Origin: Tupaia tana
Lineage: Eukaryota; Chordata; Mammalia; Scandentia; Tupaiidae
Assembly: GCA_026018925.1 (NCBI GenBank)
Contig: JAKSZU010000013.1
Location: forward strand, 78,109,791-78,173,790
DNA length: 64,000 nt
Reading direction: 5' to 3'
Shown here: positions 1 through 64,000 of the stretch, piece after piece
Numbering within the stretch: position 1 is the first letter of the stretch
Layout of the letters: every line of letters starts with the position of its first letter
Translations under genes and position numbers: made by a program
The notes under the pieces: model-generated
Database searches by the model: none
What the model was told of the DNA's origin: nothing
Seen by the model: the letters and a program-made list of their open reading frames with translations, nothing else

Positions 1-505
1 ACTGCTACATCTGTCATTTCTACCTAGCCTTTCTTACCCTTCCACCCAGGTACCCATTCACCTGGGGCTGCTGCCTTGGGACCATGTCCTGGCCCTCCCC
101 CAGGGCCCACCCAGCACCCATGTCCCAACTTCTAGGCTACACTCTGGATATCTGGGACCCCTGTGCTTTTGTTTAAATGCTCCTACAACAAGTTAATATG
201 TTTTGGTGGAGAATGAGGAAAGTGGGAATGTGACAAGCAACTCCAAAGTCTTGATGGTTTATAACACACACAAAAAATATTTTTTCCTTACGAGGGCTAT
301 AGTTGGCTGTGGGTTTGCTCCATGACATCTAGGCTGCAAGAGCTGCTCTGAACCTGACTTTCTTTTTTTCACTTATTCATTTTTTAAATTGTGATTTCTG
401 GCTTACCTATATTCATTGTACATCTTTGTAAACATCTTTATAAACATCTTGAAAGTCATTCATTGACTTTCTTACAGCTAATCCTAACCAGCAGTTACTC
501 TTTTC
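1..505. other. Non-repetitive flank, nothing recognised
   Basis: No coding, RNA or repeat signature that I can support. Confidence 0.5.
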
Positions 506-741
506 TTTTAAATCGTTATAAGACGCATACACTTGCTCGAGAGAAAGGGAAAATGAAAAATCACCCTCCATGGGGTGATTGCCACACCACAATCCATTCT
601 CCTCCATTTTCCTCTCAGAATTTTGGGCATGCACACACACACAACCAGCATGTTTTTCAAGTTGCTGGGCCTGGGACTCAAACCGTGAAGTCGGCCATGT
701 CGGAGCCAGTCGCCTTAACCTCAACACCACCTGTTGTCTCA
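506..741 (-). repeat. tRNA SINE, type A
   Basis: Diverged copy. TSD accagcarttactctt at 488-503 and 742-757. Confidence 0.85.
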
Positions 742-744
742 ACC

Positions 745-960
745 AGCAATTACTCTTGAAGCTTCTGTTCCATCGTGGCCTACATCAGGTCTGCTTATAT
801 TCCATTGGCTGATGTAAGTCACATGGCCAAGTCTGGAAGTGTATTCCTTTCACCTTCTGGGGGGCACTACCAGTCACATGGCAGTAGTGGGGCTATATAA
901 TCCTCCCACGGGGGAGAAAGCCAGTAGTTCTAACAACATACACTCCATTACAATAACATT
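745..960. repeat. Possible old L1 3' sequence
   Basis: The passage around ccattggctgatgtaagtca and catggccaagtctgg resembles old L1 3' UTR segments I remember. The family is uncertain. Confidence 0.3.
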
Positions 961-968
961 TACAATAT

Positions 969-1238
969 CTTTTTTTTTTTTTTTTTTTGGAGGGGTTTTT
1001 GCTATAGGGTGCGTGCACTCGCCAGACAGACAGAGAGAGACAGAGAGATAGAAAGCGAGAAATCACTCCCCAGTGGGGATGGCCACGCCGCAATCCCTTC
1101 TCCTCCATTCTCCTCTCAGGATCTTGGGCACACATGCACACGCGCCTGGCGTGAGTTTAAGCCACCGGGTCCGGGACTCGAACCTCGGTCGACTATGTGG
1201 GAGTCCAGCAACATAGCCATTAAATTAACTGCTGGTCC
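969..1238 (-). repeat. tRNA SINE, type A
   Basis: Full length. TSD catttacaatatctt at 957-971 and 1240-1254. Confidence 0.93.
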
Positions 1239-1284
1239 CACATTTACAATATCTTATATTGTCAGGCATAGTGTTAATGTTGTT

Positions 1285-1430
1285 TCTTTTTTTTGGGGGG
1301 GATGAGGTTTTTGCTATAAAGGTGTGTGTGCTCACCAGAAAGACAGAGACAGAGGGGGGATGGCCATGCCGCAGTCTCTTCTCCATTCTCCTCTCTGGAT
1401 CTTGGGCACACATGCACAAGTACCTGATAA
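1285..1430 (-). repeat. tRNA SINE, type A fragment
   Basis: Tail and core only. The head is replaced by the adjoining type B copy, which inserted into it. Confidence 0.8.
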
Positions 1431-1610
1431 TTTTTTTTTAAGAATTATTTTATTTAGTCTCTTAAATTTATTTTAATTTGAACAGAGAGGAGCAGAGAGA
1501 GAAGGATAGGGAGGGGAAGTGAGAAAGCAAGCCACTGGGTCCGCGACTCAAACCTCAATCAGCCATGTGGGAGTCCAGCGCCCTTAATCACTACACCACC
1601 TGCTGGCCCC
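1431..1610 (-). repeat. tRNA SINE, type B
   Basis: Complete from aagaattattttattta to cacctgctggcccc. Confidence 0.9.
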
Positions 1611-1844
1611 AGCGCTAAATGTTTTACCTGTTTTTTTTTTTTTTTTTTCTCATTTAATCTTTGCAATCTTATTATTTTCCTCATTTTTGCAAATGAGGAA
1701 ACTGAGGCAGAGAGAAGTCGTATAATTTGCCTAGGATCAGACAAACACCTGGGTAATGCAATATGTCCACTAAACTGTGACATATCTGTGAGTCTATTGT
1801 ACTAAATCCTACATCGGGTCCTATAGAGAGAGTGATGCCTAGAA

Positions 1845-2750
1845 ATTCATTACTTATTTATTCATTAATCAACTACCATTTGATAAACACCTGTTCTCTG
1901 GGGCTAGGGCGGGGGGGGATGGAAAAGAGACAAGATAAATAAGTATAACTAAATGGGGATGAGTGCTAAGGGGAAAAAATAGGCAGAGAGAAGGACGAAG
2001 AGTCTGTGTGAAGGTACAATATTAAATTCTGTGTTCAGAGGCTCCTCACTGTGCAGGGTGATATCTGAGGAAAGATCCGAAGAATGCAAGCTCCTTAATG
2101 GTGGAGATTGGTATCTGTTTTATTTACAGTTGGGTCCCCAGTACCTAGAACAAGGCCTGGCTCCTCATAGGCTCTCAATAATAATTTTTTAAAAAGAGTT
2201 ATTTTATTTAACTTTATTTATTTATTTATTTATTTATTATTTTTAATTTAACCAGAGAGGGAGAGACAGAGAAAGAGAGGGAAAGCGAGAAAGCAAGCCT
2301 CCAGGTCTGGGACTCAAACTGTTGTTGGCCATGTGGGAGTCCAGTGCCCTTAACCACCATGCCACCTGCCGGCCCCTCTCAATAATAATTTGTCCAATGT
2401 GTGAAAGGAGGTGAGAGAGGGAATAATGTGGATGGGGCGGGGGGGGGGGGGTGTTTTCTAGGCAGAGGAAATAGTGCAAAGGCCCTGCAGCAGGAGAGTG
2501 TCTGGTGTGTTCCGGAAACAGCAAGAAGGTCAGTGTCTGGAGCTGAGTGAGCCCCACGAAGAGAAGGGACAGAGGGATAAAGAATGGGAAAGTGGCTATA
2601 TTATGACTTCAGCTTAACAGTTAAATGGTGAGCCACAGACAAGTTTTGAGCAAAGAAATGACAGGAAAGGTACAGGGAAGTAATTCCGGAAACAGGAAGA
2701 GCGATCAGGAGGCCCCTCCATTGCTGAAATAGCCAAGCCCTGTGCTGGGC
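1845..2750 (+). repeat. Ancient L2/MIR-type repeat mosaic
   Basis: Sequences such as agtgcaaaggccctgcagca (about 2475) and tccccagtacctagaacaag (about 2135) are familiar pieces of old mammalian L2-type repeats. A type B SINE lies at 2188-2376. Exact family names could not be fixed by eye. Confidence 0.5.
2188..2376 (-). repeat. tRNA SINE, type B
   Basis: TSD tctcaataataattt at 2173-2187 and 2377-2391. Contains a (TTTA)n stretch. Confidence 0.92.
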
Positions 2751-2789
2751 ACTACAGAAACTGAGATGAATAAACTGGAGATTTAGGCC

Positions 2790-2987
2790 AGCGCAGAGAT
2801 TGATAAACTTTGCTGTGCATTTTAAGCTCCTGGGGTACTTGGTAAAAATGTAGAGTTTTAGATCTCAGCCCCCCAAGTCCCCATTTAGTGGGTCTGGGTT
2901 GTGGGTGCTGGGAGCCTCGGCAATTGATTCTGAAACAAGTGGTTCTTGGACCGCAGTTGGAGACTCACTGGGCTTGAACAAACACCT
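2790..2987 (+). mobile_element. MER5-type hAT (Charlie) DNA transposon relic
   Basis: Motifs gctcctggggtacttggtaa, atttagtgggtctgggttgt and the terminus ttggagactcactg follow the order of MER5A-like elements from memory. It is non-coding and strongly diverged. Confidence 0.6.
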
Positions 2988-3194
2988 GGTCAATTAACGA
3001 CTGGTTAATTGTCCCAAGTTTGTCTGTGTTGGGTAAGGGGTTGGTGAGGTACCTCCAGCCTAGGTGGGTGCAAAGACCCTCTCTCACCCCCAGCCATACA
3101 CAAAGCGAGGTTCTCCTTCCTCCCCTCTTCCCTGCACGAGGGAGGGCTGGTCCCAGGAAGCCAGGACTCAGGGAATGGGGAGGAAGCAGCGGGA

Positions 3195-3275
3195 GTCACG
3201 GGCGGGAAGGGGCCCTGGGCCCGCGAGACAAAGGGCGGTGTCCTATAAATGCCGCAACGGAGGCGCTGCGTCCAG
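3195..3275 (+). promoter_or_regulatory. TAL2: Probable TAL2 promoter with TATA box
   Basis: TATAAAT at 3244-3250 is preceded by GGCGGG/GGGCGG GC boxes (about 3201 and 3234), inside a CpG-rich block with no repeat. A start near 3275 is expected from the usual 25-30 base spacing. It is 6.7 kb upstream of the TAL2 coding exon on the same strand, with no other gene between. I recall the mouse gene also having an upstream untranslated exon, but could not check that here. Confidence 0.55.
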
Positions 3276-3346
3276 GCGAGGGCGCACACGGCCGGCGACC
3301 ACTACAGCCACAGCCACAGCGCGAGCTCCCGGCTCTAGGCAAGGAG
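3275..3346 (+). other. TAL2: Candidate untranslated first exon of TAL2
   Basis: Between the TATA-predicted start and a good splice donor, GGAG|gtgcgt (GT at 3347-3348), lies about 70 bases of GC-rich sequence with no ATG that opens a convincing frame. Splicing to the acceptor at 10011-10012 would remove a 6.7-kb intron. This is an inference from signals, not seen transcripts. Confidence 0.45.
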
Positions 3347-4045
3347 GTGCGTCGACTTCAGGGGGGACGCGGGCGCCACCTGGGCCGGGCTAGTGAGCCC
3401 AGGGTCACTCATTTAGTCCACTCCTCCCCGAGTTTGGGCCACACTCGCCCTGGAAGGCAGCAGGATGGAGGCAACTTGGTAGCAGCCACTAAGGCGACTC
3501 GCTGGGAAGACCTGGGGACTTTTCGCGGGGCAGGGGCGGAGGCGCGTCACCCTAGGAGCCCGGCGGTTCCCTAGCGAGTTGGCTGGACCGCTTGGTCCCA
3601 GCGACTATTCGGTCTGTCCGTGAGCGACTCTTGGACACTTGGCAGACGCGGAACTTCAGCCAGGAGATGCTCCCCAGGATTCCTGAAATATTTGTGTACT
3701 AGGCAGGTCAGGGCTTTGCAAGGAGGAGCAAAAGCTAGAAAAAGGGAAAAGCCGAGAAGTGCAGCAGGTTGGGTAGGATGAGGCGAGTTTTCCAGGTGCA
3801 CCTGGGCTGTGAGGCAGTCTGATGAGCACACCTGAGAAACAGGTGTCTCCCCCAAGAACCTGACAGAGTCTGGAGACCCCTACTACCTTAGAGGGTCTTC
3901 CCAAAGAGCTGGTGTTCACAGGCAGTCTTGATTTAATATATCAACATGCAGAGTTGTGTAAATGAGAAAAAAATAACTTGCATAATAGTATGTAGAGTGA
4001 TTTTTAAAGGATCATGTATTTGTATGTATATACATGTGAATTATA

Positions 4046-4051
<6 letters not shown>

Positions 4052-4098
<47 letters not shown>
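4052..4098. repeat. (TA)n microsatellite
   Basis: About 23 TA units. Confidence 0.97.
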
Positions 4099-4100
<2 letters not shown>

Positions 4101-4684
4101 CAAACTGGCTGTGCTTGAGAGTGAGACTGAGTAGGTGTTCAGACAGACTGGGGGCCTTTTATATTTTGCTCTGTGCACTTGAGTACGGAATGATTTTTTT
4201 TCCACCTCAAATGAGCATGTGTTATTTGTAGAATGATTTTGAAAGGCAGAGCTGTGCCTAGTGTGGGACGTTAGGTATCTTCCCCCAAAGTAACTATATA
4301 AACCTATTTCTGGGGAATGTTTTCACTTATTTTCAAGATGAAAGAAAAGACACATGTACAGGACCAAATGCCAGCAAGAGAAATGTAAAGCCCTGTGCAA
4401 AACGAAAAGCCCTATGTAAAGCGCTGTCTGAGTCTGAATGCCTGGGACGGGCCCTGTGGGGATGGTAGCTGGAAGCCTGTGTGGTGTCCTTTCTAGTTGA
4501 CCTGAATTTTGTGTCCAAGTACCAATGGCACCAAAGAGCAGCGGCTCCTGTCATGGGCACTGGTTACCTTTTCCAGGAGCGTAATTATCATTCTCTTCTC
4601 TGCTAATGTTTACCTTCAGTGATGACAACATAGAGAAGTTTGTATACATCTAAATTTCTACTGCATTTACCAGGACTTTTTCCA

Positions 4685-5187
4685 GCCCAGGCATTCTTAA
4701 CCTGGAGAGTCACAATGCCCGCTCATCTGGGGATACGTAGATAGACTTGAGGTTTTATGAAATCGAATAGGGAAAAATTAATTACTTCCAGTAGCCTTTA
4801 ATCTAAATGTAGTGTTTGGATTATGAATGTAATAAACTACGGTAGTACATAGAAGTGGTGAATTTGGCACCAAGAGAAGTCACAGACACTTGTATCTCAC
4901 ATCGCAGATGTTGCAAATCTTTTGTAAATAATTTACATATCACTTAGAAATTATGGTAATAAGTCTAGTTACTTAATGTGTTAAAAATGAAATGAGTGTA
5001 TTACTAAATTGCATTTTTAAGATTTTAATAACTACTAAGTATAATTGCTAATTTTCTTTGTCTATGTATTTTAATTTATGCATTTTAAAAGTATTATTCT
5101 GAGACGGGAACCAAAGGCTTCTTACTTCATGTATCTACAATCATCCTGAGCTGGAATCCATCCCTTGAAAAGGTTGTGAACCCTGAC
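4685..5187 (+). mobile_element. hAT-type DNA transposon relic in the TAL2 intron
   Basis: The left end gcattcttaacctggagagt and right end aaaaggttgtgaaccctga form an imperfect inverted pair typical of Charlie/Zaphod-type hAT elements. The AT-rich interior has no frame. Confidence 0.5.
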
Positions 5188-5977
5188 CCAGCAGGAGTCC
5201 TCCCAGCAGGAGTGACATAAATGTGTAAACACCCAGTCTTGAGATGGGTCTCAGGCCCTGACTCCCTGTATGATCTCAGTGCTTCAGTCCTGTTTGACAT
5301 CTATCAAAGATCTTCTGATTCTGTGACATCTGCCATATATATTTTTTAAGCTCTTACATTACTCCAAAATTGAGATTAATAGCGATCTGTCCTTGCAAAT
5401 GAAAAAAACACTAAATGCAATTTCCTTTTGATTTAAAAAGTACTTCAGTAATTTTCCAGTGACCTCTGCTTTGAGCCTTCAGTTTGTTAAATCACTGATT
5501 TCTATTCCTCCCCCCTCCCCCGTGGAGCAGGAAAGTAATACTCTTGAGAAATCAACACGTAATTATTAGCACCTCCTAGGATGGCAGGCTTCATTTCAGA
5601 AGCCGGTTTTCTCTCTGTTTCTTCTGCCCAAGTCTAGTACAATAGGATGGAGCTCTCTCTCTTAGACCAGAACACCACAGTTAGTTTATCCTGCTTAATC
5701 TTTTTTCCTCCCAGCTTGAAAAAGACCCCCCATTGGACGGAGTTGACTTGGTGAATAAGTGAGCCTTCTTTTGATAAGAGAAGCTTGAAAGTAACTTTGC
5801 TCCCATAGTCCTGGCCAACATCAGTGTGAACAAAACTTGATCTTTTTTTCTATCTTACAGTCCCCTTTACTTAGGTTCAGACTTTCATATTTTAGGTAGA
5901 GCTGGGTGTAGTTCTGACAACACTCATATTTTCATTGCAGAACCAATGACCAGGTTATTCAGAAATAATTTAGATGA

Positions 5978-6243
5978 GGGAACCAGTGGTTAGCGTAATG
6001 GCTATGTCGCTGGACTCCCACGTAGTCGACCGCGGTTCGCGTCCTGGACCCGGTGGCTTAAAACTCACACCGGGCGCGTGTGCGTGCGTGCCTAAGATCC
6101 CGAGAGGAGAATGGAGGAGAAGGGATCACGGCGTGACCATCCCCCCTGGGGGGTGATTTCTCGCTGTCTGTCTCTATGTCTCTCTCTGTCTGGCAAGTGC
6201 ACACGCCCTATAGCGAAAATGTCTCTAAAAAAATTTAAAAAAA
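5978..6243 (+). repeat. tRNA SINE, type A (young)
   Basis: Near-consensus head gttagcgtaatggctatgtc. TSD agaaataatttagatga on both sides; the 5' one is 5961-5977. Confidence 0.95.
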
Positions 6244-6929
6244 AGAAATAATTTAGATGAGATAAAAGACAACAGGCATGACATTCAGGCATTTCAGAGC
6301 AGAAGGAGGCCTTAGGAGTCATCTGGTCCACCCCCATCAGTTTTGGAAAGGAATGTCTTGCCTGGAAGCCCCCTACCATGCCCGGTTAGGTGTTGCTGTT
6401 CTTCTGTTCCTTCTGTCCCTGGGCTTACCTCGCCTATGTCAACATAAATAGCCAGCCCCTTAGTACCCAGAAGCCAGAGCACATTTGGCATTTAGTATCA
6501 GCCTTGTGGGAACCAGAGCTTAGAAAACATCTCACTGTCACTGGACCATGAGTCCAACTGGAAGTGTCTCCACAGAGAGTGGACCTAAGTGTCTGGTGGA
6601 GGGAGCTGAAAGTCATGCAGTGACCTTGGGCTGCCACACTTCCAGCTCACTGCTGCTTCTCGGCACAGTACTAGACTCTCCAATGTAGACCGAAGCAAGG
6701 AAGGCAACGAGAACTTGGATGGGACAATGTCCTGGTGACATACAGATGATTGAACAATGCTGTTCTTCAGAGTGCCTACACTTTCCATCTTTATACAGAA
6801 GAAAACACACATTTAGTTTCTCATGCATGTCAGGCACTTTCTATTGCATCTCATTTAATTAATACACAAACCCTGTTACTGGCTTTAAAACTTCATTTTC
6901 TAGATAGCAAAACCCAAGCTTAAGTTAAC

Positions 6930-7112
6930 TGGGACCAGTGGGTGGTGTGTTAAGTAAAGGTGCTGGACTCCCACTTAGCTGACTGCAGTTCAAGTCCTAG
7001 ACCTGGCAGCTTGCTTTCTCACTTTCCCTTTTTCTCTCTCTCTTTCTCTCTGGTCAAATTAAAAAAATAATAAAACAAATAAAATTAAATTAATAATTCT
7101 TAAAAAGAAAAA
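6930..7112 (+). repeat. tRNA SINE, type B
   Basis: Head lightly rearranged (ttaagtaaaggtgctgg). Inserted in MIR, TSD aagttaact. Confidence 0.88.
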
Positions 7113-7123
7113 AAGTTAACTGG

Positions 7124-7386
7124 AGCCAGCAGGTGGTGTGGTGGTTAAGGTACTGGACTCTCACTTGGCTGACCACAGTTTGAGTCCCAGATCTGGCAGC
7201 TTACAAATCATACCAAAATGTGTGCATGCATTCCTGAAATCCCAAGAAGAGAATGGAGAAGGAGGGATTATGGTGTGGCCATGACCCCAGGGTGGTGATT
7301 TCTCACTTATCGTCTCACATCCTCTTTCAGTTTCTCTCCTGCAAGTGCATGTGCACACTATGACAAGAATCTTTAAAAAATTTAAA
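7124..7386 (+). repeat. tRNA SINE, type A
   Basis: Inserted immediately behind the previous copy at the same aagttaactg duplication. Confidence 0.9.
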
Positions 7387-7870
7387 AAGTTAACTGATTT
7401 TCTCAGAGTGATATAACAAGGAAATTGAGAAGAGAGACTCAAAACTTAGGGTTTTTTTAAAGTATTATTTCCTTGATTGAGAGCTTTTTTACTGTACACA
7501 AAATGTTTTATGTGGTTGATCCCAGCTTTGTTCACACTGGCTGCAGGGAGTTGTGTGTGGGTCCCTGTGCTCAAGATCGCCTAACTATCACTGTTGCCCT
7601 TGCTTTGCTTTCTTTCAGGATCAAGATGGGTGCTTTCATGTAGTATCATATTTTTAATTCCTTCTCTGGCAATTCTTTCCTCAATTCTTTACTTCACATA
7701 GTTTACTTTCCTACAGTGGAACCAGCATCCTAAAGTCACTAAGATAAATCCTCCTACTCTAACATCACATGCTCTTCTAATTCTCTTAGTTAACAAGAAA
7801 TGTCCAAGGCCAGCCAAAACAGATTCTAATGATACATATAATATTGAATCCTGTGCACAGAGAGTGTTTT

Positions 7871-8147
7871 CTTTTTTTTGGAGAGGTTTTGCTATTGGGC
7901 GTGTGCGCTCGCCAGAAAGACAGAGAGAGACAGAGAGACAGAAAGCAAGAAATCACCCCCCGGGGGGGATGCCAACACAGCAATCCCTTCTCCTCCATTC
8001 TCCTCTCAGGATCTTGGGCACTCTTGGGATCTTGGGCACACACGCACACGCACCCGGCATGAGTTTAAGCCACTGGGTCCGGGACTCGAACTGTGGTTGA
8101 CCACATGGAGTTCAGCCACATAGCCATTACACTAACTGTTGGTCCCC
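7871..8147 (-). repeat. tRNA SINE, type A
   Basis: TSD agagtgttt. A 13-base internal duplication (gatcttgggcaca... repeated at 8008-8040). Confidence 0.92.
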
Positions 8148-8639
8148 AGAGTGTTTTTGACATCCCAAATTCCTAGGAGCTTAAAGGGCTTCCTCTTTGC
8201 CCCACCTGTGTGGCAGTCTGGGGACAAGTCAGGGCCTGTAACTCCACCCTATCTCCATTTAGAGCAAAACCTAGTATTTTTTATTTAAAGCCCATAAACA
8301 TTCTTACTTCTTTTTCTACTATGAAGCAAATATTACATGAATAATTTCTCATAAAAATGTAAAACAATTCCAAAGTATAAAATAAAAAACCTATCTTCCC
8401 TTACCCATTGTCTTCCCAAAAAGAACCACTATCAAATGATCACTCCCACCTGCCCATTGTTTTGTTTTTGTCAGGTTAAATATCTCTACTTCTGTTTATC
8501 GCACAACAAGGTTTCAAGACTTTTAATCACCCTGTTCATCTTTCCATGGCCCAGGATGAATATTTCAGTTCTTATAGAGTGGGTCCCAATTTTTCCAGGT
8601 GAAGTCTGCCTGCTAGGTGAATATTCTATCTACTTCATC

Positions 8640-8749
8640 CGCAATCCCTTCTCCTCCATTCTCCTCTCGGGATCTTACGCGCCCCGTGATTTAAGCCGCC
8701 GGGTCCGGGATTACTACGTTCCAGCGACATAGCCATTACCTAGGTCCCC
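8640..8749 (-). repeat. tRNA SINE, type A, internally deleted
   Basis: Lacks poly(T) and the CT-rich part, and has deletions in core and head. Begins cgcaatcccttctcctccat. Confidence 0.75.
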
Positions 8750-8792
8750 CAAATCATCGCTTTTTAAAATTCTTTTTAATAATCCATAATGC

Positions 8793-9128
8793 AGGCCAGC
8801 AGGTGGCGTGGTGGTTAAAGTGCTCAATTTCCACATGGTCTACTACAGTTTGAGTCCCAGAGCCGTTGGCTTGAAAATCATAACAAATAGGGGCCGGCAG
8901 GTGGCATGGTGGTTAAAGGTGCTAGACTCCCACATAGCCAACCATGATTCAAGTCCTGGACCTGTTGGCTTGCTTTCTCACTTTCTCTCTCTCTCTCTCT
9001 CCACCCACTGGTCAAATTTAAACAAACAAACAAACAACAAACAAACAAACAAACTTAAATAAAATAATTCTATAAAAAACAAAGAAAAGAAAATCACAAC
9101 AAATAAATAGATAAATTTTTTAAAAAAG
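8793..9128 (+). repeat. tRNA SINE with type B SINE inserted
   Basis: The outer head (8793-8889) is interrupted by a type B copy at about 8890-9090. aaaatcayaacaaata lies on both sides, and the outer tail resumes to 9128. Confidence 0.85.
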
Positions 9129-9186
9129 GTGCTGATCTTTATCGTAAAAGCAGTAGAGAAGTTTTAAAAAAAGAATCAGTAATGCA

Positions 9187-9237
9187 TTTTTAAAAATAAT
9201 TATTTTATTTAACTTTATTTAAAAAAAAATTACCAGA

Positions 9238-9282
<45 letters not shown>

Positions 9283-9377
9283 GAAGTGTGAAAGCAAACC
9301 ACCAGGTCCAGGACTTGAACTGTGGTTGACCATGTAGGAGTCCAGCGCCCTTAACCACTACACTACCTGCTGGTCCC
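9187..9377 (-). repeat. tRNA SINE, type B
   Basis: The CT-rich part has expanded to a (GA)n run at 9237-9280. Confidence 0.9.
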
Positions 9378-9508
9378 GCATTGTTGATTTATATCTCCCT
9401 ATTGGTAAGTATATTTTGTTAACACATATATAAGCTTACACTGGATCTGATTCTGAACAGTTAGGAAGTGTTGATTATAAAGCAACTAGTGGGGTCATTG
9501 GGATAAAG

Positions 9509-9511
<3 letters not shown>

Positions 9512-9544
<33 letters not shown>

Positions 9545-9769
9545 AATAGGGCGCATGCACTTGCTGGAGAGGAGACAGAGAGAAGGAAAGTGAGAAATCA
9601 CTCCCCATGGGGGATGGCCATGCTGCAGTCCCTTCTCCTCTGTTCTACTCTTGGGATTTTGGGTACGCATGCACACATGCCTGGATTTTCAAGCCCGAGG
9701 CCAGGACTTGAACCACAGTTCACCATGTGGGAGTTCAGCACCTTAACTACCACACCACCTACTGGCCCC
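9512..9769 (-). repeat. tRNA SINE, type A
   Basis: 31-base poly(T). TSD ataaagcaa (9503-9511, 9770-9778). Lies in the probable TAL2 intron just before the acceptor. Confidence 0.92.
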
Positions 9770-10012
9770 ATAAAGCAACCTTTTAACTGGCAGCTTCAAA
9801 ATAGCCATGGAGAAAAAGGCTGAAGAGCATTAGTCTTAACTTTCTTCTCATACAAAAAGGAAGATTCAAAAAAATCTGAAAATGAAGAAATGAATTTTGT
9901 AAAATCTGAGTAATAAATAGCTAACATCACAGGTTTTTGGGATGACATGTGATACCAACCAAGCCTCTTACAAGGTATTGGCCCTCTGGGCCCTTTCTCT
10001 TTTCCATCTCAG

Positions 10013-10022
10013 GAACTCAGAC
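10013..10022 (+). other. TAL2: Splice acceptor and 5' UTR end of TAL2 coding exon
   Basis: A pyrimidine-rich tract (9991-10010) runs into ctcag|gaactcag, with AG at 10011-10012, ten bases before the ATG. This is a textbook acceptor and implies the coding exon is joined to an untranslated upstream exon. The acceptor is seen directly; its use is inferred. Confidence 0.65.
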
Positions 10023-10349
10023 ATGACCAGGAAGATCTTCACCAATACCAGGGAGCGCTGGAGGCAGCAGAATGTCAACAGTGCCTTTGCCAAACTGCGG
10101 AAGCTCATCCCTACTCACCCTCCAGACAAGAAGCTGAGCAAAAACGAAACTCTTCGCCTGGCAATGAGGTATATCAACTTCTTGGTCAAGATCCTGGGGG
10201 AGCAAAGCCTGCAGCAAACAGGAGTGACTGCTCAGGGAAACATTCTGGGGCTCTTCCCCCAAGGACCCCACCTGCCGGGCCTGGAGGACAGGACTCTACT
10301 TGATGACTACCCAATTCCATCTCCTGGCCCAAGCCATCACATTCCCTAG
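10023..10349 (+). CDS. TAL2: TAL2, class II basic helix-loop-helix transcription factor
   Basis: The 108-codon frame starts [16 protein letters not shown] and ends PGPSHHIP, and matches TAL2 of other mammals almost residue for residue from memory. Residues 2-19 are the basic region (E11, R12 and R14 in the ExxR-type DNA contact), followed by helix 1 ([10 protein letters not shown]), the loop ([11 protein letters not shown]) and helix 2 ([17 protein letters not shown]) ending near residue 53. The rest is the short proline-rich tail. The family dimerises with E proteins (TCF3/TCF12) on E-boxes in the nucleus and acts in midbrain/tectal neurons; human TAL2 is activated by translocation in T-cell leukaemia. 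The start was chosen because the upstream in-frame ATG at 9942 lies before a strong splice acceptor (exon begins 10013) and homologues begin MTRK. The coding exon is intact and uninterrupted, as in other mammals. Confidence 0.97.
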
Positions 10350-10727
10350 TGCGGTCCTGGCTGTCACAGCCCAGAGTAGCTCTCATTCAGCAGTCACTGG
10401 ATGCCTACAACCTTTTGCATGTTCGAGTCAGCTTGATGAATAATTTGGGAGCCTGAATTTAAGGTTCACAGGAGCAGGCTTCCCAATAGCTGCAGGGAGC
10501 TGAAGGGGAGCCACTTTGGAGTTCACCATCCCCAGGCGTGTCAGGAGAACAGCCTGCCTCTGTCTGTTTTATAAATGCAGATTCTACATAAGACTTTTGA
10601 GGAAAAAAAAAATTGTAGGTTGACAAGAAATTTGAAAATCACTGTTTCACTCAATGTCTTCAGTTATAAGAAAAGAGATTTCTCATAATGAATCTCAGAT
10701 GAATGAATCAGAATAATCTTCCCTCAG
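10350..10727 (+). other. TAL2: TAL2 3' untranslated region (probable)
   Basis: SINE-free sequence follows the stop codon directly and is interrupted by a SINE at 10728. No canonical AATAAA with a clear downstream element was found, so the mRNA end is not placed. Confidence 0.5.
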
Positions 10728-11270
10728 GCCAGCTGACGGTGTGGTGGTAAAGGCAGCTGGATCCCCCATGGCTGACTGTGCCGTTCAGCTCCTGGACCCA
10801 CAGCTTGAGAAATATGCTGAGTGCGTGTGTGTGGGTGCCCAAAATCTTTTTTTTTTTTTTTTTTTTGGAGAGGTTTTCGCTATAGGGCACGTGTGCTCGC
10901 CACACTGACAGACAGAGAGAGACAGAGAGACAGAAAGCGAGAAATCACCCCCCGGGGGGGATGGTCACGCCACAATCCCTTCTCTTCCACTCTCCTCTCG
11001 GGATCTTGGACACGCACGCACACGCGCCCGGCGTGGGTTTTAAGCCACCGGGTCCGGGACGCGAACTGCGGTCGACTACGTGGGAGTCCAGCGACATAGC
11101 TACTACGCTAACCGCTGGTTCCCAGTGCCCAAAATCTTGACAGGAGGGAAAGATGGAGAAGAAGGGACTACAGTGTGACCATTTCCCATGGGGGGGGTGC
11201 TTTCTCCCTCCTTCCTCCCTACACCCTTTGTGACAAAAAAAAAAAAAGAAAGAAAGAAAGAAAAAAGAAA
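10728..11270 (+). repeat. tRNA SINE with reverse type A SINE inserted
   Basis: The outer + copy is split by a young - copy at 10849-11124. TSD gtgcccaaaatctt at 10835-10848 and 11125-11138. Confidence 0.93.
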
Positions 11271-11324
11271 AGAATATGGTTTCCTAGGAACATATTTTAA
11301 AGTTTTTTAAAAAAATGCGACATA

Positions 11325-11592
11325 TGGGACCAACAGTTGGCGTTATGGCTATGTTACTGGACTCCCATGTAGTCAGCCACGGTTCGAGTTCCAGACCCAA
11401 TAGCTTAAACTCACGCCGGGCGTGTGTGTGTGCATACCCAAGATCCCGAGAGGAGAATGGAGGAGAAGGGATTGTGGCGTGTCTATCTCCCCGAGGAGTG
11501 ATTTCTCACTTTCTGTCTGTCTGTCTCTCTTTGTCTTTCTGGTGAGTGCACGCATGCTATAGCAAAAACCTCTCCAAAAAAATAAAATATAA
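11325..11592 (+). repeat. tRNA SINE, type A
   Basis: Flanked by aaaatgckacata. The next copy shares this site. Confidence 0.92.
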
Positions 11593-11605
11593 AATGCTAC
11601 ATAGA

Positions 11606-11872
11606 GGTCAGCAGATGATATAATGGCTACATCAATGGACTCCCACATAGTTGACAGCAGTTCAAGTCCCGGATCCTGCTCACACTGGGTGCATTGCATG
11701 TGTGCCCAAAACCCCAGGAGAAGCCTGGAGGAGAACGGATTGCGGCATGGCCATCTGCCCTGGGCGGGGGCGGGTAACTTATCACTTTCTGTTTCTCTGT
11801 CTCTCTCTGACTCTCCAGCGAGCTCATGCATCCTAATCAAATCTCTCTCACAAAAAAAAGAGAGAGAGAGAG
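11606..11872 (+). repeat. tRNA SINE, type A
   Basis: Diverged copy directly behind the previous one. Ends in (AG)n. Confidence 0.88.
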
Positions 11873-12491
11873 ACGTAGATGATCAAGGGTGAACAATATA
11901 AACTTTAAGATTGTTGAAAGAAAAGACAACTTCTATAGAAACCAACCTGGAGACTTGTGGAAAATCTCTGAAGAAAAGACTGTCCCAAGATATGAGTATT
12001 ACAGGAATGCAGCAGGTATACATTGAAGAGTCCTGGATGCTTACACTCCACAGAAATGGGAGGGGTTTAAGCCACTTATGTTATCTCTAAAACCAAACAG
12101 TGGGTTATACCTGTGAGAGAGAAGGACTTGCTAATTTATGAGTTAGAGGTCATAGTTTTCATAATTGTGTTAGCTAAGTTAGCCAACCCCTTAGTTTCAC
12201 CTGTCAGGCATTAAAATGTTTAACTCAGCCTGAACTCTAGCTGATTGAGACCTGTAAAAGTGAATTATAATTATGAAAATCCAAATATTATTATTTAATG
12301 ATTCATTTAATGGAGAGTGTTAGGATTCAGACATAAATGCCATAGTTAAGCCCAGAATACAAAATGTCATTCGATTATCTTTGAGACATTTTCCCAGAGT
12401 TTTAAATCCTTCTGAACCACAGGTAAAAAATCAACATACTTGATGTTAGGAATTTCCATTGTACACACAAAAGAGGAATTTATACTTTCTT
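11873..12491. other. Intergenic, nothing recognised
   Basis: AT-rich single-copy-looking sequence with no feature I can name. Confidence 0.5.
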
Positions 12492-12694
12492 TTTTATTTT
12501 TTTTAAAGAATTATTTTATTTAACTTTATTTATTCATTCATTTATTTCATTTTTTAAATTTGACCAGAGAGGGACAGAGCGAGAGAGAAAGAGAGAGAGG
12601 GAAAGTGAGAGAGCAAGCCTCCAGGTCCAGGACTTGAACCGTGGTCGACCATGTGGGAGTCAGCGTCCTTAACCACCACGCCACCTGCCGGCCC
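12492..12694 (-). repeat. tRNA SINE, type B
   Basis: TSD gaatttatactttct at both ends. Confidence 0.93.
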
Positions 12695-13455
12695 GAATTT
12701 ATACTTTCTGCCACTCTAGGAAGAAGGTATTTTATTTATGAACGATTAAAATGAGTTTCCTTGATTGGCTGATCAGAAGAAAACTGAGAATCTCTCACAA
12801 TCTCATTCCAAAATTCAAGGCTATTATGTCCTTAAACTCTATACAACATTCCCACTTGTAACACGATGCATTTATCTGAACCAAGAGATTTTCCTTCTAG
12901 GTCATTCATTTAAACTGCAGCCAGCACACATCCCTACAGACCTAGCATAGTCCATGGAAATACTGAATGGCCCTCGAGGGATTTTTCCCAAATGCACATT
13001 TCTTTCTCATGAGCTTACGTGGGCTTGAGCCTGCCCCAGAATTACCAGGCGAGAGTACATTTTGAAGTTTTGATGACAGTTGTCCTCCGGATAACATTAC
13101 TTATTCTCTCATCTGGCTTTAAGTCAAAATAACACTTTTGACTGTTTTTTTTTTTTTTAATTTTTTTTTTTTTTTTTAATTTGCTTCATCTTAACATGTT
13201 GCCAAGCAAAGCACAGACTGCCTCTGCTTGAAGCAGAATTTTGGTGTTCTAACCAGAATGAGCATCCTTTTCTGCTGTTGGAATACAGTCTGTGTGCACA
13301 AAGAGGAAGGGCACAAAGAGGGCCTTCCCGCTAAAATGTAACAGAGTGCTCCCGAGAAGTGAGGAGATTGAGTTATCATTAAAAGATAATTCATTAGAGA
13401 AACAGTGCAGGAAATCCTTTGCTAGATGAATAAACCTCTAAAATACTACTTTATG
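12695..13455. other. Intergenic, nothing recognised
   Basis: Contains a double T-run (13146-13179) that could be a retrocopy tail, but no AATAAA or parent was identified. Confidence 0.45.
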
Positions 13456-13645
13456 GGAACCAGCAGATGGCGTAATGGTTATGTCTCTGGACTTCCACAT
13501 GGCCGACTGCAGTTCAAGTCCCAGGCCGGAGGCTTCAAAATCACATTGGACACGTGGGCATGCATGCCCCAAACCCAGAAAGGAGAATGGAAGAGAAGGG
13601 ATTGTGGCATGGTCATCCTCTGAGAAAAACAAAAACAAAAACAAA
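13456..13645 (+). repeat. tRNA SINE, type A, 3' end missing
   Basis: Head and core to gtggcatggtcatcctc, then an A-rich (caaaaa)n tail with no CT-rich part. Confidence 0.85.
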
Positions 13646-14444
13646 ACTATGTAATTTACCACTTAAACTTTTTTTGTTCTGCTTGGATTTTTGAATATCA
13701 AGTTGTATTAGGTTAAAGGGACTGTCAGAAAGAATTTTAATCACATATGGACTGAAACCTTGACAAAGTATCCCTGAGACTGGAAGCTAATTCAAAAATC
13801 ACTCCAGAGTCTTCTTTGGTGTCCTATACTAAGGTTTGCTGATTGCAATAGTAGGAATTTATGGTTCAAATGCATTGGAGTTCACCACAGGGTACATCCA
13901 TTATGGATCACTAGAGCACAACAGAAATATTTATTTAGATTATAAAGCCTATGCAACTGTGTTATTTGAACAAAGGGAAGTATTCTACTATGAGCACCAC
14001 TGGAAACATCCAGAAACCAGTTATAACTAAGTCTATTGGTTAATATGTAATAAATCATTTGTATAGCTAATTCTACACCCTTATTTTCCAGAGGAGAAAA
14101 CTGGTCCAGAGAGCGGTTTTTTTGTTGTTTGTTTGTTTGTTTTAAGAATTATTTATTTTATTTATTCATTCAGCCACCAAGTTATTATAGGATAAAAATG
14201 AACATGCACCTTATCATTATGCTCATCTCTTTTCATTGGTATTCAGTGATCTACTTGATATGCCTTTAGCTGAAATTGAATTATTGTCTTGTGTACAGTA
14301 AGATTAGATTGGTCAACCAAAGATTTTATATCACTGTGTTTTGTAAGTTTTTAACTATTGATTATAACTTGCTATTTAACTGTTAATTTATTGCAAATAA
14401 ATTATTTAAGAAAAGATATTGTTCTTTTCTTTTGGAGAATTACA
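13646..14444. other. Intergenic, nothing certain
   Basis: A weak reverse type B SINE fragment may lie at 14110-14180. The rest is AT-rich and unassigned. Confidence 0.4.
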
Positions 14445-14708
14445 TGGGGCCAGCAGGTGGCATGGTGGTTAAGATGCTGTTCTCTCTCACATGATCGACT
14501 GCAGTTCAAGTCCCAGATCTGGTAGCTTAAAAATCACACTGAGTGTGTGAGTGTGTGTGCCCAAAATCTCAGAAGAAGAATGGAGGAGACAGAACTGTGG
14601 TATGGCCATTCATCCGGGGAAAGGGGGAGGGTTATTCTCAATTTCCCTCTCACTCTCTGTGTCTTTATGGCAAGTGCATGTGTCCTAGGGCTAAAATCTA
14701 AAAACAAA
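14445..14708 (+). repeat. tRNA SINE, type A
   Basis: Diverged head (ggtggcatggtggttaagat). Complete to ctagggctaaaatctaaa. Confidence 0.88.
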
Positions 14709-14884
14709 GACTTTCATAAATTCACTAAGCACATCTACCCTTTTTCTCTACCTTCAAAGCCACTATCTCAGCTCTGGCACCCTCTACACCTGATTGCCTT
14801 TTGTGTAGAAAAAAATACAGTGTCATTTGACCTCTTGTTCTCTCTTTCTCTTCCTCCCCACTTTGTTTCACCTTTCACATAACT

Positions 14885-15720
14885 TCCTAATTGTCTTCAG
14901 ATCACAGCTGTGGTCAGATCATCTCCCTGCTACCAAAACCTTCAGTATCTCCTCTGTCAGACTGAGACAAATGCCATACTCCAGCCATACAGGCCCTCTG
15001 TAGCCTCGCCCCAATACACCCTTCCTTTTTACCCTCCACAGTCCCTACAATGTATTATACATGTCAATTAAACCGCTTCACTTGATAATCCCCAGACATG
15101 CCCCTCTCTCTTCTATTTCTGACTTTACTCTTGTGATTCCAAATGCTTGGATGAATGTTCCCATTCTATTAGTTCTTTTTTTTTTTTTTCCCCAGAGGTT
15201 TTTGCTATAGGGCTTGCTCGCTCGCCAGAAAGACAGAGAGAGACAGAGAGACAGAAAGCGAGAAATCACCTCCAGGGGAGATGGCAACACCACAGTCTCT
15301 TCTCCTCCATTCTCCTCTTGGGCTTGCATGCACACGCATCCGCCGTGAGTTTAAGCCACCGGGTCCAGGACTCGAACCACGTTTGACTATATGGGAGTCC
15401 AGCGACATAGCCATTATGCTAACTGCTGGTCCCCCCCATTCTATTAATTCTAATCATCCCTCCACCCATGCCAAATTTCACTTGCTAGAATCCTTTATGG
15501 GTGATCTTAAACATCATCTCTTACATGAAGTCCTCATAGATTTCCATTACTCAATCTATTCCTTTTTCAGAATTTGCTTACATACTTTTGACATTTTCCC
15601 CTCCAGTTTAATTATTAGCATCTGCATGTATTCTGTCCCCCTCTAAAAACCTAAAATCTCTTTAAGGGCAAGAACAGTTTCTAACATTTGATTTTCACAA
15701 CAGCACTGCAAGTGAGCCCC
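14885..15720 (+). repeat. L2-type ancient LINE 3' region, split by a SINE
   Basis: Order and content (caaaaccttcagtatctcct; catacaggccctctgtagcc; gtgatcttaaacatcatctc; aatctctttaagggcaagaa) fit the L2 3' region. The type A SINE at 15177-15434 interrupts it, with cccattctattarttct on both sides. Confidence 0.6.
15177..15434 (-). repeat. tRNA SINE, type A
   Basis: TSD cccattctattarttct. Splits the L2 copy. Confidence 0.92.
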
Positions 15721-15777
15721 ACTTTCAAAATGTGGTAACCATTATCAAAATTGGCTCTGTTAAGAATCTAATTTTAG

Positions 15778-16050
15778 GGACCAGCAGATGGCATAATGGT
15801 TACGTTACTGGACTCCCACATAGATGACCTTGATTCAAGTCCCAGACCCGGCAACTTAAAACTCATGCTGGGCACATGTGTGTGTGTGTGTGTGTGTGCA
15901 TGTGCATGCCCAAAATCCCAAAAGGAAAATGGAGAAGGGATTGCAGCATGGCCATCCTCTCTGGGGGATGATTTTGTTTATCTCTGTCTCTCCAGCAAGT
16001 ACACACACCCTATAGCAAAACCCCCACCCCCACCCCCCAAAAAAAAAATA
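15778..16050 (+). repeat. tRNA SINE, type A
   Basis: Core carries a (TG)n expansion at 15877-15898. First of two copies at one site. Confidence 0.92.
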
Positions 16051-16077
16051 AAGAGATGGCATAAGAATACAATTTTA

Positions 16078-16336
16078 GGGACCAGCAGATGGCATAGCAG
16101 TTATGTCACGGGACTCCCACATGGCTAACCATGGTTCAAGTCCCAGACCCAGTGGCTTGAAAATCACACCAAGTGTGTGTGCATCCATGACCAGATCACA
16201 GGAAGAGAGTGGAGAAGGGATTGTGGCATGTCCATCCCTCCAGAGGGTGATTTCTCACTTTCCTTCTCACTGTCTCTGTCTCTCTCGCCTGCAAGAGCAT
16301 GTGCCCTAAGGCAAAAACATCTCTCTCTCAAAAAAA
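16078..16336 (+). repeat. tRNA SINE, type A
   Basis: Second copy. The spacer aagaatacaattttaggg mirrors the 5' flank aagaatctaattttaggg. Confidence 0.92.
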
Positions 16337-16862
16337 TACACTTTTAGTCTCCTCCAAAAGATGACATTAAAATGAAACTTGAACAGGCTAAATTTTGCTA
16401 AGAAAACCAAAGTCTGTTGCTCATCTTAGAAGCTTGTTTCTCATTTCCATTCAAGGATGCCCCTGGCAGCACCTGCTCAGTGACGTTTCATCACCTGAGA
16501 ATGGCGTGAGATGGCCAACGTCAGTATAAGTTATGCACGACTGGCTTTGTCCTTAAAAAAGCAAAAGATTAAAGCGGTATGAGAGAATGGACAGCTTAAC
16601 TGCTGACCCGTGGGCCAAAGGTTAGTCAAAAGTCACATCCTTAAATAAAAAGGTCTAAGATAAGGAGGGAATCTAAAAGTCCAATGGCAATGCAAAGTGA
16701 AGGATTTATAGGGCAGGTGTTAAAAACGAATGCCAAGGAATGAATGTAGTTAAAGGATTATGGGAGGATACGGACATGGTCTTCTGAACCACACTTCCAC
16801 TTTTGTGCCTGCTGGAGTTTCCGATAAACAGGCAAACTCTCCCTTTTGCCCTCTCTCTCTTT
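16337..16862. other. Intergenic, nothing recognised
   Basis: SINE-free half kilobase. A CRE-like tgacgtttc lies near 16480. Confidence 0.4.
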
Positions 16863-17025
16863 TTAATAATTATTTATTTGATTCCATTTATTGTTATTAT
16901 TTTTTAAATTGGGCCAGAAAGAGACAGAAGGGGAAAGTGAGAAAGCAAGCCACCAGATCAGGACTTGAACTGTGGTTGGCTGATGGGGAGTCCGGTACCT
17001 TAACCACCACATCATCTGCACGCCT
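16863..17025 (-). repeat. tRNA SINE, type B
   Basis: From taataattatttatttg to catctgcacgcc. Confidence 0.85.
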
Positions 17026-17033
17026 CTGTTTTC

Positions 17034-17258
17034 TCTTTTTTAAAACGTTTATTTCTTCCTTGAAAGAGAGAAACTGGCATCCTTAACAGGGTCTTCAAGC
17101 TATGTTCCCCCTAAGTCTTATCCCGCCGAGATCACGGGCACATGTGCATGTGCCCAGCATATACAGGGAGACCTCTGGACATGAACCTGGAACATGAACC
17201 CGTGTGTGTCCAGCATCACAGAGCATGGTGTTACCTCTGAGCTACTGTTCTTGACCCC
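17034..17258 (-). repeat. tRNA SINE, type C (older)
   Basis: Shares aacgtttatttcttcc and the order of later blocks with 24319-24542. Confidence 0.65.
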
Positions 17259-17303
17259 TTATTTTCTCTTTATTACCAGTGGCCTATCACAAAGAGATTT
17301 TTA

Positions 17304-17477
17304 TTTTAAAGAATTTATTTAATTTTTATTTATTATTATTATCTAATTTGCTACAGGACACATGTGCTCACCAGAGAGAAAGAAAGAGAAAGTGAGAAGG
17401 AAGGTGAGAAAGCAAACTTCCAGGTCCAGGACTTGAACTGTGGTCAACACTTAACCACCACACCACCTTCTGGCCCC
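17304..17477 (-). repeat. tRNA SINE, type B with type A 3' motif
   Basis: TSD tcacaaagagattttt. Tail of B followed by ctacaggacacatgtgctc. Confidence 0.9.
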
Positions 17478-17511
17478 TCACAAAGAGATTTTGAAGAACA
17501 TTAGATTTTTC

Positions 17512-17763
17512 TTTTCTTTTCTTTTTAAAGAGAGATTATAATTGGAAAGACAGACAGAAAGTGAGAAATCACCCCTCCCCCCCAATCCCCCCTAGGAAGG
17601 ATGGCTACACTGCAATCCCTTCTCTTCCATTCTCCTCTTGGGATTTTGAGCACGCACACACACTTGCCCGGCATGAGTTTTAAGCTACTGGGTCTGGGAC
17701 TTGAACCATGGTCGACTACATGGGAGTCCAACAACATAATCATTATGCCATTTGCTGGCCCCA
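17512..17763 (-). repeat. tRNA SINE, type A
   Basis: 3' motif partly lost (agagagattataattgg). Confidence 0.87.
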
Positions 17764-18149
17764 GACCACTAGATTTTTTACATAAGCCTTAAGTATATAA
17801 CATTCTAATGACTTAGTTTCCAGTGATCAAGAATTCCTGGGTAGTCTAATGAAGTGAGCTATTGAATTGCCTTTACTGGTAGTCCTGGTGATCCTAGAAC
17901 CCCACAGAAATTTGATCACAGCAGAGGGGCTACCTGACAGTAGCCATGGTTGTAGAGATAGGGCAAGGGTGAATAAAATACCTTGACCTCGGTTTCTTTT
18001 CCTGTTCTCTGTTCTGACACTGCCTTCCATTGGCCAAACCCAACCAGAAGCCAGAGGGCAGGAGGCCTGAACAATGGAGGCTGAAGTTTGTGCAGGTCAG
18101 TTTCCTAGGGCAGAGTCTTCACTATGCCTCCCCCATATAAGGATCAGGT

Positions 18150-18325
18150 AACACCTTTTAGTGAGCGCTTTTTGGCATCTATTGAGATTGGTATGGGGTA
18201 TAAAATGTTAATATATTTCTGAATATTGTACGAATTAATCTTACTTGGTTTTGATATACTTTCATTTTCACCTATAGTCAAATTATGTTTGTCATCTATA
18301 TATTAAATGTAATATAAAATATCTC
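18150..18325 (-). mobile_element. Old L1 ORF2 fragment (antisense), weak
   Basis: The passage agcgctttttggcatctatt ... gattggtatggggtataaaa resembles a diverged antisense L1 ORF2 segment. Low similarity; by eye only. Confidence 0.4.
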
Positions 18326-18332
18326 TGAAAAT

Positions 18333-18603
18333 GGGGTCAGCAGAGACTAGCGAGGAATAATGGTTATGTCTCTGGACTCCCATGTAGCTGACTGCAGTTC
18401 GAGTCCCAGACTCTGCAGCTTAAAACTCATACTGGGCGCGCACGTGTGTGTGTATGGCCAAGATCCCTAGAGAAGAAAGGAAGAGAAGGAATCATGGCGT
18501 GGCCATCTCCTCGGGGGGTGATTTCTTGCTTTCTGTCTCTCTGGTGAGTGAATGTGCCCTATAGCAAAAATCTCTCAAAAAAAAAAAAAAAAAAAAAAAA
18601 AAA
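18333..18603 (+). repeat. tRNA SINE, type A
   Basis: Head carries a small insertion (gagactagcgaggaataatgg). Long A-tail. Confidence 0.9.
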
Positions 18604-18604
18604 T

Positions 18605-18852
18605 GGAGTCAGCAGGTTGTGTGGTGGTTCCCACATGGCTAACTACGTTTTGTCCTGGAACTGGCAGCTTGAAACTCATGCCGGCACGTGTGTGCGTGTG
18701 CCCAAGATTCTGAGAGAAGAATGGATGGCAGCAATGCCATCCCCCCAGGGGGTGATTTCTCACTTTCCCTCTCACTATCTTTTTCCTCTCTTGCCAGTGC
18801 ACGCACTCTATGGTAAGAACCTTAAAAACAAAACGAAACAAAACAAAAAAAC
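18605..18852 (+). repeat. tRNA SINE, type A
   Basis: Inserted in the A-tail of the previous copy. Part of the head around the A box end is missing. Confidence 0.88.
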
Positions 18853-19342
18853 CTCTTTACTAAAATACATGAAGGAAGACACAAAATTAATTTATACATA
18901 CAGAGTGCCTTGTCTGACCAGGGGCACTTTGCCTCACTTCCTTTCATGCCATTTAACCACTCTGTGAAAGAGGATGCCTCAAATGCAGGGTTTCATCCTG
19001 CAGCCTGAGGGCGGCAGGGGCTGTCAGGACTAATGAGCTTCCCAGGCCTTCCTCTGATCGGCCTCCTTCCTTTCCCTTTCCCTAGGATATACGCCTCCAG
19101 ATCCGCATCTCACACCTCTCGTGTTCTGCATGCTCATCTGGAGTTCTAGTAGAGAGGTTATTTCCCTGCCCAGACTAAATTTCTTCCCCAGTTTCCAGAG
19201 CTTCTGAAAACAACTGTGCAGTGTCTCCCTCATCCTTCTGTAAGAGATTGTCGGCCTCAACTCCAGGAGGAAAGATGTTCCGTCACAGAAGATGAACATA
19301 AATGTACAGTAGTGCCTTTATCCGTGGTTTTGCTTTTCTTTC

Positions 19343-19581
19343 TTTGTTTTTGGATAGATTTTTTTGCTAAGGGGCGTGTGTGCTCACCAGAGACAGAAGA
19401 CAGAGAGAGAGAAAGTGAGAAATCACTTCCCAGTGGGGATGGCCACATTACAATTCCTCTCCTCCATTCTCCTCTGGGGATTCTGGGCACCCACAGTTTC
19501 AAACTGCCTGGTCCTGGACTCAAACCACAGTTGGCCATGTAGGAGTCTAGCGCCACAACCACTACCCCACCTGTTGTCCCT
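19343..19581 (-). repeat. tRNA SINE, type A (in Tigger)
   Basis: TSD tttgcttttc at about 19330 and 19585. Confidence 0.9.
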
Positions 19582-19734
19582 GATTTTGCTTTTCCTTGGT
19601 TTCAGTTGCCTGCATTCAGTCACAGTATGAAAATATAAAATAGAAGATTCCAGAAATAAATTTTAAATTGCACTCCGTTCTGAGTTAGCCGTGAAATCTC
19701 ATGCCATCCTACTGGAGATATGAATCATCCCTTT

Positions 19735-20378
19735 TTTTTATCTTTTTTTATTTTTTTATTTTTTAGTTTTTATTATCATCATAATCTTCTTTATATTACA
19801 TTGGGTTACATATAATTTTACAGTGTATTACATTGCTTTTTCAAAAGAGAATGCCATGCATGTCAGTCAATACAGGGACATTAATATCCCCACTTCATCA
19901 CTCAATATCTTTTCTATGTTTTTTCTAATCATTATTATTATTATTATTATTATTTTTAAAAATAGTCAATCACTGTTTCTCATTTTGCTTGTAAAAAGAC
20001 TTTACCCATCATGAAATACTTCTCAGACCAATCCAGTTGAGAATACTATACATGTCATCACCAACAGGTAATAAGCCATATCTGTTTCTCACTAACGGTT
20101 TACCTCTCTATTGTTCTCTTGCTATCTTTCTCTATCCTCTTCTCCTCACCCCCCCCCCCCATTCCACACTGTCCTACTCTCATTAAGTACTTTCACTGCT
20201 TTTATGTCCTCCAATTTTTCGCTCTCTACCATAGAGTGCGGATAGTCGGTATATATTGAGTGGATACATACAATATCTTTCTTTCATAGCCTGGCTTACT
20301 TCACTCAGCAATAGATCCTCCATATCTCACCACTTTCTATCAAATTCCAGGGTCTTGTTATTTTTTATGGCTGAGTAG
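19735..20378 (-). mobile_element. 5'-truncated L1 3' end
   Basis: Flanking 16-bp duplications tatgaatcatcccttt (19719-19734, 20379-20394) and a T-rich left end mark a minus-strand L1 insertion. The right side carries the familiar antisense L1 motif ttttttatggctgagtagta. A G-rich polypurine tract (C-run at 20150-20160 on +) is the usual L1 3' UTR feature. Confidence 0.85.
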
Positions 20379-20754
20379 TATGAATCATCCCTTTGTTCCG
20401 TGTATCTGTGCTGTATATGCTACCTGTCCACTAGTCAAGGTTATTGGATTGAAAAAACATAGTGTTAGATACATAGCATTCAGTACTATTATGGTTTCAG
20501 ACATCCACTGAGTGCTGGAAAGTGTCCCTTGTGGATGAAGGGGGGTACTGCAGTACTGGTAAATAGCAACAGAGATAAAGCAGAGAAAATACAACCCTTG
20601 GGACTAGAAAACTCTTTGCACTGTGCTTGGCAATTGTGACACACAGACTTGGACACACGACATAAATGGACCTGAAGGTGACATGTTTTGGTTAGAGAGG
20701 GAGTCAAGGTATATAAACTCCTCAAGGAAGAGTTACTAATATTCCTTGCTTGCC

Positions 20755-20869
20755 TCTAAATAATATGAGCCAGGTAGTTTACAAATATCATCTTTAATCT
20801 TTCTAACATTATTTAAGGAGATATTTGCTCCAGTTTACAATTTGGGGAAATTGTGGCTTAAAAAATTCT
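20755..20869 (-). repeat. MIR SINE fragment
   Basis: Reverse MIR-like sequence (atgagccaggtagtttacaa ... tttacaatttggggaaattg) directly precedes a type B SINE. Confidence 0.5.
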
Positions 20870-21048
20870 AAGCAGGTGGCATGGTGGATGGGTTGTTGGA
20901 CTCCCGCATGACCGACCATAGTTTGAGTCCTGGACCTGGTGGCTTGCTTTCTCACTTTCTCTCTCTGGTGAGTGCACATGCCCTATAGAAAATTTAAAAA
21001 TATTTCATAACAAAAAATAAAATTTAAATAAATAATTCTTAAAAAAAA
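20870..21048 (+). repeat. tRNA SINE, type B
   Basis: First bases of head missing. Flanked by aaaaarattcta. Confidence 0.88.
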
Positions 21049-21176
21049 AAGATTCTATGAGACAAACATGGGGTTGCTCAGCTAGCAACCAGCAAGGTTA
21101 GGTACTTCGCCTGGGTCTGCCTTTCAACAAAAGTCAAATTCCTTTTAATATATTCTTCTGCCTTTAAGAAAGAAGT

Positions 21177-21455
21177 GGGACCAGCAGTTGATACAGTTTG
21201 GGGTGCTGGACTCCTATGTGGCCGACTGTGGTTCCAGTCCCAGACTTGGTGGCTTGAAACTCACACTGGGCACATGTGCATACATGCTCAAAATCCTGTG
21301 AGGAGAATGGAGGAGAAAGGATTGTGGTGTGGCCATTCCCCCTAGGGGGGTTGATTTCTCACTTTCTGTCTCTCTCTCTCTGTCTTTCTACCATGTGCAC
21401 ACACCCTATAGCAGAAAATCTTTCAAAATAATAATAATAATAGCTATAAAAAAAG
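21177..21455 (+). repeat. tRNA SINE, type A
   Basis: TSD aagaaagaagtg at both ends. Confidence 0.92.
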
Positions 21456-21573
21456 AAAGAAGTGTTCCTATGAAAGAAATGCTCACTCCAGGCAGGCAAT
21501 GATTGAAATACAGAAAAAGAAAGAAAGCACAGTGTTTGGTTGATTATCTGGGTTTTCTATCCAGAAGAATTCT

Positions 21574-21832
21574 TTTTTTTTTTTTTTTTTTTGGAGAGGT
21601 TTTCACTATAGGGCACGTGCGATTGCCAGACAGAGAGACAGAAAGCGAGAAATCACCCCACAGGGGGGATGGCCACGCCGCCGCAATCCCTTCTCCTCCA
21701 TTCTCCTCTCGGGATCTTGGGCACGCACGCACACGCGCCTGGCGTGAGTTTTAAGCCACCGGGTCCAGGACGTGAACTGCGGTCGACTACATGGGAGTCC
21801 AGTGACATAGCCATTATGCTAACTGCTGGTCC
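21574..21832 (-). repeat. tRNA SINE, type A (young)
   Basis: TSD ccagaagaattct at 21561-21573 and 21835-21847. Confidence 0.95.
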
Positions 21833-21954
21833 CTCCAGAAGAATTCTCTGGTAAAGAAAAAATTATCCAAAAGAAGAGATGGAGAAGTCCATTCTCTTAC
21901 CATTAAAATTTTGTTTAAAGCATTTAGGAAGACAGCTGCACAGATATCTTCTCT

Positions 21955-22210
21955 CTTTCTTTTTGAAGAAGTTTTTGCTATAGGGCATGTGCACTTGCCA
22001 GAAAGACAGAGACAGAGAGACAGAAAGCGAGAAATCACCCCCCGGGGGGATGGCCATGCTGTAATCCCTTCTCCTCCATTCTCCTCTCAGGACCTTGGGC
22101 ACTCACGCACACCCACCCAGTGTGAGTTTAAGCCACTGGGTGCGGGACTTGAACCACGGTTGATTACGTGGCAGTCCAGTGACATAGTCAATATGCCAAC
22201 TGCTGCTCCC
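21955..22210 (-). repeat. tRNA SINE, type A
   Basis: TSD gcacagrtatcttctct. Confidence 0.93.
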
Positions 22211-22639
22211 TGCACAGGTATCTTCTCTACCTAGAGGTGATTCCTTTTCTGCTGCTCCTGACCTGACATGTAAATCATATCATAGGTCTGGCCTAACATG
22301 AGGCTTCCCTTTAGTCCCAGAGAGTGAGACACCTTTAGCTGTTCTGTGAGAATCATGTAAACTGGTCCCAGCAAGTACAGTGATTTCTGTCGCAGGATTC
22401 CTTTATATTTGAGGGGAGAAGGGGACTCTCTTCCACTAACAATGGTGAAAGAAATCATTTGCTTGGAATTCAAAATTTGCTCCACTGTAGAGTCCCTTTC
22501 TTATTACGAAAACTCCAAATATACCTGTAAACTGTCTATAGCAGAAAAAGTTGCATTCAATCAAAAATTTCCCCACAAAAATTTCTTTTGTGATTTTAAG
22601 TACACGTTATCCAAAGGCCTAAAACAATGACCTCCACGT

Positions 22640-23640
22640 AGTTTTTTTTTTTTTTCCTTTTCCAGAAATAAAAGAAAAATACAAAAGTCTAATTCAGAAA
22701 GTACTAAAATCAAACATCCAATGGACTTTGTTCCCTCCAAGTAAACCCCTTATCAGTCTCTTGCAGAGATTCTAAAACGTTATCTCCATAGACCAGATTA
22801 TGGGGCTGACCCACTCTCAATACTGAATAGGAATCAAATGGACATTCTCTTCTGTCAGCAAACCCCGATTTGCCAATCCAGATAAATCAATTAATGGGAT
22901 GCAGAACTGCCGCCTGGCCTTTCTCTCCCCCGTGCTTCCTTCCCTGAGCTCCCCTGGACTTCTCAGTCCCCTGTTTAATTCCATCTAAGAGTCCTTATTT
23001 ACAAGAGGGCTTGTGCAGGTGCAAGCTTTCAGGCCAGCAGCAAAGGAGCAATTGTCGCCCCTCCCCTTCCATCCTCCAGCCTCCCCCTCTTTGTGAGACA
23101 CTTTTCTTTTCTCTGCTTTTCAGACCAAAGACACCCCTCAGTAGCTAATCTAATCGGATTATGCTAATTTGTATTTCATGAACCTAGACAGCCTAACTAG
23201 ATCTGCAGAGGGCTAAGGCCAGGCAGAGAGGACAATGACTTTGTCAGTAAACCTACCCCTGAAAAAGTGCAAAAAGAAAGTATGTCCTGTGTTCAGCCAC
23301 ACAAAGCTGCTCCTCTGGGAAGCCTGCAGAGCTCTTGACAATTTAGAGTGCCCAGAAGCCGTCTATGTTCTGAACAGAAAAGGCGGCACAGTGGAGGCAC
23401 AATAAGGACCACAGTGACGATGCTGATTCCCTGTTAGGAAATAGGCCACCTCTCCTTCCTCCCTCCCAACTGACTCCCATTTACCCTCTTGGCTAAATCA
23501 ATACATACATTTGGAAGCTGAAACCAGGTGATTTAATTCAACAAATTCGTACTGGCATCTACCACCCATTAGGAACTACTTGGAGTTACAGGATGCACAA
23601 AGTGGTCTAAGATTTAGTTCTTGCCCTTCCAAATTTATAC
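22640..23640. promoter_or_regulatory. Candidate enhancer in a SINE-free block
   Basis: The longest SINE-free intergenic stretch between the two genes (22211-23645). At 23151-23161 TAATCGGATTA is a perfect palindromic K50 homeodomain dimer site (OTX/PITX/GSC type, TAATYNRATTA). It is followed at once by the octamer-like ATGCTAAT (23161-23168). An E-box CAGGTG lies near 23016. TAL2 acts in the midbrain, where OTX2 is expressed, which is suggestive only. Confidence 0.35.
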
Positions 23641-23645
23641 TCTGG

Positions 23646-23912
23646 GGACCAACAGGTGGTGTAGTGGTTAAGGCCCTGGACTCCCATGTTGTCAGCCATG
23701 GTTTGGATCCTACCCAGTGGCTTGAAACTCACACTGGACACATACACATGTATGGCCAAAATCCTGAGAGGAAAAGAGAAGGAGGGATTGTGATGTGGTC
23801 ATTCCCCCGGGGGGTGATTTTACGCTTTCTGTCTCTCTGTCTCTCTCTGTCTCTCCAGGAAGCACATGTGCCCAATAGCAAAATCTCTCAACAAAATAAA
23901 GACAGAAACAAA
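23646..23912 (+). repeat. tRNA SINE, type A
   Basis: TSD aaatttatrctctg. Confidence 0.92.
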
Positions 23913-24067
23913 AAACAAATTTATGCTCTGAGGAAAAAAGATATTCTAGGTATAAAAATTAGAAAGAAATCTTAGTGAGATGATTGTAATTTATCTGTTC
24001 ATTTTCTTTGCTTCATGTTGTCTGATTTTGCTGATCATCTTCCATAATCTTCCACAGAGGATTATTA

Positions 24068-24315
24068 TTAATTTTTTTTTTTTCCTGAAAGTTTTTGCTA
24101 TAGGGCACATGTGCTTGCTGGAGAGACTAAGAGAGAAATCACTGCCCGGGGGGATGGCTATGGCCCAGTCCCTTCTCCTCCATTCTCCTCTCAGGACTTT
24201 GGGCACACATTCGGACATGCCTACATGAGTTTCAAGCTGCCAGGTCTGGACTTTAACTCCCACATGCCTACGTGAGAGTCCAGTGCCTTAACCACCACAC
24301 CACCTGCTGGACCCA
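24068..24315 (-). repeat. tRNA SINE, type A
   Basis: Shortened CT-rich part. Head ends cacctgctggaccc. Confidence 0.88.
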
Positions 24316-24318
24316 CCC

Positions 24319-24542
24319 AGATGATTTTTTTAAAGTTTATTTCTTCCATGAGCGAGTGAGGGAGAGAAAGAGCACTGGCCACAGAGTCTTGATGCCACAG
24401 TACACCTGCAGCCTCCGCCAACCTGGCATGCTCATGCCAATGTACGTTAGGGAAGCCTCTGGATGCAAACTGGTAGCCTTCCCATTGTGGGTCAGCCTCG
24501 GGGAGTGTCACATTTTACCACTGTGCCACTACCCCTTCCACA
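24319..24542 (-). repeat. tRNA SINE, type C (older)
   Basis: aaagtttatttcttcc start. The end accactgtgccactaccc is the reverse of the type C head at 47165. Flanked by cagaygattttttt. Confidence 0.7.
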
Positions 24543-24627
24543 GACGATTTTTTTTTTATATGTTCATATAAGGCTTTGTGTTTGTAAAAATATATGATGT
24601 AAGTATATAGTGTACTCTTTATTTTTT

Positions 24628-24801
24628 ATTATAAGTTGAATTATTTAATTTTATTTATTCATTATTTTATTTTGACCAAAAAGAGAGACAGAGAGAGAGA
24701 GAGAGAAAGTGAGAAAGCAAGCCACCAGGTCTGGGATTCAAACCATGCTTGGCCACATGGGAGTGTCCAGCTTCTTAACCACTATGCTACCTGCTAGTCC
24801 C
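24628..24801 (-). repeat. tRNA SINE, type B
   Basis: Flanked by tatagtgwattcttt. Confidence 0.9.
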
Positions 24802-24852
24802 CTATAGTGAATTCTTTGTAACAGACAGTGAGATAAAGCTGCTATTTTCTTT

Positions 24853-25020
24853 TTTTTAAAAAAGATTTATTTAATTTTATTTGTTGTTATTTTTAATTTG
24901 ACTAAAAAGAGACAGAGAGAAAGAGAAAGTGAGAAAGCAAGCTGCCAAGTCTGGGACCTAAACCGTAGCTGGCCCATGTGGAGGTCCATCGCCCCAACCA
25001 CCACAGCACCTGCCAGCCCA
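24853..25020 (-). repeat. tRNA SINE, type B
   Basis: Complete. Followed by a short repeated aactgccagccca. Confidence 0.88.
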
Positions 25021-25080
25021 TAAACTGCCAGCCCATTCAACCTTCTTTTAAGTGTTGAAAGAGAGATTTAGCGATATTTC

Positions 25081-25244
25081 TTTAAAAAAGAATGATTTAA
25101 CTTTATTCACTCATTATTTGACCAGAGAGAGAGAGCGAGAAAGAGAGAGAAAGTGAGAGAGCAAGCCACCAGGTCCAGGACTTGAACTGTGGTTGGCTAT
25201 GTGGGAGTGTCCAGTGCCTCAACTGCCATGCCATGCACTGTCCC
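25081..25244 (-). repeat. tRNA SINE, type B
   Basis: Shortened AT tail and divergent head end (catgcactgtccct). Confidence 0.85.
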
Positions 25245-26080
25245 TGATACTTAGATACATTAAGCAGCTCATCCAAGAAGAATTGTCCAGTTAACATTAG
25301 ACTTCTGATTCCAAATCTAGTGTTCTCTGCCCTCATCCAACTTGTCTCACATAAGGCTAGAGAGTCCTTAGGAGGTCAACAACCTGATTCTTTGGCCTGT
25401 GAGTGGGACCACACACAAAAGTTTAAAAATTTACACCAATGGCCTAAAAACCCTTCATGCATTGTGAAGTTGGAAAAACTAATTTGAATTTTCAAGTGAA
25501 TAAGTGAAATCATTCAATTGGAATAAAATAGACAAGGGTTTTTGGTAAACCTCAGGTCATTTTTAGCCCTGAACTTTTCTGCCATTGTGTTTATGAACTT
25601 ATACCATTCAGTGTCTTCCCCTCTTGCTCAAGACAATAAATATTCCCTGAATCGGTGTCTTCCACCTACCTATTCTGGAGTCTGACTCTCTTTCTCATCA
25701 GATTCCTGCTGCCTGGGGTGGTCAACACTCCGTACTTTTGGTTTAGTTAATTAGTTTCCAAGCTTGTTATACAGTTGGGTGATCAAGCCCAAGTAGTTGG
25801 AAACCTCTTCCCTGGAGATTTTCTGCCAAATGCCTGTCCTTGTCAGTTTGCTGAGGAATGCATTTCTTATTCCAGAACCTTTGTTCCCTCTGAGAGCTCT
25901 CACTGAATTCCTGTTTTGGATCTGAGATACTCTTGTGCTTTATTTATTTATTTATTTATTTTTTGGGGGGGTGGTTTACACAACATTAGTGAAGAAAAAT
26001 AAATCAATTAGTATCAGAACCATTAGTTGATACCTCATTCATTGCCAACTTGTATCATTTACTCAGCGCTATATATATTT
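25245..26080. other. Intergenic, nothing recognised
   Basis: No repeat or gene identified apart from a (TTTA)n at 25940-25960. Confidence 0.45.
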
Positions 26081-26551
26081 TTTAAGATTTACTTATTTAT
26101 TTAATTCCATTTGTTTTTATTTTTTATTTTATTTATTTATTTATTTATTTTTGGAGAGGTTTTTGCTATAGGGTGTGTGCACTCGCCAGACAGACAGAGA
26201 GAAACAGAAAGACAGAAAGCGAGAAATCACCCCCCAGGGGGGATGGCCACGCTGCAATCCCTTCTCCTCCATTCTCCTCTCAGGATCTTGGGCATGCACC
26301 CACACACACCCGGCATGAGTTTTAAGCCACCGGGTCTGGGACGCGAACCGCGGTCAACTACGTGGGAGTCCAGTGACATAGCCATTATGCTAACTGCTGG
26401 TCCCTGTTTTTATTATTTTTTAATTTGACCAGACAGAGACAGAGTGAGAGAGAACAGAAAGCGAGAAAGCAAGCCGTTAGGTCTGGTACTGGAATTGCTG
26501 TTGGCCACGTGGGAGTCCAGCGCCTTTATCCACCATGCCACCTGCCGGCCC
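26081..26551 (-). repeat. Type B SINE with type A SINE inserted
   Basis: Inner - type A at about 26121-26404, duplication tgtttttatt. Outer duplication actcagygctat. Confidence 0.92.
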
Positions 26552-27007
26552 ACTCAGTGCTATGTTAAACAGTGTATTGGAAGATAGATGAACTGATAGC
26601 TCTAAGCCTCCTAACAATTTAAATGACAATTACAAAATGTATGACTCTGTCTTGGAATACAAAAGGTGTTTGACTTCCAGTTTCCATTCTCTGGTCATTC
26701 CTTTATTGATAAGCATAAAATACATCATATCTGTGTTCCGTTCGTGCTATAAATTCAAAACCAATTCTCTAGCCACCTAAGTAATGAGCATAAAGTATGT
26801 CAATATAACCTCAAATCTCTAACAGTGGAAGGTTGAAACAAGAATGGATGCTGCTAGAATAATGCTGCTTCCTTTGATGTGACAACTGAGCATCCATCTC
26901 TTTCCCCCTCACATGATTTCTTCAGCATGTTAGAGCAGTGAGGAATGGTTTTAGTCTCATAACCAAGTTAGGGTGAGGACACGGCCACATCATGCACATG
27001 CTCCATT

Positions 27008-27268
27008 TTTTTCCCCTAGAGTTTTTTGCCTTAGGACACCTGTGCTTGTTGGAGAGAGACAGAGACAGTGAGAGGGAAAATGATAAATCACCCTTCAGGG
27101 GGGATGGCTACACAGCAATCCCTTCTCCTCCATTATTCTCCCAGGATCTTGGGCACATATGCACACACATGCCTGGCATGATTTTCAAGACAGTGGGTCC
27201 AGGACTTGAACTGTAGTCAGACATGTTGGAGTCTAGTGACGTAACCACTACACCATCTGTTGGCCCTT
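27008..27268 (-). repeat. tRNA SINE, type A
   Basis: First of three same-direction copies at one target (acatgctccattt-like flank). Confidence 0.88.
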
Positions 27269-27282
27269 ACATGCTCTCTCTC

Positions 27283-27573
27283 TTTTTTTTTTTTTTTTTA
27301 AGATTTTTGTTACAGGGCACATGTGCTTGCTGGAGAGACAGAGAGAGACAGAGACAGAAAACTAGCAATCACCTCCCAGGAGAGTTGGCCATGCCCCAAT
27401 CTCTTCTCCTCCAGTCTTCTCTCAGGATCTTGGGCACACACACACACACACACGCACGCACGTGCACGTGCACATTTGCCCAGTCTGAGTTTTAAGTCAC
27501 TGAGTCTGGGACTCCAACCACAGTTGACTATGTGGGAGTCCAGCAACGGAACCATTATGCCATCTGCTGGCCC
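27283..27573 (-). repeat. tRNA SINE, type A
   Basis: Second of three. Core has an alternating (CA)/(CG) run at 27436-27472. Confidence 0.9.
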
Positions 27574-27591
27574 CTCACATACTCCATTTTT

Positions 27592-27889
27592 GTTTTTTTT
27601 TTTTTTTAAAGAGCAATCTCTTTTTTTTTTTTTGGAGAGGTTTTTTTTTTTTTTTTTTTTTGGCTATAGGGCACGTGCGCTCGCCAGACAGACAGAGAGA
27701 CAGAAAGCAAGAAATCAGTCCCCAGGGGGGATGGCCACACCACAATCCCTTCTCCTCCATTCTCCTCTTGGGATCTTGGGCACGCACACACACGCGCCCA
27801 GTGTGAATTTAAGTCACCGGGTCCGGGACGCGAACCGCGATCAACTACATGGGAGCCCAGCGACATAGCCATTACGCTAACTGCTGGTC
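27592..27889 (-). repeat. tRNA SINE, type A (young) with double poly(T)
   Basis: Third of three. TSD acatactccattttt at about 27577 and 27890. ggagaggttttt is flanked by two long T runs. Confidence 0.92.
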
Positions 27890-28097
27890 CCACATACTCC
27901 ATTTTAAAAAAAATTCTGAATCTAGAGCAACTGTTCTCTTATAATTACTTTACAGTTTCTAAAAGCAGTTATTGTCCAAAGCAAATCTCAGTTGAGCATG
28001 TGAATGAATAGAGGCAGATAAACCAAAAAGTAAAATTAAAAAAGAGATGTCTGATAGGAGAGCAGTCAGATAAAAAAATTTGAAAAAGGAATAGTTG

Positions 28098-28240
28098 AGG
28101 CTGGCAAGTAGCATGGTGATTGAGTCACTGGACTCCCACATGACTGACTATAGTTTAAGTACTAGAACCTGCAGCCCAAAAATTGCAACAAACATATAGA
28201 TAAGTAAATAAATGTTTAAAATTTATAAATAAAAGTAGTA
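28098..28240 (+). repeat. tRNA SINE, short diverged copy
   Basis: Head agtagcatggtgattgagtc, then an AT-rich tail, abutting the UBE2D3 retrocopy tail. Confidence 0.75.
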
Positions 28241-28247
28241 ATTTTTT

Positions 28248-28965
<718 letters not shown>

Positions 28966-29461
28966 TGCCCAAGGGGATGGTCAAACTCTTGATTACCTGG
29001 AAGGCGGGGCAAGATGGTCTCTTTGTCTCACACCGGCTTTGCCAGACGCTGGCACCTCTTGCCACTGCGTGTCTTTTCCAGTGCCACCGTCGCCCTCGAG
29101 GACGCTAGGTGAACCAAAGGGTGGAGGGAGGCAGTTTCCTTCCCTGTTCAGGGACGAGGGGACCTGCGCCAGGTCCTTGCCTTCTTTTAGAAACAGCACC
29201 TTCTTACAGGATCTGGGATACTCCTCTAATTCACAGTTCATTTTTGGAGCTGAAGAGCTGGACTCTCTTGAAATTAATGAATGACTGAGGCTGTCTCATG
29301 CAAATGCTCACTTTACCCTCCCTCCCTCTCTCTTCAGCACTCCAAAAGTAGCCTAAAAGACAGTGAAAAATATGCACTGATAATCGGTTTTCATCAAAAG
29401 AGGAAAGGAAGACATATTTCATCTCTGCTCTTGTTCCTTCCACCTACTTTATTTAATTAAA
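28966..29461. other. Intergenic, nothing recognised
   Basis: Moderately GC-rich with some CpG. The overlapping short ORFs show no family resemblance. Confidence 0.45.
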
Positions 29462-29721
29462 AATTTTTTTTTTTTAAGGTTTTTGCCATAGGTTGTGAGT
29501 AATGGCCAGAGAGAGACAGTGAGAGGGAAAGTGAGAAATCACCCCTGGGGGTATGGAGGGCCATGCCACAATCTCTCCTCCTCCATTCTCTTCCTGGGAT
29601 TTTGCATATGCAGGCTAAGTGCACCCAGCATGATTTTCAAGCCAAAAGGTCTGGGACTCGAACCGCATTTGCCATGTTTGAGGAGTCTAGCACCTCAAAC
29701 AACATGCCACCTGCTGGCCCC
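29462..29721 (-). repeat. tRNA SINE, type A
   Basis: Complete, diverged. Ends cacctgctggcccc. Confidence 0.9.
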
Positions 29722-29816
29722 TCCACTAGTAGTTTTAAATAAATTTTCCTATATTATTGAATATTATAAGCCAATTTCAGATTTTCTTTTGCTATTGATT
29801 AAGATACAGCAAAATA

Positions 29817-30037
29817 GGGGCCAGCAGGTGGCGTAGTGGTTAAGGCACTGGACTCCCACATGGCCAACAGCAGTTTGAGTCCTGGGCCTGGTGGCTTCAA
29901 ACTCATACAGGCAATGTGTGCGTGGTGCCCAAAATCCCTAGAGCAGAATGGAGGAGAAGCAGTTGTGGTGGGATGATTTCTCACTCTCTGTCTCTGGCAA
30001 GTGCACACATTCTACAGCAAAAACTCTCTGAAAAAAA
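29817..30037 (+). repeat. tRNA SINE, type A
   Basis: Core palindrome mostly deleted (ttgtggtgggatgatttct). Flanked by aagatacwgcaa. Confidence 0.9.
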
Positions 30038-30334
30038 GATACTGCAATGTGAACAATAGTAAATACTCACACATCTTAAGCTTGGTGTTAATGATGCTGT
30101 GGATGGCTTTCTTTTGCTGATGTAGTGCTACGCTATCATATTTTTAGGCCTCCATCCACATTCTTTTGTCAAAATCTTATAATGAAGTAAGGCCTAAGAG
30201 CTGGGTAAATGTGGGCTGCAGTCTGGGTAGTTTAACAAGCTACCTGTGTTAACTGCATTCAAATCAATTATCACAGAGAGAACTCTGAGAAGAAGATGCT
30301 TTCTGTATGAAAACTGTAGTGATAAAGCTTTTTT

Positions 30335-30518
30335 AAAAATTTTAAAAGAATTATTAATTTAATTTACTATTATTTTAATTTACTATAGGGCATGTGTACT
30401 CACCAGAGAAAGAGAGAGAGAGGGAAAGCTAGAAAGCAAGCCCCCAAGTTTGGGCCTCAAGCCACAGCCAGTCTTGTGGGAGTCCAGTGCCTTAACCACC
30501 ACGCCACCTGCTGGCCCC
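30335..30518 (-). repeat. tRNA SINE, type B with type A 3' motif
   Basis: AT tail then ctatagggcatgtgtactc before the type B body. Confidence 0.88.
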
Positions 30519-30582
30519 ATAGATATATTTTTTGACTTAGAAGATTAAGAAATTTGGCTAACATTAAAAAAAACTTTTATGA

Positions 30583-30840
30583 GAGGCCAGCAGGTGGCAT
30601 AGTGGTTAAGGTGCTGGACTCTCACATGGCTGACCATGGTTTGAATCCTGAACCCAGTAGAATGAAACTCATGCCAGATGCATGTGTGCCCCAAATCTCA
30701 CGAGAAGAGTGGAGGAGAAGAGATTGCAGTGTGGCTCACTCCCTGAGGGGTGATTTCTCACTTTCTCTCTCTTTGTTTCTCCAGTGAGAATACATGCCCT
30801 ATAGCAAAAATCACTCTTTAAAAACAAACAAACAAACAAA
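30583..30840 (+). repeat. tRNA SINE, type A
   Basis: Ends cctatagcaaaaatcactc and (aaac)n. Confidence 0.9.
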
Positions 30841-31929
30841 CTTGGATGAGGAGAAAATGCTTTTATTGTATAGGGCTAGATAGTTTCATAAGACCTAGTG
30901 ATAGACATTATTATTATGCTTGAAAGCATTACTTAATTCATACTGGCAATTTTTTCCCCTTTGTGTTACATAGACTCCAGAATTCCCCAAAGCTAGAGCC
31001 CTAGCCAGTCCTTGAATTTAGAATATGATGTAAATGATCCTCCCCACCCCAGTCATACAGCAGAGTGAAGTCTCTAAGCACTGCTACTGTTGAGACAAGC
31101 ACGCTAAAGGCAAAACAAAGAATGGGAAAGAAGTCATATATCAGGTCAGTGGGCGGGATGCCAGAAACTAAGTCCAAATAGCTTTGGGTGTTTTGCCTAG
31201 GATCAGGTTTCTAGGGTAGCAGGTTGGAAACTACCCAATGCAAATGAAACAGAAGAATCAAAGTCCACTGTCACATCTGGGATTAAAGCCAGAGAAAAGT
31301 TAACAAACAGAAAAGACCAGATGGTTATCAGATCCAGTGGTTTGGTGCACAGAGTTTTCTTATGAAGACATGGGGTGCCATCCCTGTGACTGTCCTTCAT
31401 TATTCATAAAAACCCAACTTGCTGGCTGCTGTGTGACTCTAGCTTCTCACCCATGCTTTCTTTTCCTCAACTCCATGCCATTCTCCAGTCTGAGCAGCGG
31501 CTGCTCTCTGGACTTTGTAAGAAGGTTGTTATGGAAGGATACCATCTATTTGAGGTATTGCAGAAGCTGGCAGCAAGTTTTTAGTTTCACTCTTTGACCA
31601 TTTTCCCAATCCCCAATCCCTCCAAGTAAGCCCTGTAATTGCCCTCATACCAGTGGAAGTCCATGAGCGCTTCACTATTCTGAAGGATTTAAAAGATTAT
31701 TTGCTTTCTGAGCCCAGACTTTGGGCCAGGGCCCCCATGGTGTACCAATGGTTATAATAAGGGCTTTAGAGAGTTGCCAGTGTAATCATGGGGAAGGGCC
31801 TATGTGGGATACTTGGACCCATGCTCCCCTGGTTAGGTATATAAATAGGAGCATGAGAAGTAGATTGCTCGAAGGAATAGTTCTTCAAATTGCCTTCATA
31901 CACTAATTTTTCTTACTTTAAGCAGAAAT
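30841..31929. other. Intergenic, nothing recognised
   Basis: 1.1 kb without a SINE or named repeat; short ORFs unconvincing. Confidence 0.45.
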
Positions 31930-32167
31930 TATTCTGCTCCCCTCTCTCTCTGTTTCTCTTCATTTGCCAGAGAGAAAGAGAGAGAGGGGAGAAAAAGAAA
32001 GCACCCCTCAATGGGACATAGACATGCCACAACCCCTCCTCTTCCATTTCTCCATTTTATTGGGATTTGGGGCACAAATGCACATACATCCAGTGTGAGT
32101 TTCAAGCTGCAGGGTCTGGGACTCAAACTACACTTGACTATATGGGAGTCCAGCACCTGCTGGTTCC
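31930..32167 (-). repeat. tRNA SINE, type A (old)
   Basis: Diverged. Head end shortened (agtccagcacctgctggtt). Confidence 0.8.
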
Positions 32168-32232
32168 TCCCCTCAACCTTTAATCTCTCTTCTTTACCTG
32201 TCTCCTAATATACAAGATGTTAATTGGGACTT

Positions 32233-32399
32233 TAAAAAAATTTACTTTTATTAATTAGCATTATTATTTTTAAAATTTGCTGTAGGGTACATGTGCTTAC
32301 CAGAGAGAGAGAAAAAAACCAAGCCACCAGTCTGGGACTAAAACCATGGTCAGCCATGTGGGAGTCCAATACCCCAACTACCATGCCATTTGCTGGCTC
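32233..32399 (-). repeat. tRNA SINE, type B with type A 3' motif
   Basis: TSD taaytgggactt at 32221-32232 and 32400. Confidence 0.88.
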
Positions 32400-32829
32400 T
32401 AACTGGGACTTACTATTTCAGAATTCCAGCCAGGTCCCTAAGACAAAAGTGTTATTTGCACATTCTAAAAAGAGAAGCTAGACTGTGTATGTGGGACTTA
32501 CAAGATAAAAACTGGCCAGAAACCTTCACTGCCAATAGCCCAAGAGGTCAAAATTTGAAAGGAAATTCATAGAAGGAAATTTAGAGGGTTGGATTGCTGT
32601 GATTTTCTACTCTTCTTTCTATGAGCAAAGAGATGCTTCCCTTCCCCAAGCCAATTCAGGCTTTATTGAAACATAAAGGATTATTTACTTATTTATTTAT
32701 TTCACAAAACAGGAAGTCTAAGAGAGATAGCCAATAACTTTGGTCATCTGCTATTTTCTCCTATGTTAAGCAGATGGCTGCCCCAGCTTGGAAAGAGACA
32801 GAAGGGCCATTGTCAATGCCCTAGATACT

Positions 32830-33218
32830 TTAATCAGAGAAGTAACAATTCCTTATAGATCTATTTTTTCTATTCTTTCAGCATTTCCACACTGTCTTGA
32901 TTACCATAGCTTCTTTTTTTTTTTTTCCTTCTCCTCTTTCATTTTGCCAGAGGGTGAGTGTGCTTGCTGAGAGAACAAGAGAGAAAGGAAAAGTGAGAAA
33001 GCACCCCTCCATCTCTTCCTCCTTTTGGGATTTTGGGCATCCATGCACACGGGCCTGGCATGTTTTTCAAGCCACTGGATCTGGAACTCAAACTGTGCTG
33101 TTGGCCATGTGTGAGTCAGCAGCCTTAACCACCATGCCACTGGCCCTGATTACCACAGCTTTATAGTAAATTTTGAGGTTGGATAATGTCAGTTCTCCAA
33201 CTTCATTTCATTTCATTT
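32830..33218 (-). mobile_element. Old L1 ORF2 fragment (antisense)
   Basis: The + strand reads like antisense L1 ORF2 (ttgattaccatagctt; ctttatagtaaattttgagg; gtcagttctccaacttcatt). It is interrupted by a SINE whose duplication is gattaccayagctt. Confidence 0.65.
32914..33146 (-). repeat. tRNA SINE, type A (old)
   Basis: TSD gattaccayagctt. Core palindrome lost. Confidence 0.85.
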
Positions 33219-33785
33219 TTTTTTTTTTTAACAGGAACATGCCAATGAACTTTGTCTTTAATTTTATTTGCCAATATTCTAACAGATGGCCCCCCCTTGC
33301 TTAGAAGTTGAAAAAAATATATCTAATGTTTAAACCAACATGCAGAACTGGTTAAGTGTGAAAGGTTAACCATCAAATGGTGTCTGCAATAACTGGAAAG
33401 GAACTGGATGCAACGTGGGGGTCCATGGCATCATTGAAGAATCCACAAATGTGCCCTAAAATGAGTCAGCACTGAGTGCCTGCCATAAAGAAGGATGTCA
33501 ATAGCTAAAACTAAAACAAAATGAAACAAAAAAAAAATCAAAAACTATAACCAATACTGGCCAACTCAAAAGTCTTTTTTTTCTTTTCTCTAATTCTTCT
33601 TCCCAGTGCCCTGAATCTAGAGGACATAGAAGATGGAAGAAGACAACGGCTAGGGAAGATTGAAAGACTCCACCACGCCCCTTATCTCTCACTGAAAGTC
33701 TGTGGCAGGGATCAACCTGAGCTCATCAGAGGGGAGAAGTTTTGAATCTGATGTAAGATTGACATTTCAACTGGACAGTACTTTA
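33219..33785 (-). pseudogene. Retrocopy of an unidentified mRNA 3' end (probable)
   Basis: Poly(T) at about 33219-33231 on the + strand is followed 30 bases later by tttatt (33262-33267), i.e. AATAAA and a poly(A) tail on the - strand. The remaining 500 bases are non-repetitive, SINE-free and without a long frame, as expected of a 3' UTR. It sits inside an old antisense L1 fragment. I could not name the parent gene. Confidence 0.45.
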
Positions 33786-33786
33786 A

Positions 33787-34016
33787 AAATTTTAATTAAT
33801 TAATTAATATTATTATTATTTTTGCCTTACAGTTTGTGTGCTTGCCAGTGAGAGAGAGTGACAGAGAGATACAGAGATAGGGGAACTGAGAAAAGATTTG
33901 GGGCATGCATGCACACATGCCCAGCATGATTTTCAAACAACCGAGTCTGGGACTTGAATCATGGTTGGCCATGTGGGAGCCTAGCACATCAACCACCATG
34001 CCACCTTCTGGCTCCC
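33787..34016 (-). repeat. tRNA SINE, old A/B mixture
   Basis: B-like AT tail, A-like ttgccttacagtttgtgtgc. Core deleted. Confidence 0.8.
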
Positions 34017-34045
34017 ATAAACACATTTTTAAACAAATAATAGTT

Positions 34046-34303
34046 TTTTAAAAAATTATTATTATTTTAATTTTCTAGAGGGCACATGTGCCTACCAAGG
34101 GAGAGAGAGGGGAGGAAAGTAAGAAAGCTACTCCCAAGGGGGATGGCCACAATACAATCTCTTTTCCTCTATTCTCCACTAGAGATTTTGGGCATGTACT
34201 CATACATCTGGTGTGTTATCCAAGCTGCCTGGTCCAGGACTTGAACTGTGCCGTCTGCCATATGGAATCCAGCTATCTTAACAACCATGTCACTAGCTGG
34301 CCC
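34046..34303 (-). repeat. tRNA SINE, type A with B-like tail
   Basis: Full core (ctcccaagggggatggccac) behind an AT-rich tail. Confidence 0.85.
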
Positions 34304-34311
34304 CATCAGAT

Positions 34312-34495
34312 TTTTATTTTTAATTTTATTAATTATTTACTTTTATTAATTATTAATATTCTTTATCTTGACCAGAGAGAAACAGAGAGAGACACAGAGA
34401 GAGTGAGAAAGCAAGCCACTAGGTCCAGGACTTAAACCGTGGTTAGCCATTTGGGAGTCCAGCGCTTTAACCACCGTGCCACCTGCCAGCATCCC
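34312..34495 (-). repeat. tRNA SINE, type B
   Basis: TSD atcagattttt at 34304 and 34497. Confidence 0.9.
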
Positions 34496-34711
34496 TATCA
34501 GATTTTTGAGTAGGTAAATTTTCATGCATTACATATGAAGAATATTTTCAGTTTAATAATTTATAATAGAGATATGAATGATGTTTATAGAAAAAGATTT
34601 TAGTTTCCATGCAAAAAATAAGTGAGCCAAATCAAATTTTCCAAGATATAGTATTGAATCCACTATTTCCAAGATACAATATATCAAAGCCACTATTAAT
34701 AAATACAAGCT

Positions 34712-34802
34712 AGGGGCTAGCAGATGGCATGGTGTTTAAGGTGCTAGACTCCCACAAGGCCAACTGTGGTTTGAGTCTGGACCTAGATTCACTTTCCCTT
34801 TC

Positions 34803-34833
<31 letters not shown>

Positions 34834-34852
34834 GGTCAAATTACAAATAATA
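34712..34852 (+). repeat. tRNA SINE, type B
   Basis: Ends ggtcaaattacaaataat; the next copy follows at once. Contains (CTGT)n. Confidence 0.88.
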
Positions 34853-34853
34853 G

Positions 34854-35390
34854 AGACCAGCAGATGGCATAGTGGTTTTGTTGTTGGACTCCCACATGGC
34901 TGACTACAGTTTGAGTCCCAGACCTGGTGGCTTGAAACTCATGCTGGGTGCATATGCCTGCATGCCCAAAATCCTGAGAGGAAAATGGAAGGGAAGGGAT
35001 TGCAGTGTGGCCATTTCCCTGGGGGGGTGGGGGGGTGGGGTGATTTCTCACTTTCTGTCTCTCTGTCTCTGGTGAGCATACACACCAAAATTTCTGGGAA
35101 CCAGCAGTTAGCGTAATGGCTATGTCGCTGGACTCCCACGTAGTCGACCGCGGTTCACGTCCTGGACCCGGTGGCTTACAACTCACGCAGGGCGCGTGTG
35201 CGTGCGTGCCCAAGATCCCGAGAGGAGACTGGAGGAGAAGGGATTGCGGCGTGACCATCCCCCCTGGGGGGTGATTTCTCGCTTTCTGTCTCTATGTCTC
35301 TCTCTGTCTGTCTGGCGAGCGCACGCGCCCTATAGTGAAAAACCTCTCCAAAAAAAAAAAAAAAAAAAATTTCTCTCTAAAAAAAACCCC
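34854..35390 (+). repeat. Type A SINE with young type A SINE in its tail
   Basis: Inner near-consensus copy at about 35096-35365, duplication aaaatttct (35087-35095, repeated after the A-tail). Confidence 0.92.
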
Positions 35391-35394
35391 AATA

Positions 35395-36110
35395 GAGTGT
35401 CTTACAGGACCCAGATTGAGACAAGATGGTGGACTCACAGTGACAATCTGTCAAGGGTTGAAAAGTAGTTGTCTAAAAGCAGATTTTAAAAGCAATTTCT
35501 CTTCGGAACAACTTTTTTTGTGCCTCCTAAGGAGCCTCTTGATATACCATGGCAGTAGCAGCAATAAAATGTGTGATATCAGAGACAACCATCTTGAAAT
35601 ATTTCCTTCAGACCCAAAATGGAGCTTTACATTGTGTTTGACATAAATCTCCGTATTCTTCTCTTCCAGATGACTATAATTGCTTTGACATCTGTTGGCA
35701 GGACGATAGTGCGCTACCACCTGTCTGTGGATATTCCATATGAACACAAAAAACCTATCCCTAGACCAGATCCTGTGCATAATAATGAAGAAACACATGA
35801 TCAAGTGCTGAAATCCAGGTTAGAAGAGAAAAGTGAACACCTTGAGCAAGAACCCACGACAGAACAACTTAGCAAAATGTTCTTTACTACCAAGCACCGT
35901 TGATACCTCACAGACAGTATCACAGACGTCGGAGAAACTGGACCCCCCAAAAGACAGATGACACTGAGGTTCTCAGAAGAGTCAGAAACATACCTCATTT
36001 ATCATTTAAGAAAATTCTATGTGGTATATTCACTAATAGGTTATGTAATAAAATGATAATAAAATTTCTTTTCATATATTAGAGAAATAAATAAAATAAA
36101 ATAAATATTT
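35395..36110 (+). pseudogene. MRPL42P: Processed pseudogene of MRPL42 (mitochondrial ribosomal protein L42)
   Basis: From the ATG at 35549 the frame reads [27 protein letters not shown], then TGA replaces a cysteine codon. After a short deletion within the conserved NCNVELAL region the second frame gives [40 protein letters not shown] and [13 protein letters not shown], clearly MRPL42. A second TGA replaces the next tryptophan codon, and two single-base losses shift the C-terminal YH-RCR-NPPKDR part. Introns are absent. About 150 bases of parental 5' UTR and an AATAAA-bearing 3' UTR (near 36045-36065) are included. MRPL42 is a large-subunit mitoribosome protein; this copy cannot make it. Confidence 0.93.
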
Positions 36111-36292
36111 CTTTAAAAAATAGATACAAACTGAGTCTAAAGAGTTGATACTATAGTTAAAGAGCTTTATCACTTAAATCTTATGCACCAACATCTCCTT
36201 GTACTGAGTGAATACAGTGGGTGTCTTGAGGGTAATTGTTGCTCTGTAGTTAATTTTCCTTGATAATCCTGAACCTCAAAAAGATTGAATTT

Positions 36293-36540
36293 AGGCCAGC
36301 CAGTGGCATGGTGGTTAAGGCAGCTGGATCCCACATGGTTGACTGCCTGGTTCAAGTCCCGGACCTGGCGGCTTGAAAACACACTGGGCGCATGCATGTG
36401 CTTGCCCAAAATCCTGAAAAGAAAATGGAGAAGGGATTGTGGCGTGGCTATTCTTCCCTGGAGGTGATTTCTCTCTCTCTCTTGCTGTCTCTCTCTGGTG
36501 AGTGCATTCACCCTATACCAAAAACTTAATAAAAAAAATT
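36293..36540 (+). repeat. tRNA SINE, type A
   Basis: Flanked by rttgaattya. Lies between the MRPL42 and NDUFA4 retrocopies. Confidence 0.9.
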
Positions 36541-36838
36541 GTTGAATTCAAGTTACAGATAGTCTTATATTGGCATAAATATTATTATTAGAAGATAACT
36601 TGATATGGTATATTATCAAGTGCCTATCAAAATAACTTTAGAATGAAAATACCTAACCAGAATACTAAAGTTTAGAAGTGCAATTGGTCTTTTTACCATG
36701 AAAATTTCTGATCAGAGCTCTTAAAGGCTCTTTAAAAAGTTCTCGTTACAGATTTCCCAAAGTGAAAGACGTGCCACCTAGTGGATAGAAAGTAGTATTG
36801 TAGGAAAGAAGCCGCTAGGATTGCATTAATGACAGTGT

Positions 36839-37345
36839 GTTTTTTTTTTTTTTTTTCAAGTTTCAGATATTTATTGACCAGTGTAAATCTGAACACATCA
36901 AAATCATTTCATGCATTTAGAGGAGAAATATTTCCTGGTTAAGTGGAAAATTGTGCGGATGGCTTCTGGAAGACCTTCATTATGAGCAGCTTTATAAGTG
37001 AAACATTTCATTTAGAAGTCTGGACCTTCTTTCTTCAGTTTGCTGTAATCCACATTCACTGAGTAAAACTTGTACTGATCATTGGGACCCAGTTTGTTCC
37101 AGGGTTCAGGGTTATTCTTTCTGTCCCAAGAGACATCAGGATTGAACACTGCCAAACGCATGAGATACAGTGCTGCTCCAGTACCTCCAGCTCCAATAAA
37201 TATAAACAGGGGAATCAAACTCGGATGCTTCTTGGCCTGACCCAGGATCTGGCGGAGCATGTTTACGGTGGAGGACTCGGGTCCGAAAGCAGAAAACAAG
37301 TCTGCCAGGCCACAGACTAAAAATTCTCCTCACAGAGGTTGAGCG
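36839..37345 (-). repeat. Full extent of the NDUFA4 retrocopy (UTRs and poly-A)
   Basis: The 3' UTR matches NDUFA4 from memory (ccacttaaccaggaaatatt type sequence at 36925-36950) and the tail is 18 T on the + strand. Upstream of the ATG, 5' UTR-like sequence continues to at least 37345. A clear target-site duplication was not found by eye. Confidence 0.75.
37012..37260 (-). CDS. NDUFA4-like: NDUFA4 (COXFA4) retrocopy with intact reading frame
   Basis: The - strand frame encodes 82 residues, [19 protein letters not shown] to [15 protein letters not shown], full length against the 81-residue parent. It keeps the MLRQ start, the single transmembrane segment (about residues 15-35) and the [20 protein letters not shown] block. 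There is one extra lysine codon (DRKNNPEPW) and several conservative substitutions. NDUFA4 is a small subunit of cytochrome c oxidase at the inner mitochondrial membrane. The copy is contiguous, whereas the parent gene has introns. It carries parental UTRs, an AATAAA (complement 36870-36875) and a poly(A) tract (36839-36856), so it is a retrocopy. Whether it is expressed is unknown; it lies head-to-head 1.6 kb from the TMEM38B promoter. It may be a recent pseudogene not yet broken. Confidence 0.85.
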
Positions 37346-37734
37346 GACAAGGACTTGGCCAATTTGAGCCAGGGAACTAGATGAACAAGCTGAAGACCAA
37401 GAGGAGTTTGTGAGTTGTTCTAGAATTAACCTGATGATTAATATTACGGTATGATCATAATGTCTGTATTAAATAGAAGCTCACAATGCAGAAAAAAGTA
37501 CTTATTAATAATAGTAGTTCTGTGGCAGGGGTGATTTTGTGTCCCCAAATATATCTCAAGATACATTTGGCAATGCCTATAGACATTTTTGCTTGCCATC
37601 ATTGGTGTGTGTGTGTGCCTATGTCCAGCAATGCTGCTAAAAACCTTAGAAAGCATAGGACAGTTCCCACAACAAAGGATTGTTCAGTCCAAATGTCAAG
37701 AGCACTGTTGAGAAACCTACTTAATAAAAATTAG

Positions 37735-37906
37735 GTGATGGTTAAGGGTGCTAGACTCCCACATGACCGACCGCAGTTTGAAGCCTGGACCTAGAGGCTT
37801 GGTTTCTCCCTTCCCCTCTTTCTCTGTCATTCTGTACCTCTCTGGTCAAATTAAAATAAATAGAAAGAAAGAAAGAAAGCTAAATAAAATAAATCTTAAA
37901 AAAAAT
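37735..37906 (+). repeat. tRNA SINE, type B, head start missing
   Basis: Begins at gatggttaagggtgctag. Ends in (GAAA)n and ataaatcttaaa. Confidence 0.85.
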
Positions 37907-38046
37907 AGTTATACATATTTTTGAACTAAAAAATGCTTCAAATGGGTTTGGTCAAAACTCTTTTTCAGTTATTAATTTACTTAGACCAGCTTGACTTCCT
38001 AAGGAATAATCTGGATTCATTTTATTAGCAATAATTATGTAAGTTT

Positions 38047-38312
38047 TTTTTTTTTTTTTGAGAGGTTTTTGCTATAGGGCGTGTGCACTCGCCAGACAGA
38101 CAGAGAGACATAGAGACAGAAAGCGAGAAATCCCCCCCCCCAGGGGGGATGGTCACGCCGCAATCCCTTCTCCTCCATTCTCCTCTCGGGATCTTGGGCA
38201 CGCACGCACATGCGCCCGGCGTGAGTTTTAAGCCACCGGGTTCGGGACGCGAATCGCGGTCGACTACATGGGAGTCCAGCGACATACCCATTACGCTAAC
38301 TGCTGGTTCCCC
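38047..38312 (-). repeat. tRNA SINE, type A (young)
   Basis: TSD taagttttt. Near-consensus, CpG-rich. Confidence 0.95.
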
Positions 38313-38495
38313 TAAGTTTTTAAAGCACTTCCAAAAGTCATGAAAAGTTTAAATTTCACAATATTTACCCCAAATCTTGCCTTTCCTTACCAATTCAAAG
38401 TTTTCTCTCCATCCAATCCCTCCATTTCCTTTAAGTATATACCATTTCAATAGCCTAATAACTTAGGAACTGACCAGAAACAAATAGTCACACAT

Positions 38496-38667
38496 TTTTT
38501 TAAAAGAATTGTTTAATTTTATTCATTATTATTAGAACTTCCAATGAGAAAAGAGAAAGACACAGAGAGAAAGGGAAAGTGAGAAAGCAAGCTGCCAAGT
38601 CTGGGACTTGAACTGCAGTTGGCCATGTGGGAGTCCACTACCCCAACCACCACACCTGCCGACCTCC
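38496..38667 (-). repeat. tRNA SINE, type B at the TMEM38B promoter edge
   Basis: Ends cacacctgccgacctcc, 20-30 bases before the CpG island begins. Confidence 0.88.
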
Positions 38668-38689
38668 TACAGCCTCCAGCGGGGAGAGG

Positions 38690-39400
38690 ACGCGGGACCC
38701 TTATTGGGAGAAGCACAGTTGTGGCCTTGGCCCCGCCCACCGGCCGACCACTCGGCGCCTGCGGCTCCCCGCCCCGCCCCGCCCCGCCCCGCCCCCGGCG
38801 CCAGGGCGCACGCGCAGGAGCGGAGACGGCGGGGAGGAGCGCTCGGCCGCTGCCATCCACTCCCCGACCCCTCACCGAGCGAGCTGGGAGTGCGTCGCCG
38901 TGGCTGCTTCGGCCGCCGCGGTCGGTCGTAGTCATGGACTCTCCGTGGGATGACCTGACTTTGGCCTTTTCCCGCACGTCTATGTTCCCCTTTTTTGACA
39001 TCGCCCACTATCTAGTGTCCGTGATGGCGCTGAAGCATCAGCCGGGTGAGTGCGGGGCGCCGCGGGCAGGCCACCTCGGCGTCCCCCTCACGGCGAGGAC
39101 TGCCTGAGGCGGGTGGGCGGCCGCGCGGCCGCAGGCCCACAGTTCGGATGGTGGAGTTGGAGGAGCGTCGAAAACCGGCTCGTCTGGCCCCTCGAGTACC
39201 CATGGGGAAACTGCCGCCGGAGGAAGGAGGTTTCGATACCTGTCACAGGAGGCGCGGCGGGGGGGCGTATGGGGCTGTCCCTGCCTGCTGCGGGCGGGAC
39301 TCCCAGGGCAGGTGGCGACAGCTGTCGCGGCATTTCCGAAGCCGTGCTGCCCGCGTCTCCCGGGGCCCGCGCCGTCTCGGTGGTAGCTCCGCTCCTCTGA
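38690..39400. promoter_or_regulatory. TMEM38B: TMEM38B CpG-island promoter
   Basis: Dense CpG sequence surrounds exon 1. A run of overlapping GC boxes (ccccgcccc repeats, 38768-38796) is followed by GCGCACGCGCA at 38806-38816, a near-consensus NRF1 site, about 120 bases before the ATG. No TATA box is present, so dispersed initiation around 38830-38930 is expected. A SINE ends at 38667, right at the upstream edge of the island. Confidence 0.85.
38934..39045 (+). CDS. TMEM38B: TMEM38B exon 1 (trimeric intracellular cation channel TRIC-B, N-terminus)
   Basis: ATG in a good context (gtagtcATGG) opens MDSPWDDLTLAFSRTSMF followed by PFFDIAHYLVSVMALKHQP, matching residues 1-37 of mammalian TMEM38B with a few conservative changes. 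The exon ends with one base of a glycine codon before a canonical donor G|gtgagt (GT 39046-39047), so phase is 1. TRIC-B is a homotrimeric K+ channel of the ER membrane that supplies counter-ion current during IP3-receptor calcium release; loss causes a recessive osteogenesis imperfecta in humans. Only the first 90 or so of about 290 residues lie in this window. Confidence 0.97.
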
Positions 39401-40149
39401 CAGTATTTAGGAGTCACCTGAGAACAAAGGTCCCAGAAGCAGTCTTGCAGTGACAGAGACCTACCGGCTGCTCTGCAGTTGCGGGAGGTGTGTAACAGAC
39501 GAAAAGCCTCAAGAAAGCACAGGAAGACACCCCTGCGCCGTGTCCCCCCTTGCTCGGTCTCCACTAAGGCACAGTGTGACTTGCACTGTGGTTGCTCTAT
39601 AAATAGTCGCTTTGGACGAAGTGCTGTGATGGGATTCTTGCTCTCACAGTCGTGGGTGACAACGGGCACGAGAGAGAGTCGGTTGGCATTTTCACTGTTT
39701 GGAGAGTGGGGACACAGGCATACTGCAGCTTTCTGAGCTCTTAACTGATCAAGAGCAGTTTTGTATTTTCTTGTACTTTACATTCAGGATATACTTACTC
39801 CTAACCGTGTATGGATCTCGTCTTTCTTTGAGGTCAGGCACGTCTTTGTTTACTTTCTATTTATTCCTGCTGCCTTTCACGTGCCTTCTACAGATACGTG
39901 ATGAATGAGGGCTTGGGGATGATGCCATAGCTCTCTTACGGACTGCTGGTGTTTTTGTAAATCCTTGCCTCAGAAACACTTTTCATTTACATTGAAGTTT
40001 GTAGCTCGGTCTAGATCGTGGATTGGTAGGAATTTTGATAAGGAGAGTATTATTCTATTAATGTACGACAGATAATCACTACTTCCTTGATTTGCAAAGA
40101 AGTGTATTTCCTTACTGCTCCATATTCAAAATTTACTTGTACAGGCTAA
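39046..40149. other. Start of TMEM38B intron 1
   Basis: CpG-rich to about 39400, then ordinary single-copy-looking sequence without SINEs. Confidence 0.7.
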
Positions 40150-40223
40150 AGCAGAGGTTCTCAAAGTGTGGTCCAGGGACCCATGGGGTTCTCTGACATT
40201 TCCAGATTCGAATTACTTTCAAA

Positions 40224-40482
40224 TGGGGCCAGCAGATGGCATAGCGGTTACTTCTGCTGGACTTCCACATGGCAGACTGCAGTTTGGGTCTCCCACCGGT
40301 GGCTTAAAAATCTCCCCAGGCGCTTGTGTGGGTGTGCCCAAATTCCAAGAGGAGAATGGAAGAGAAGGCATCACAGTGTGGTCATCCCTCCTGGGGTGGT
40401 GGTGGTGGTGATTTCTTGGTGTCTCTCTGGCCAGTGCACGTGTTGTATAGCAAAAATCTCTCAAAAATAAATAACAATAATA
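40224..40482 (+). repeat. tRNA SINE, type A
   Basis: Core palindrome replaced by (GGT)n at 40393-40408. Confidence 0.9.
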
Positions 40483-40502
40483 AAGATAATTAAGTAATTG
40501 TT

Positions 40503-40758
40503 TTGTAAGAAAGAGAGATTCTTGCTTTAGGGTGTGCACTCACTGGAGAGACAGAGAAAGAGAGAAAGTGAGAAATAACCCTCCTGAAGGGACAGCCATT
40601 CCAGGATCCCTTCTCCTCCAGTTACCTCTGGGCATTTTGGGCACGCAGGCACACACACCTACACCTACTTTAAGTTTTAATCCACTGTGTCTGGGACTCT
40701 TACTGTGATCGACTATGTGGGAGCCCAGTAATGTAACCATTACTCCATTTGCTGTCCT
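40503..40758 (-). repeat. tRNA SINE, type A
   Basis: Diverged. Ends catttgctgtcctc. Confidence 0.85.
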
Positions 40759-41142
40759 CACATAATTCTTTAAAAAATATAAAGTTCTTTGATTTTGGGC
40801 AAAAACATACAGTTATATAACTATCATAATCAAGTCTCCTTAACCACCCCAGATTCCTTTCTGCCCCTTAGTCTGCACACCCTCCCCACCCCGCTGCAAT
40901 CGTTCATCTGCTCACTAATTTTAGGGGTGCAGATGGTATCCCAACACTTAAAATCTGAGAAATACTCGGAGAATTGAATGTTAATATAATAGTATTCATT
41001 ATGTGGAAAATACTTTTTCCAGTATTAGAACTTGTAGAGAGGTTAAAAATGACAGAATTCACATATAAGAATGTACCTATTTAAGCTGTTATGAGAAGTG
41101 TGTTAGATTGCCTGGTTCTTTTGACAACACTGACTCATTATT

Positions 41143-41599
41143 TTTTTAAAGAATTATTTAGAGACCAGCAAGGTGGCGTAATGGCTATGTCGCTGGACTC
41201 CCATGTGGTCGACCACAGTGTGATTCCCGGACTCAGTGGCTTAAACTTGCACTGGGTACATGTGTGTGCATGTCCAGGATCCTAAGCGGAGAATGGAGGT
41301 GAAGGGATTTTGGTGTGGCCATCTCCCCTGGGGCGGGGGGTGAATTCTTGCTTTCTGTCTCTGTTTTTCTGGCAAGAGCACAAGCCCTATAGCAAAAACC
41401 TCTCAAAAAAAAAAAAAAAAAAAAAAAGAATTATTTATTTAATTTTATTGTTATTTTTAAATTTGCTATAGGGCGCATGCACTCACCAGAGAGAGAGAGA
41501 AGGAGAGAAAGGGGATAAAGCAAGCTGCCAGGTTGGGGACTTGAACTGCAGTGGGCCATGTGGGAATCCAGCACCTTAACCACCATATCACCTGCTGGT
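41143..41599 (-). repeat. Type B SINE (-) with type A SINE (+) inserted
   Basis: Inner + copy 41161-41427, duplication aagaattattta. Outer duplication tgacaacactgact. Confidence 0.92.
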
Positions 41600-42004
41600 G
41601 TGACAACACTGACTTTTAACAGTCTTCAATCTGTTGTCATTCTGATGACCAAAATAGTTTTTAATTGCATTTGTTGTAGTTATTAATGAGTTTGTACTTA
41701 AGTTTATTTATTTAAAATATTAAAATTTATTTCTCCTAAGAGAGAGACAAAATTATGTTTCATTCTTGTAAATTGCATAATGTCTTTTGCCCATTTTTTC
41801 TATGGACTGTAGGCATTGTCTTATTAACTATAGGAATTGTCTTAACTATCTTTGTCTATTAGGTCGCCAGGAAAGTCATGATGTATTTTTCTATGCAAAA
41901 ATGCATCATGGTTTTCCTGATGACCCAATATTTACGTGTGGTAAACCTTTTCTTCCCCTCAGTTCTTCTTCTTTTTGTTAATATTGTCCTTTTTAACATT
42001 TCCC

Positions 42005-42257
42005 TCAGAATGCATATGTGCATGCATGAGAGAGACAAAACATCTGCTATGCTCTCCCCTCTTCCCCTTCCCCCAGCAGGACCTGGACATGCAGCAATCC
42101 CTTCTCCCTCTGTTTTTCCACTCTTTCAGGAGCCTGGGCATGCATGCAAGTGCATGGGCATTTTTTTCAAGTCATTGGAGCTAGGGTTTGAACTAGGGTC
42201 AGCCATGTGGGATCTGGCTTCGTTTGCATAGTGTCTAACTGCTGCACTTTGGGGCTG
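42005..42257 (-). repeat. Old tRNA SINE relative
   Basis: Ends gtgggatctggcttcgtttg ... ggggctggcc. The same ctggctt variant is seen in the SINE that hosts the HAL1-type element. Confidence 0.65.
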
Positions 42258-42713
42258 GCCATGTTTATATTGTCTTTTATGACGGAAGCTTTAAAGTTTT
42301 GGTGGTTAAATCCATTTACTTTTTCTGTAGACAAATCTGTTATTTTTTTTCTCTTTTCTAACTCCTGAGATTTATGTATTATTTTAGGAAGGGCTTTCCT
42401 ATGCAGAAGATTTAAAAAATACTGATTTATATTCTTTTGAACATATTTTTATAATTCTAAAAAATAGAAGTTCTCACTCTATTGCTATGTGGTATAGATG
42501 TTCTTTTGTAATTTTTTGATCTTAATAGTGCATGACTGGAAAGAACAGTTGGAACTCCAAGATCTCAGCTGATTTGGACTCATTGGATTAGTTCTGCTCT
42601 ACTACCATTATGAGAGACTTCAGAAAGTTTGTAGAAAATCGGATAAAAGTATGAGTTTATTTTGGTGTAAAAAGAGATTAAGATTCTTGTGTGTATTTAT
42701 ATATGTATGTGTG

Positions 42714-42716
<3 letters not shown>

Positions 42717-42760
<44 letters not shown>
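42717..42760. repeat. (TA)n microsatellite
   Basis: Flanked by tatgtgtgtatg, forming an AT-rich palindromic block. Confidence 0.97.
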
Positions 42761-42763
<3 letters not shown>

Positions 42764-42771
42764 CACACATA

Positions 42772-43006
42772 TTTTAAAGCTATAGGGTGTGTGTGCTTGC
42801 TGGAGAGACAGAGAGACAGAAAATGAGAAATCCCCCACCAGCAGGGATGGCCACAGTACAATCTCTTCTCTTCCATTCTCTTGGGACTTTGGGCACCCTC
42901 ACACACATGCCCAGTGAGAGTTTCAAGCTGCTGAGTTGAGGACTTGAACCATGGTTGACCATTTGGGAGTCCAGTGTCTTAACCACCGTGCCATATGCTG
43001 GCCCCC
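42772..43006 (-). repeat. tRNA SINE, type A
   Basis: The A-tail appears to have become the (TA)n microsatellite at 42717-42770. Confidence 0.88.
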
Positions 43007-43301
43007 ATTCATAAACTTTTTAAAACCATACATTTACCATATAGTTTATGAAGACCCAGCATTCTTCTTGCATACCCTTGTGGAGTGTCCTTAGTTCCTG
43101 CTTCTTAACTTTAACCTCTTATTCTTCTGTGAACTATGAAAGTCCTACCAATGAGTTCTTTTGGCTTAAGTTTGTTATAGTTGGTTTTAGTTTCTTGTAG
43201 CCAAAAACACTTATTGCTGTATTAAAGAGTGTTGATAAAAAATGTAGGTGTTGAGTAGTGGTGGTGAGCGGCTTTGTCTTACTTCTGATATATGTATTTT
43301 T

Positions 43302-43478
43302 AAAGAATTATTTATTTATATAACTTCATTTATTATTATTATTATTTTAATTCCACCAGACAGAGACAGAGAGAGAGAAAGGGAAAGTGAGAAAGCAAAC
43401 TGCCAGGTCCAGGACTTGAACTGTGGTCCGCCATGTGGGAATCCAGCACCCCCAACCACCACGCCACCTGCCGGCCCC
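43302..43478 (-). repeat. tRNA SINE, type B
   Basis: TSD cttactyctgatat. Splits the old L1. Confidence 0.93.
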
Positions 43479-43683
43479 CTTACTCCTGATATTAATGACA
43501 ATGCTTCTCACCTTTTATCAAATGTGATGTTTGCTCCAGGTTTTTAGGAGTCACACTTTTAAGGTTGTTATATTTTATTCCTAACATTCTAGGATGTCTT
43601 TATATCTTTACACCATCTTGGTGGAGAAGGTCACAAATTTTCTTATGTGCTATTCCTCCCTCCATAATCTGTTGAGTTGCATA

Positions 43684-43685
<2 letters not shown>

Positions 43686-43719
<34 letters not shown>
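43686..43719. repeat. (CT)n microsatellite
   Basis: About 17 units. Confidence 0.95.
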
Positions 43720-43724
<5 letters not shown>

Positions 43725-43935
43725 AAATTTCTACAGGGTGTGTGCACTCTCTAAAGAGAGAGGGAGAGAGTAAAAGTGAAATATCCCTCCTCCAATGGGG
43801 CAGGCCATACCTTAGTCCCTTCTTTTCTATTCTCCTCTTGGGATTTTAGGCATGCAGGCAACTGTGTGTGATTTTTCAAGATATCAAGTCCAGGACTCAA
43901 ACTGGAGGCAGCCATGTGAGATTCAGCTGTCTGTA
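43720..43935 (-). repeat. tRNA SINE, type A (old)
   Basis: Preceded by (CT)n 43686-43719. Head end truncated at gtgagattcagctg. Confidence 0.8.
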
Positions 43936-44215
43936 ATTGTATTTTTATATTTTAAACAATGATGAATAATTTTACTCTTGGAATAAGCTACTTATTTGAT
44001 ATATTACTTTACCTTGTTAAGGATTTTGATTTGCTAATACTTTATATAAAACTTTATTTTTATACTAGGGATTAGCTTATAAGGTTGTTTTATTGTTCCA
44101 GTTTGAGTATCAGGGTTAAGCTGTTTTGGTAAAACAGATTGGGAAACTCTCTTTTTTTCAAATTTTTTTAGTTTAGGATGGATTATTTATTTATTTATTA
44201 TAAATTATTTTATTG

Positions 44216-44477
44216 GGAACCAGCAGTTAGCGTAATGGCTATGTCACTGGACTCCCACGTAGTCGACCGCGGTTCGTGTCCCGGACCCGGTGGCTTAAAA
44301 CTCGTGCCGGGCGTGTGCATGCGTGCCCAAGATCCCGAGAAGAGAATGGAGGAGAAGGGATTGCGGCGTGACCATCCCCCCTGGGGGGTGATTTCTCGCT
44401 TTCTGTCTCTATGTCTCTCTCTGTCTGTCTGGCGAGCGCATGCGCCCTATAGTGAAAAACCTCTCCAAAAAAAAAAA
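44216..44477 (+). repeat. tRNA SINE, type A (young)
   Basis: TSD aaattatttta. Near-consensus. Confidence 0.95.
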
Positions 44478-44488
44478 ATTATTTTATT

Positions 44489-44527
44489 CAATTAAAAAAT
44501 TATTTATTTTAAATTTGACCAGAGAAG

Positions 44528-44573
<46 letters not shown>

Positions 44574-44769
44574 GAGAGAGGAAGTGAGAAATCACCTCCC
44601 AAAGGGAATGGACATACTGCAATCCCTATTCCTTCATTCTCCTCTCGTGATTTTGGGCACACACACACATGCACCTGGCATGAGTTTGAAGCCGCTGAGT
44701 CTGGTACTCTAACCATGGTCACCCACAGGGGAGTCCAGCGCCACAAACACTACACCACCTGCTGACCCT
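44489..44769 (-). repeat. Hybrid SINE: type A core with type B tail
   Basis: aatttgaccagag tail of B, (GA)n, then the full type A core and head. Confidence 0.85.
44529..44580. repeat. (GA)n microsatellite inside a SINE
   Basis: Expansion of the CT-rich SINE segment. Confidence 0.95.
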
Positions 44770-45269
44770 ATGTCTTACTTTTTTTTCAATCCAGACTTAA
44801 GTCCTTTTGGCCATGTATTTCTCTCAGGAATCTCTATTTCCTCTGGACTTTCAAGTCTATTAGAGTAAATTTTCAGATTATATTCTAGAGAATGTCTGTT
44901 TATCTGTAGATCATTATTTACTATGTCCTACTTTATTTGAATCTTCTGGATGTTGTTCACTTTCTTATGTCCTATGATAATTTTTTTATAGGCTCTCATA
45001 TCTTTTTCTCTTCTAACTTGTTTTGAATGAGTTGTGTTTGTTTATACTCTCTTAGTAGATGCAGTGAGTAGCTCGTGTTATTATTTATGTGGTCAGTATT
45101 CCTTTTTCCTCAGTCCAAGGCCTAGTTTTTGTTAGATTTTTACTGAGTATATCTATATATTATTTAACTGGCAGCTTTATTCCGTCCCCCTATGACTGAT
45201 TTTTAGAACACGGACCTATAGTACAATAATACTACAGTTCATGTAAATACTGCTACCAGGGTCCTTTTT

Positions 45270-45524
45270 TTTTTCTTTTCTTTTTTTTTTTTTTAAACAA
45301 TTTTTGCTGTAGGGTACATACATTTGCTAGAGAGGCAGAGAGACAGAAAGTGAGAAATCACTCCCTGGGTGATGACCGTCCCTTCTGCTCCATTCTGCTC
45401 TTGGAATTTTGAGCGTGTGTGCACATTGCCTGGTGTGAATTTCAAGCTCCCTTTCTGGGATTTGAACTGCAGCCAGCCATGTGAGAGTCCAGAGCACCAT
45501 AATCATTATACCACCTGCTGACCC
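45270..45524 (-). repeat. tRNA SINE, type A
   Basis: TSD accagggtcctt. Confidence 0.9.
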
Positions 45525-45875
45525 TACCAGGGTCCTTCCTGCTTTTGCCCTCTCAGTGTGGTACTCCTTGAGACTGTTTTAGTATGTATTCTATAACTGC
45601 CAATAACTCATTCTCCACTTTCCTACCATGTATTTCTTGCTCTTTGTAGTCTGTGTCTAGATCTTAAAAAATGTTAGTAAAAGCGAGAGGGTAAAGGGGA
45701 TTAATTCTCCTAAGATGTGTAAAGTATTGCATTTTATTTTTGTTTAATACAGCTCCTTTACTCTCCTTCCTGGGCCCTTTCCATGTGACTTCTGTTTCAT
45801 GAATAAAGATATAAAGGTATATAGGAGGTTGGATTATTGTTATTTTTCCCTTAACAATTTCTTTCCATTTGTCTT

Positions 45876-46135
45876 TTTTTTTTTTTTTTTTTTTTTTGCT
45901 ATAGGGTGCGTGCGCTCACCAGAAGGACAGAGAGAGACAGAGAGACAGAAAGTGAGAAATCACCCCCCGGGGGGATGGCCACACCGCAATCCCTTCTCCT
46001 CCATTCTCCTCTCGGGATCTTGGGCACGCACGCATATGCACCCGATGTGAGTTTAAGCCACTGGGTCTGGGATTCGAACCGCGGTTGACTACATGGGAGT
46101 CCAGCGACATAGCCATTACTCTAACTGCTGGTCCC
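45876..46135 (-). repeat. tRNA SINE, type A (young)
   Basis: TSD tccatttgtctt. Confidence 0.95.
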
Positions 46136-46308
46136 TCTCCATTTGTCTTATAACAAACTCCAGATGCTCCTGAAACCTGAATTCTACAACATTCAGTTTT
46201 GCCATTATTACTATTTTTTTAAAATTCTGTCTCTTGGGAATTTTATTGGGAAGTTGGATATGCTACTTAGGCTGCTAGTTAAAACCATTTTAACAAAGAG
46301 TTTACATC

Positions 46309-46317
<9 letters not shown>

Positions 46318-46351
<34 letters not shown>

Positions 46352-46585
46352 GCCGTAGGGCACATGCACTTCTTGGAGAGAGACAGAGAAAGAAACAGAG
46401 AGAAATCATTCCCTAAGGGGGAATGGCCACACTACAATCCCTTTTTCTCCACTCTCCTCTCGGAATTATGGGCATGCATGCAAACACATTTTGAGTGTCT
46501 TTCAGGCTGCCAGGTCCAGGACTGGAATCGCTTAATTGTCCATGTGGGATCCAGTGCCTTAACCTCCAAGCCACCTGCTAGCCCT
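46318..46585 (-). repeat. tRNA SINE, type A
   Basis: TSD acatcatcaatttt. 33-base poly(T). Confidence 0.93.
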
Positions 46586-46733
46586 ACATCATCAATTTTA
46601 ATCTATCTTATTTTATACTTTAAATCTGTCTTTTTTTCTTGCTTCAATCTTCATTAAATAAACATGTTTTTTCAATTCTACATTCATGTGAAATTGACAT
46701 TTTTTATAAGACTGTGAAAACAATCTAGATTTT

Positions 46734-46878
46734 TTTTCAGAATTATTTATTATTATTATTATTATTAATTTGACCAGTGAGAGAGAGAGTGAGAAAATAA
46801 GCCACCAGGTTCAGGACTTGAACCATGGTCAGTCATGTGGGAGTCCAGAGCCTTAACCACCACGTTACCTGCCAGCCT
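46734..46878 (-). repeat. tRNA SINE, type B, short
   Basis: (ATT)n tail. Reduced CT-rich part. Confidence 0.88.
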
Positions 46879-47157
46879 CCAGCTATTTCTACTATGTCCA
46901 CTTTATGTATAGATCAAACTGGCGAATTAAATGGGATGTGATAGCTATTACCACATTTTCTTCTTTCAAGTCTTTGGTTAGGTACCAATTTTTATGGTAT
47001 TGTGTGCTTTTTTGTTTATTTGTAGTGGTGAGGAGAGGCATCTCTAGAGTTTCTGTTTCATCCTCCTACCATAATGATCCTCACTCCATGGATCAGAAAA
47101 TCAATATGGGGTTTGAACCAGTTGCTAAATATGGTTATTTTACTTATACATTAAAGA

Positions 47158-47398
47158 ACTGGAGAGGGGATGGTGGTGCAGTGGTAAAGCTCGACTCCCT
47201 GCAAGTCTGACCCACATGAAAAGGTCCCGAGTTTGCATTTGGAGATCTCCCTTAGTATGCCAGACACAGCATGCTGTGATATGGGGCCAGCTGAGGCTGG
47301 AGTAGATCAGGGTGTCAAGACACCCTTGCAGTGTTGTCTCTCCCTGTTTCTCTTTCTCTTATGTGGGAAAAATGAATAAATAACCTTAAAAAAAAAAA
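47158..47398 (+). repeat. tRNA SINE, type C (older), best copy
   Basis: Head gatggtggtgcagtggtaaag, B box-like tcccgagtttgcatt, CT-rich end and aataaataacctt tail. Flanked by aaagaa-ctg. Confidence 0.7.
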
Positions 47399-47469
47399 AG
47401 TAAAGAAACTGAGAATAACCACAGGGTGAATCTGAGGATCTGCTTGGCTCACTGTGATTCGAGCTTCAT

Positions 47470-47704
47470 CTTTTTTTTTGAAGAGGTTTTTGCTATAGGG
47501 TGCGTGCGCTCACCAGAAAGAGAGAGACAGAAAGACATAAAGCAAGAAAACACCACCAACCCTTCTCCTCCATTCCCCTCTCAGGATCTTGGGCACACAT
47601 GCACACGTGCCTGGCATGCCTTTAAGCCGCTGGATCTGGGACTTGAACCATGGTCGACTACATGGGAGTCCAGTGACATAGCCATTATGCCAACTACTGT
47701 TCCC
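47470..47704 (-). repeat. tRNA SINE, type A, core palindrome deleted
   Basis: gcaagaaaacaccaccaaccc replaces the palindrome region. Confidence 0.9.
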
Positions 47705-47774
47705 CAAGTCCCATCTTAAACTGCTTGAGTTGTTACAGATAATCTCTAAGCCTTTTTTATTACCTTCATGCTTA

Positions 47775-47946
47775 TTTTTAAAAAAATAATTATTTAATTT
47801 TATTCATCATTATTATTTTTAAAATTGAACTAGAGAGAGAGAAAGAGAGAGGGAAAGTGAGAAAGCAAGCCATCAGTTCCAGGACTCGAACTGTAATCAG
47901 TCATATGGGAGTCCAGCACCTTAGCTGCTGTGCCACCTGCTGCTCC
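47775..47946 (-). repeat. tRNA SINE, type B
   Basis: Ends gccacctgctgctcc. Confidence 0.9.
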
Positions 47947-48117
47947 TCCCCATGATTATTTTAAAATATAGGTTGATCCATAACCTGAAATTTTGTAACC
48001 CAAAATGCCCCAGAACTTGAAATTTTGTGAGTGTCAACGTGATACCACAAGTGGAAAATTTCACATCTGACTTCATGTATGGGTTGGAGTCGATGTACTG
48101 CGATACAAAACATTGTA

Positions 48118-48371
48118 GGGCTGGCCCTACAGTTAAGTGCTGTGCATAGAGAGCCAGATCTTGTGTGAACAACTGTGGTTTGAATCACAGCCCAGCAGCT
48201 TGAAAAACATGCTAAGTATGTGAGTGTGTATGTGTGTGTGTGTGTGTGTGTGTGTATGCACCCAAAATCCTGATGGGGTGGAGAAACAGAGGAAAAAGGA
48301 TCAATACATGCCTAGGCCTCGTTTGTTGGTACTTTTTCTCTCTGACTTATTCTCTCTGGTAATAAAAAAAT
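48118..48371 (+). repeat. Old tRNA SINE, type A relative
   Basis: Diverged head, (TG)n at 48226-48255, cccaaaatcctgatggggtg core. Confidence 0.75.
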
Positions 48372-48514
48372 ACATTGTATAAAATTACCTTCATGTTATA
48401 TATATAAGGTGTGTATGAAACCTGAATGAATTTTGTGTTTTGACTTGCATATCATCGTCAGGATATCTCATTATGTAAATGAATATTTTCCAAAATCCCA
48501 AAAAATCTGCAATC

Positions 48515-48604
48515 TGTGGGGGTGATTTCTTGCTTTCTGTCTTTCTGGCAAGTGCACATGCCCTGTATTAAAAAACTCTCCCCTTAAAAAAAAAAAAAAA
48601 AAAG
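48515..48604 (+). repeat. Type A SINE 3' fragment
   Basis: From gggggtgatttcttgcttt to the A-tail. Head absent. Confidence 0.8.
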
Positions 48605-48952
48605 ACTTATTGGATTAAATACATGTATTCTTGTAGTTAAAATAACCTCTCTAGAATTATATTTTTTCTTCCAATGTTATATATTATTTTCATTCTTTTT
48701 TCCTCTTGCTCAGACTTGGTGAATAATGGACAATTTTACTGGTCTTTTCTAAAAACAGCTTTGGGTTGACTTTATTGATTGCTCATCTCTACTCCTGTTT
48801 TTAGCTTCCATTTAATTCATTTGTACTTCTATAAATTGCTTCTGTTTCTCTGGCTAGGTTTATTTTTTATCTTTTGCACTTATTTTTTTTTTGATAATTT
48901 GAAGCTCACAGAAAAGTTGCGAGAGTAATTGGTTAAGGAACTCCCATGTATT

Positions 48953-49221
48953 CTTTTTTTTTGGGGGAGGGGGGAGAGGTTTTTTTCTGTAGGGTGCGTG
49001 TGCTCACCAGAAAGAGAGAGAGAGACAGAGACAGAAAGCGAGAAATCAGCCCCCAGGGGGGATGGCCATGCCGCAATCCTTTCTCCTCCTTTCTGCTTTC
49101 GGGTCTTGGGCACGCATGCACACGTGCCCAGCGTGAGTTTAAACCACTGGGTCCGGGACTCGAACCGTGGTCGACTACATGGGAGTCAAGAGACATAGCC
49201 ATTATATTAACTGCTGGTCCC
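48953..49221 (-). repeat. tRNA SINE, type A
   Basis: First of two at the repeated flank cccatgtaytcttt. Confidence 0.93.
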
Positions 49222-49234
49222 CCATGTACTCTCT

Positions 49235-49488
49235 TTATTTTTCTTTTTCTGGAGAGGTTTTTTCTATAGGGCACGTGTGCTCGCCAGGCAGAGAGACAGA
49301 AAGTGAGAAATCACCCCCCGGGGGGATGGCCACGCTGCAGTCCCTTCTCCTCCATTGTCCTCTCGGGATCTTGGGCACACACGCACACGCACCTGGCGAG
49401 AGTTTTAAGCCACCGGGTCCGGGACTTGAACCTCTGTCGACTACGTGGGAGTCCAGCGACATAGCCATTACGCTAACTGCTGGTCCCC
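49235..49488 (-). repeat. tRNA SINE, type A (young)
   Basis: Second of two. The flank recurs again after 49489. Confidence 0.95.
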
Positions 49489-51002
49489 CCCCATGTACTC
49501 TTTATACAGATTCACCAATTGATTACATTTTTCTCTGTTTACTTTAGCGTTCTCTCTGAATTTTTAGAGTTATGCATATGTTTAGAACTACTCAGGTATA
49601 AATTGGGGGCATTTTGCTGAGTCATTTTGATTTTTCATCCAAAAATCTTTTTACTGGTTGGATTCCCACTCTTCTTGATTCAGGTTGCTTCTAGTGCTGC
49701 TTCCTCCTGAAGAAACATCCTAGTAAGCCTCACTTTTCCTCCTGTAGGCTGGCAGAGGTCAGTGGAGCAGTCAGCACACGAAACTGCCCTATACGCACGG
49801 TGATAGACTGGGTGATTTTATAGCATCTGGGCACTTCACATCCGTCAAGTAGGAATTGGGGCTCTGCACCAGGTGCTTCCTGTGTTTCCTCTTCTCTTTT
49901 GGAGAGACAAAAAAGATTCTTTGTTAAAAGGGACATGTTCTTGTGAAGATGTCATAAAAGATGCCAGAGCACCCAGTAACTTTTAATTACTTAAGTGTGT
50001 ATATTCTAAGAACAGTTCTCAAAATCAGGAAGTTTAACGGTAATGATACTGTAATCTAAGCCACAGTCCGTATTTAGATTTCATCAGTTGTTCAATAGGC
50101 CCCTTTTAAATTATTATTTTCTTTCCCTGTTTTAGGATAAGATATAGGATATGTATCACATTCAGTTGTTGTTTCTTTAATGTCATATAATTGGGAACAC
50201 TTATTAGCCCTATTTTGCGTTTCTTGACCTTGACATTTTAAAAGTAGGGGCTTGTGGTTTTGATGTTGTTATTGTTGATATTTTATTTATTTTGCAGAAT
50301 AGCTTTCAAGTTTGGTTTGTTTGATTAGACAAGTCCCAATTAGAATCTTGTTAGAAGTGCCTCAGAAGTGTTGATGTGGTCTCTGTGATAATATCAGGAA
50401 TCACCTGATGTGGTTTACAGTGATGTCTGCAAGGTTTCTCTACTCTATAAAGGCATTATTTCCCCCTGTAATTAATAAGTAACTTGGTTGGACTCATTCT
50501 GAGTTGCTGAAATATTTGTTCTTCATCAACTTCTTACTTTTGGATTTATTCTGTTAGTCTGTTGCTAGCTTGTGGTGTTGAAAAATTAATTTATTTCAGC
50601 TTTTATTTTCTAAAGTACTTATGATTATACATTTTTCTTTTAATATATCACTTAGACATATTGCCTGGGGGTTCTTACAGTAGGGTTTGGGGTAAAAGGA
50701 GACAGTAAGTAGGAGGATTGACTATCATAATCTACTACTAAGAAACTGACAATGAGAGTCTGAACAGTATTTTTAAAAGTGTCAAAGGTGCCAGAATCGC
50801 TCATTAATAAAGTGTTTCTAGTTATGCTCTGAAGAACAAAAAGATCCATTTTTAAATTATTGAGATTGACATAATTGTGACTATTAATAGTAAGTCATTG
50901 AAAATAAGAATTTAAGTTTTTTTTTTTTTTTAATGCATCAGGTACTTTGGGCTTAATAAATGTATAACTATCTCAGACCATGTTTTTACTATGCAATTTC
51001 AG

Positions 51003-51159
51003 GAGCAGCAGCAGTGGCATGGAAGAATCCCATTTCAAGCTGGTTTAGTGCTATGCTCCACTGTTTTGGTGGTGGAATATTATCCTGTATACTGCTTGCA
51101 GAACCTCCAGTGAGGTTTCTTGCAAACAACACTAATATATTACTGGCATCTTCAATCTG
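51003..51159 (+). CDS. TMEM38B: TMEM38B exon 2
   Basis: The acceptor tttcag (AG at 51001-51002) leads into 157 bases encoding (G)AAAVAWKNPISSWFSAMLH followed by CFGGGILSCILLAEPPVRF and LANNTNILLASSI(W), then the donor CTG|gtaagc (GT 51160-51161). Together with exon 1 the frame is continuous and carries residues 38-90, including the glycine-rich GGGILS stretch of a TRIC transmembrane helix. The exon leaves two bases over for exon 3, whose expected YITFFCPHDLV-type sequence was sought in the remaining 13 kb and not found. The 12-kb intron 1 and >12.8-kb intron 2 are filled mainly with repeats. Confidence 0.96.
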
Positions 51160-51324
51160 GTAAGCAGCCATTATGGTGAACTTTGAGACATTAAAAAGTT
51201 GTTCTGTAAGTTATTAGTGGAATGAAATTTCTTTCTATAAAAAAAATTCTGTGTTCTTGTAGAGTTACTGCATATACAAGGAAGGAACCCAAATAATGCC
51301 AAAGGTTTGAAATACTAAGCTTGG

Positions 51325-51512
51325 GGACCAGCAGGTGGCGTGGTGGTTAAGGCGCTGGACACTCTCACATGGTTGATCATGGTTTGAGTCCCAAACCTGG
51401 TGGCTTGCTTTCTCACTTCTCCTGCCCCCTCTCTCTGTGTCTCTCTATAGTCAAATTAAAATAAATTAATGGATAAATAAAATTAAATAAAATAATTCTT
51501 TACAAAAAATAG
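51325..51512 (+). repeat. tRNA SINE, type B
   Basis: TSD aaatactaagcttg. 165 bases after TMEM38B exon 2. Confidence 0.94.
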
Positions 51513-51524
51513 AAATACTAAGCT

Positions 51525-51669
51525 TGTTTCTTCTTTTTTTCCATGGGGTGTGTGCACTTGCCAGAGAGAGACAGAGACAGGGGAAGTGAGAAAGCTCCCT
51601 TGGGGGCATGACTATGCCACAATTCCTTCCTTTCCATTCTCCTCCTGGGATTGTGGGCACACAAATGTG

Positions 51670-51708
<39 letters not shown>

Positions 51709-52319
51709 TTGGAGAGGTTTTTGCTATAGGGCGCATGCGCTCGCCAGACAGACAGAGAGAGACAGAGAGACAGAAAGCGAGAAATCACCCCCCAGGGGGG
51801 ATGGCCACACTGCAATCCTTTCTCCATTCTCCTCTCGGGATCTTGGGCACTCACGCACACGCGCCCAGCGTGAGTTTAAGCCACCGAGTCCGGGACTCGA
51901 ACCGCGGTCGACTACGTGGGAGTCCAGCGACATAGCCATTACGCTAACTGCTGGTCCCACAAATGTGTGATTTTTAAGCTTCCGAGTCCAGGGCTTGAAC
52001 TATGAGGGAACCAGCAGTTAGCGTAATGGCTATGTCGCTAGACTCCCACGTAGTCGACCGCGGTTCACATCCCAGACCTGGTGGCTTAAAACTCACGCCG
52101 GGCACATGTGCGTGCGTGCCCAAGATCCCAAGAGAATGGAGGAGAAGGGATTGCGGTGTGACCATCCCCCCTGGGGGGTGATTTCTCGCTTTCTGTCTCT
52201 ATGTCTCTCTCTGTCTGTCTGGCGAGTGCACGCGCCCTAACCTCTCCAAAAAAAAAAAAAAAAAAGAACTATGGTAGGCCCTGTGGGAGTCTGGCACCTT
52301 AACCATTACGCCTGGCCCC
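51525..52319 (-). repeat. Three-layer SINE nest
   Basis: The outer old - SINE is split by a young - type A (about 51676-51957; duplication acaaatgtgtgattttt) and by a young + type A (about 52008-52264; duplication gaactatg). The outer head resumes as ggtaggccctgtgggag. Confidence 0.92.
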
Positions 52320-52349
52320 AAGTAACCATTATTTCTAATTTGTGCTTAT

Positions 52350-52533
52350 AGGGGCCAGCAGTGGCATGGTGGTTAAGGCACTGGACTCCCACATGACTGA
52401 CAGCAATTTGAATCCCAAATGTGCTGGCTTGCTTTCTCACTTTCCCCTTTTCTCTCTTTCTCTGGTGAATGTACATTAGCTATGAGAAAAAATTAATAAT
52501 AATAATAATAAAAGTAAATAAAAAATAATTTAA
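52350..52533 (+). repeat. tRNA SINE, type B
   Basis: TSD aatttgtgcttat. Confidence 0.92.
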
Positions 52534-52696
52534 GAATTTGTGCTTATCTTCCCTTTGGTTTTCTATGTAGTTTTAACATATATTTCTAAATAGTATAGGT
52601 TTTTGAGAGTTTTATAAATGAAATGGTTTATTTTCTGTGACTTGTTGGTTTTTTTCCTACCTCTGTTGCTGAGATTAATTCTATTTTAAATATATT

Positions 52697-52765
52697 TTTA
52701 AAAGATAAATTTTATTTATTATTATTATTTAAAATTTGCTAAAGGCACATGCACTTACCAGAGAG

Positions 52766-52809
<44 letters not shown>

Positions 52810-52921
52810 ACAGAAAGAGAGAGAGAGAGAGAGAAAGCAAGCAAGCCACCAGTCCAGGACTTGAACTACAGTCAGCCACGTGGGAGTTCAGTGCCTTAAC
52901 CATCATGCTTCCTGCTGGCCC
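52697..52921 (-). repeat. tRNA SINE, type B with type A 3' motif
   Basis: (CA)n at 52769-52806 and (GA)n have grown within the CT-rich part. Confidence 0.88.
52769..52806. repeat. (CA)n microsatellite inside a SINE
   Basis: About 19 units. Confidence 0.95.
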
Positions 52922-53127
52922 CAAGATTTATTCTTACTTTGCATAGTTTTAATGTATTCCTTATTCTTACTTTGCATGGTTATAATGATTCATTTTATTC
53001 ATCATATAATAGAATATGCCATAATTTATCAGTTTGTCTGTTGATAGGGAGTTGTTTCTAGTTTTTCCTGTTAAGACAATGTTTTGAAGAACATTCTTGA
53101 ATATATTTACTGGTGAATATGAGAAAG

Positions 53128-53377
53128 TTTTTTTTTTTTTTCTTTAAAGTTTTTGCCTTAGGGCACATGTGCTTGCTGGAAAGAAACAGAGAAAGAAGGA
53201 AATTGAGAAATCGTCTCCCAGGAGGAGTGGCCATGCTACAGTTCCTCCTTTTTCATTTTCTCTTGGAATTTTGGGCATGTGCATACATACACCCAGCATA
53301 ATTTTCAAGCTGCTGGGTCTGGCCAGTTGGTCATGTGGGAATCCAGTGCCATAACTACTAAGCCACCTGCTGGCCTC
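53128..53377 (-). repeat. tRNA SINE, type A
   Basis: Small deletion in the head (gtctggccagttggtcatg). Confidence 0.88.
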
Positions 53378-53439
53378 AAAATTCCTTTTTTATCTTTTTC
53401 TTCATATACCCAAGAGTATATTTATTGAGTTATAAAGTG

Positions 53440-53692
53440 ATTTATTTTTAAGAGAGATTTTTGCTGTAGGGTATGTACACTCTCTGGAGAGACAGAAAGT
53501 GAGAAGTCATCCCCACCCCCCACAGGGGAAGATGTCTATGCCTCAATCTCTTCTCCTCTATTCTCCTCAGGGGATTTTAGGCATGCACGCACATGCACCT
53601 GGTATGAGTTTTAAGCCACTGGGTCCAGGAATTGAACCGTGGTTGGCTACGTGAGAGTCCAGTAACGTAGCCATTACACTATCTGCTGGTTC
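53440..53692 (-). repeat. tRNA SINE, type A
   Basis: Short CT-rich part. Ends ctatctgctggttct. Confidence 0.88.
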
Positions 53693-53699
53693 TCCTCCA

Positions 53700-53908
53700 T
53701 CCCCCCCCCTTTTTTTTTTTAAATTTTCCAGAGAGTGCATGTACTTGCCAGAGAGAGAGAGAGAGGAGAGAAAGAAAGTGACAAAGCATCCCCTATGGGG
53801 CATGGTCACACTGCAATCCTTTCTTTGTTTTTCCCTCTATTCGGGATCTTGGTCATGCACACAGAAGTGCTCAGCATGTTTTTCAAGCTGCCAGGGACTT
53901 GAACTTTT
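53700..53908 (-). repeat. Old tRNA SINE, head truncated
   Basis: Core present, head stops at gccagggacttgaac. Confidence 0.75.
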
Positions 53909-53964
53909 CTATTGTTCCCTTTTTTTAGTGAGAGAGAGAACATGGAAGGAGAGAGAGAGAAGGG

Positions 53965-54233
53965 TATTTTTTTTTTTTTTTTTTTGAGAGGCTTTTGCTA
54001 TAGGGCGCGTGCACCTGCCAGACAGGCAGGGAGAGACAGAGAGACAGAAAGCGAGAAATCACCCCCGAGGGGGGATGGCCACTCCACAATCCCTTCTCCT
54101 CCATTCTCCTCTCAGGATCTTGGGCACACATGCACATGTGCCTGGCGTGAGTTTAAGCCACCGGGTCTGGGACTCGAACTGCGGTCGACTACAGAGGGTC
54201 CAGTAACATAGCCATTACGCCAACTGCGGGTCC
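53965..54233 (-). repeat. tRNA SINE, type A
   Basis: First of two at gagaggtat-type flanks. Confidence 0.92.
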
Positions 54234-54246
54234 CAAGAGAGGTATA

Positions 54247-54488
54247 TTTTGGAGAGGTTTTTGCTATAGGATGTGTACGCTCGCCAGAGAGACAGAGACA
54301 GAAAGCGAGAAATCACCCCCCAGGGGGGATGGCCATGCCACAATCCCTTCTCCTCCATTCTCCTCTCGGGATCTTGGGCACGCACGCACATGCGCCCGGC
54401 ATGAGTTTAAGCCACCGGGTCTGGGACTCGAACCGCAGTCGACTATGTGGGAGTCCAGCGACATAACCATTATGCTAACTGCTGGTCT
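54247..54488 (-). repeat. tRNA SINE, type A
   Basis: Second of two. Almost no poly(T). Confidence 0.92.
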
Positions 54489-54489
54489 C

Positions 54490-54590
54490 GAGAGAGGTAT
54501 TTTTGAGAGAGACTTGCTATGTTGTGATCCTCCTGCCTCAGCCTCCAATTACCTAGGACTATTGGAATATGGCTGATGCCTTGCCAGGAA
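54490..54590 (-). repeat. 7SL-derived (Alu-like) SINE relic
   Basis: gagacttgctatgttg and tgatcctcctgcctcagcct followed by ccaattacctaggactattgg read as reverse Alu/FLAM-type 7SL sequence with a short deletion. 7SL SINEs are confined to Euarchontoglires. The next 60 bases (catgcagcgtcagccattgt, cagtggtgcc) could be a fused type C tRNA head. Confidence 0.6.
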
Positions 54591-54649
54591 CTTAATCTGG
54601 GCCTCCCATGCAGCGTCAGCCATTGTACAGTGGTGCCTTTCTGCTTGGA

Positions 54650-54714
54650 CCAACATGGCATAGTTGGCCATGTGAGATCCAGTCACCTTAACCACCATGC
54701 CACTGGCCAGCCCA
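54650..54714 (-). repeat. tRNA SINE head fragment
   Basis: Only the head (catgtgagatccagtcacct to actggccagccc). Confidence 0.7.
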
Positions 54715-54754
54715 TAAAATGATTCTTAAACCCTATTAGAAAATGCCAGATTTG

Positions 54755-54996
54755 GCTAGCCCTTGGCCTAGTGGTTAAGATGACTGGATCCCACATGGCC
54801 AACTGTGCAGACTGAGTTCTTGATCTTACAGCTTGAGAATCAGATGGGGAGCGTGAACACATAGGCCCAAAATTCTAAAAGGAGGGAGAAATGGAGGAGA
54901 AAGAATTATGACGTGATCATAACCTATCAGATGTGCTTTTCCTCCTCCCACCTGTAGCACATGTGCCTTTTAGCAAATTAAAAGCAAAAAGAAAAT
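54755..54996 (+). repeat. Old tRNA SINE, type A relative
   Basis: Head ggcctagtggttaagatgac. Degraded CT-rich part. Confidence 0.8.
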
Positions 54997-55095
54997 ACTA
55001 TTGATAAATCTTTCCCCAAAGTAGTTATACTAATTTACATTTCTATTGCACTGTACTCAACCTAAGACATGGACTTTATCAGTGACTTACATATA

Positions 55096-55428
55096 CAGTA
55101 GTCCCCTTCCTTACCCATGGAGGATACATTCTAAGGCCCCCAGTGAATGTCTGAAATTGCAGATAACCTGAAACCACTGATAACTGAAATAGCTACTAAG
55201 TGACTAACTGGTGGGTAATGGAGACAGTGTGGAATGCTGGGTAAAGGGAAGATTCATGTCCTGGGCAGGACAAAACAATGTGGTATGAGATTTGTATCAC
55301 TCTACTCAGAGTGATGCACAATTTAAAATTAATTGTTTATTTTTAGAATTTTCCATTTAATATTTTTAAACTTTGGTTTACCAGAAATAACTCAAACTGT
55401 GGAAAGTGAAATCACAGATAAGGGGGGG

Positions 55429-55465
<37 letters not shown>

Positions 55466-55595
55466 TAGTTTTTTGCTGTAGGGCTCATGTGCTAGCCAGA
55501 GGAAAACAGTATCAGTAAGAAGGAAATCACTTCCCCAGGGTGTATGGCCAAGCATCAATCTTCTTTCCTCCACTCTCCTCCTGGGACTTTGGCAT

Positions 55596-55630
<35 letters not shown>

Positions 55631-55731
55631 CCCAGAGTGATTTTCAGACTGCCAGGTCTGGAACACCAATGATAGTTGAGAGTTCAGCGTGCCACCATGC
55701 CACCTGCTTGGCCCCCGGGGGAGAACTTCTG
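55096..55731 (-). mobile_element. Second Tigger-type DNA transposon relic, terminus split by a SINE
   Basis: The left terminus cagtagtccccttccttacc starts after TA at 55094-55095. The right part (gtggaaagtgaaatcacag, then ataaggggggg at 55419-55429) is its inverted partner, interrupted by the SINE at 55432-55715 and resuming as gggggagaacttctg. Only about 350 bp of transposon sequence remains, with no transposase. Confidence 0.7.
55432..55715 (-). repeat. tRNA SINE, type A (in Tigger terminus)
   Basis: 32-base poly(T). (CA)n at 55600-55628. Inserted in the G-run of the transposon terminus. Confidence 0.9.
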
Positions 55732-55934
55732 TATTCGTATATGCCATATCTCATGTTTTTCCTAGTTTTCCACAGATAATCGCTGACCCAGGGTTTGTAT
55801 TTATCTTACCTTTAAAAAAATTGTGTCTTATATATGAATAAACAATGGATTTTTAGTTTTATTTGTTTTGGTCCCTATTTAAAAATGGGAGTATCATCAT
55901 TGTTTATACTGATAATTTTCTGGGACTTGCTTTT

Positions 55935-56170
55935 TTTCTGTGATAGAAGAGCACATGCGTATGTATGAGAAACACACACAAACACATATTTAGAGAGAAA
56001 ACACCCTTAATAGGTGTTGTCACACTGCAGTCCCCTTTCCCCAGCCCTTCAGATTCTGGGTGTCTGCAGCACGCCCAGCATAGTTTTTAGGCTGACTCAA
56101 GGTACAAACCAGGATCATTACATGGCTTCTAGCACTCTGTGGCTAGCATTATCCCTGCACAACAGAGGCT

Positions 56171-56204
<34 letters not shown>
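55935..56204 (-). repeat. Old tRNA SINE relative
   Basis: Weak copy with gcacgcccagcatagtttt core, followed by a 30-base T run of another origin (56174-56203). Confidence 0.55.
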
Positions 56205-56206
<2 letters not shown>

Positions 56207-56344
56207 CAACATTATGTTATTAAGATTCATTTTTGTTTGTATATATAGCTTTTTTCTGCTCCTATGTAAGTCATTAATATCTATATTTTAAGTTTTCTTT
56301 TGTTGATCTTTTTTCTTAGCTGTAATTGTTTTGTTAGGTATTAC

Positions 56345-56608
56345 AAAGCAATAGCAGTAATAGCAGCTACTTACATAGCATTTGCTATGTCCCAGACACT
56401 TAGTTCTAAATGTTTTACATATATTCTCCCTTAAACCTCACAAGAACCTTGTGAGGTAGGTACTAATTTATTCTTCCTTAACAGATCATGTAACTGAGTC
56501 ATGGAGGTATTAGTTAACTTTCTCAGAATTTCACAGATATCTAGTAGTTGGAGCTAGAGTTCAAACCTAGGACATCTGATTTTTTAGTCTGCACTTTTTC
56601 AGTACAGT
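56345..56608 (-). repeat. MIR SINE
   Basis: Well-preserved reverse MIR: tgctatgtcccagacactta, ctcacaagaaccttgtgagg, then ggagctagagttcaaaccta near the tRNA-like head. Confidence 0.75.
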
Positions 56609-56641
56609 GTTTTTTTTTTTTTTTATTTTAAACTTTTTCTT

Positions 56642-56913
56642 GGGGCCAGTAGGTGGTATAATGGTTAAGGTGCTTGAATCTCACTTGGTCTGCTGTGGTC
56701 TGAGTCCTGGACCTAGCTGCTTGAAACGCAGGCTGGGCACATGTGTGTGCGTGCGTGTGCCCAAAATCCTGAGAGGAAAATGAAAGAGAAGGGATTTTGG
56801 CATGAGCAAAATCAGGGGGGTGTAATTTCTGGTTTTCTGTCTCTCTGTCTCTCCAGCAAGTGCATGCACCCCATAGCAAAAAATCTCTCAAAAAACCGAA
56901 ATAACAAAAAGCC
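56642..56913 (+). repeat. tRNA SINE, type A
   Basis: Head ggtggtataatggttaagg. Palindrome reduced to caggggggtgtaattt. Confidence 0.9.
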
Positions 56914-57154
56914 CTTTTTCTTTTATTCATAATAAAATGTTTACATATGCAGGTGAGAGCAAGTAAGAGACAGAGTGTCAGAGAGAGCGAGAGGAGCACC
57001 TTCCACAAGAGTCTGGACACACACGTATCCCCGCTTTCCAGTCCTATAGCCCTATTGGATTTTGGGCACTTATACCTGTGTCTGGCGTGTTTCTGGCCAG
57101 CTGGGGCAGATATTTGAACTGCAGTTGCCATGTTGGATCTGGCTTTTCTTTTCT

Positions 57155-57900
57155 TCTTTTTTTTTTTTTTAAATTTCAATTTATTTATTTGCATTCATTC
57201 ACTGAACATCATTACAGCATACAAAATGAGATTTTCCATCCAAAGTACACTATATATTGTCTCAATCAAGCACATCAACAAACATGTTATTGTCAGCAAA
57301 TGATCTTCCATTTCTTGTCTTCTGTATGTTTTGCTTTTTTTCCCCCCATCCTTGATTCTCTATCTCTTACCCTCTGCCATCTCCCACTCTCCTCCCACAC
57401 TGTCTCTGGTATCTATGTTTGCTTTCTATACTGTTTTCTCCTCACATTTTATTGTATCACCAAAGACCCTAATCAATCCAAATACCCTCATAGCAAACAC
57501 AAGTGATACACACATTTCCATGAACACAAGACTTACTTTACACATCCTATAAAGTAGCACCTAGCTGTGGCTACATAAACTACTGCAGTCATTGAATAGA
57601 TATATATCTTTTTTTCCTGAAACTTTTTTTTTTTGGTAACTCAATTTACATTCCTTCCCTAAGCTTCATCACAGCATACAAAATACAATCTCCCATCCAG
57701 TACACACTGCATAGTGACACAATCATGCACATTACAAAAAATTTTCCATTACTAGTTCCTAGAATTACTTCCACCCCTCTTTCTGACCCTCTGTCCCTTC
57801 CCACCCTCCTCTCACACCACCTCCGGTGTCCACAATTGTCCTTCATTCCCTTCCCACCCACGTTGCATTGATCACACAATTTCTTACATAATCTAACTAC
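57155..57900 (-). repeat. Duplicated 3' UTR of the HAL1-type element
   Basis: Two diverged versions of one segment lie in tandem, 57623-57900 and 57155-57600. Each contains the motif cagcatacaaaat, a CT-rich (polypurine on the - strand) tract and an A/T homopolymer at its end. The homopolymer between them (57625-57636) looks like an internal A-tract on the - strand. Confidence 0.65.
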
Positions 57901-58174
57901 TTTCAATGGTGAGTTCACTCATTACTACTAAGAAAACCAGTTTTAACTTAACTCAAAGAAATGCCAAGGAACTTTGCTTAAAGCCAGGAAACAAGTTAGG
58001 ATTCTGTTCAAATGGTAGGTGCATGAACCTATCAGTCTCATGTACTTTTATCTTCTGTTCTGGTTCAATTTTCCTGATTAAATTCTGGGATATAATATTC
58101 AACTCCAGACTTGTCCCTATGATTAAGTTGGCCACTTTCATAGTTTCTGGACTCTTATTTCCGTGTGTCTGTGT

Positions 58175-59143
58175 TTAATTTTTTTGATACAGCACACCCT
58201 TGAGAACTTCTTGGAGATCTGGTCTGGTGCTGGTAAATTCTTTCAGGTTTTGTTTATCTGAGAATGTTCTTGTCTATTCTTCCCACCTGAAAGATAATCT
58301 TGCCGGGTACAGTATTCTTGGCTGAAACTGCTTCTCTCGTAACACTTTGAATATATTTTCCCATTCTCTCCTCGCTCGCATTGTTTCCGATGAGAGATCT
58401 GCTGTTAGCCTGATGGGATGTCCTTTGTAGGTAACTTGATGTTTCTCTCTTGCCAGTCTTAGTATCTTGTCTTTGTCTGCGGTTTTGGTCAACCTGGCTA
58501 TAATGTGTCTTGGAGAAGATCTTCTTGGGTTGATTCTATTTGGGGTCCTTTGTATTTCCTGGGACTGGATCTTCGAATGCCTCTCTAGGTTTGGAAAGTT
58601 TTCTTGCAGGATTTCATGGAATAGATTATCAATGCCCTTATGGGTCTCTTCACCTTCTGGAATGCCAATTATCCGGGTATTTGGACGTTTGATGGTATCC
58701 AGTACTTCTCGCATCTCATTCTCAAATTTTTGAACCATTTTCTCAGTCTTCATGGTGGATTTTTCTAAGCCAGCCATTTTCTCTTCTACATCTGAGATTC
58801 TATTTTCTGAATGATCTAGTCTGCTTTTAATACTTTCAAGGGAGATTTTGACTTCTTGTATTATAGCCTTCATCTCTAGCAGTTCTGTTTTGAGTCTTTT
58901 GTAAAGTGTGTAATTCCTCTTTTAGATCTTGCAAGAATTTCCTCATCTCCTGAAACTCGGCAACTTCTTTCTCCTTTCTCTTTAGCAGTTCATTATCTCT
59001 CTTTTCTTCCATCTCTGTTAACTTCGACATTACGAATGCTCTAAATTCCTTATAGACATTTCCATGACTTTCACCGAACTGCTTGTGGATGAAGGAGAGT
59101 TACTCTTTTCCATTGGAGGAGAGGTATTTTCTCGTTTTCCCAT
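58175..59143 (-). pseudogene. L1/HAL1 ORF1p (RNA-binding chaperone), broken
   Basis: ORF1 starts at the ATG 59143-59141 (MGKRENTSPPMEKSN). Its N-terminus shifts frame near 59035 into FVMSKLTEMEEKRDNELLKR, which begins the coiled coil, then shifts again near 58875 into EMKAIIQEVKISLESIKSRL. The RRM follows with RPNTRIIGIPEGEE (about 58690) and QRTPNRINPRR-SPRHIIARL. The C-terminal domain has REKHQVTYKGHPIRL, RREWENIF and PRILYPARLSFRWEE. A TAG then interrupts at 58276-58274, with recognisable C-terminal residues (TRPDLQEVLKGVL) continuing to TAA at 58175. About 323 codons in all, close to the usual 330-340, with two frameshifts and one premature stop. ORF1p forms trimers that coat LINE RNA. 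Confidence 0.9.
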
Positions 59144-59281
59144 ATTTCTTGTGATCCGACGGTGATTTCTTGTCATCTGATGGATGGTGTGTTCCTTTCA
59201 AATTCTTGAAGTTAAGCCTCAATGTTCAGGAGCAAGCAGACAGAGGTGTTCTAGAATCTGTTTGCCGTTCTGTTGTGATCG

Positions 59282-59438
59282 CACACTAGCTTTGCTTGCT
59301 GGAGGCTGAATTATGAGTAGAAAATCTTCATTTCTCCTGTCCCCTGAAATATCTAGTTCCCAGTAGCCATGAGGAATCTTCTGAAAGAAGGGCTCAACTC
59401 TCTTGCCACACTAGCTTTGCTTGCTGGAGGCTGAATTA
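59282..59438 (-). repeat. 33-bp direct repeat in the 5' region of the HAL1-type element
   Basis: The 33-base sequence beginning cacactagctttgcttgct occurs at 59282-59314 and again at 59407-59439, 125 bases apart. This resembles the monomer arrangement of some L1 5' promoters. Confidence 0.7.
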
Positions 59439-59511
59439 TTGGATCTGGCTTTTCTTGAGCAGTGCATTATCACTATACCATGGAGCTGACCTAGAATACA
59501 GTTTTCTTTTC

Positions 59512-59591
59512 TTTTCTTTTTTTTTTTTTAGAATTATTTAATTCTATTTAGTTATTTATTTAAATTCGATGGGGGCAGGTGGAGGGGGGGG

Positions 59592-59624
<33 letters not shown>

Positions 59625-59717
59625 GCTAGGTCTGGGACTCGAACTGCAGTCAGCCATTTGAGAGTTAGCCAGCCCCAAGTCCAGCGTTCTTAACCACCAT
59701 GCCACCTGGTGGGCCCC
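59512..59717 (-). repeat. tRNA SINE, type B
   Basis: TSD agaatrcagttt. Contains a short tandem duplication in the head. Confidence 0.88.
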
Positions 59718-60627
59718 CCAGAATGCAGTTTTATATTCTGGAAATGGAAACCTTGTCTCCGTCCTCATAGACCCTTAAATTTAAAAAAATAAATGATGCT
59801 GGCTTAAAGACATTATATATTTTACTGTTTTCTTTTTTAATGTTAGTTTTAACATTTAGAACAAATTTGTAATATATGCTTCATTTGATTTTAATTTTAG
59901 AGGTAAAATGATGTTTGGAATGTACTTTAAACTCTGTAACAAGCAAGATTGTCTTTAGTACCATAGCTCATTAGGTGCACTGGAGATTAGCACCATCTAC
60001 TGGCAAAGACAAACAATAGCTTGATATAACATTTACTGCTTGGAAGACAGTGTTTGTATTTCATTTTATTTTTTTTTTTTTTCGTTTGTATATTTTCACA
60101 GGAGTTTTCTTTTGAAAAAGCTGTCTCTGGGGGAAATAAATATTTCATAACTTTTTCATGTCTTGATTTTTTTTGTGCCCCAGTGTTTTTCTTAAACTTC
60201 CAATGGTCAATTATTATATGTTACAACATTTGTATAACTGAGAGTACACTTACATGAAGCAAAATACAGGAGAAATTATTGTTTTATAGGTGTCATTCTG
60301 TTGTCTTTTTCAAAAGCACACATATAAATTTAATTTGTTAGAGTGCTAGAGCAACAGCAAAGCTGTCATGTTGGATTAACATGAGCTGTATTTAGTTTAT
60401 CTTCCTGTTTTAGCTTTGTTACGGGCATGTCTTTGATAGAGAAGTGGAATTGATAATAGAGTGAAAACAGTTCTTGATGACTAACTCTAGGAGGCTTCTC
60501 TCTGATCAACTCTTGATAGAAACCAAAATTCTACTCATATCTTTCCTACTTAAAATAGTTTAATTTTCATGAGTTGGTAGCCTAGGAACTTGTTTTTATT
60601 CTGTTTTAGGCTAACTTTTATTCTTTT
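59718..60627. other. TMEM38B intron 2, nothing recognised
   Basis: AT-rich, SINE-free. No exon-like segment matching TMEM38B residues after 90. Confidence 0.5.
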
Positions 60628-60817
60628 TTTATTATTATTTTATTTAACTTTATTTATTTATTCATTTATTTTAATTTGACCAGAGAGGGACAGAGTGAAA
60701 CAGAGAGAGACAGAGAGAGGGAAAGTGAGAAAGAAAGGCACCAGGTCCGGGACTCAAACTGCAGTTGGCTATGTGGAAGTCCAGCGCCCTTAACCACCAC
60801 ACCACCTGCTGGTCCCA
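60628..60817 (-). repeat. tRNA SINE, type B
   Basis: TSD ggctaacttttattcttt. Confidence 0.95.
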
Positions 60818-61071
60818 GGCTAACTTTTATTCTTTGATCCTTTCTCCCCTCTATTATCCTAACCTATATGACTTAAAAATGTGTAGGAAATAAATTCTTT
60901 TCTCTTTCCTTTTCTTCTATCTTTTCCTGATGTGATCTCTTTAGGCATTTTACAAGTTAAATTTACCTTAGATGTGACCATTTTAGTTAAAAATGGAATT
61001 GTAATCTTTAAAAAGGAGAAAAATTGTGATTACTTAATGAATGTTGGTTGAATCATTCATTAAAGAATTTT

Positions 61072-61112
61072 TTTTAAAGATAATGTGAGTTTATTATTAT
61101 TATTTTATTTAG

Positions 61113-61179
<67 letters not shown>

Positions 61180-61304
61180 TTATTTGGAGAGGGACAGAGT
61201 GAGAGAGAGGAAAGTGAGAAATCAAGTCACCAGATCTGGGACTCAAACCACAGTCAGCCATGTGGAAGTCCAGTACCCCTAACCACCACAGCACCTGCAA
61301 GCCC
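61072..61304 (-). repeat. tRNA SINE, type B
   Basis: AT tail replaced by (CTTT)n at 61114-61180. TSD cattaaag. Confidence 0.92.
61114..61180. repeat. (CTTT)n microsatellite inside a SINE
   Basis: About 17 units. Confidence 0.97.
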
Positions 61305-61338
61305 CCATTAAAGGAATGTTAAAAAGTTAATTTGTGTT

Positions 61339-61614
61339 GGGATCAGCAGTTAGCATAATGGCTATGTCGCTGGACTCCCACATAGTTGACCACGGTTCGC
61401 GTCCAGGACCCGGTGGCTTAAAACCCACGCCGGGCGCGTGTGCGTGCATGCCCAAGATCCCGAGAGGAGAATGGAGGAGAAGGGATTGCGGTGTTGCCAT
61501 CCCCCCTGGGGGGTGATTTTTCGCTTTCTGTCTCTCTGTCTCTCTCTGTCTGGTGAGCGCACGCGCCCTATAGCGAAAAAACCTCTCAAAAAAAAAAAAA
61601 AAAAAAGAAAAAAA
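61339..61614 (+). repeat. tRNA SINE, type A (young)
   Basis: TSD aagytaatttgtgtt. Confidence 0.95.
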
Positions 61615-61899
61615 AAGCTAATTTGTGTTACAGAACAGAAATGGTTGTTTAGGGAGCCATTGGGATGATATGTTTACTTGTAACTTTACTGAACATAATA
61701 AACAATTGTACTTTTGCCCTGTGGCTATTTAACATTCAAATGAGAATTGACTTTTTGTAGGTGTAATTTAGAAATATCTGAATAATAGAATAAAGACTTA
61801 CTTATTCATAAAGGGCAATCATTACAAATTTTAGATCAGTGCTATAATGTTACATATTGGATATAAAAAGTCCAAAGTTACTATTGTAGTAGTATTTAA

Positions 61900-62102
61900 A
61901 AAAATTTTTTTTTTAGGTTTTTGCCATAGTGTATGTATGCTTACAGAGAGAGGGAGACAGTGAGAGGAAAAGTGAGAAATAACTCTCTCTGGGGGAATAG
62001 CCACTCTGCAGTGTTTTTCACCCCTCTCTTCCTGGGATTTTGGGCAGGCACACATGCACATGCACCTGGAGTGATTTTCTTTTCTTTTTTTTTTTTTTTA
62101 AA

Positions 62103-62150
<48 letters not shown>

Positions 62151-62456
62151 ATAGTGAGTGTGCGCTCGCCAGAGAGACAGAGACAGAAAGTGAGAAATCA
62201 CCCCCCCAGGGGAGATGGCGATTTCTCCTCCATTCTCCTCTCAGGATTTTGGGCACACATGCCTGATATGAGTTTTAAGTCAAACCCCAGTAGGGTCCGG
62301 GACTCAAACTATGGTTGACTAGGTGGGAATCCAGCAATGTAAACGTTATGCCATGTGCTGATCTCCCAGTGTGATTTTCAAGCCACCAAGTTCAGGACTT
62401 GAACATTGGCCATGTGAGAATCCAGCATCTTAATGTCCATGCCATCTGCTGGCCTC
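61900..62456 (-). repeat. Old SINE (-) with type A SINE (-) inserted
   Basis: Inner copy about 62079-62364, duplication agtgattttc/agtgtgattttc, with a 44-base poly(T). Confidence 0.88.
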
Positions 62457-62468
62457 GTAATAGTATGT

Positions 62469-62731
62469 TTTTTTTTTTTTGGAGAGGTTTTCGCTATAGG
62501 GTGCGTGGGCTCGCCAGACAGACAGAGAGAGACAGAGAGGCAGAAAGCGAGAAATCACCCCCCAGGGGGGATGGCCACGCTGCAATCCCTTCTCCTCCAT
62601 TCTCCTCTCAGGATCTTGGGCACGCACGCACACACGCCCGGCGTGAATTTTAAGCCACTGGGTCCAGGACACGAACCATGGTCGACTACGTGGGAGTCCA
62701 GCGACATAGCCATTATGCTAACTGCTGGTCC
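62469..62731 (-). repeat. tRNA SINE, type A (young)
   Basis: Near-consensus. Flanked by atag-atgtttttt. Confidence 0.95.
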
Positions 62732-63079
62732 CATAGAATGTTTTTAACTTATGTTAAATTTAGGCTCACTGTAGGGAATGAAAAGTGGGTATTTGTAATA
62801 TTATTGTTTTTGGTGTTCCTTTGAATATTTTACTTTTGAGCATTAATTACTGATGCAGTGAAACCAAATCCCCCTTTCTTAATCTAGTTTACAATGGATA
62901 ACCAAAATATTTTTTACTTTAATAATAATACATTTAAAAATTTCCCCTCACTACCTACCTAACCAAATTTCTGGAAATTCTGTTTTTTAATAAGTAGTGT
63001 ATAGAGACTTTCAAAATATTATAGGAACACATAAATTTAAAAGGTTATACCAGTCATTTTCTAAAATATTACTCTGAGG

Positions 63080-63262
63080 GGACCAGCAGATGGCGTGGTG
63101 GTTAAGGTACTGGACACTTCCACATGGCCGACCAGAGTTCAAGTCCTGAATCTGATGGCTTGTTTTCTCACTTCCTCTCTCTCTCACTCTCATCCTCTGT
63201 CTTTCTCTGGTCAAGTTAAAAAATAAATGAATGAATAAATAAAATAAAAAATTATTAAAATA
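63080..63262 (+). repeat. tRNA SINE, type B
   Basis: TSD atattactctgag. Confidence 0.94.
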
Positions 63263-63319
63263 TATTACTCTGAGACAATTTATTCCTTCCTCTCAAACTC
63301 TTCAATTATCAATTGATTC

Positions 63320-63379
63320 TTTTTTTTAAGATTTATTTAATTTTATTTTATTCATTTATTTTAATTTGGCCAGAGAGAG

Positions 63380-63430
<51 letters not shown>

Positions 63431-63511
63431 AAGCCACCGGGTCCGGGACTTGAACTGTGGTTAGCCACATGGGAGTCCGGTGACATAGCTATTATGCCAA
63501 CTGCTGGTCTC
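63320..63511 (-). repeat. SINE with type B body and young type A-like head
   Basis: Ends ggtgacatagctattatgcc-aactgctggtctc, a type A head on a type B tail; (CA)n(GA)n between. Confidence 0.85.
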
Positions 63512-63537
63512 ACAAACCATTGCATCTTATTATTATT

Positions 63538-63767
63538 TTTTTAAAGAATTTTTAAAAATTTAACTCTTTATTATATATGTTATTTATTTATTTATTTATT
63601 TTTATCCTTAATTTGACCAGAGGGGGGCAGAATGAGTGGGGGTGGGGGGAAGAGAGAGAGAGAGAGAGAAAGAGAGAAAACAAGCCGCCAGGTCCAGGAC
63701 TCGAACCATGGTCGGTCAGTCATGTCGGAGTCCTGCGTCCTTAACCACCATACCACCGGCCAGCTCC
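63538..63767 (-). repeat. tRNA SINE, type B
   Basis: (TTTA)n tail and expanded G-rich/(GA)n part. Confidence 0.9.
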
Positions 63768-63897
63768 TTATATTGAATCTTTGAAGCACGGTTTTGTCAA
63801 ATATTTCATATTCCATTGAATACTTTTGAGAATTTCGATATGGTGAGTCATGAATTGTAGTGAGATTAACAGCTTCTTTTAAAATAGATAGAATATT

Positions 63898-64000
63898 GGG
63901 ACCAGCAGATAGTGTAGCCGTTACATTGCTGGAGTCCACATGGCTGACTGCTGTTCAAATCCTGGACATGGTGGCTTGAAAATTATGCTGGGCGTGTGTG
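63898..64000 (+). repeat. tRNA SINE, type A, cut by window end
   Basis: Head gggaccagcagatagtgtag onward, into the core. Confidence 0.88.

Follow-up and report, generated by a model that had tools for sequence, protein, structure and literature searches.

A recent half-L1 insertion in Tupaia tana and the young HAL1 family to which it very probably belongs

A 2.3-kb element on the minus strand of a 64,000-nt stretch of Tupaia tana DNA (the window, i.e. the whole stretch that was analysed) is very probably a recent insertion of a young HAL1 family, which would be derived from L1, have a selected ORF1 of its own, use L1 ORF2p in trans, and have gained a second 3′ end. HAL1 (half-L1) retrotransposons were reportedly described by Smit in 1999 and by Bao and Jurka in 2010. 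In the parts consulted of papers that cite these, they are L1-derived elements with ORF1 only, a poly(A) tail, and target-site duplications (TSDs), and they are thought to depend on L1 ORF2p (PMC5753468, PMC5322556, PMC4161310). Nearly 2,100 copies are given for human (PMC5322556), and the part consulted of a further source also presents HAL1 as an established kind (PMC4859970). The element described here has an L1-type ORF1p, lacks ORF2 as a family trait, and was inserted in the L1 manner, as is typical of HAL1s. The mark of a full-length L1, i.e. an ORF2 with endonuclease and reverse transcriptase, is missing from it.

An earlier note on this DNA had claimed that perfect 18-bp duplications enclose the element, and they are indeed exact: the 5′-end copy (59439–59456), which begins with AAGAAA on the minus strand, matches the 3′-end copy (57133–57150) without a mismatch. 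The 2.29 kb between them comprise a 5′ region, ORF1, 3′ UTR, and poly(A), all on the minus strand, in agreement with the 2.3-kb minus-strand unit proposed before. The 5′ UTR begins with a monomer array (59282–59438) of one 125-bp monomer (59314–59438) and about 33 bp of the next, visible as a 33-bp exact repeat 125 bp apart; the number of monomers varies between copies. The remaining 5′ UTR (59177–59281) lies between the monomers and the ATG of ORF1, as aligned to L057, one young L1 copy represented by its upstream part only. ORF1 (58175–59176; coiled coil, RRM, and CTD) was assigned by Pfam and by alignment with L1 ORF1, its pieces matching Transposase_22 (E 3e-33) and Tnp_22_dsRBD. Its identity as an L1 ORF1 holds, but its presumed intactness does not: the frame, 333 codons long in intact relatives, is broken here, the longest piece having 199 codons from an ATG or 215 from stop to stop.

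The absence of ORF2 from this copy was confirmed, since the alignment with a full L1 from this genome stops about 70 bp beyond the ORF1 stop. A vestige of the ORF2 start (58069–58141) is present, recognised by homology to L057 via the inter-ORF spacer and seen in divergent copies in L021 and L066; it comprises about 12 codons by blastn and, on visual inspection of translations, as many as about 24. The 3′ UTR is L1-like, as had been noted, but it is not single, consisting of two related 3′ ends in tandem. Half A (57635–58068), which has no poly(A) signal at its end, is followed by an internal A-run (57624–57634), probably what is left of a poly(A) tail where the two 3′ ends meet. Half B (57171–57623), about 75% like A in the best part of a self-alignment, contains AATAAA at 57180–57189 and leads into the poly(A) tail (57151–57170); tail and A-run were read directly in the sequence. 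The element had also been called complete. In the strict sense this term does not apply: the 5′ start is at monomer phase 0, compared with phases of 32–94 in the 24 copies with recognisable TSDs, and the 5′ end was probably cut short by part of one monomer.

The junction between ORF1 and 3′ UTR is common to many copies and is not that of one deleted L1, which upholds the HAL1-type assignment. We searched the genome (2.95 Gb) with a query from the ORF1 stop to the poly(A), a search that the earlier note had proposed, and scored 40 of 4,070 first-look candidates. The matches were unbroken across the junction at all 40 scored places, the window copy (L009) included; 37 of them covered nearly the full query and three were shorter, with identities of 93–98% besides the self-match. 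The 40 loci were extracted for analysis. In all of them, the 3′ UTR comes after ORF1 sequence with no ORF2 in between; some copies are 5′-truncated or split by other insertions, the one in L048 lying near the junction. To control for bias, loci were also picked by the 3′ end alone (eight, absent from the first list) or by the 5′ end alone (six). All eight 3′-selected loci are half-elements: ORF1 is present in five, the 5′ part is inverted in another, one is 5′-truncated just past the ORF1 stop, and the last is split by SINE-like insertions. The six loci selected by the 5′ end are likewise half-elements, each with the same junction.

Exact 32-mers gave genome-wide counts. The 32-mer of the ORF2-remnant/junction stretch occurred 2,137 times (reversed-pattern control: 0), that of the ORF1 N-terminus 1,523 times, and one near the 3′ end 2,388 times. 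A first 20-mer from the spacer, with 13 matches, was discarded as a family count, its variant being rare (1 of the 40 copies). Spacings were determined on contigs C7 to C220 for the first 100 listed places per 32-mer, which yielded 64 N-terminus places. The exact junction was found at 1,005–1,008 bp in 39 of these and the 3′ 32-mer at 1,798–1,821 bp in 35; at least one of the two was at HAL1 spacing in 56. The 3′ 32-mer was at L1 spacing (4–7 kb) in none of the 64 listed places. Full-length L1s that carry the same ends with ORF2 between, which the earlier note had named as the contrary case, were not seen among these N-terminus matches (0 of 64). Eight places had neither marker, compared with about five expected from point mutations if losses are independent; one of them, L056, is a half-element.

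Of 39 copies, 24 have a TSD of at least 11 bp, compared with 0 of 195 displaced controls, and in the other 15 none was found; three of the 24 are low-complexity (L025, L026, and L032). Nineteen of the 24 start with AA, consistent with an A-rich target. In one HAL1 copy, that of L050, the 5′ part runs opposite to the 3′ part, an arrangement known from L1 twin priming. The number of recognisable 125-bp monomers ranges from less than one to about six or seven per copy, with none above the match threshold in some older copies and with unreliable lengths for interrupted copies. The 5′ ends of the 24 copies with TSDs fall into monomer phases 32–94, with a mean of 54 (Rayleigh R 0.78, p ~4e-7), a clustering such as a single transcription start site within the monomer would produce. 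A longer form of the 5′ UTR, with a few hundred extra bases (by eye) between monomers and ORF1, occurs in L013, L021, L023, L026, L032, and some older copies, and both the short and the long form are present in young copies.

The window copy had been described as fairly recent, and its divergence agrees with this: 27 of 2,061 non-CpG sites (1.3%) deviate from the column majority. Six changes are private to it, and the closest of the sampled copies differs from it by 1.5%; the private divergence of the copies ranges from 0.24 to 1.67%. The average substitution rate of mammals is about 2.2e-9 per site per year. At this rate, from which the host's own may differ, the window copy would be roughly one to six million years old. 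The variant patterns among the 40 copies suggest several successive subfamilies.

The internal A-run at the end of half A has 8–15 nt in 34 copies. Neither AATAAA nor ATTAAA was present at that end in any of the 34 locatable copies (six of the 40 were unlocatable), and half B has A[AT]TAAA near its end in 38 of 40. The flank of L021 contains an older HAL1 (66–76% identity where aligned, ORF1 partly missing) with the same junction and a seemingly single 3′ UTR. We infer that the second 3′ end is a later gain, probably by 3′ transduction after read-through. In L011, one fragment aligns with half B (66%) as well as with the 3′ UTR of the young L1 (70%), a weak hint that the two go back to L1 3′ UTRs.

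Besides HAL1, the genome contains a young L1 family. A reverse-transcriptase (RT) query from an L1 ORF2 in the flank of L020 had 98–99% identity in all 39 scored places besides its source, and an L1 RT 32-mer occurred 1,427 times in the genome. L057 has an open ORF1 frame, and its ORF1 and endonuclease pieces pass the Pfam cut-offs; its RT fragment, which is cut by the end of the locus, is below the cut-off (25.7 vs. 29.6 bits). No intact ORF2 was seen, both ORF2 stretches that were read (L057 and the L020 flank) being interrupted. The coexisting young L1s are likely to be the enzyme donors for HAL1, presumably through an intact helper among them.

The alignment of HAL1 with L057 (73% identity) starts just upstream of ORF1, spans the inter-ORF spacer, and extends into ORF2. 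In translated HAL1 one can make out the first ORF2 codons, more clearly so in the divergent copies in L021 and L066, and the retention of spacer and first codons indicates that the rest of ORF2 was lost. The 5′ UTR of the young L1 differs from that of HAL1 (one copy, L057), and blastn of the young L1 3′ UTR (one copy, L020 flank) against HAL1 gave no convincing similarity. In the part of ORF1 that can be compared with human, HAL1 (L030) has 75% identity to the host L1, and the identities to human are 50% (HAL1) and 53% (L1). By these identities, HAL1 is derived most likely from an L1 of the host's own branch. The HAL1 relative in L018 aligns to the solved human L1 ORF1p with E 2e-63. At L044 988–5110, a HAL1 apparently lies inside the ORF2 of an older L1, which resumes after it with about 7 bases of L1 repeated. 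The adjoining L044 5111–6009 (88% to HAL1) was considered as an older HAL1 and left uncounted; its junction lies beyond the locus, and it may be an L1.

ORF1 is open over 333 codons in 12 of the 40 copies, a scan that includes the broken window copy. The selection test was based on 40 copies chosen by likeness to the window copy, with CpG columns masked, and on 35 shared variants only. Singletons in ORF1 comprised 54 silent, 171 replacement, and 17 stop changes, a replacement-to-silent ratio 1.08 times the neutral one, and those present in exactly two copies were also neutral-looking (8 silent, 22 replacement). In contrast, the variants in 3–20 copies comprised 21 silent, 14 replacement, and no stop changes (0.23 of neutral; Fisher test against singletons, p 3.6e-5), and those in 4–20 copies 12 silent, 11 replacement, and no stop changes (0.31 of neutral). 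Because shared variants are mostly silent, unlike singletons, the sequences of this sample of 40 show an ORF1 apparently maintained by purifying selection in an element without ORF2. Comparison with the ORF1 of L057 gave dN/dS values of 0.17–0.20 in 12 of 12 intact copies, which sum both branches. A selected role of a 62-aa ORF at the ORF2 vestige gained no support, its shared variants in these copies (3 silent and 9 replacement, a small number) being neutral-looking. The coiled coil of HAL1 ORF1 (L032, L018) contains an 11-residue stretch, LKRKEKEVAEF in L032, that is missing from the ORF1p of L057. The stretch is also found in the 88% copy of L044, and older L1s show other gaps at that place.

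That a full-length L1 landed here and lost its ORF2 later by local deletion has next to no probability. The window copy still has the ORF2 start, which a deletion would have spared, but the same junction is present in 40 of 40 scored copies and at 2,137 exact places at other sites, and 24 of 39 junction-sharing copies carry a TSD of their own. It is the junction common to many copies that refutes a deletion; the earlier note was right to reject it, but the duplications on which it relied would be insufficient alone. More has to be said about a repeated spin-off of HAL1s from L1s, in which case the shared ORF1 changes would be those of L1 evolution and not of HAL1 evolution. A 32-mer of the ORF1 C-terminus occurred 5,908 times, over double the number for the junction. 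Four of its places were chosen for having no listed exact junction: two are HAL1s with a mutated junction, L066 is a divergent HAL1-like element with an ORF2-start remnant, and L065 is an L1 with a normal ORF2 start, so that one exact 32-mer of HAL1 ORF1 exists in an ORF2-bearing L1. Count and L065 together mean that the comparison with L057 overstates how far the HAL1 ORF1 is set apart from L1, and both speak for repeated spin-off. Against it stand the single junction and single 3′ end across the sampled copies, and the finding of that junction in six of six copies selected by monomers. Moreover, a chimeric query of the 3′ half of HAL1 ORF1 and the ORF2 start of L065, which by our estimate favours L1s with an ORF1 at least about 90% alike, retrieved only half-elements: 40 of 40 scored matches (of 6,644 first-look candidates) stop at the HAL1 end. 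Related L1s exist, but none with a highly identical ORF1 was seen among the scored places, and we regard repeated spin-off as quite improbable.

HAL1 could instead be a passive, SINE-like passenger whose ORF1 is open through youth and which receives ORF1p from L1s in trans. The low private divergence would lead one to expect open frames regardless, and both the singletons and the variants in exactly two copies fit with this. However, the variants in 3–20 copies show an excess of silent changes in ORF1 that the adjoining ORF2 vestige lacks, and the dN/dS values against L1 ORF1 are low, though over both branches, making such a passenger unlikely. A different question is how the half-element first arose. 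A spliced L1 transcript (SpIRE-like) or a jump during reverse transcription, rather than a DNA deletion, is a serious candidate for this origin, albeit not one that we would favour. Splicing is a known way for L1 RNAs to lose internal stretches, according to the part consulted of PMC5860796. The HAL1 sequences offer nothing decisive, the 3′ breakpoint being unplaceable and no L1 with a matching 3′ UTR being present among the stretches compared.

On the preferred reading, i.e. a young HAL1 family with its own selected ORF1, an ancestral L1 of the host branch would have been stripped of almost its whole ORF2, whether by deletion, by splicing, or by a jump of the reverse transcriptase. Its 5′ UTR, ORF1, spacer, and first ORF2 codons would thereby have been joined to a 3′ UTR, an anatomy that is visible in the copies. 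The clustered 5′ ends point to transcription from the monomer array; the RNA would be translated into an ORF1p that coats it, and would be copied into A-rich targets of the L1 type by ORF2p from L1s of the same genome. Selection may keep ORF1 because elements with an ORF1p of their own are copied more often. The second 3′ end, with its poly(A) signal, would have been gained probably when transcription read through the element's own tail into a neighbouring 3′ end and both were copied. More tentatively, and with somewhat greater doubt than belief, we propose a long-lived HAL1 lineage that has split from its helper L1 in all but the enzyme, with its own monomer promoter, its own selected ORF1p with the 11-residue stretch, and a captured 3′ end. 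In such a lineage, the 11-residue stretch possibly keeps HAL1 and L1 trimers apart, and the captured 3′ end would supply the poly(A) signal lost from the first.

Full-length L1s, in which one RNA encodes both proteins, make it difficult to test a requirement for L1 ORF1p in cis separately from ORF2p. The two proteins are separated where a half-L1 that is young and abundant, with a selected ORF1, occurs alongside a young L1 family. If the long-lived lineage is real, it would be a natural test of ORF1p in cis when ORF2p acts only in trans. The doubled 3′ UTR is a concrete case of an element replacing its own poly(A) signal.

HAL1s with a maintained ORF1 have already been published, and the family is ordinary in kind; it is itself young and abundant. 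As far as the consulted parts of the HAL1 papers go, published HAL1s share with it the L1-derived, ORF1-only plan, the poly(A), and the TSDs. The 125-bp monomer promoter, the ORF2-start vestige, and the doubled 3′ UTR go beyond these descriptions, although published HAL1s may share them. A guinea pig HAL1 is similar, by description, in its long-kept ORF1 coding capacity; it is said in the part consulted to have kept ORF1 coding for about 29–44 million years, which was read as ORF1p in cis and ORF2p in trans (PMC3627910, citing Bao and Jurka 2010). A rat HAL1 said to have gained activity, with its internal promoter kept, can likewise be compared by description as a half-L1 with an internal promoter (PMC8535693, in part). 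Variable tandem 5′ monomers, and a clustering of 5′ ends at a single phase that was interpreted as the start of transcription, are shared with mouse L1Md (PMC6454616, in part). In mouse, however, the monomers are about 200 bp long and belong to full-length L1s, whereas the 125-bp monomers described here belong to an element without ORF2. Among the matches listed from the open literature, no title or abstract opening mentioned a monomer-bearing HAL1; Bao and Jurka 2010 and Repbase lay outside this scope. The term HAL1 is absent from PMC13174262.

Several other features were observed in the window and in the flanks of the loci. Copies of a tRNA-like SINE are numerous in the window by eye, e.g. 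at about 56642–56900 and 59530–59715, and ARAGORN predicted no tRNA genes in the window. An open frame on the plus strand (9921–10346) encodes a helix-loop-helix domain (E 1.7e-19) and presumably resembles the gene TAL2. The G+C-rich interval 38001–40000 (0.55), with overlapping open frames on both strands, is possibly a CpG island. Outside HAL1, the 5′-side flank of L015 matches 25 other places at 90–94% and has inverted partial matches nearby, giving it a satellite-like appearance.
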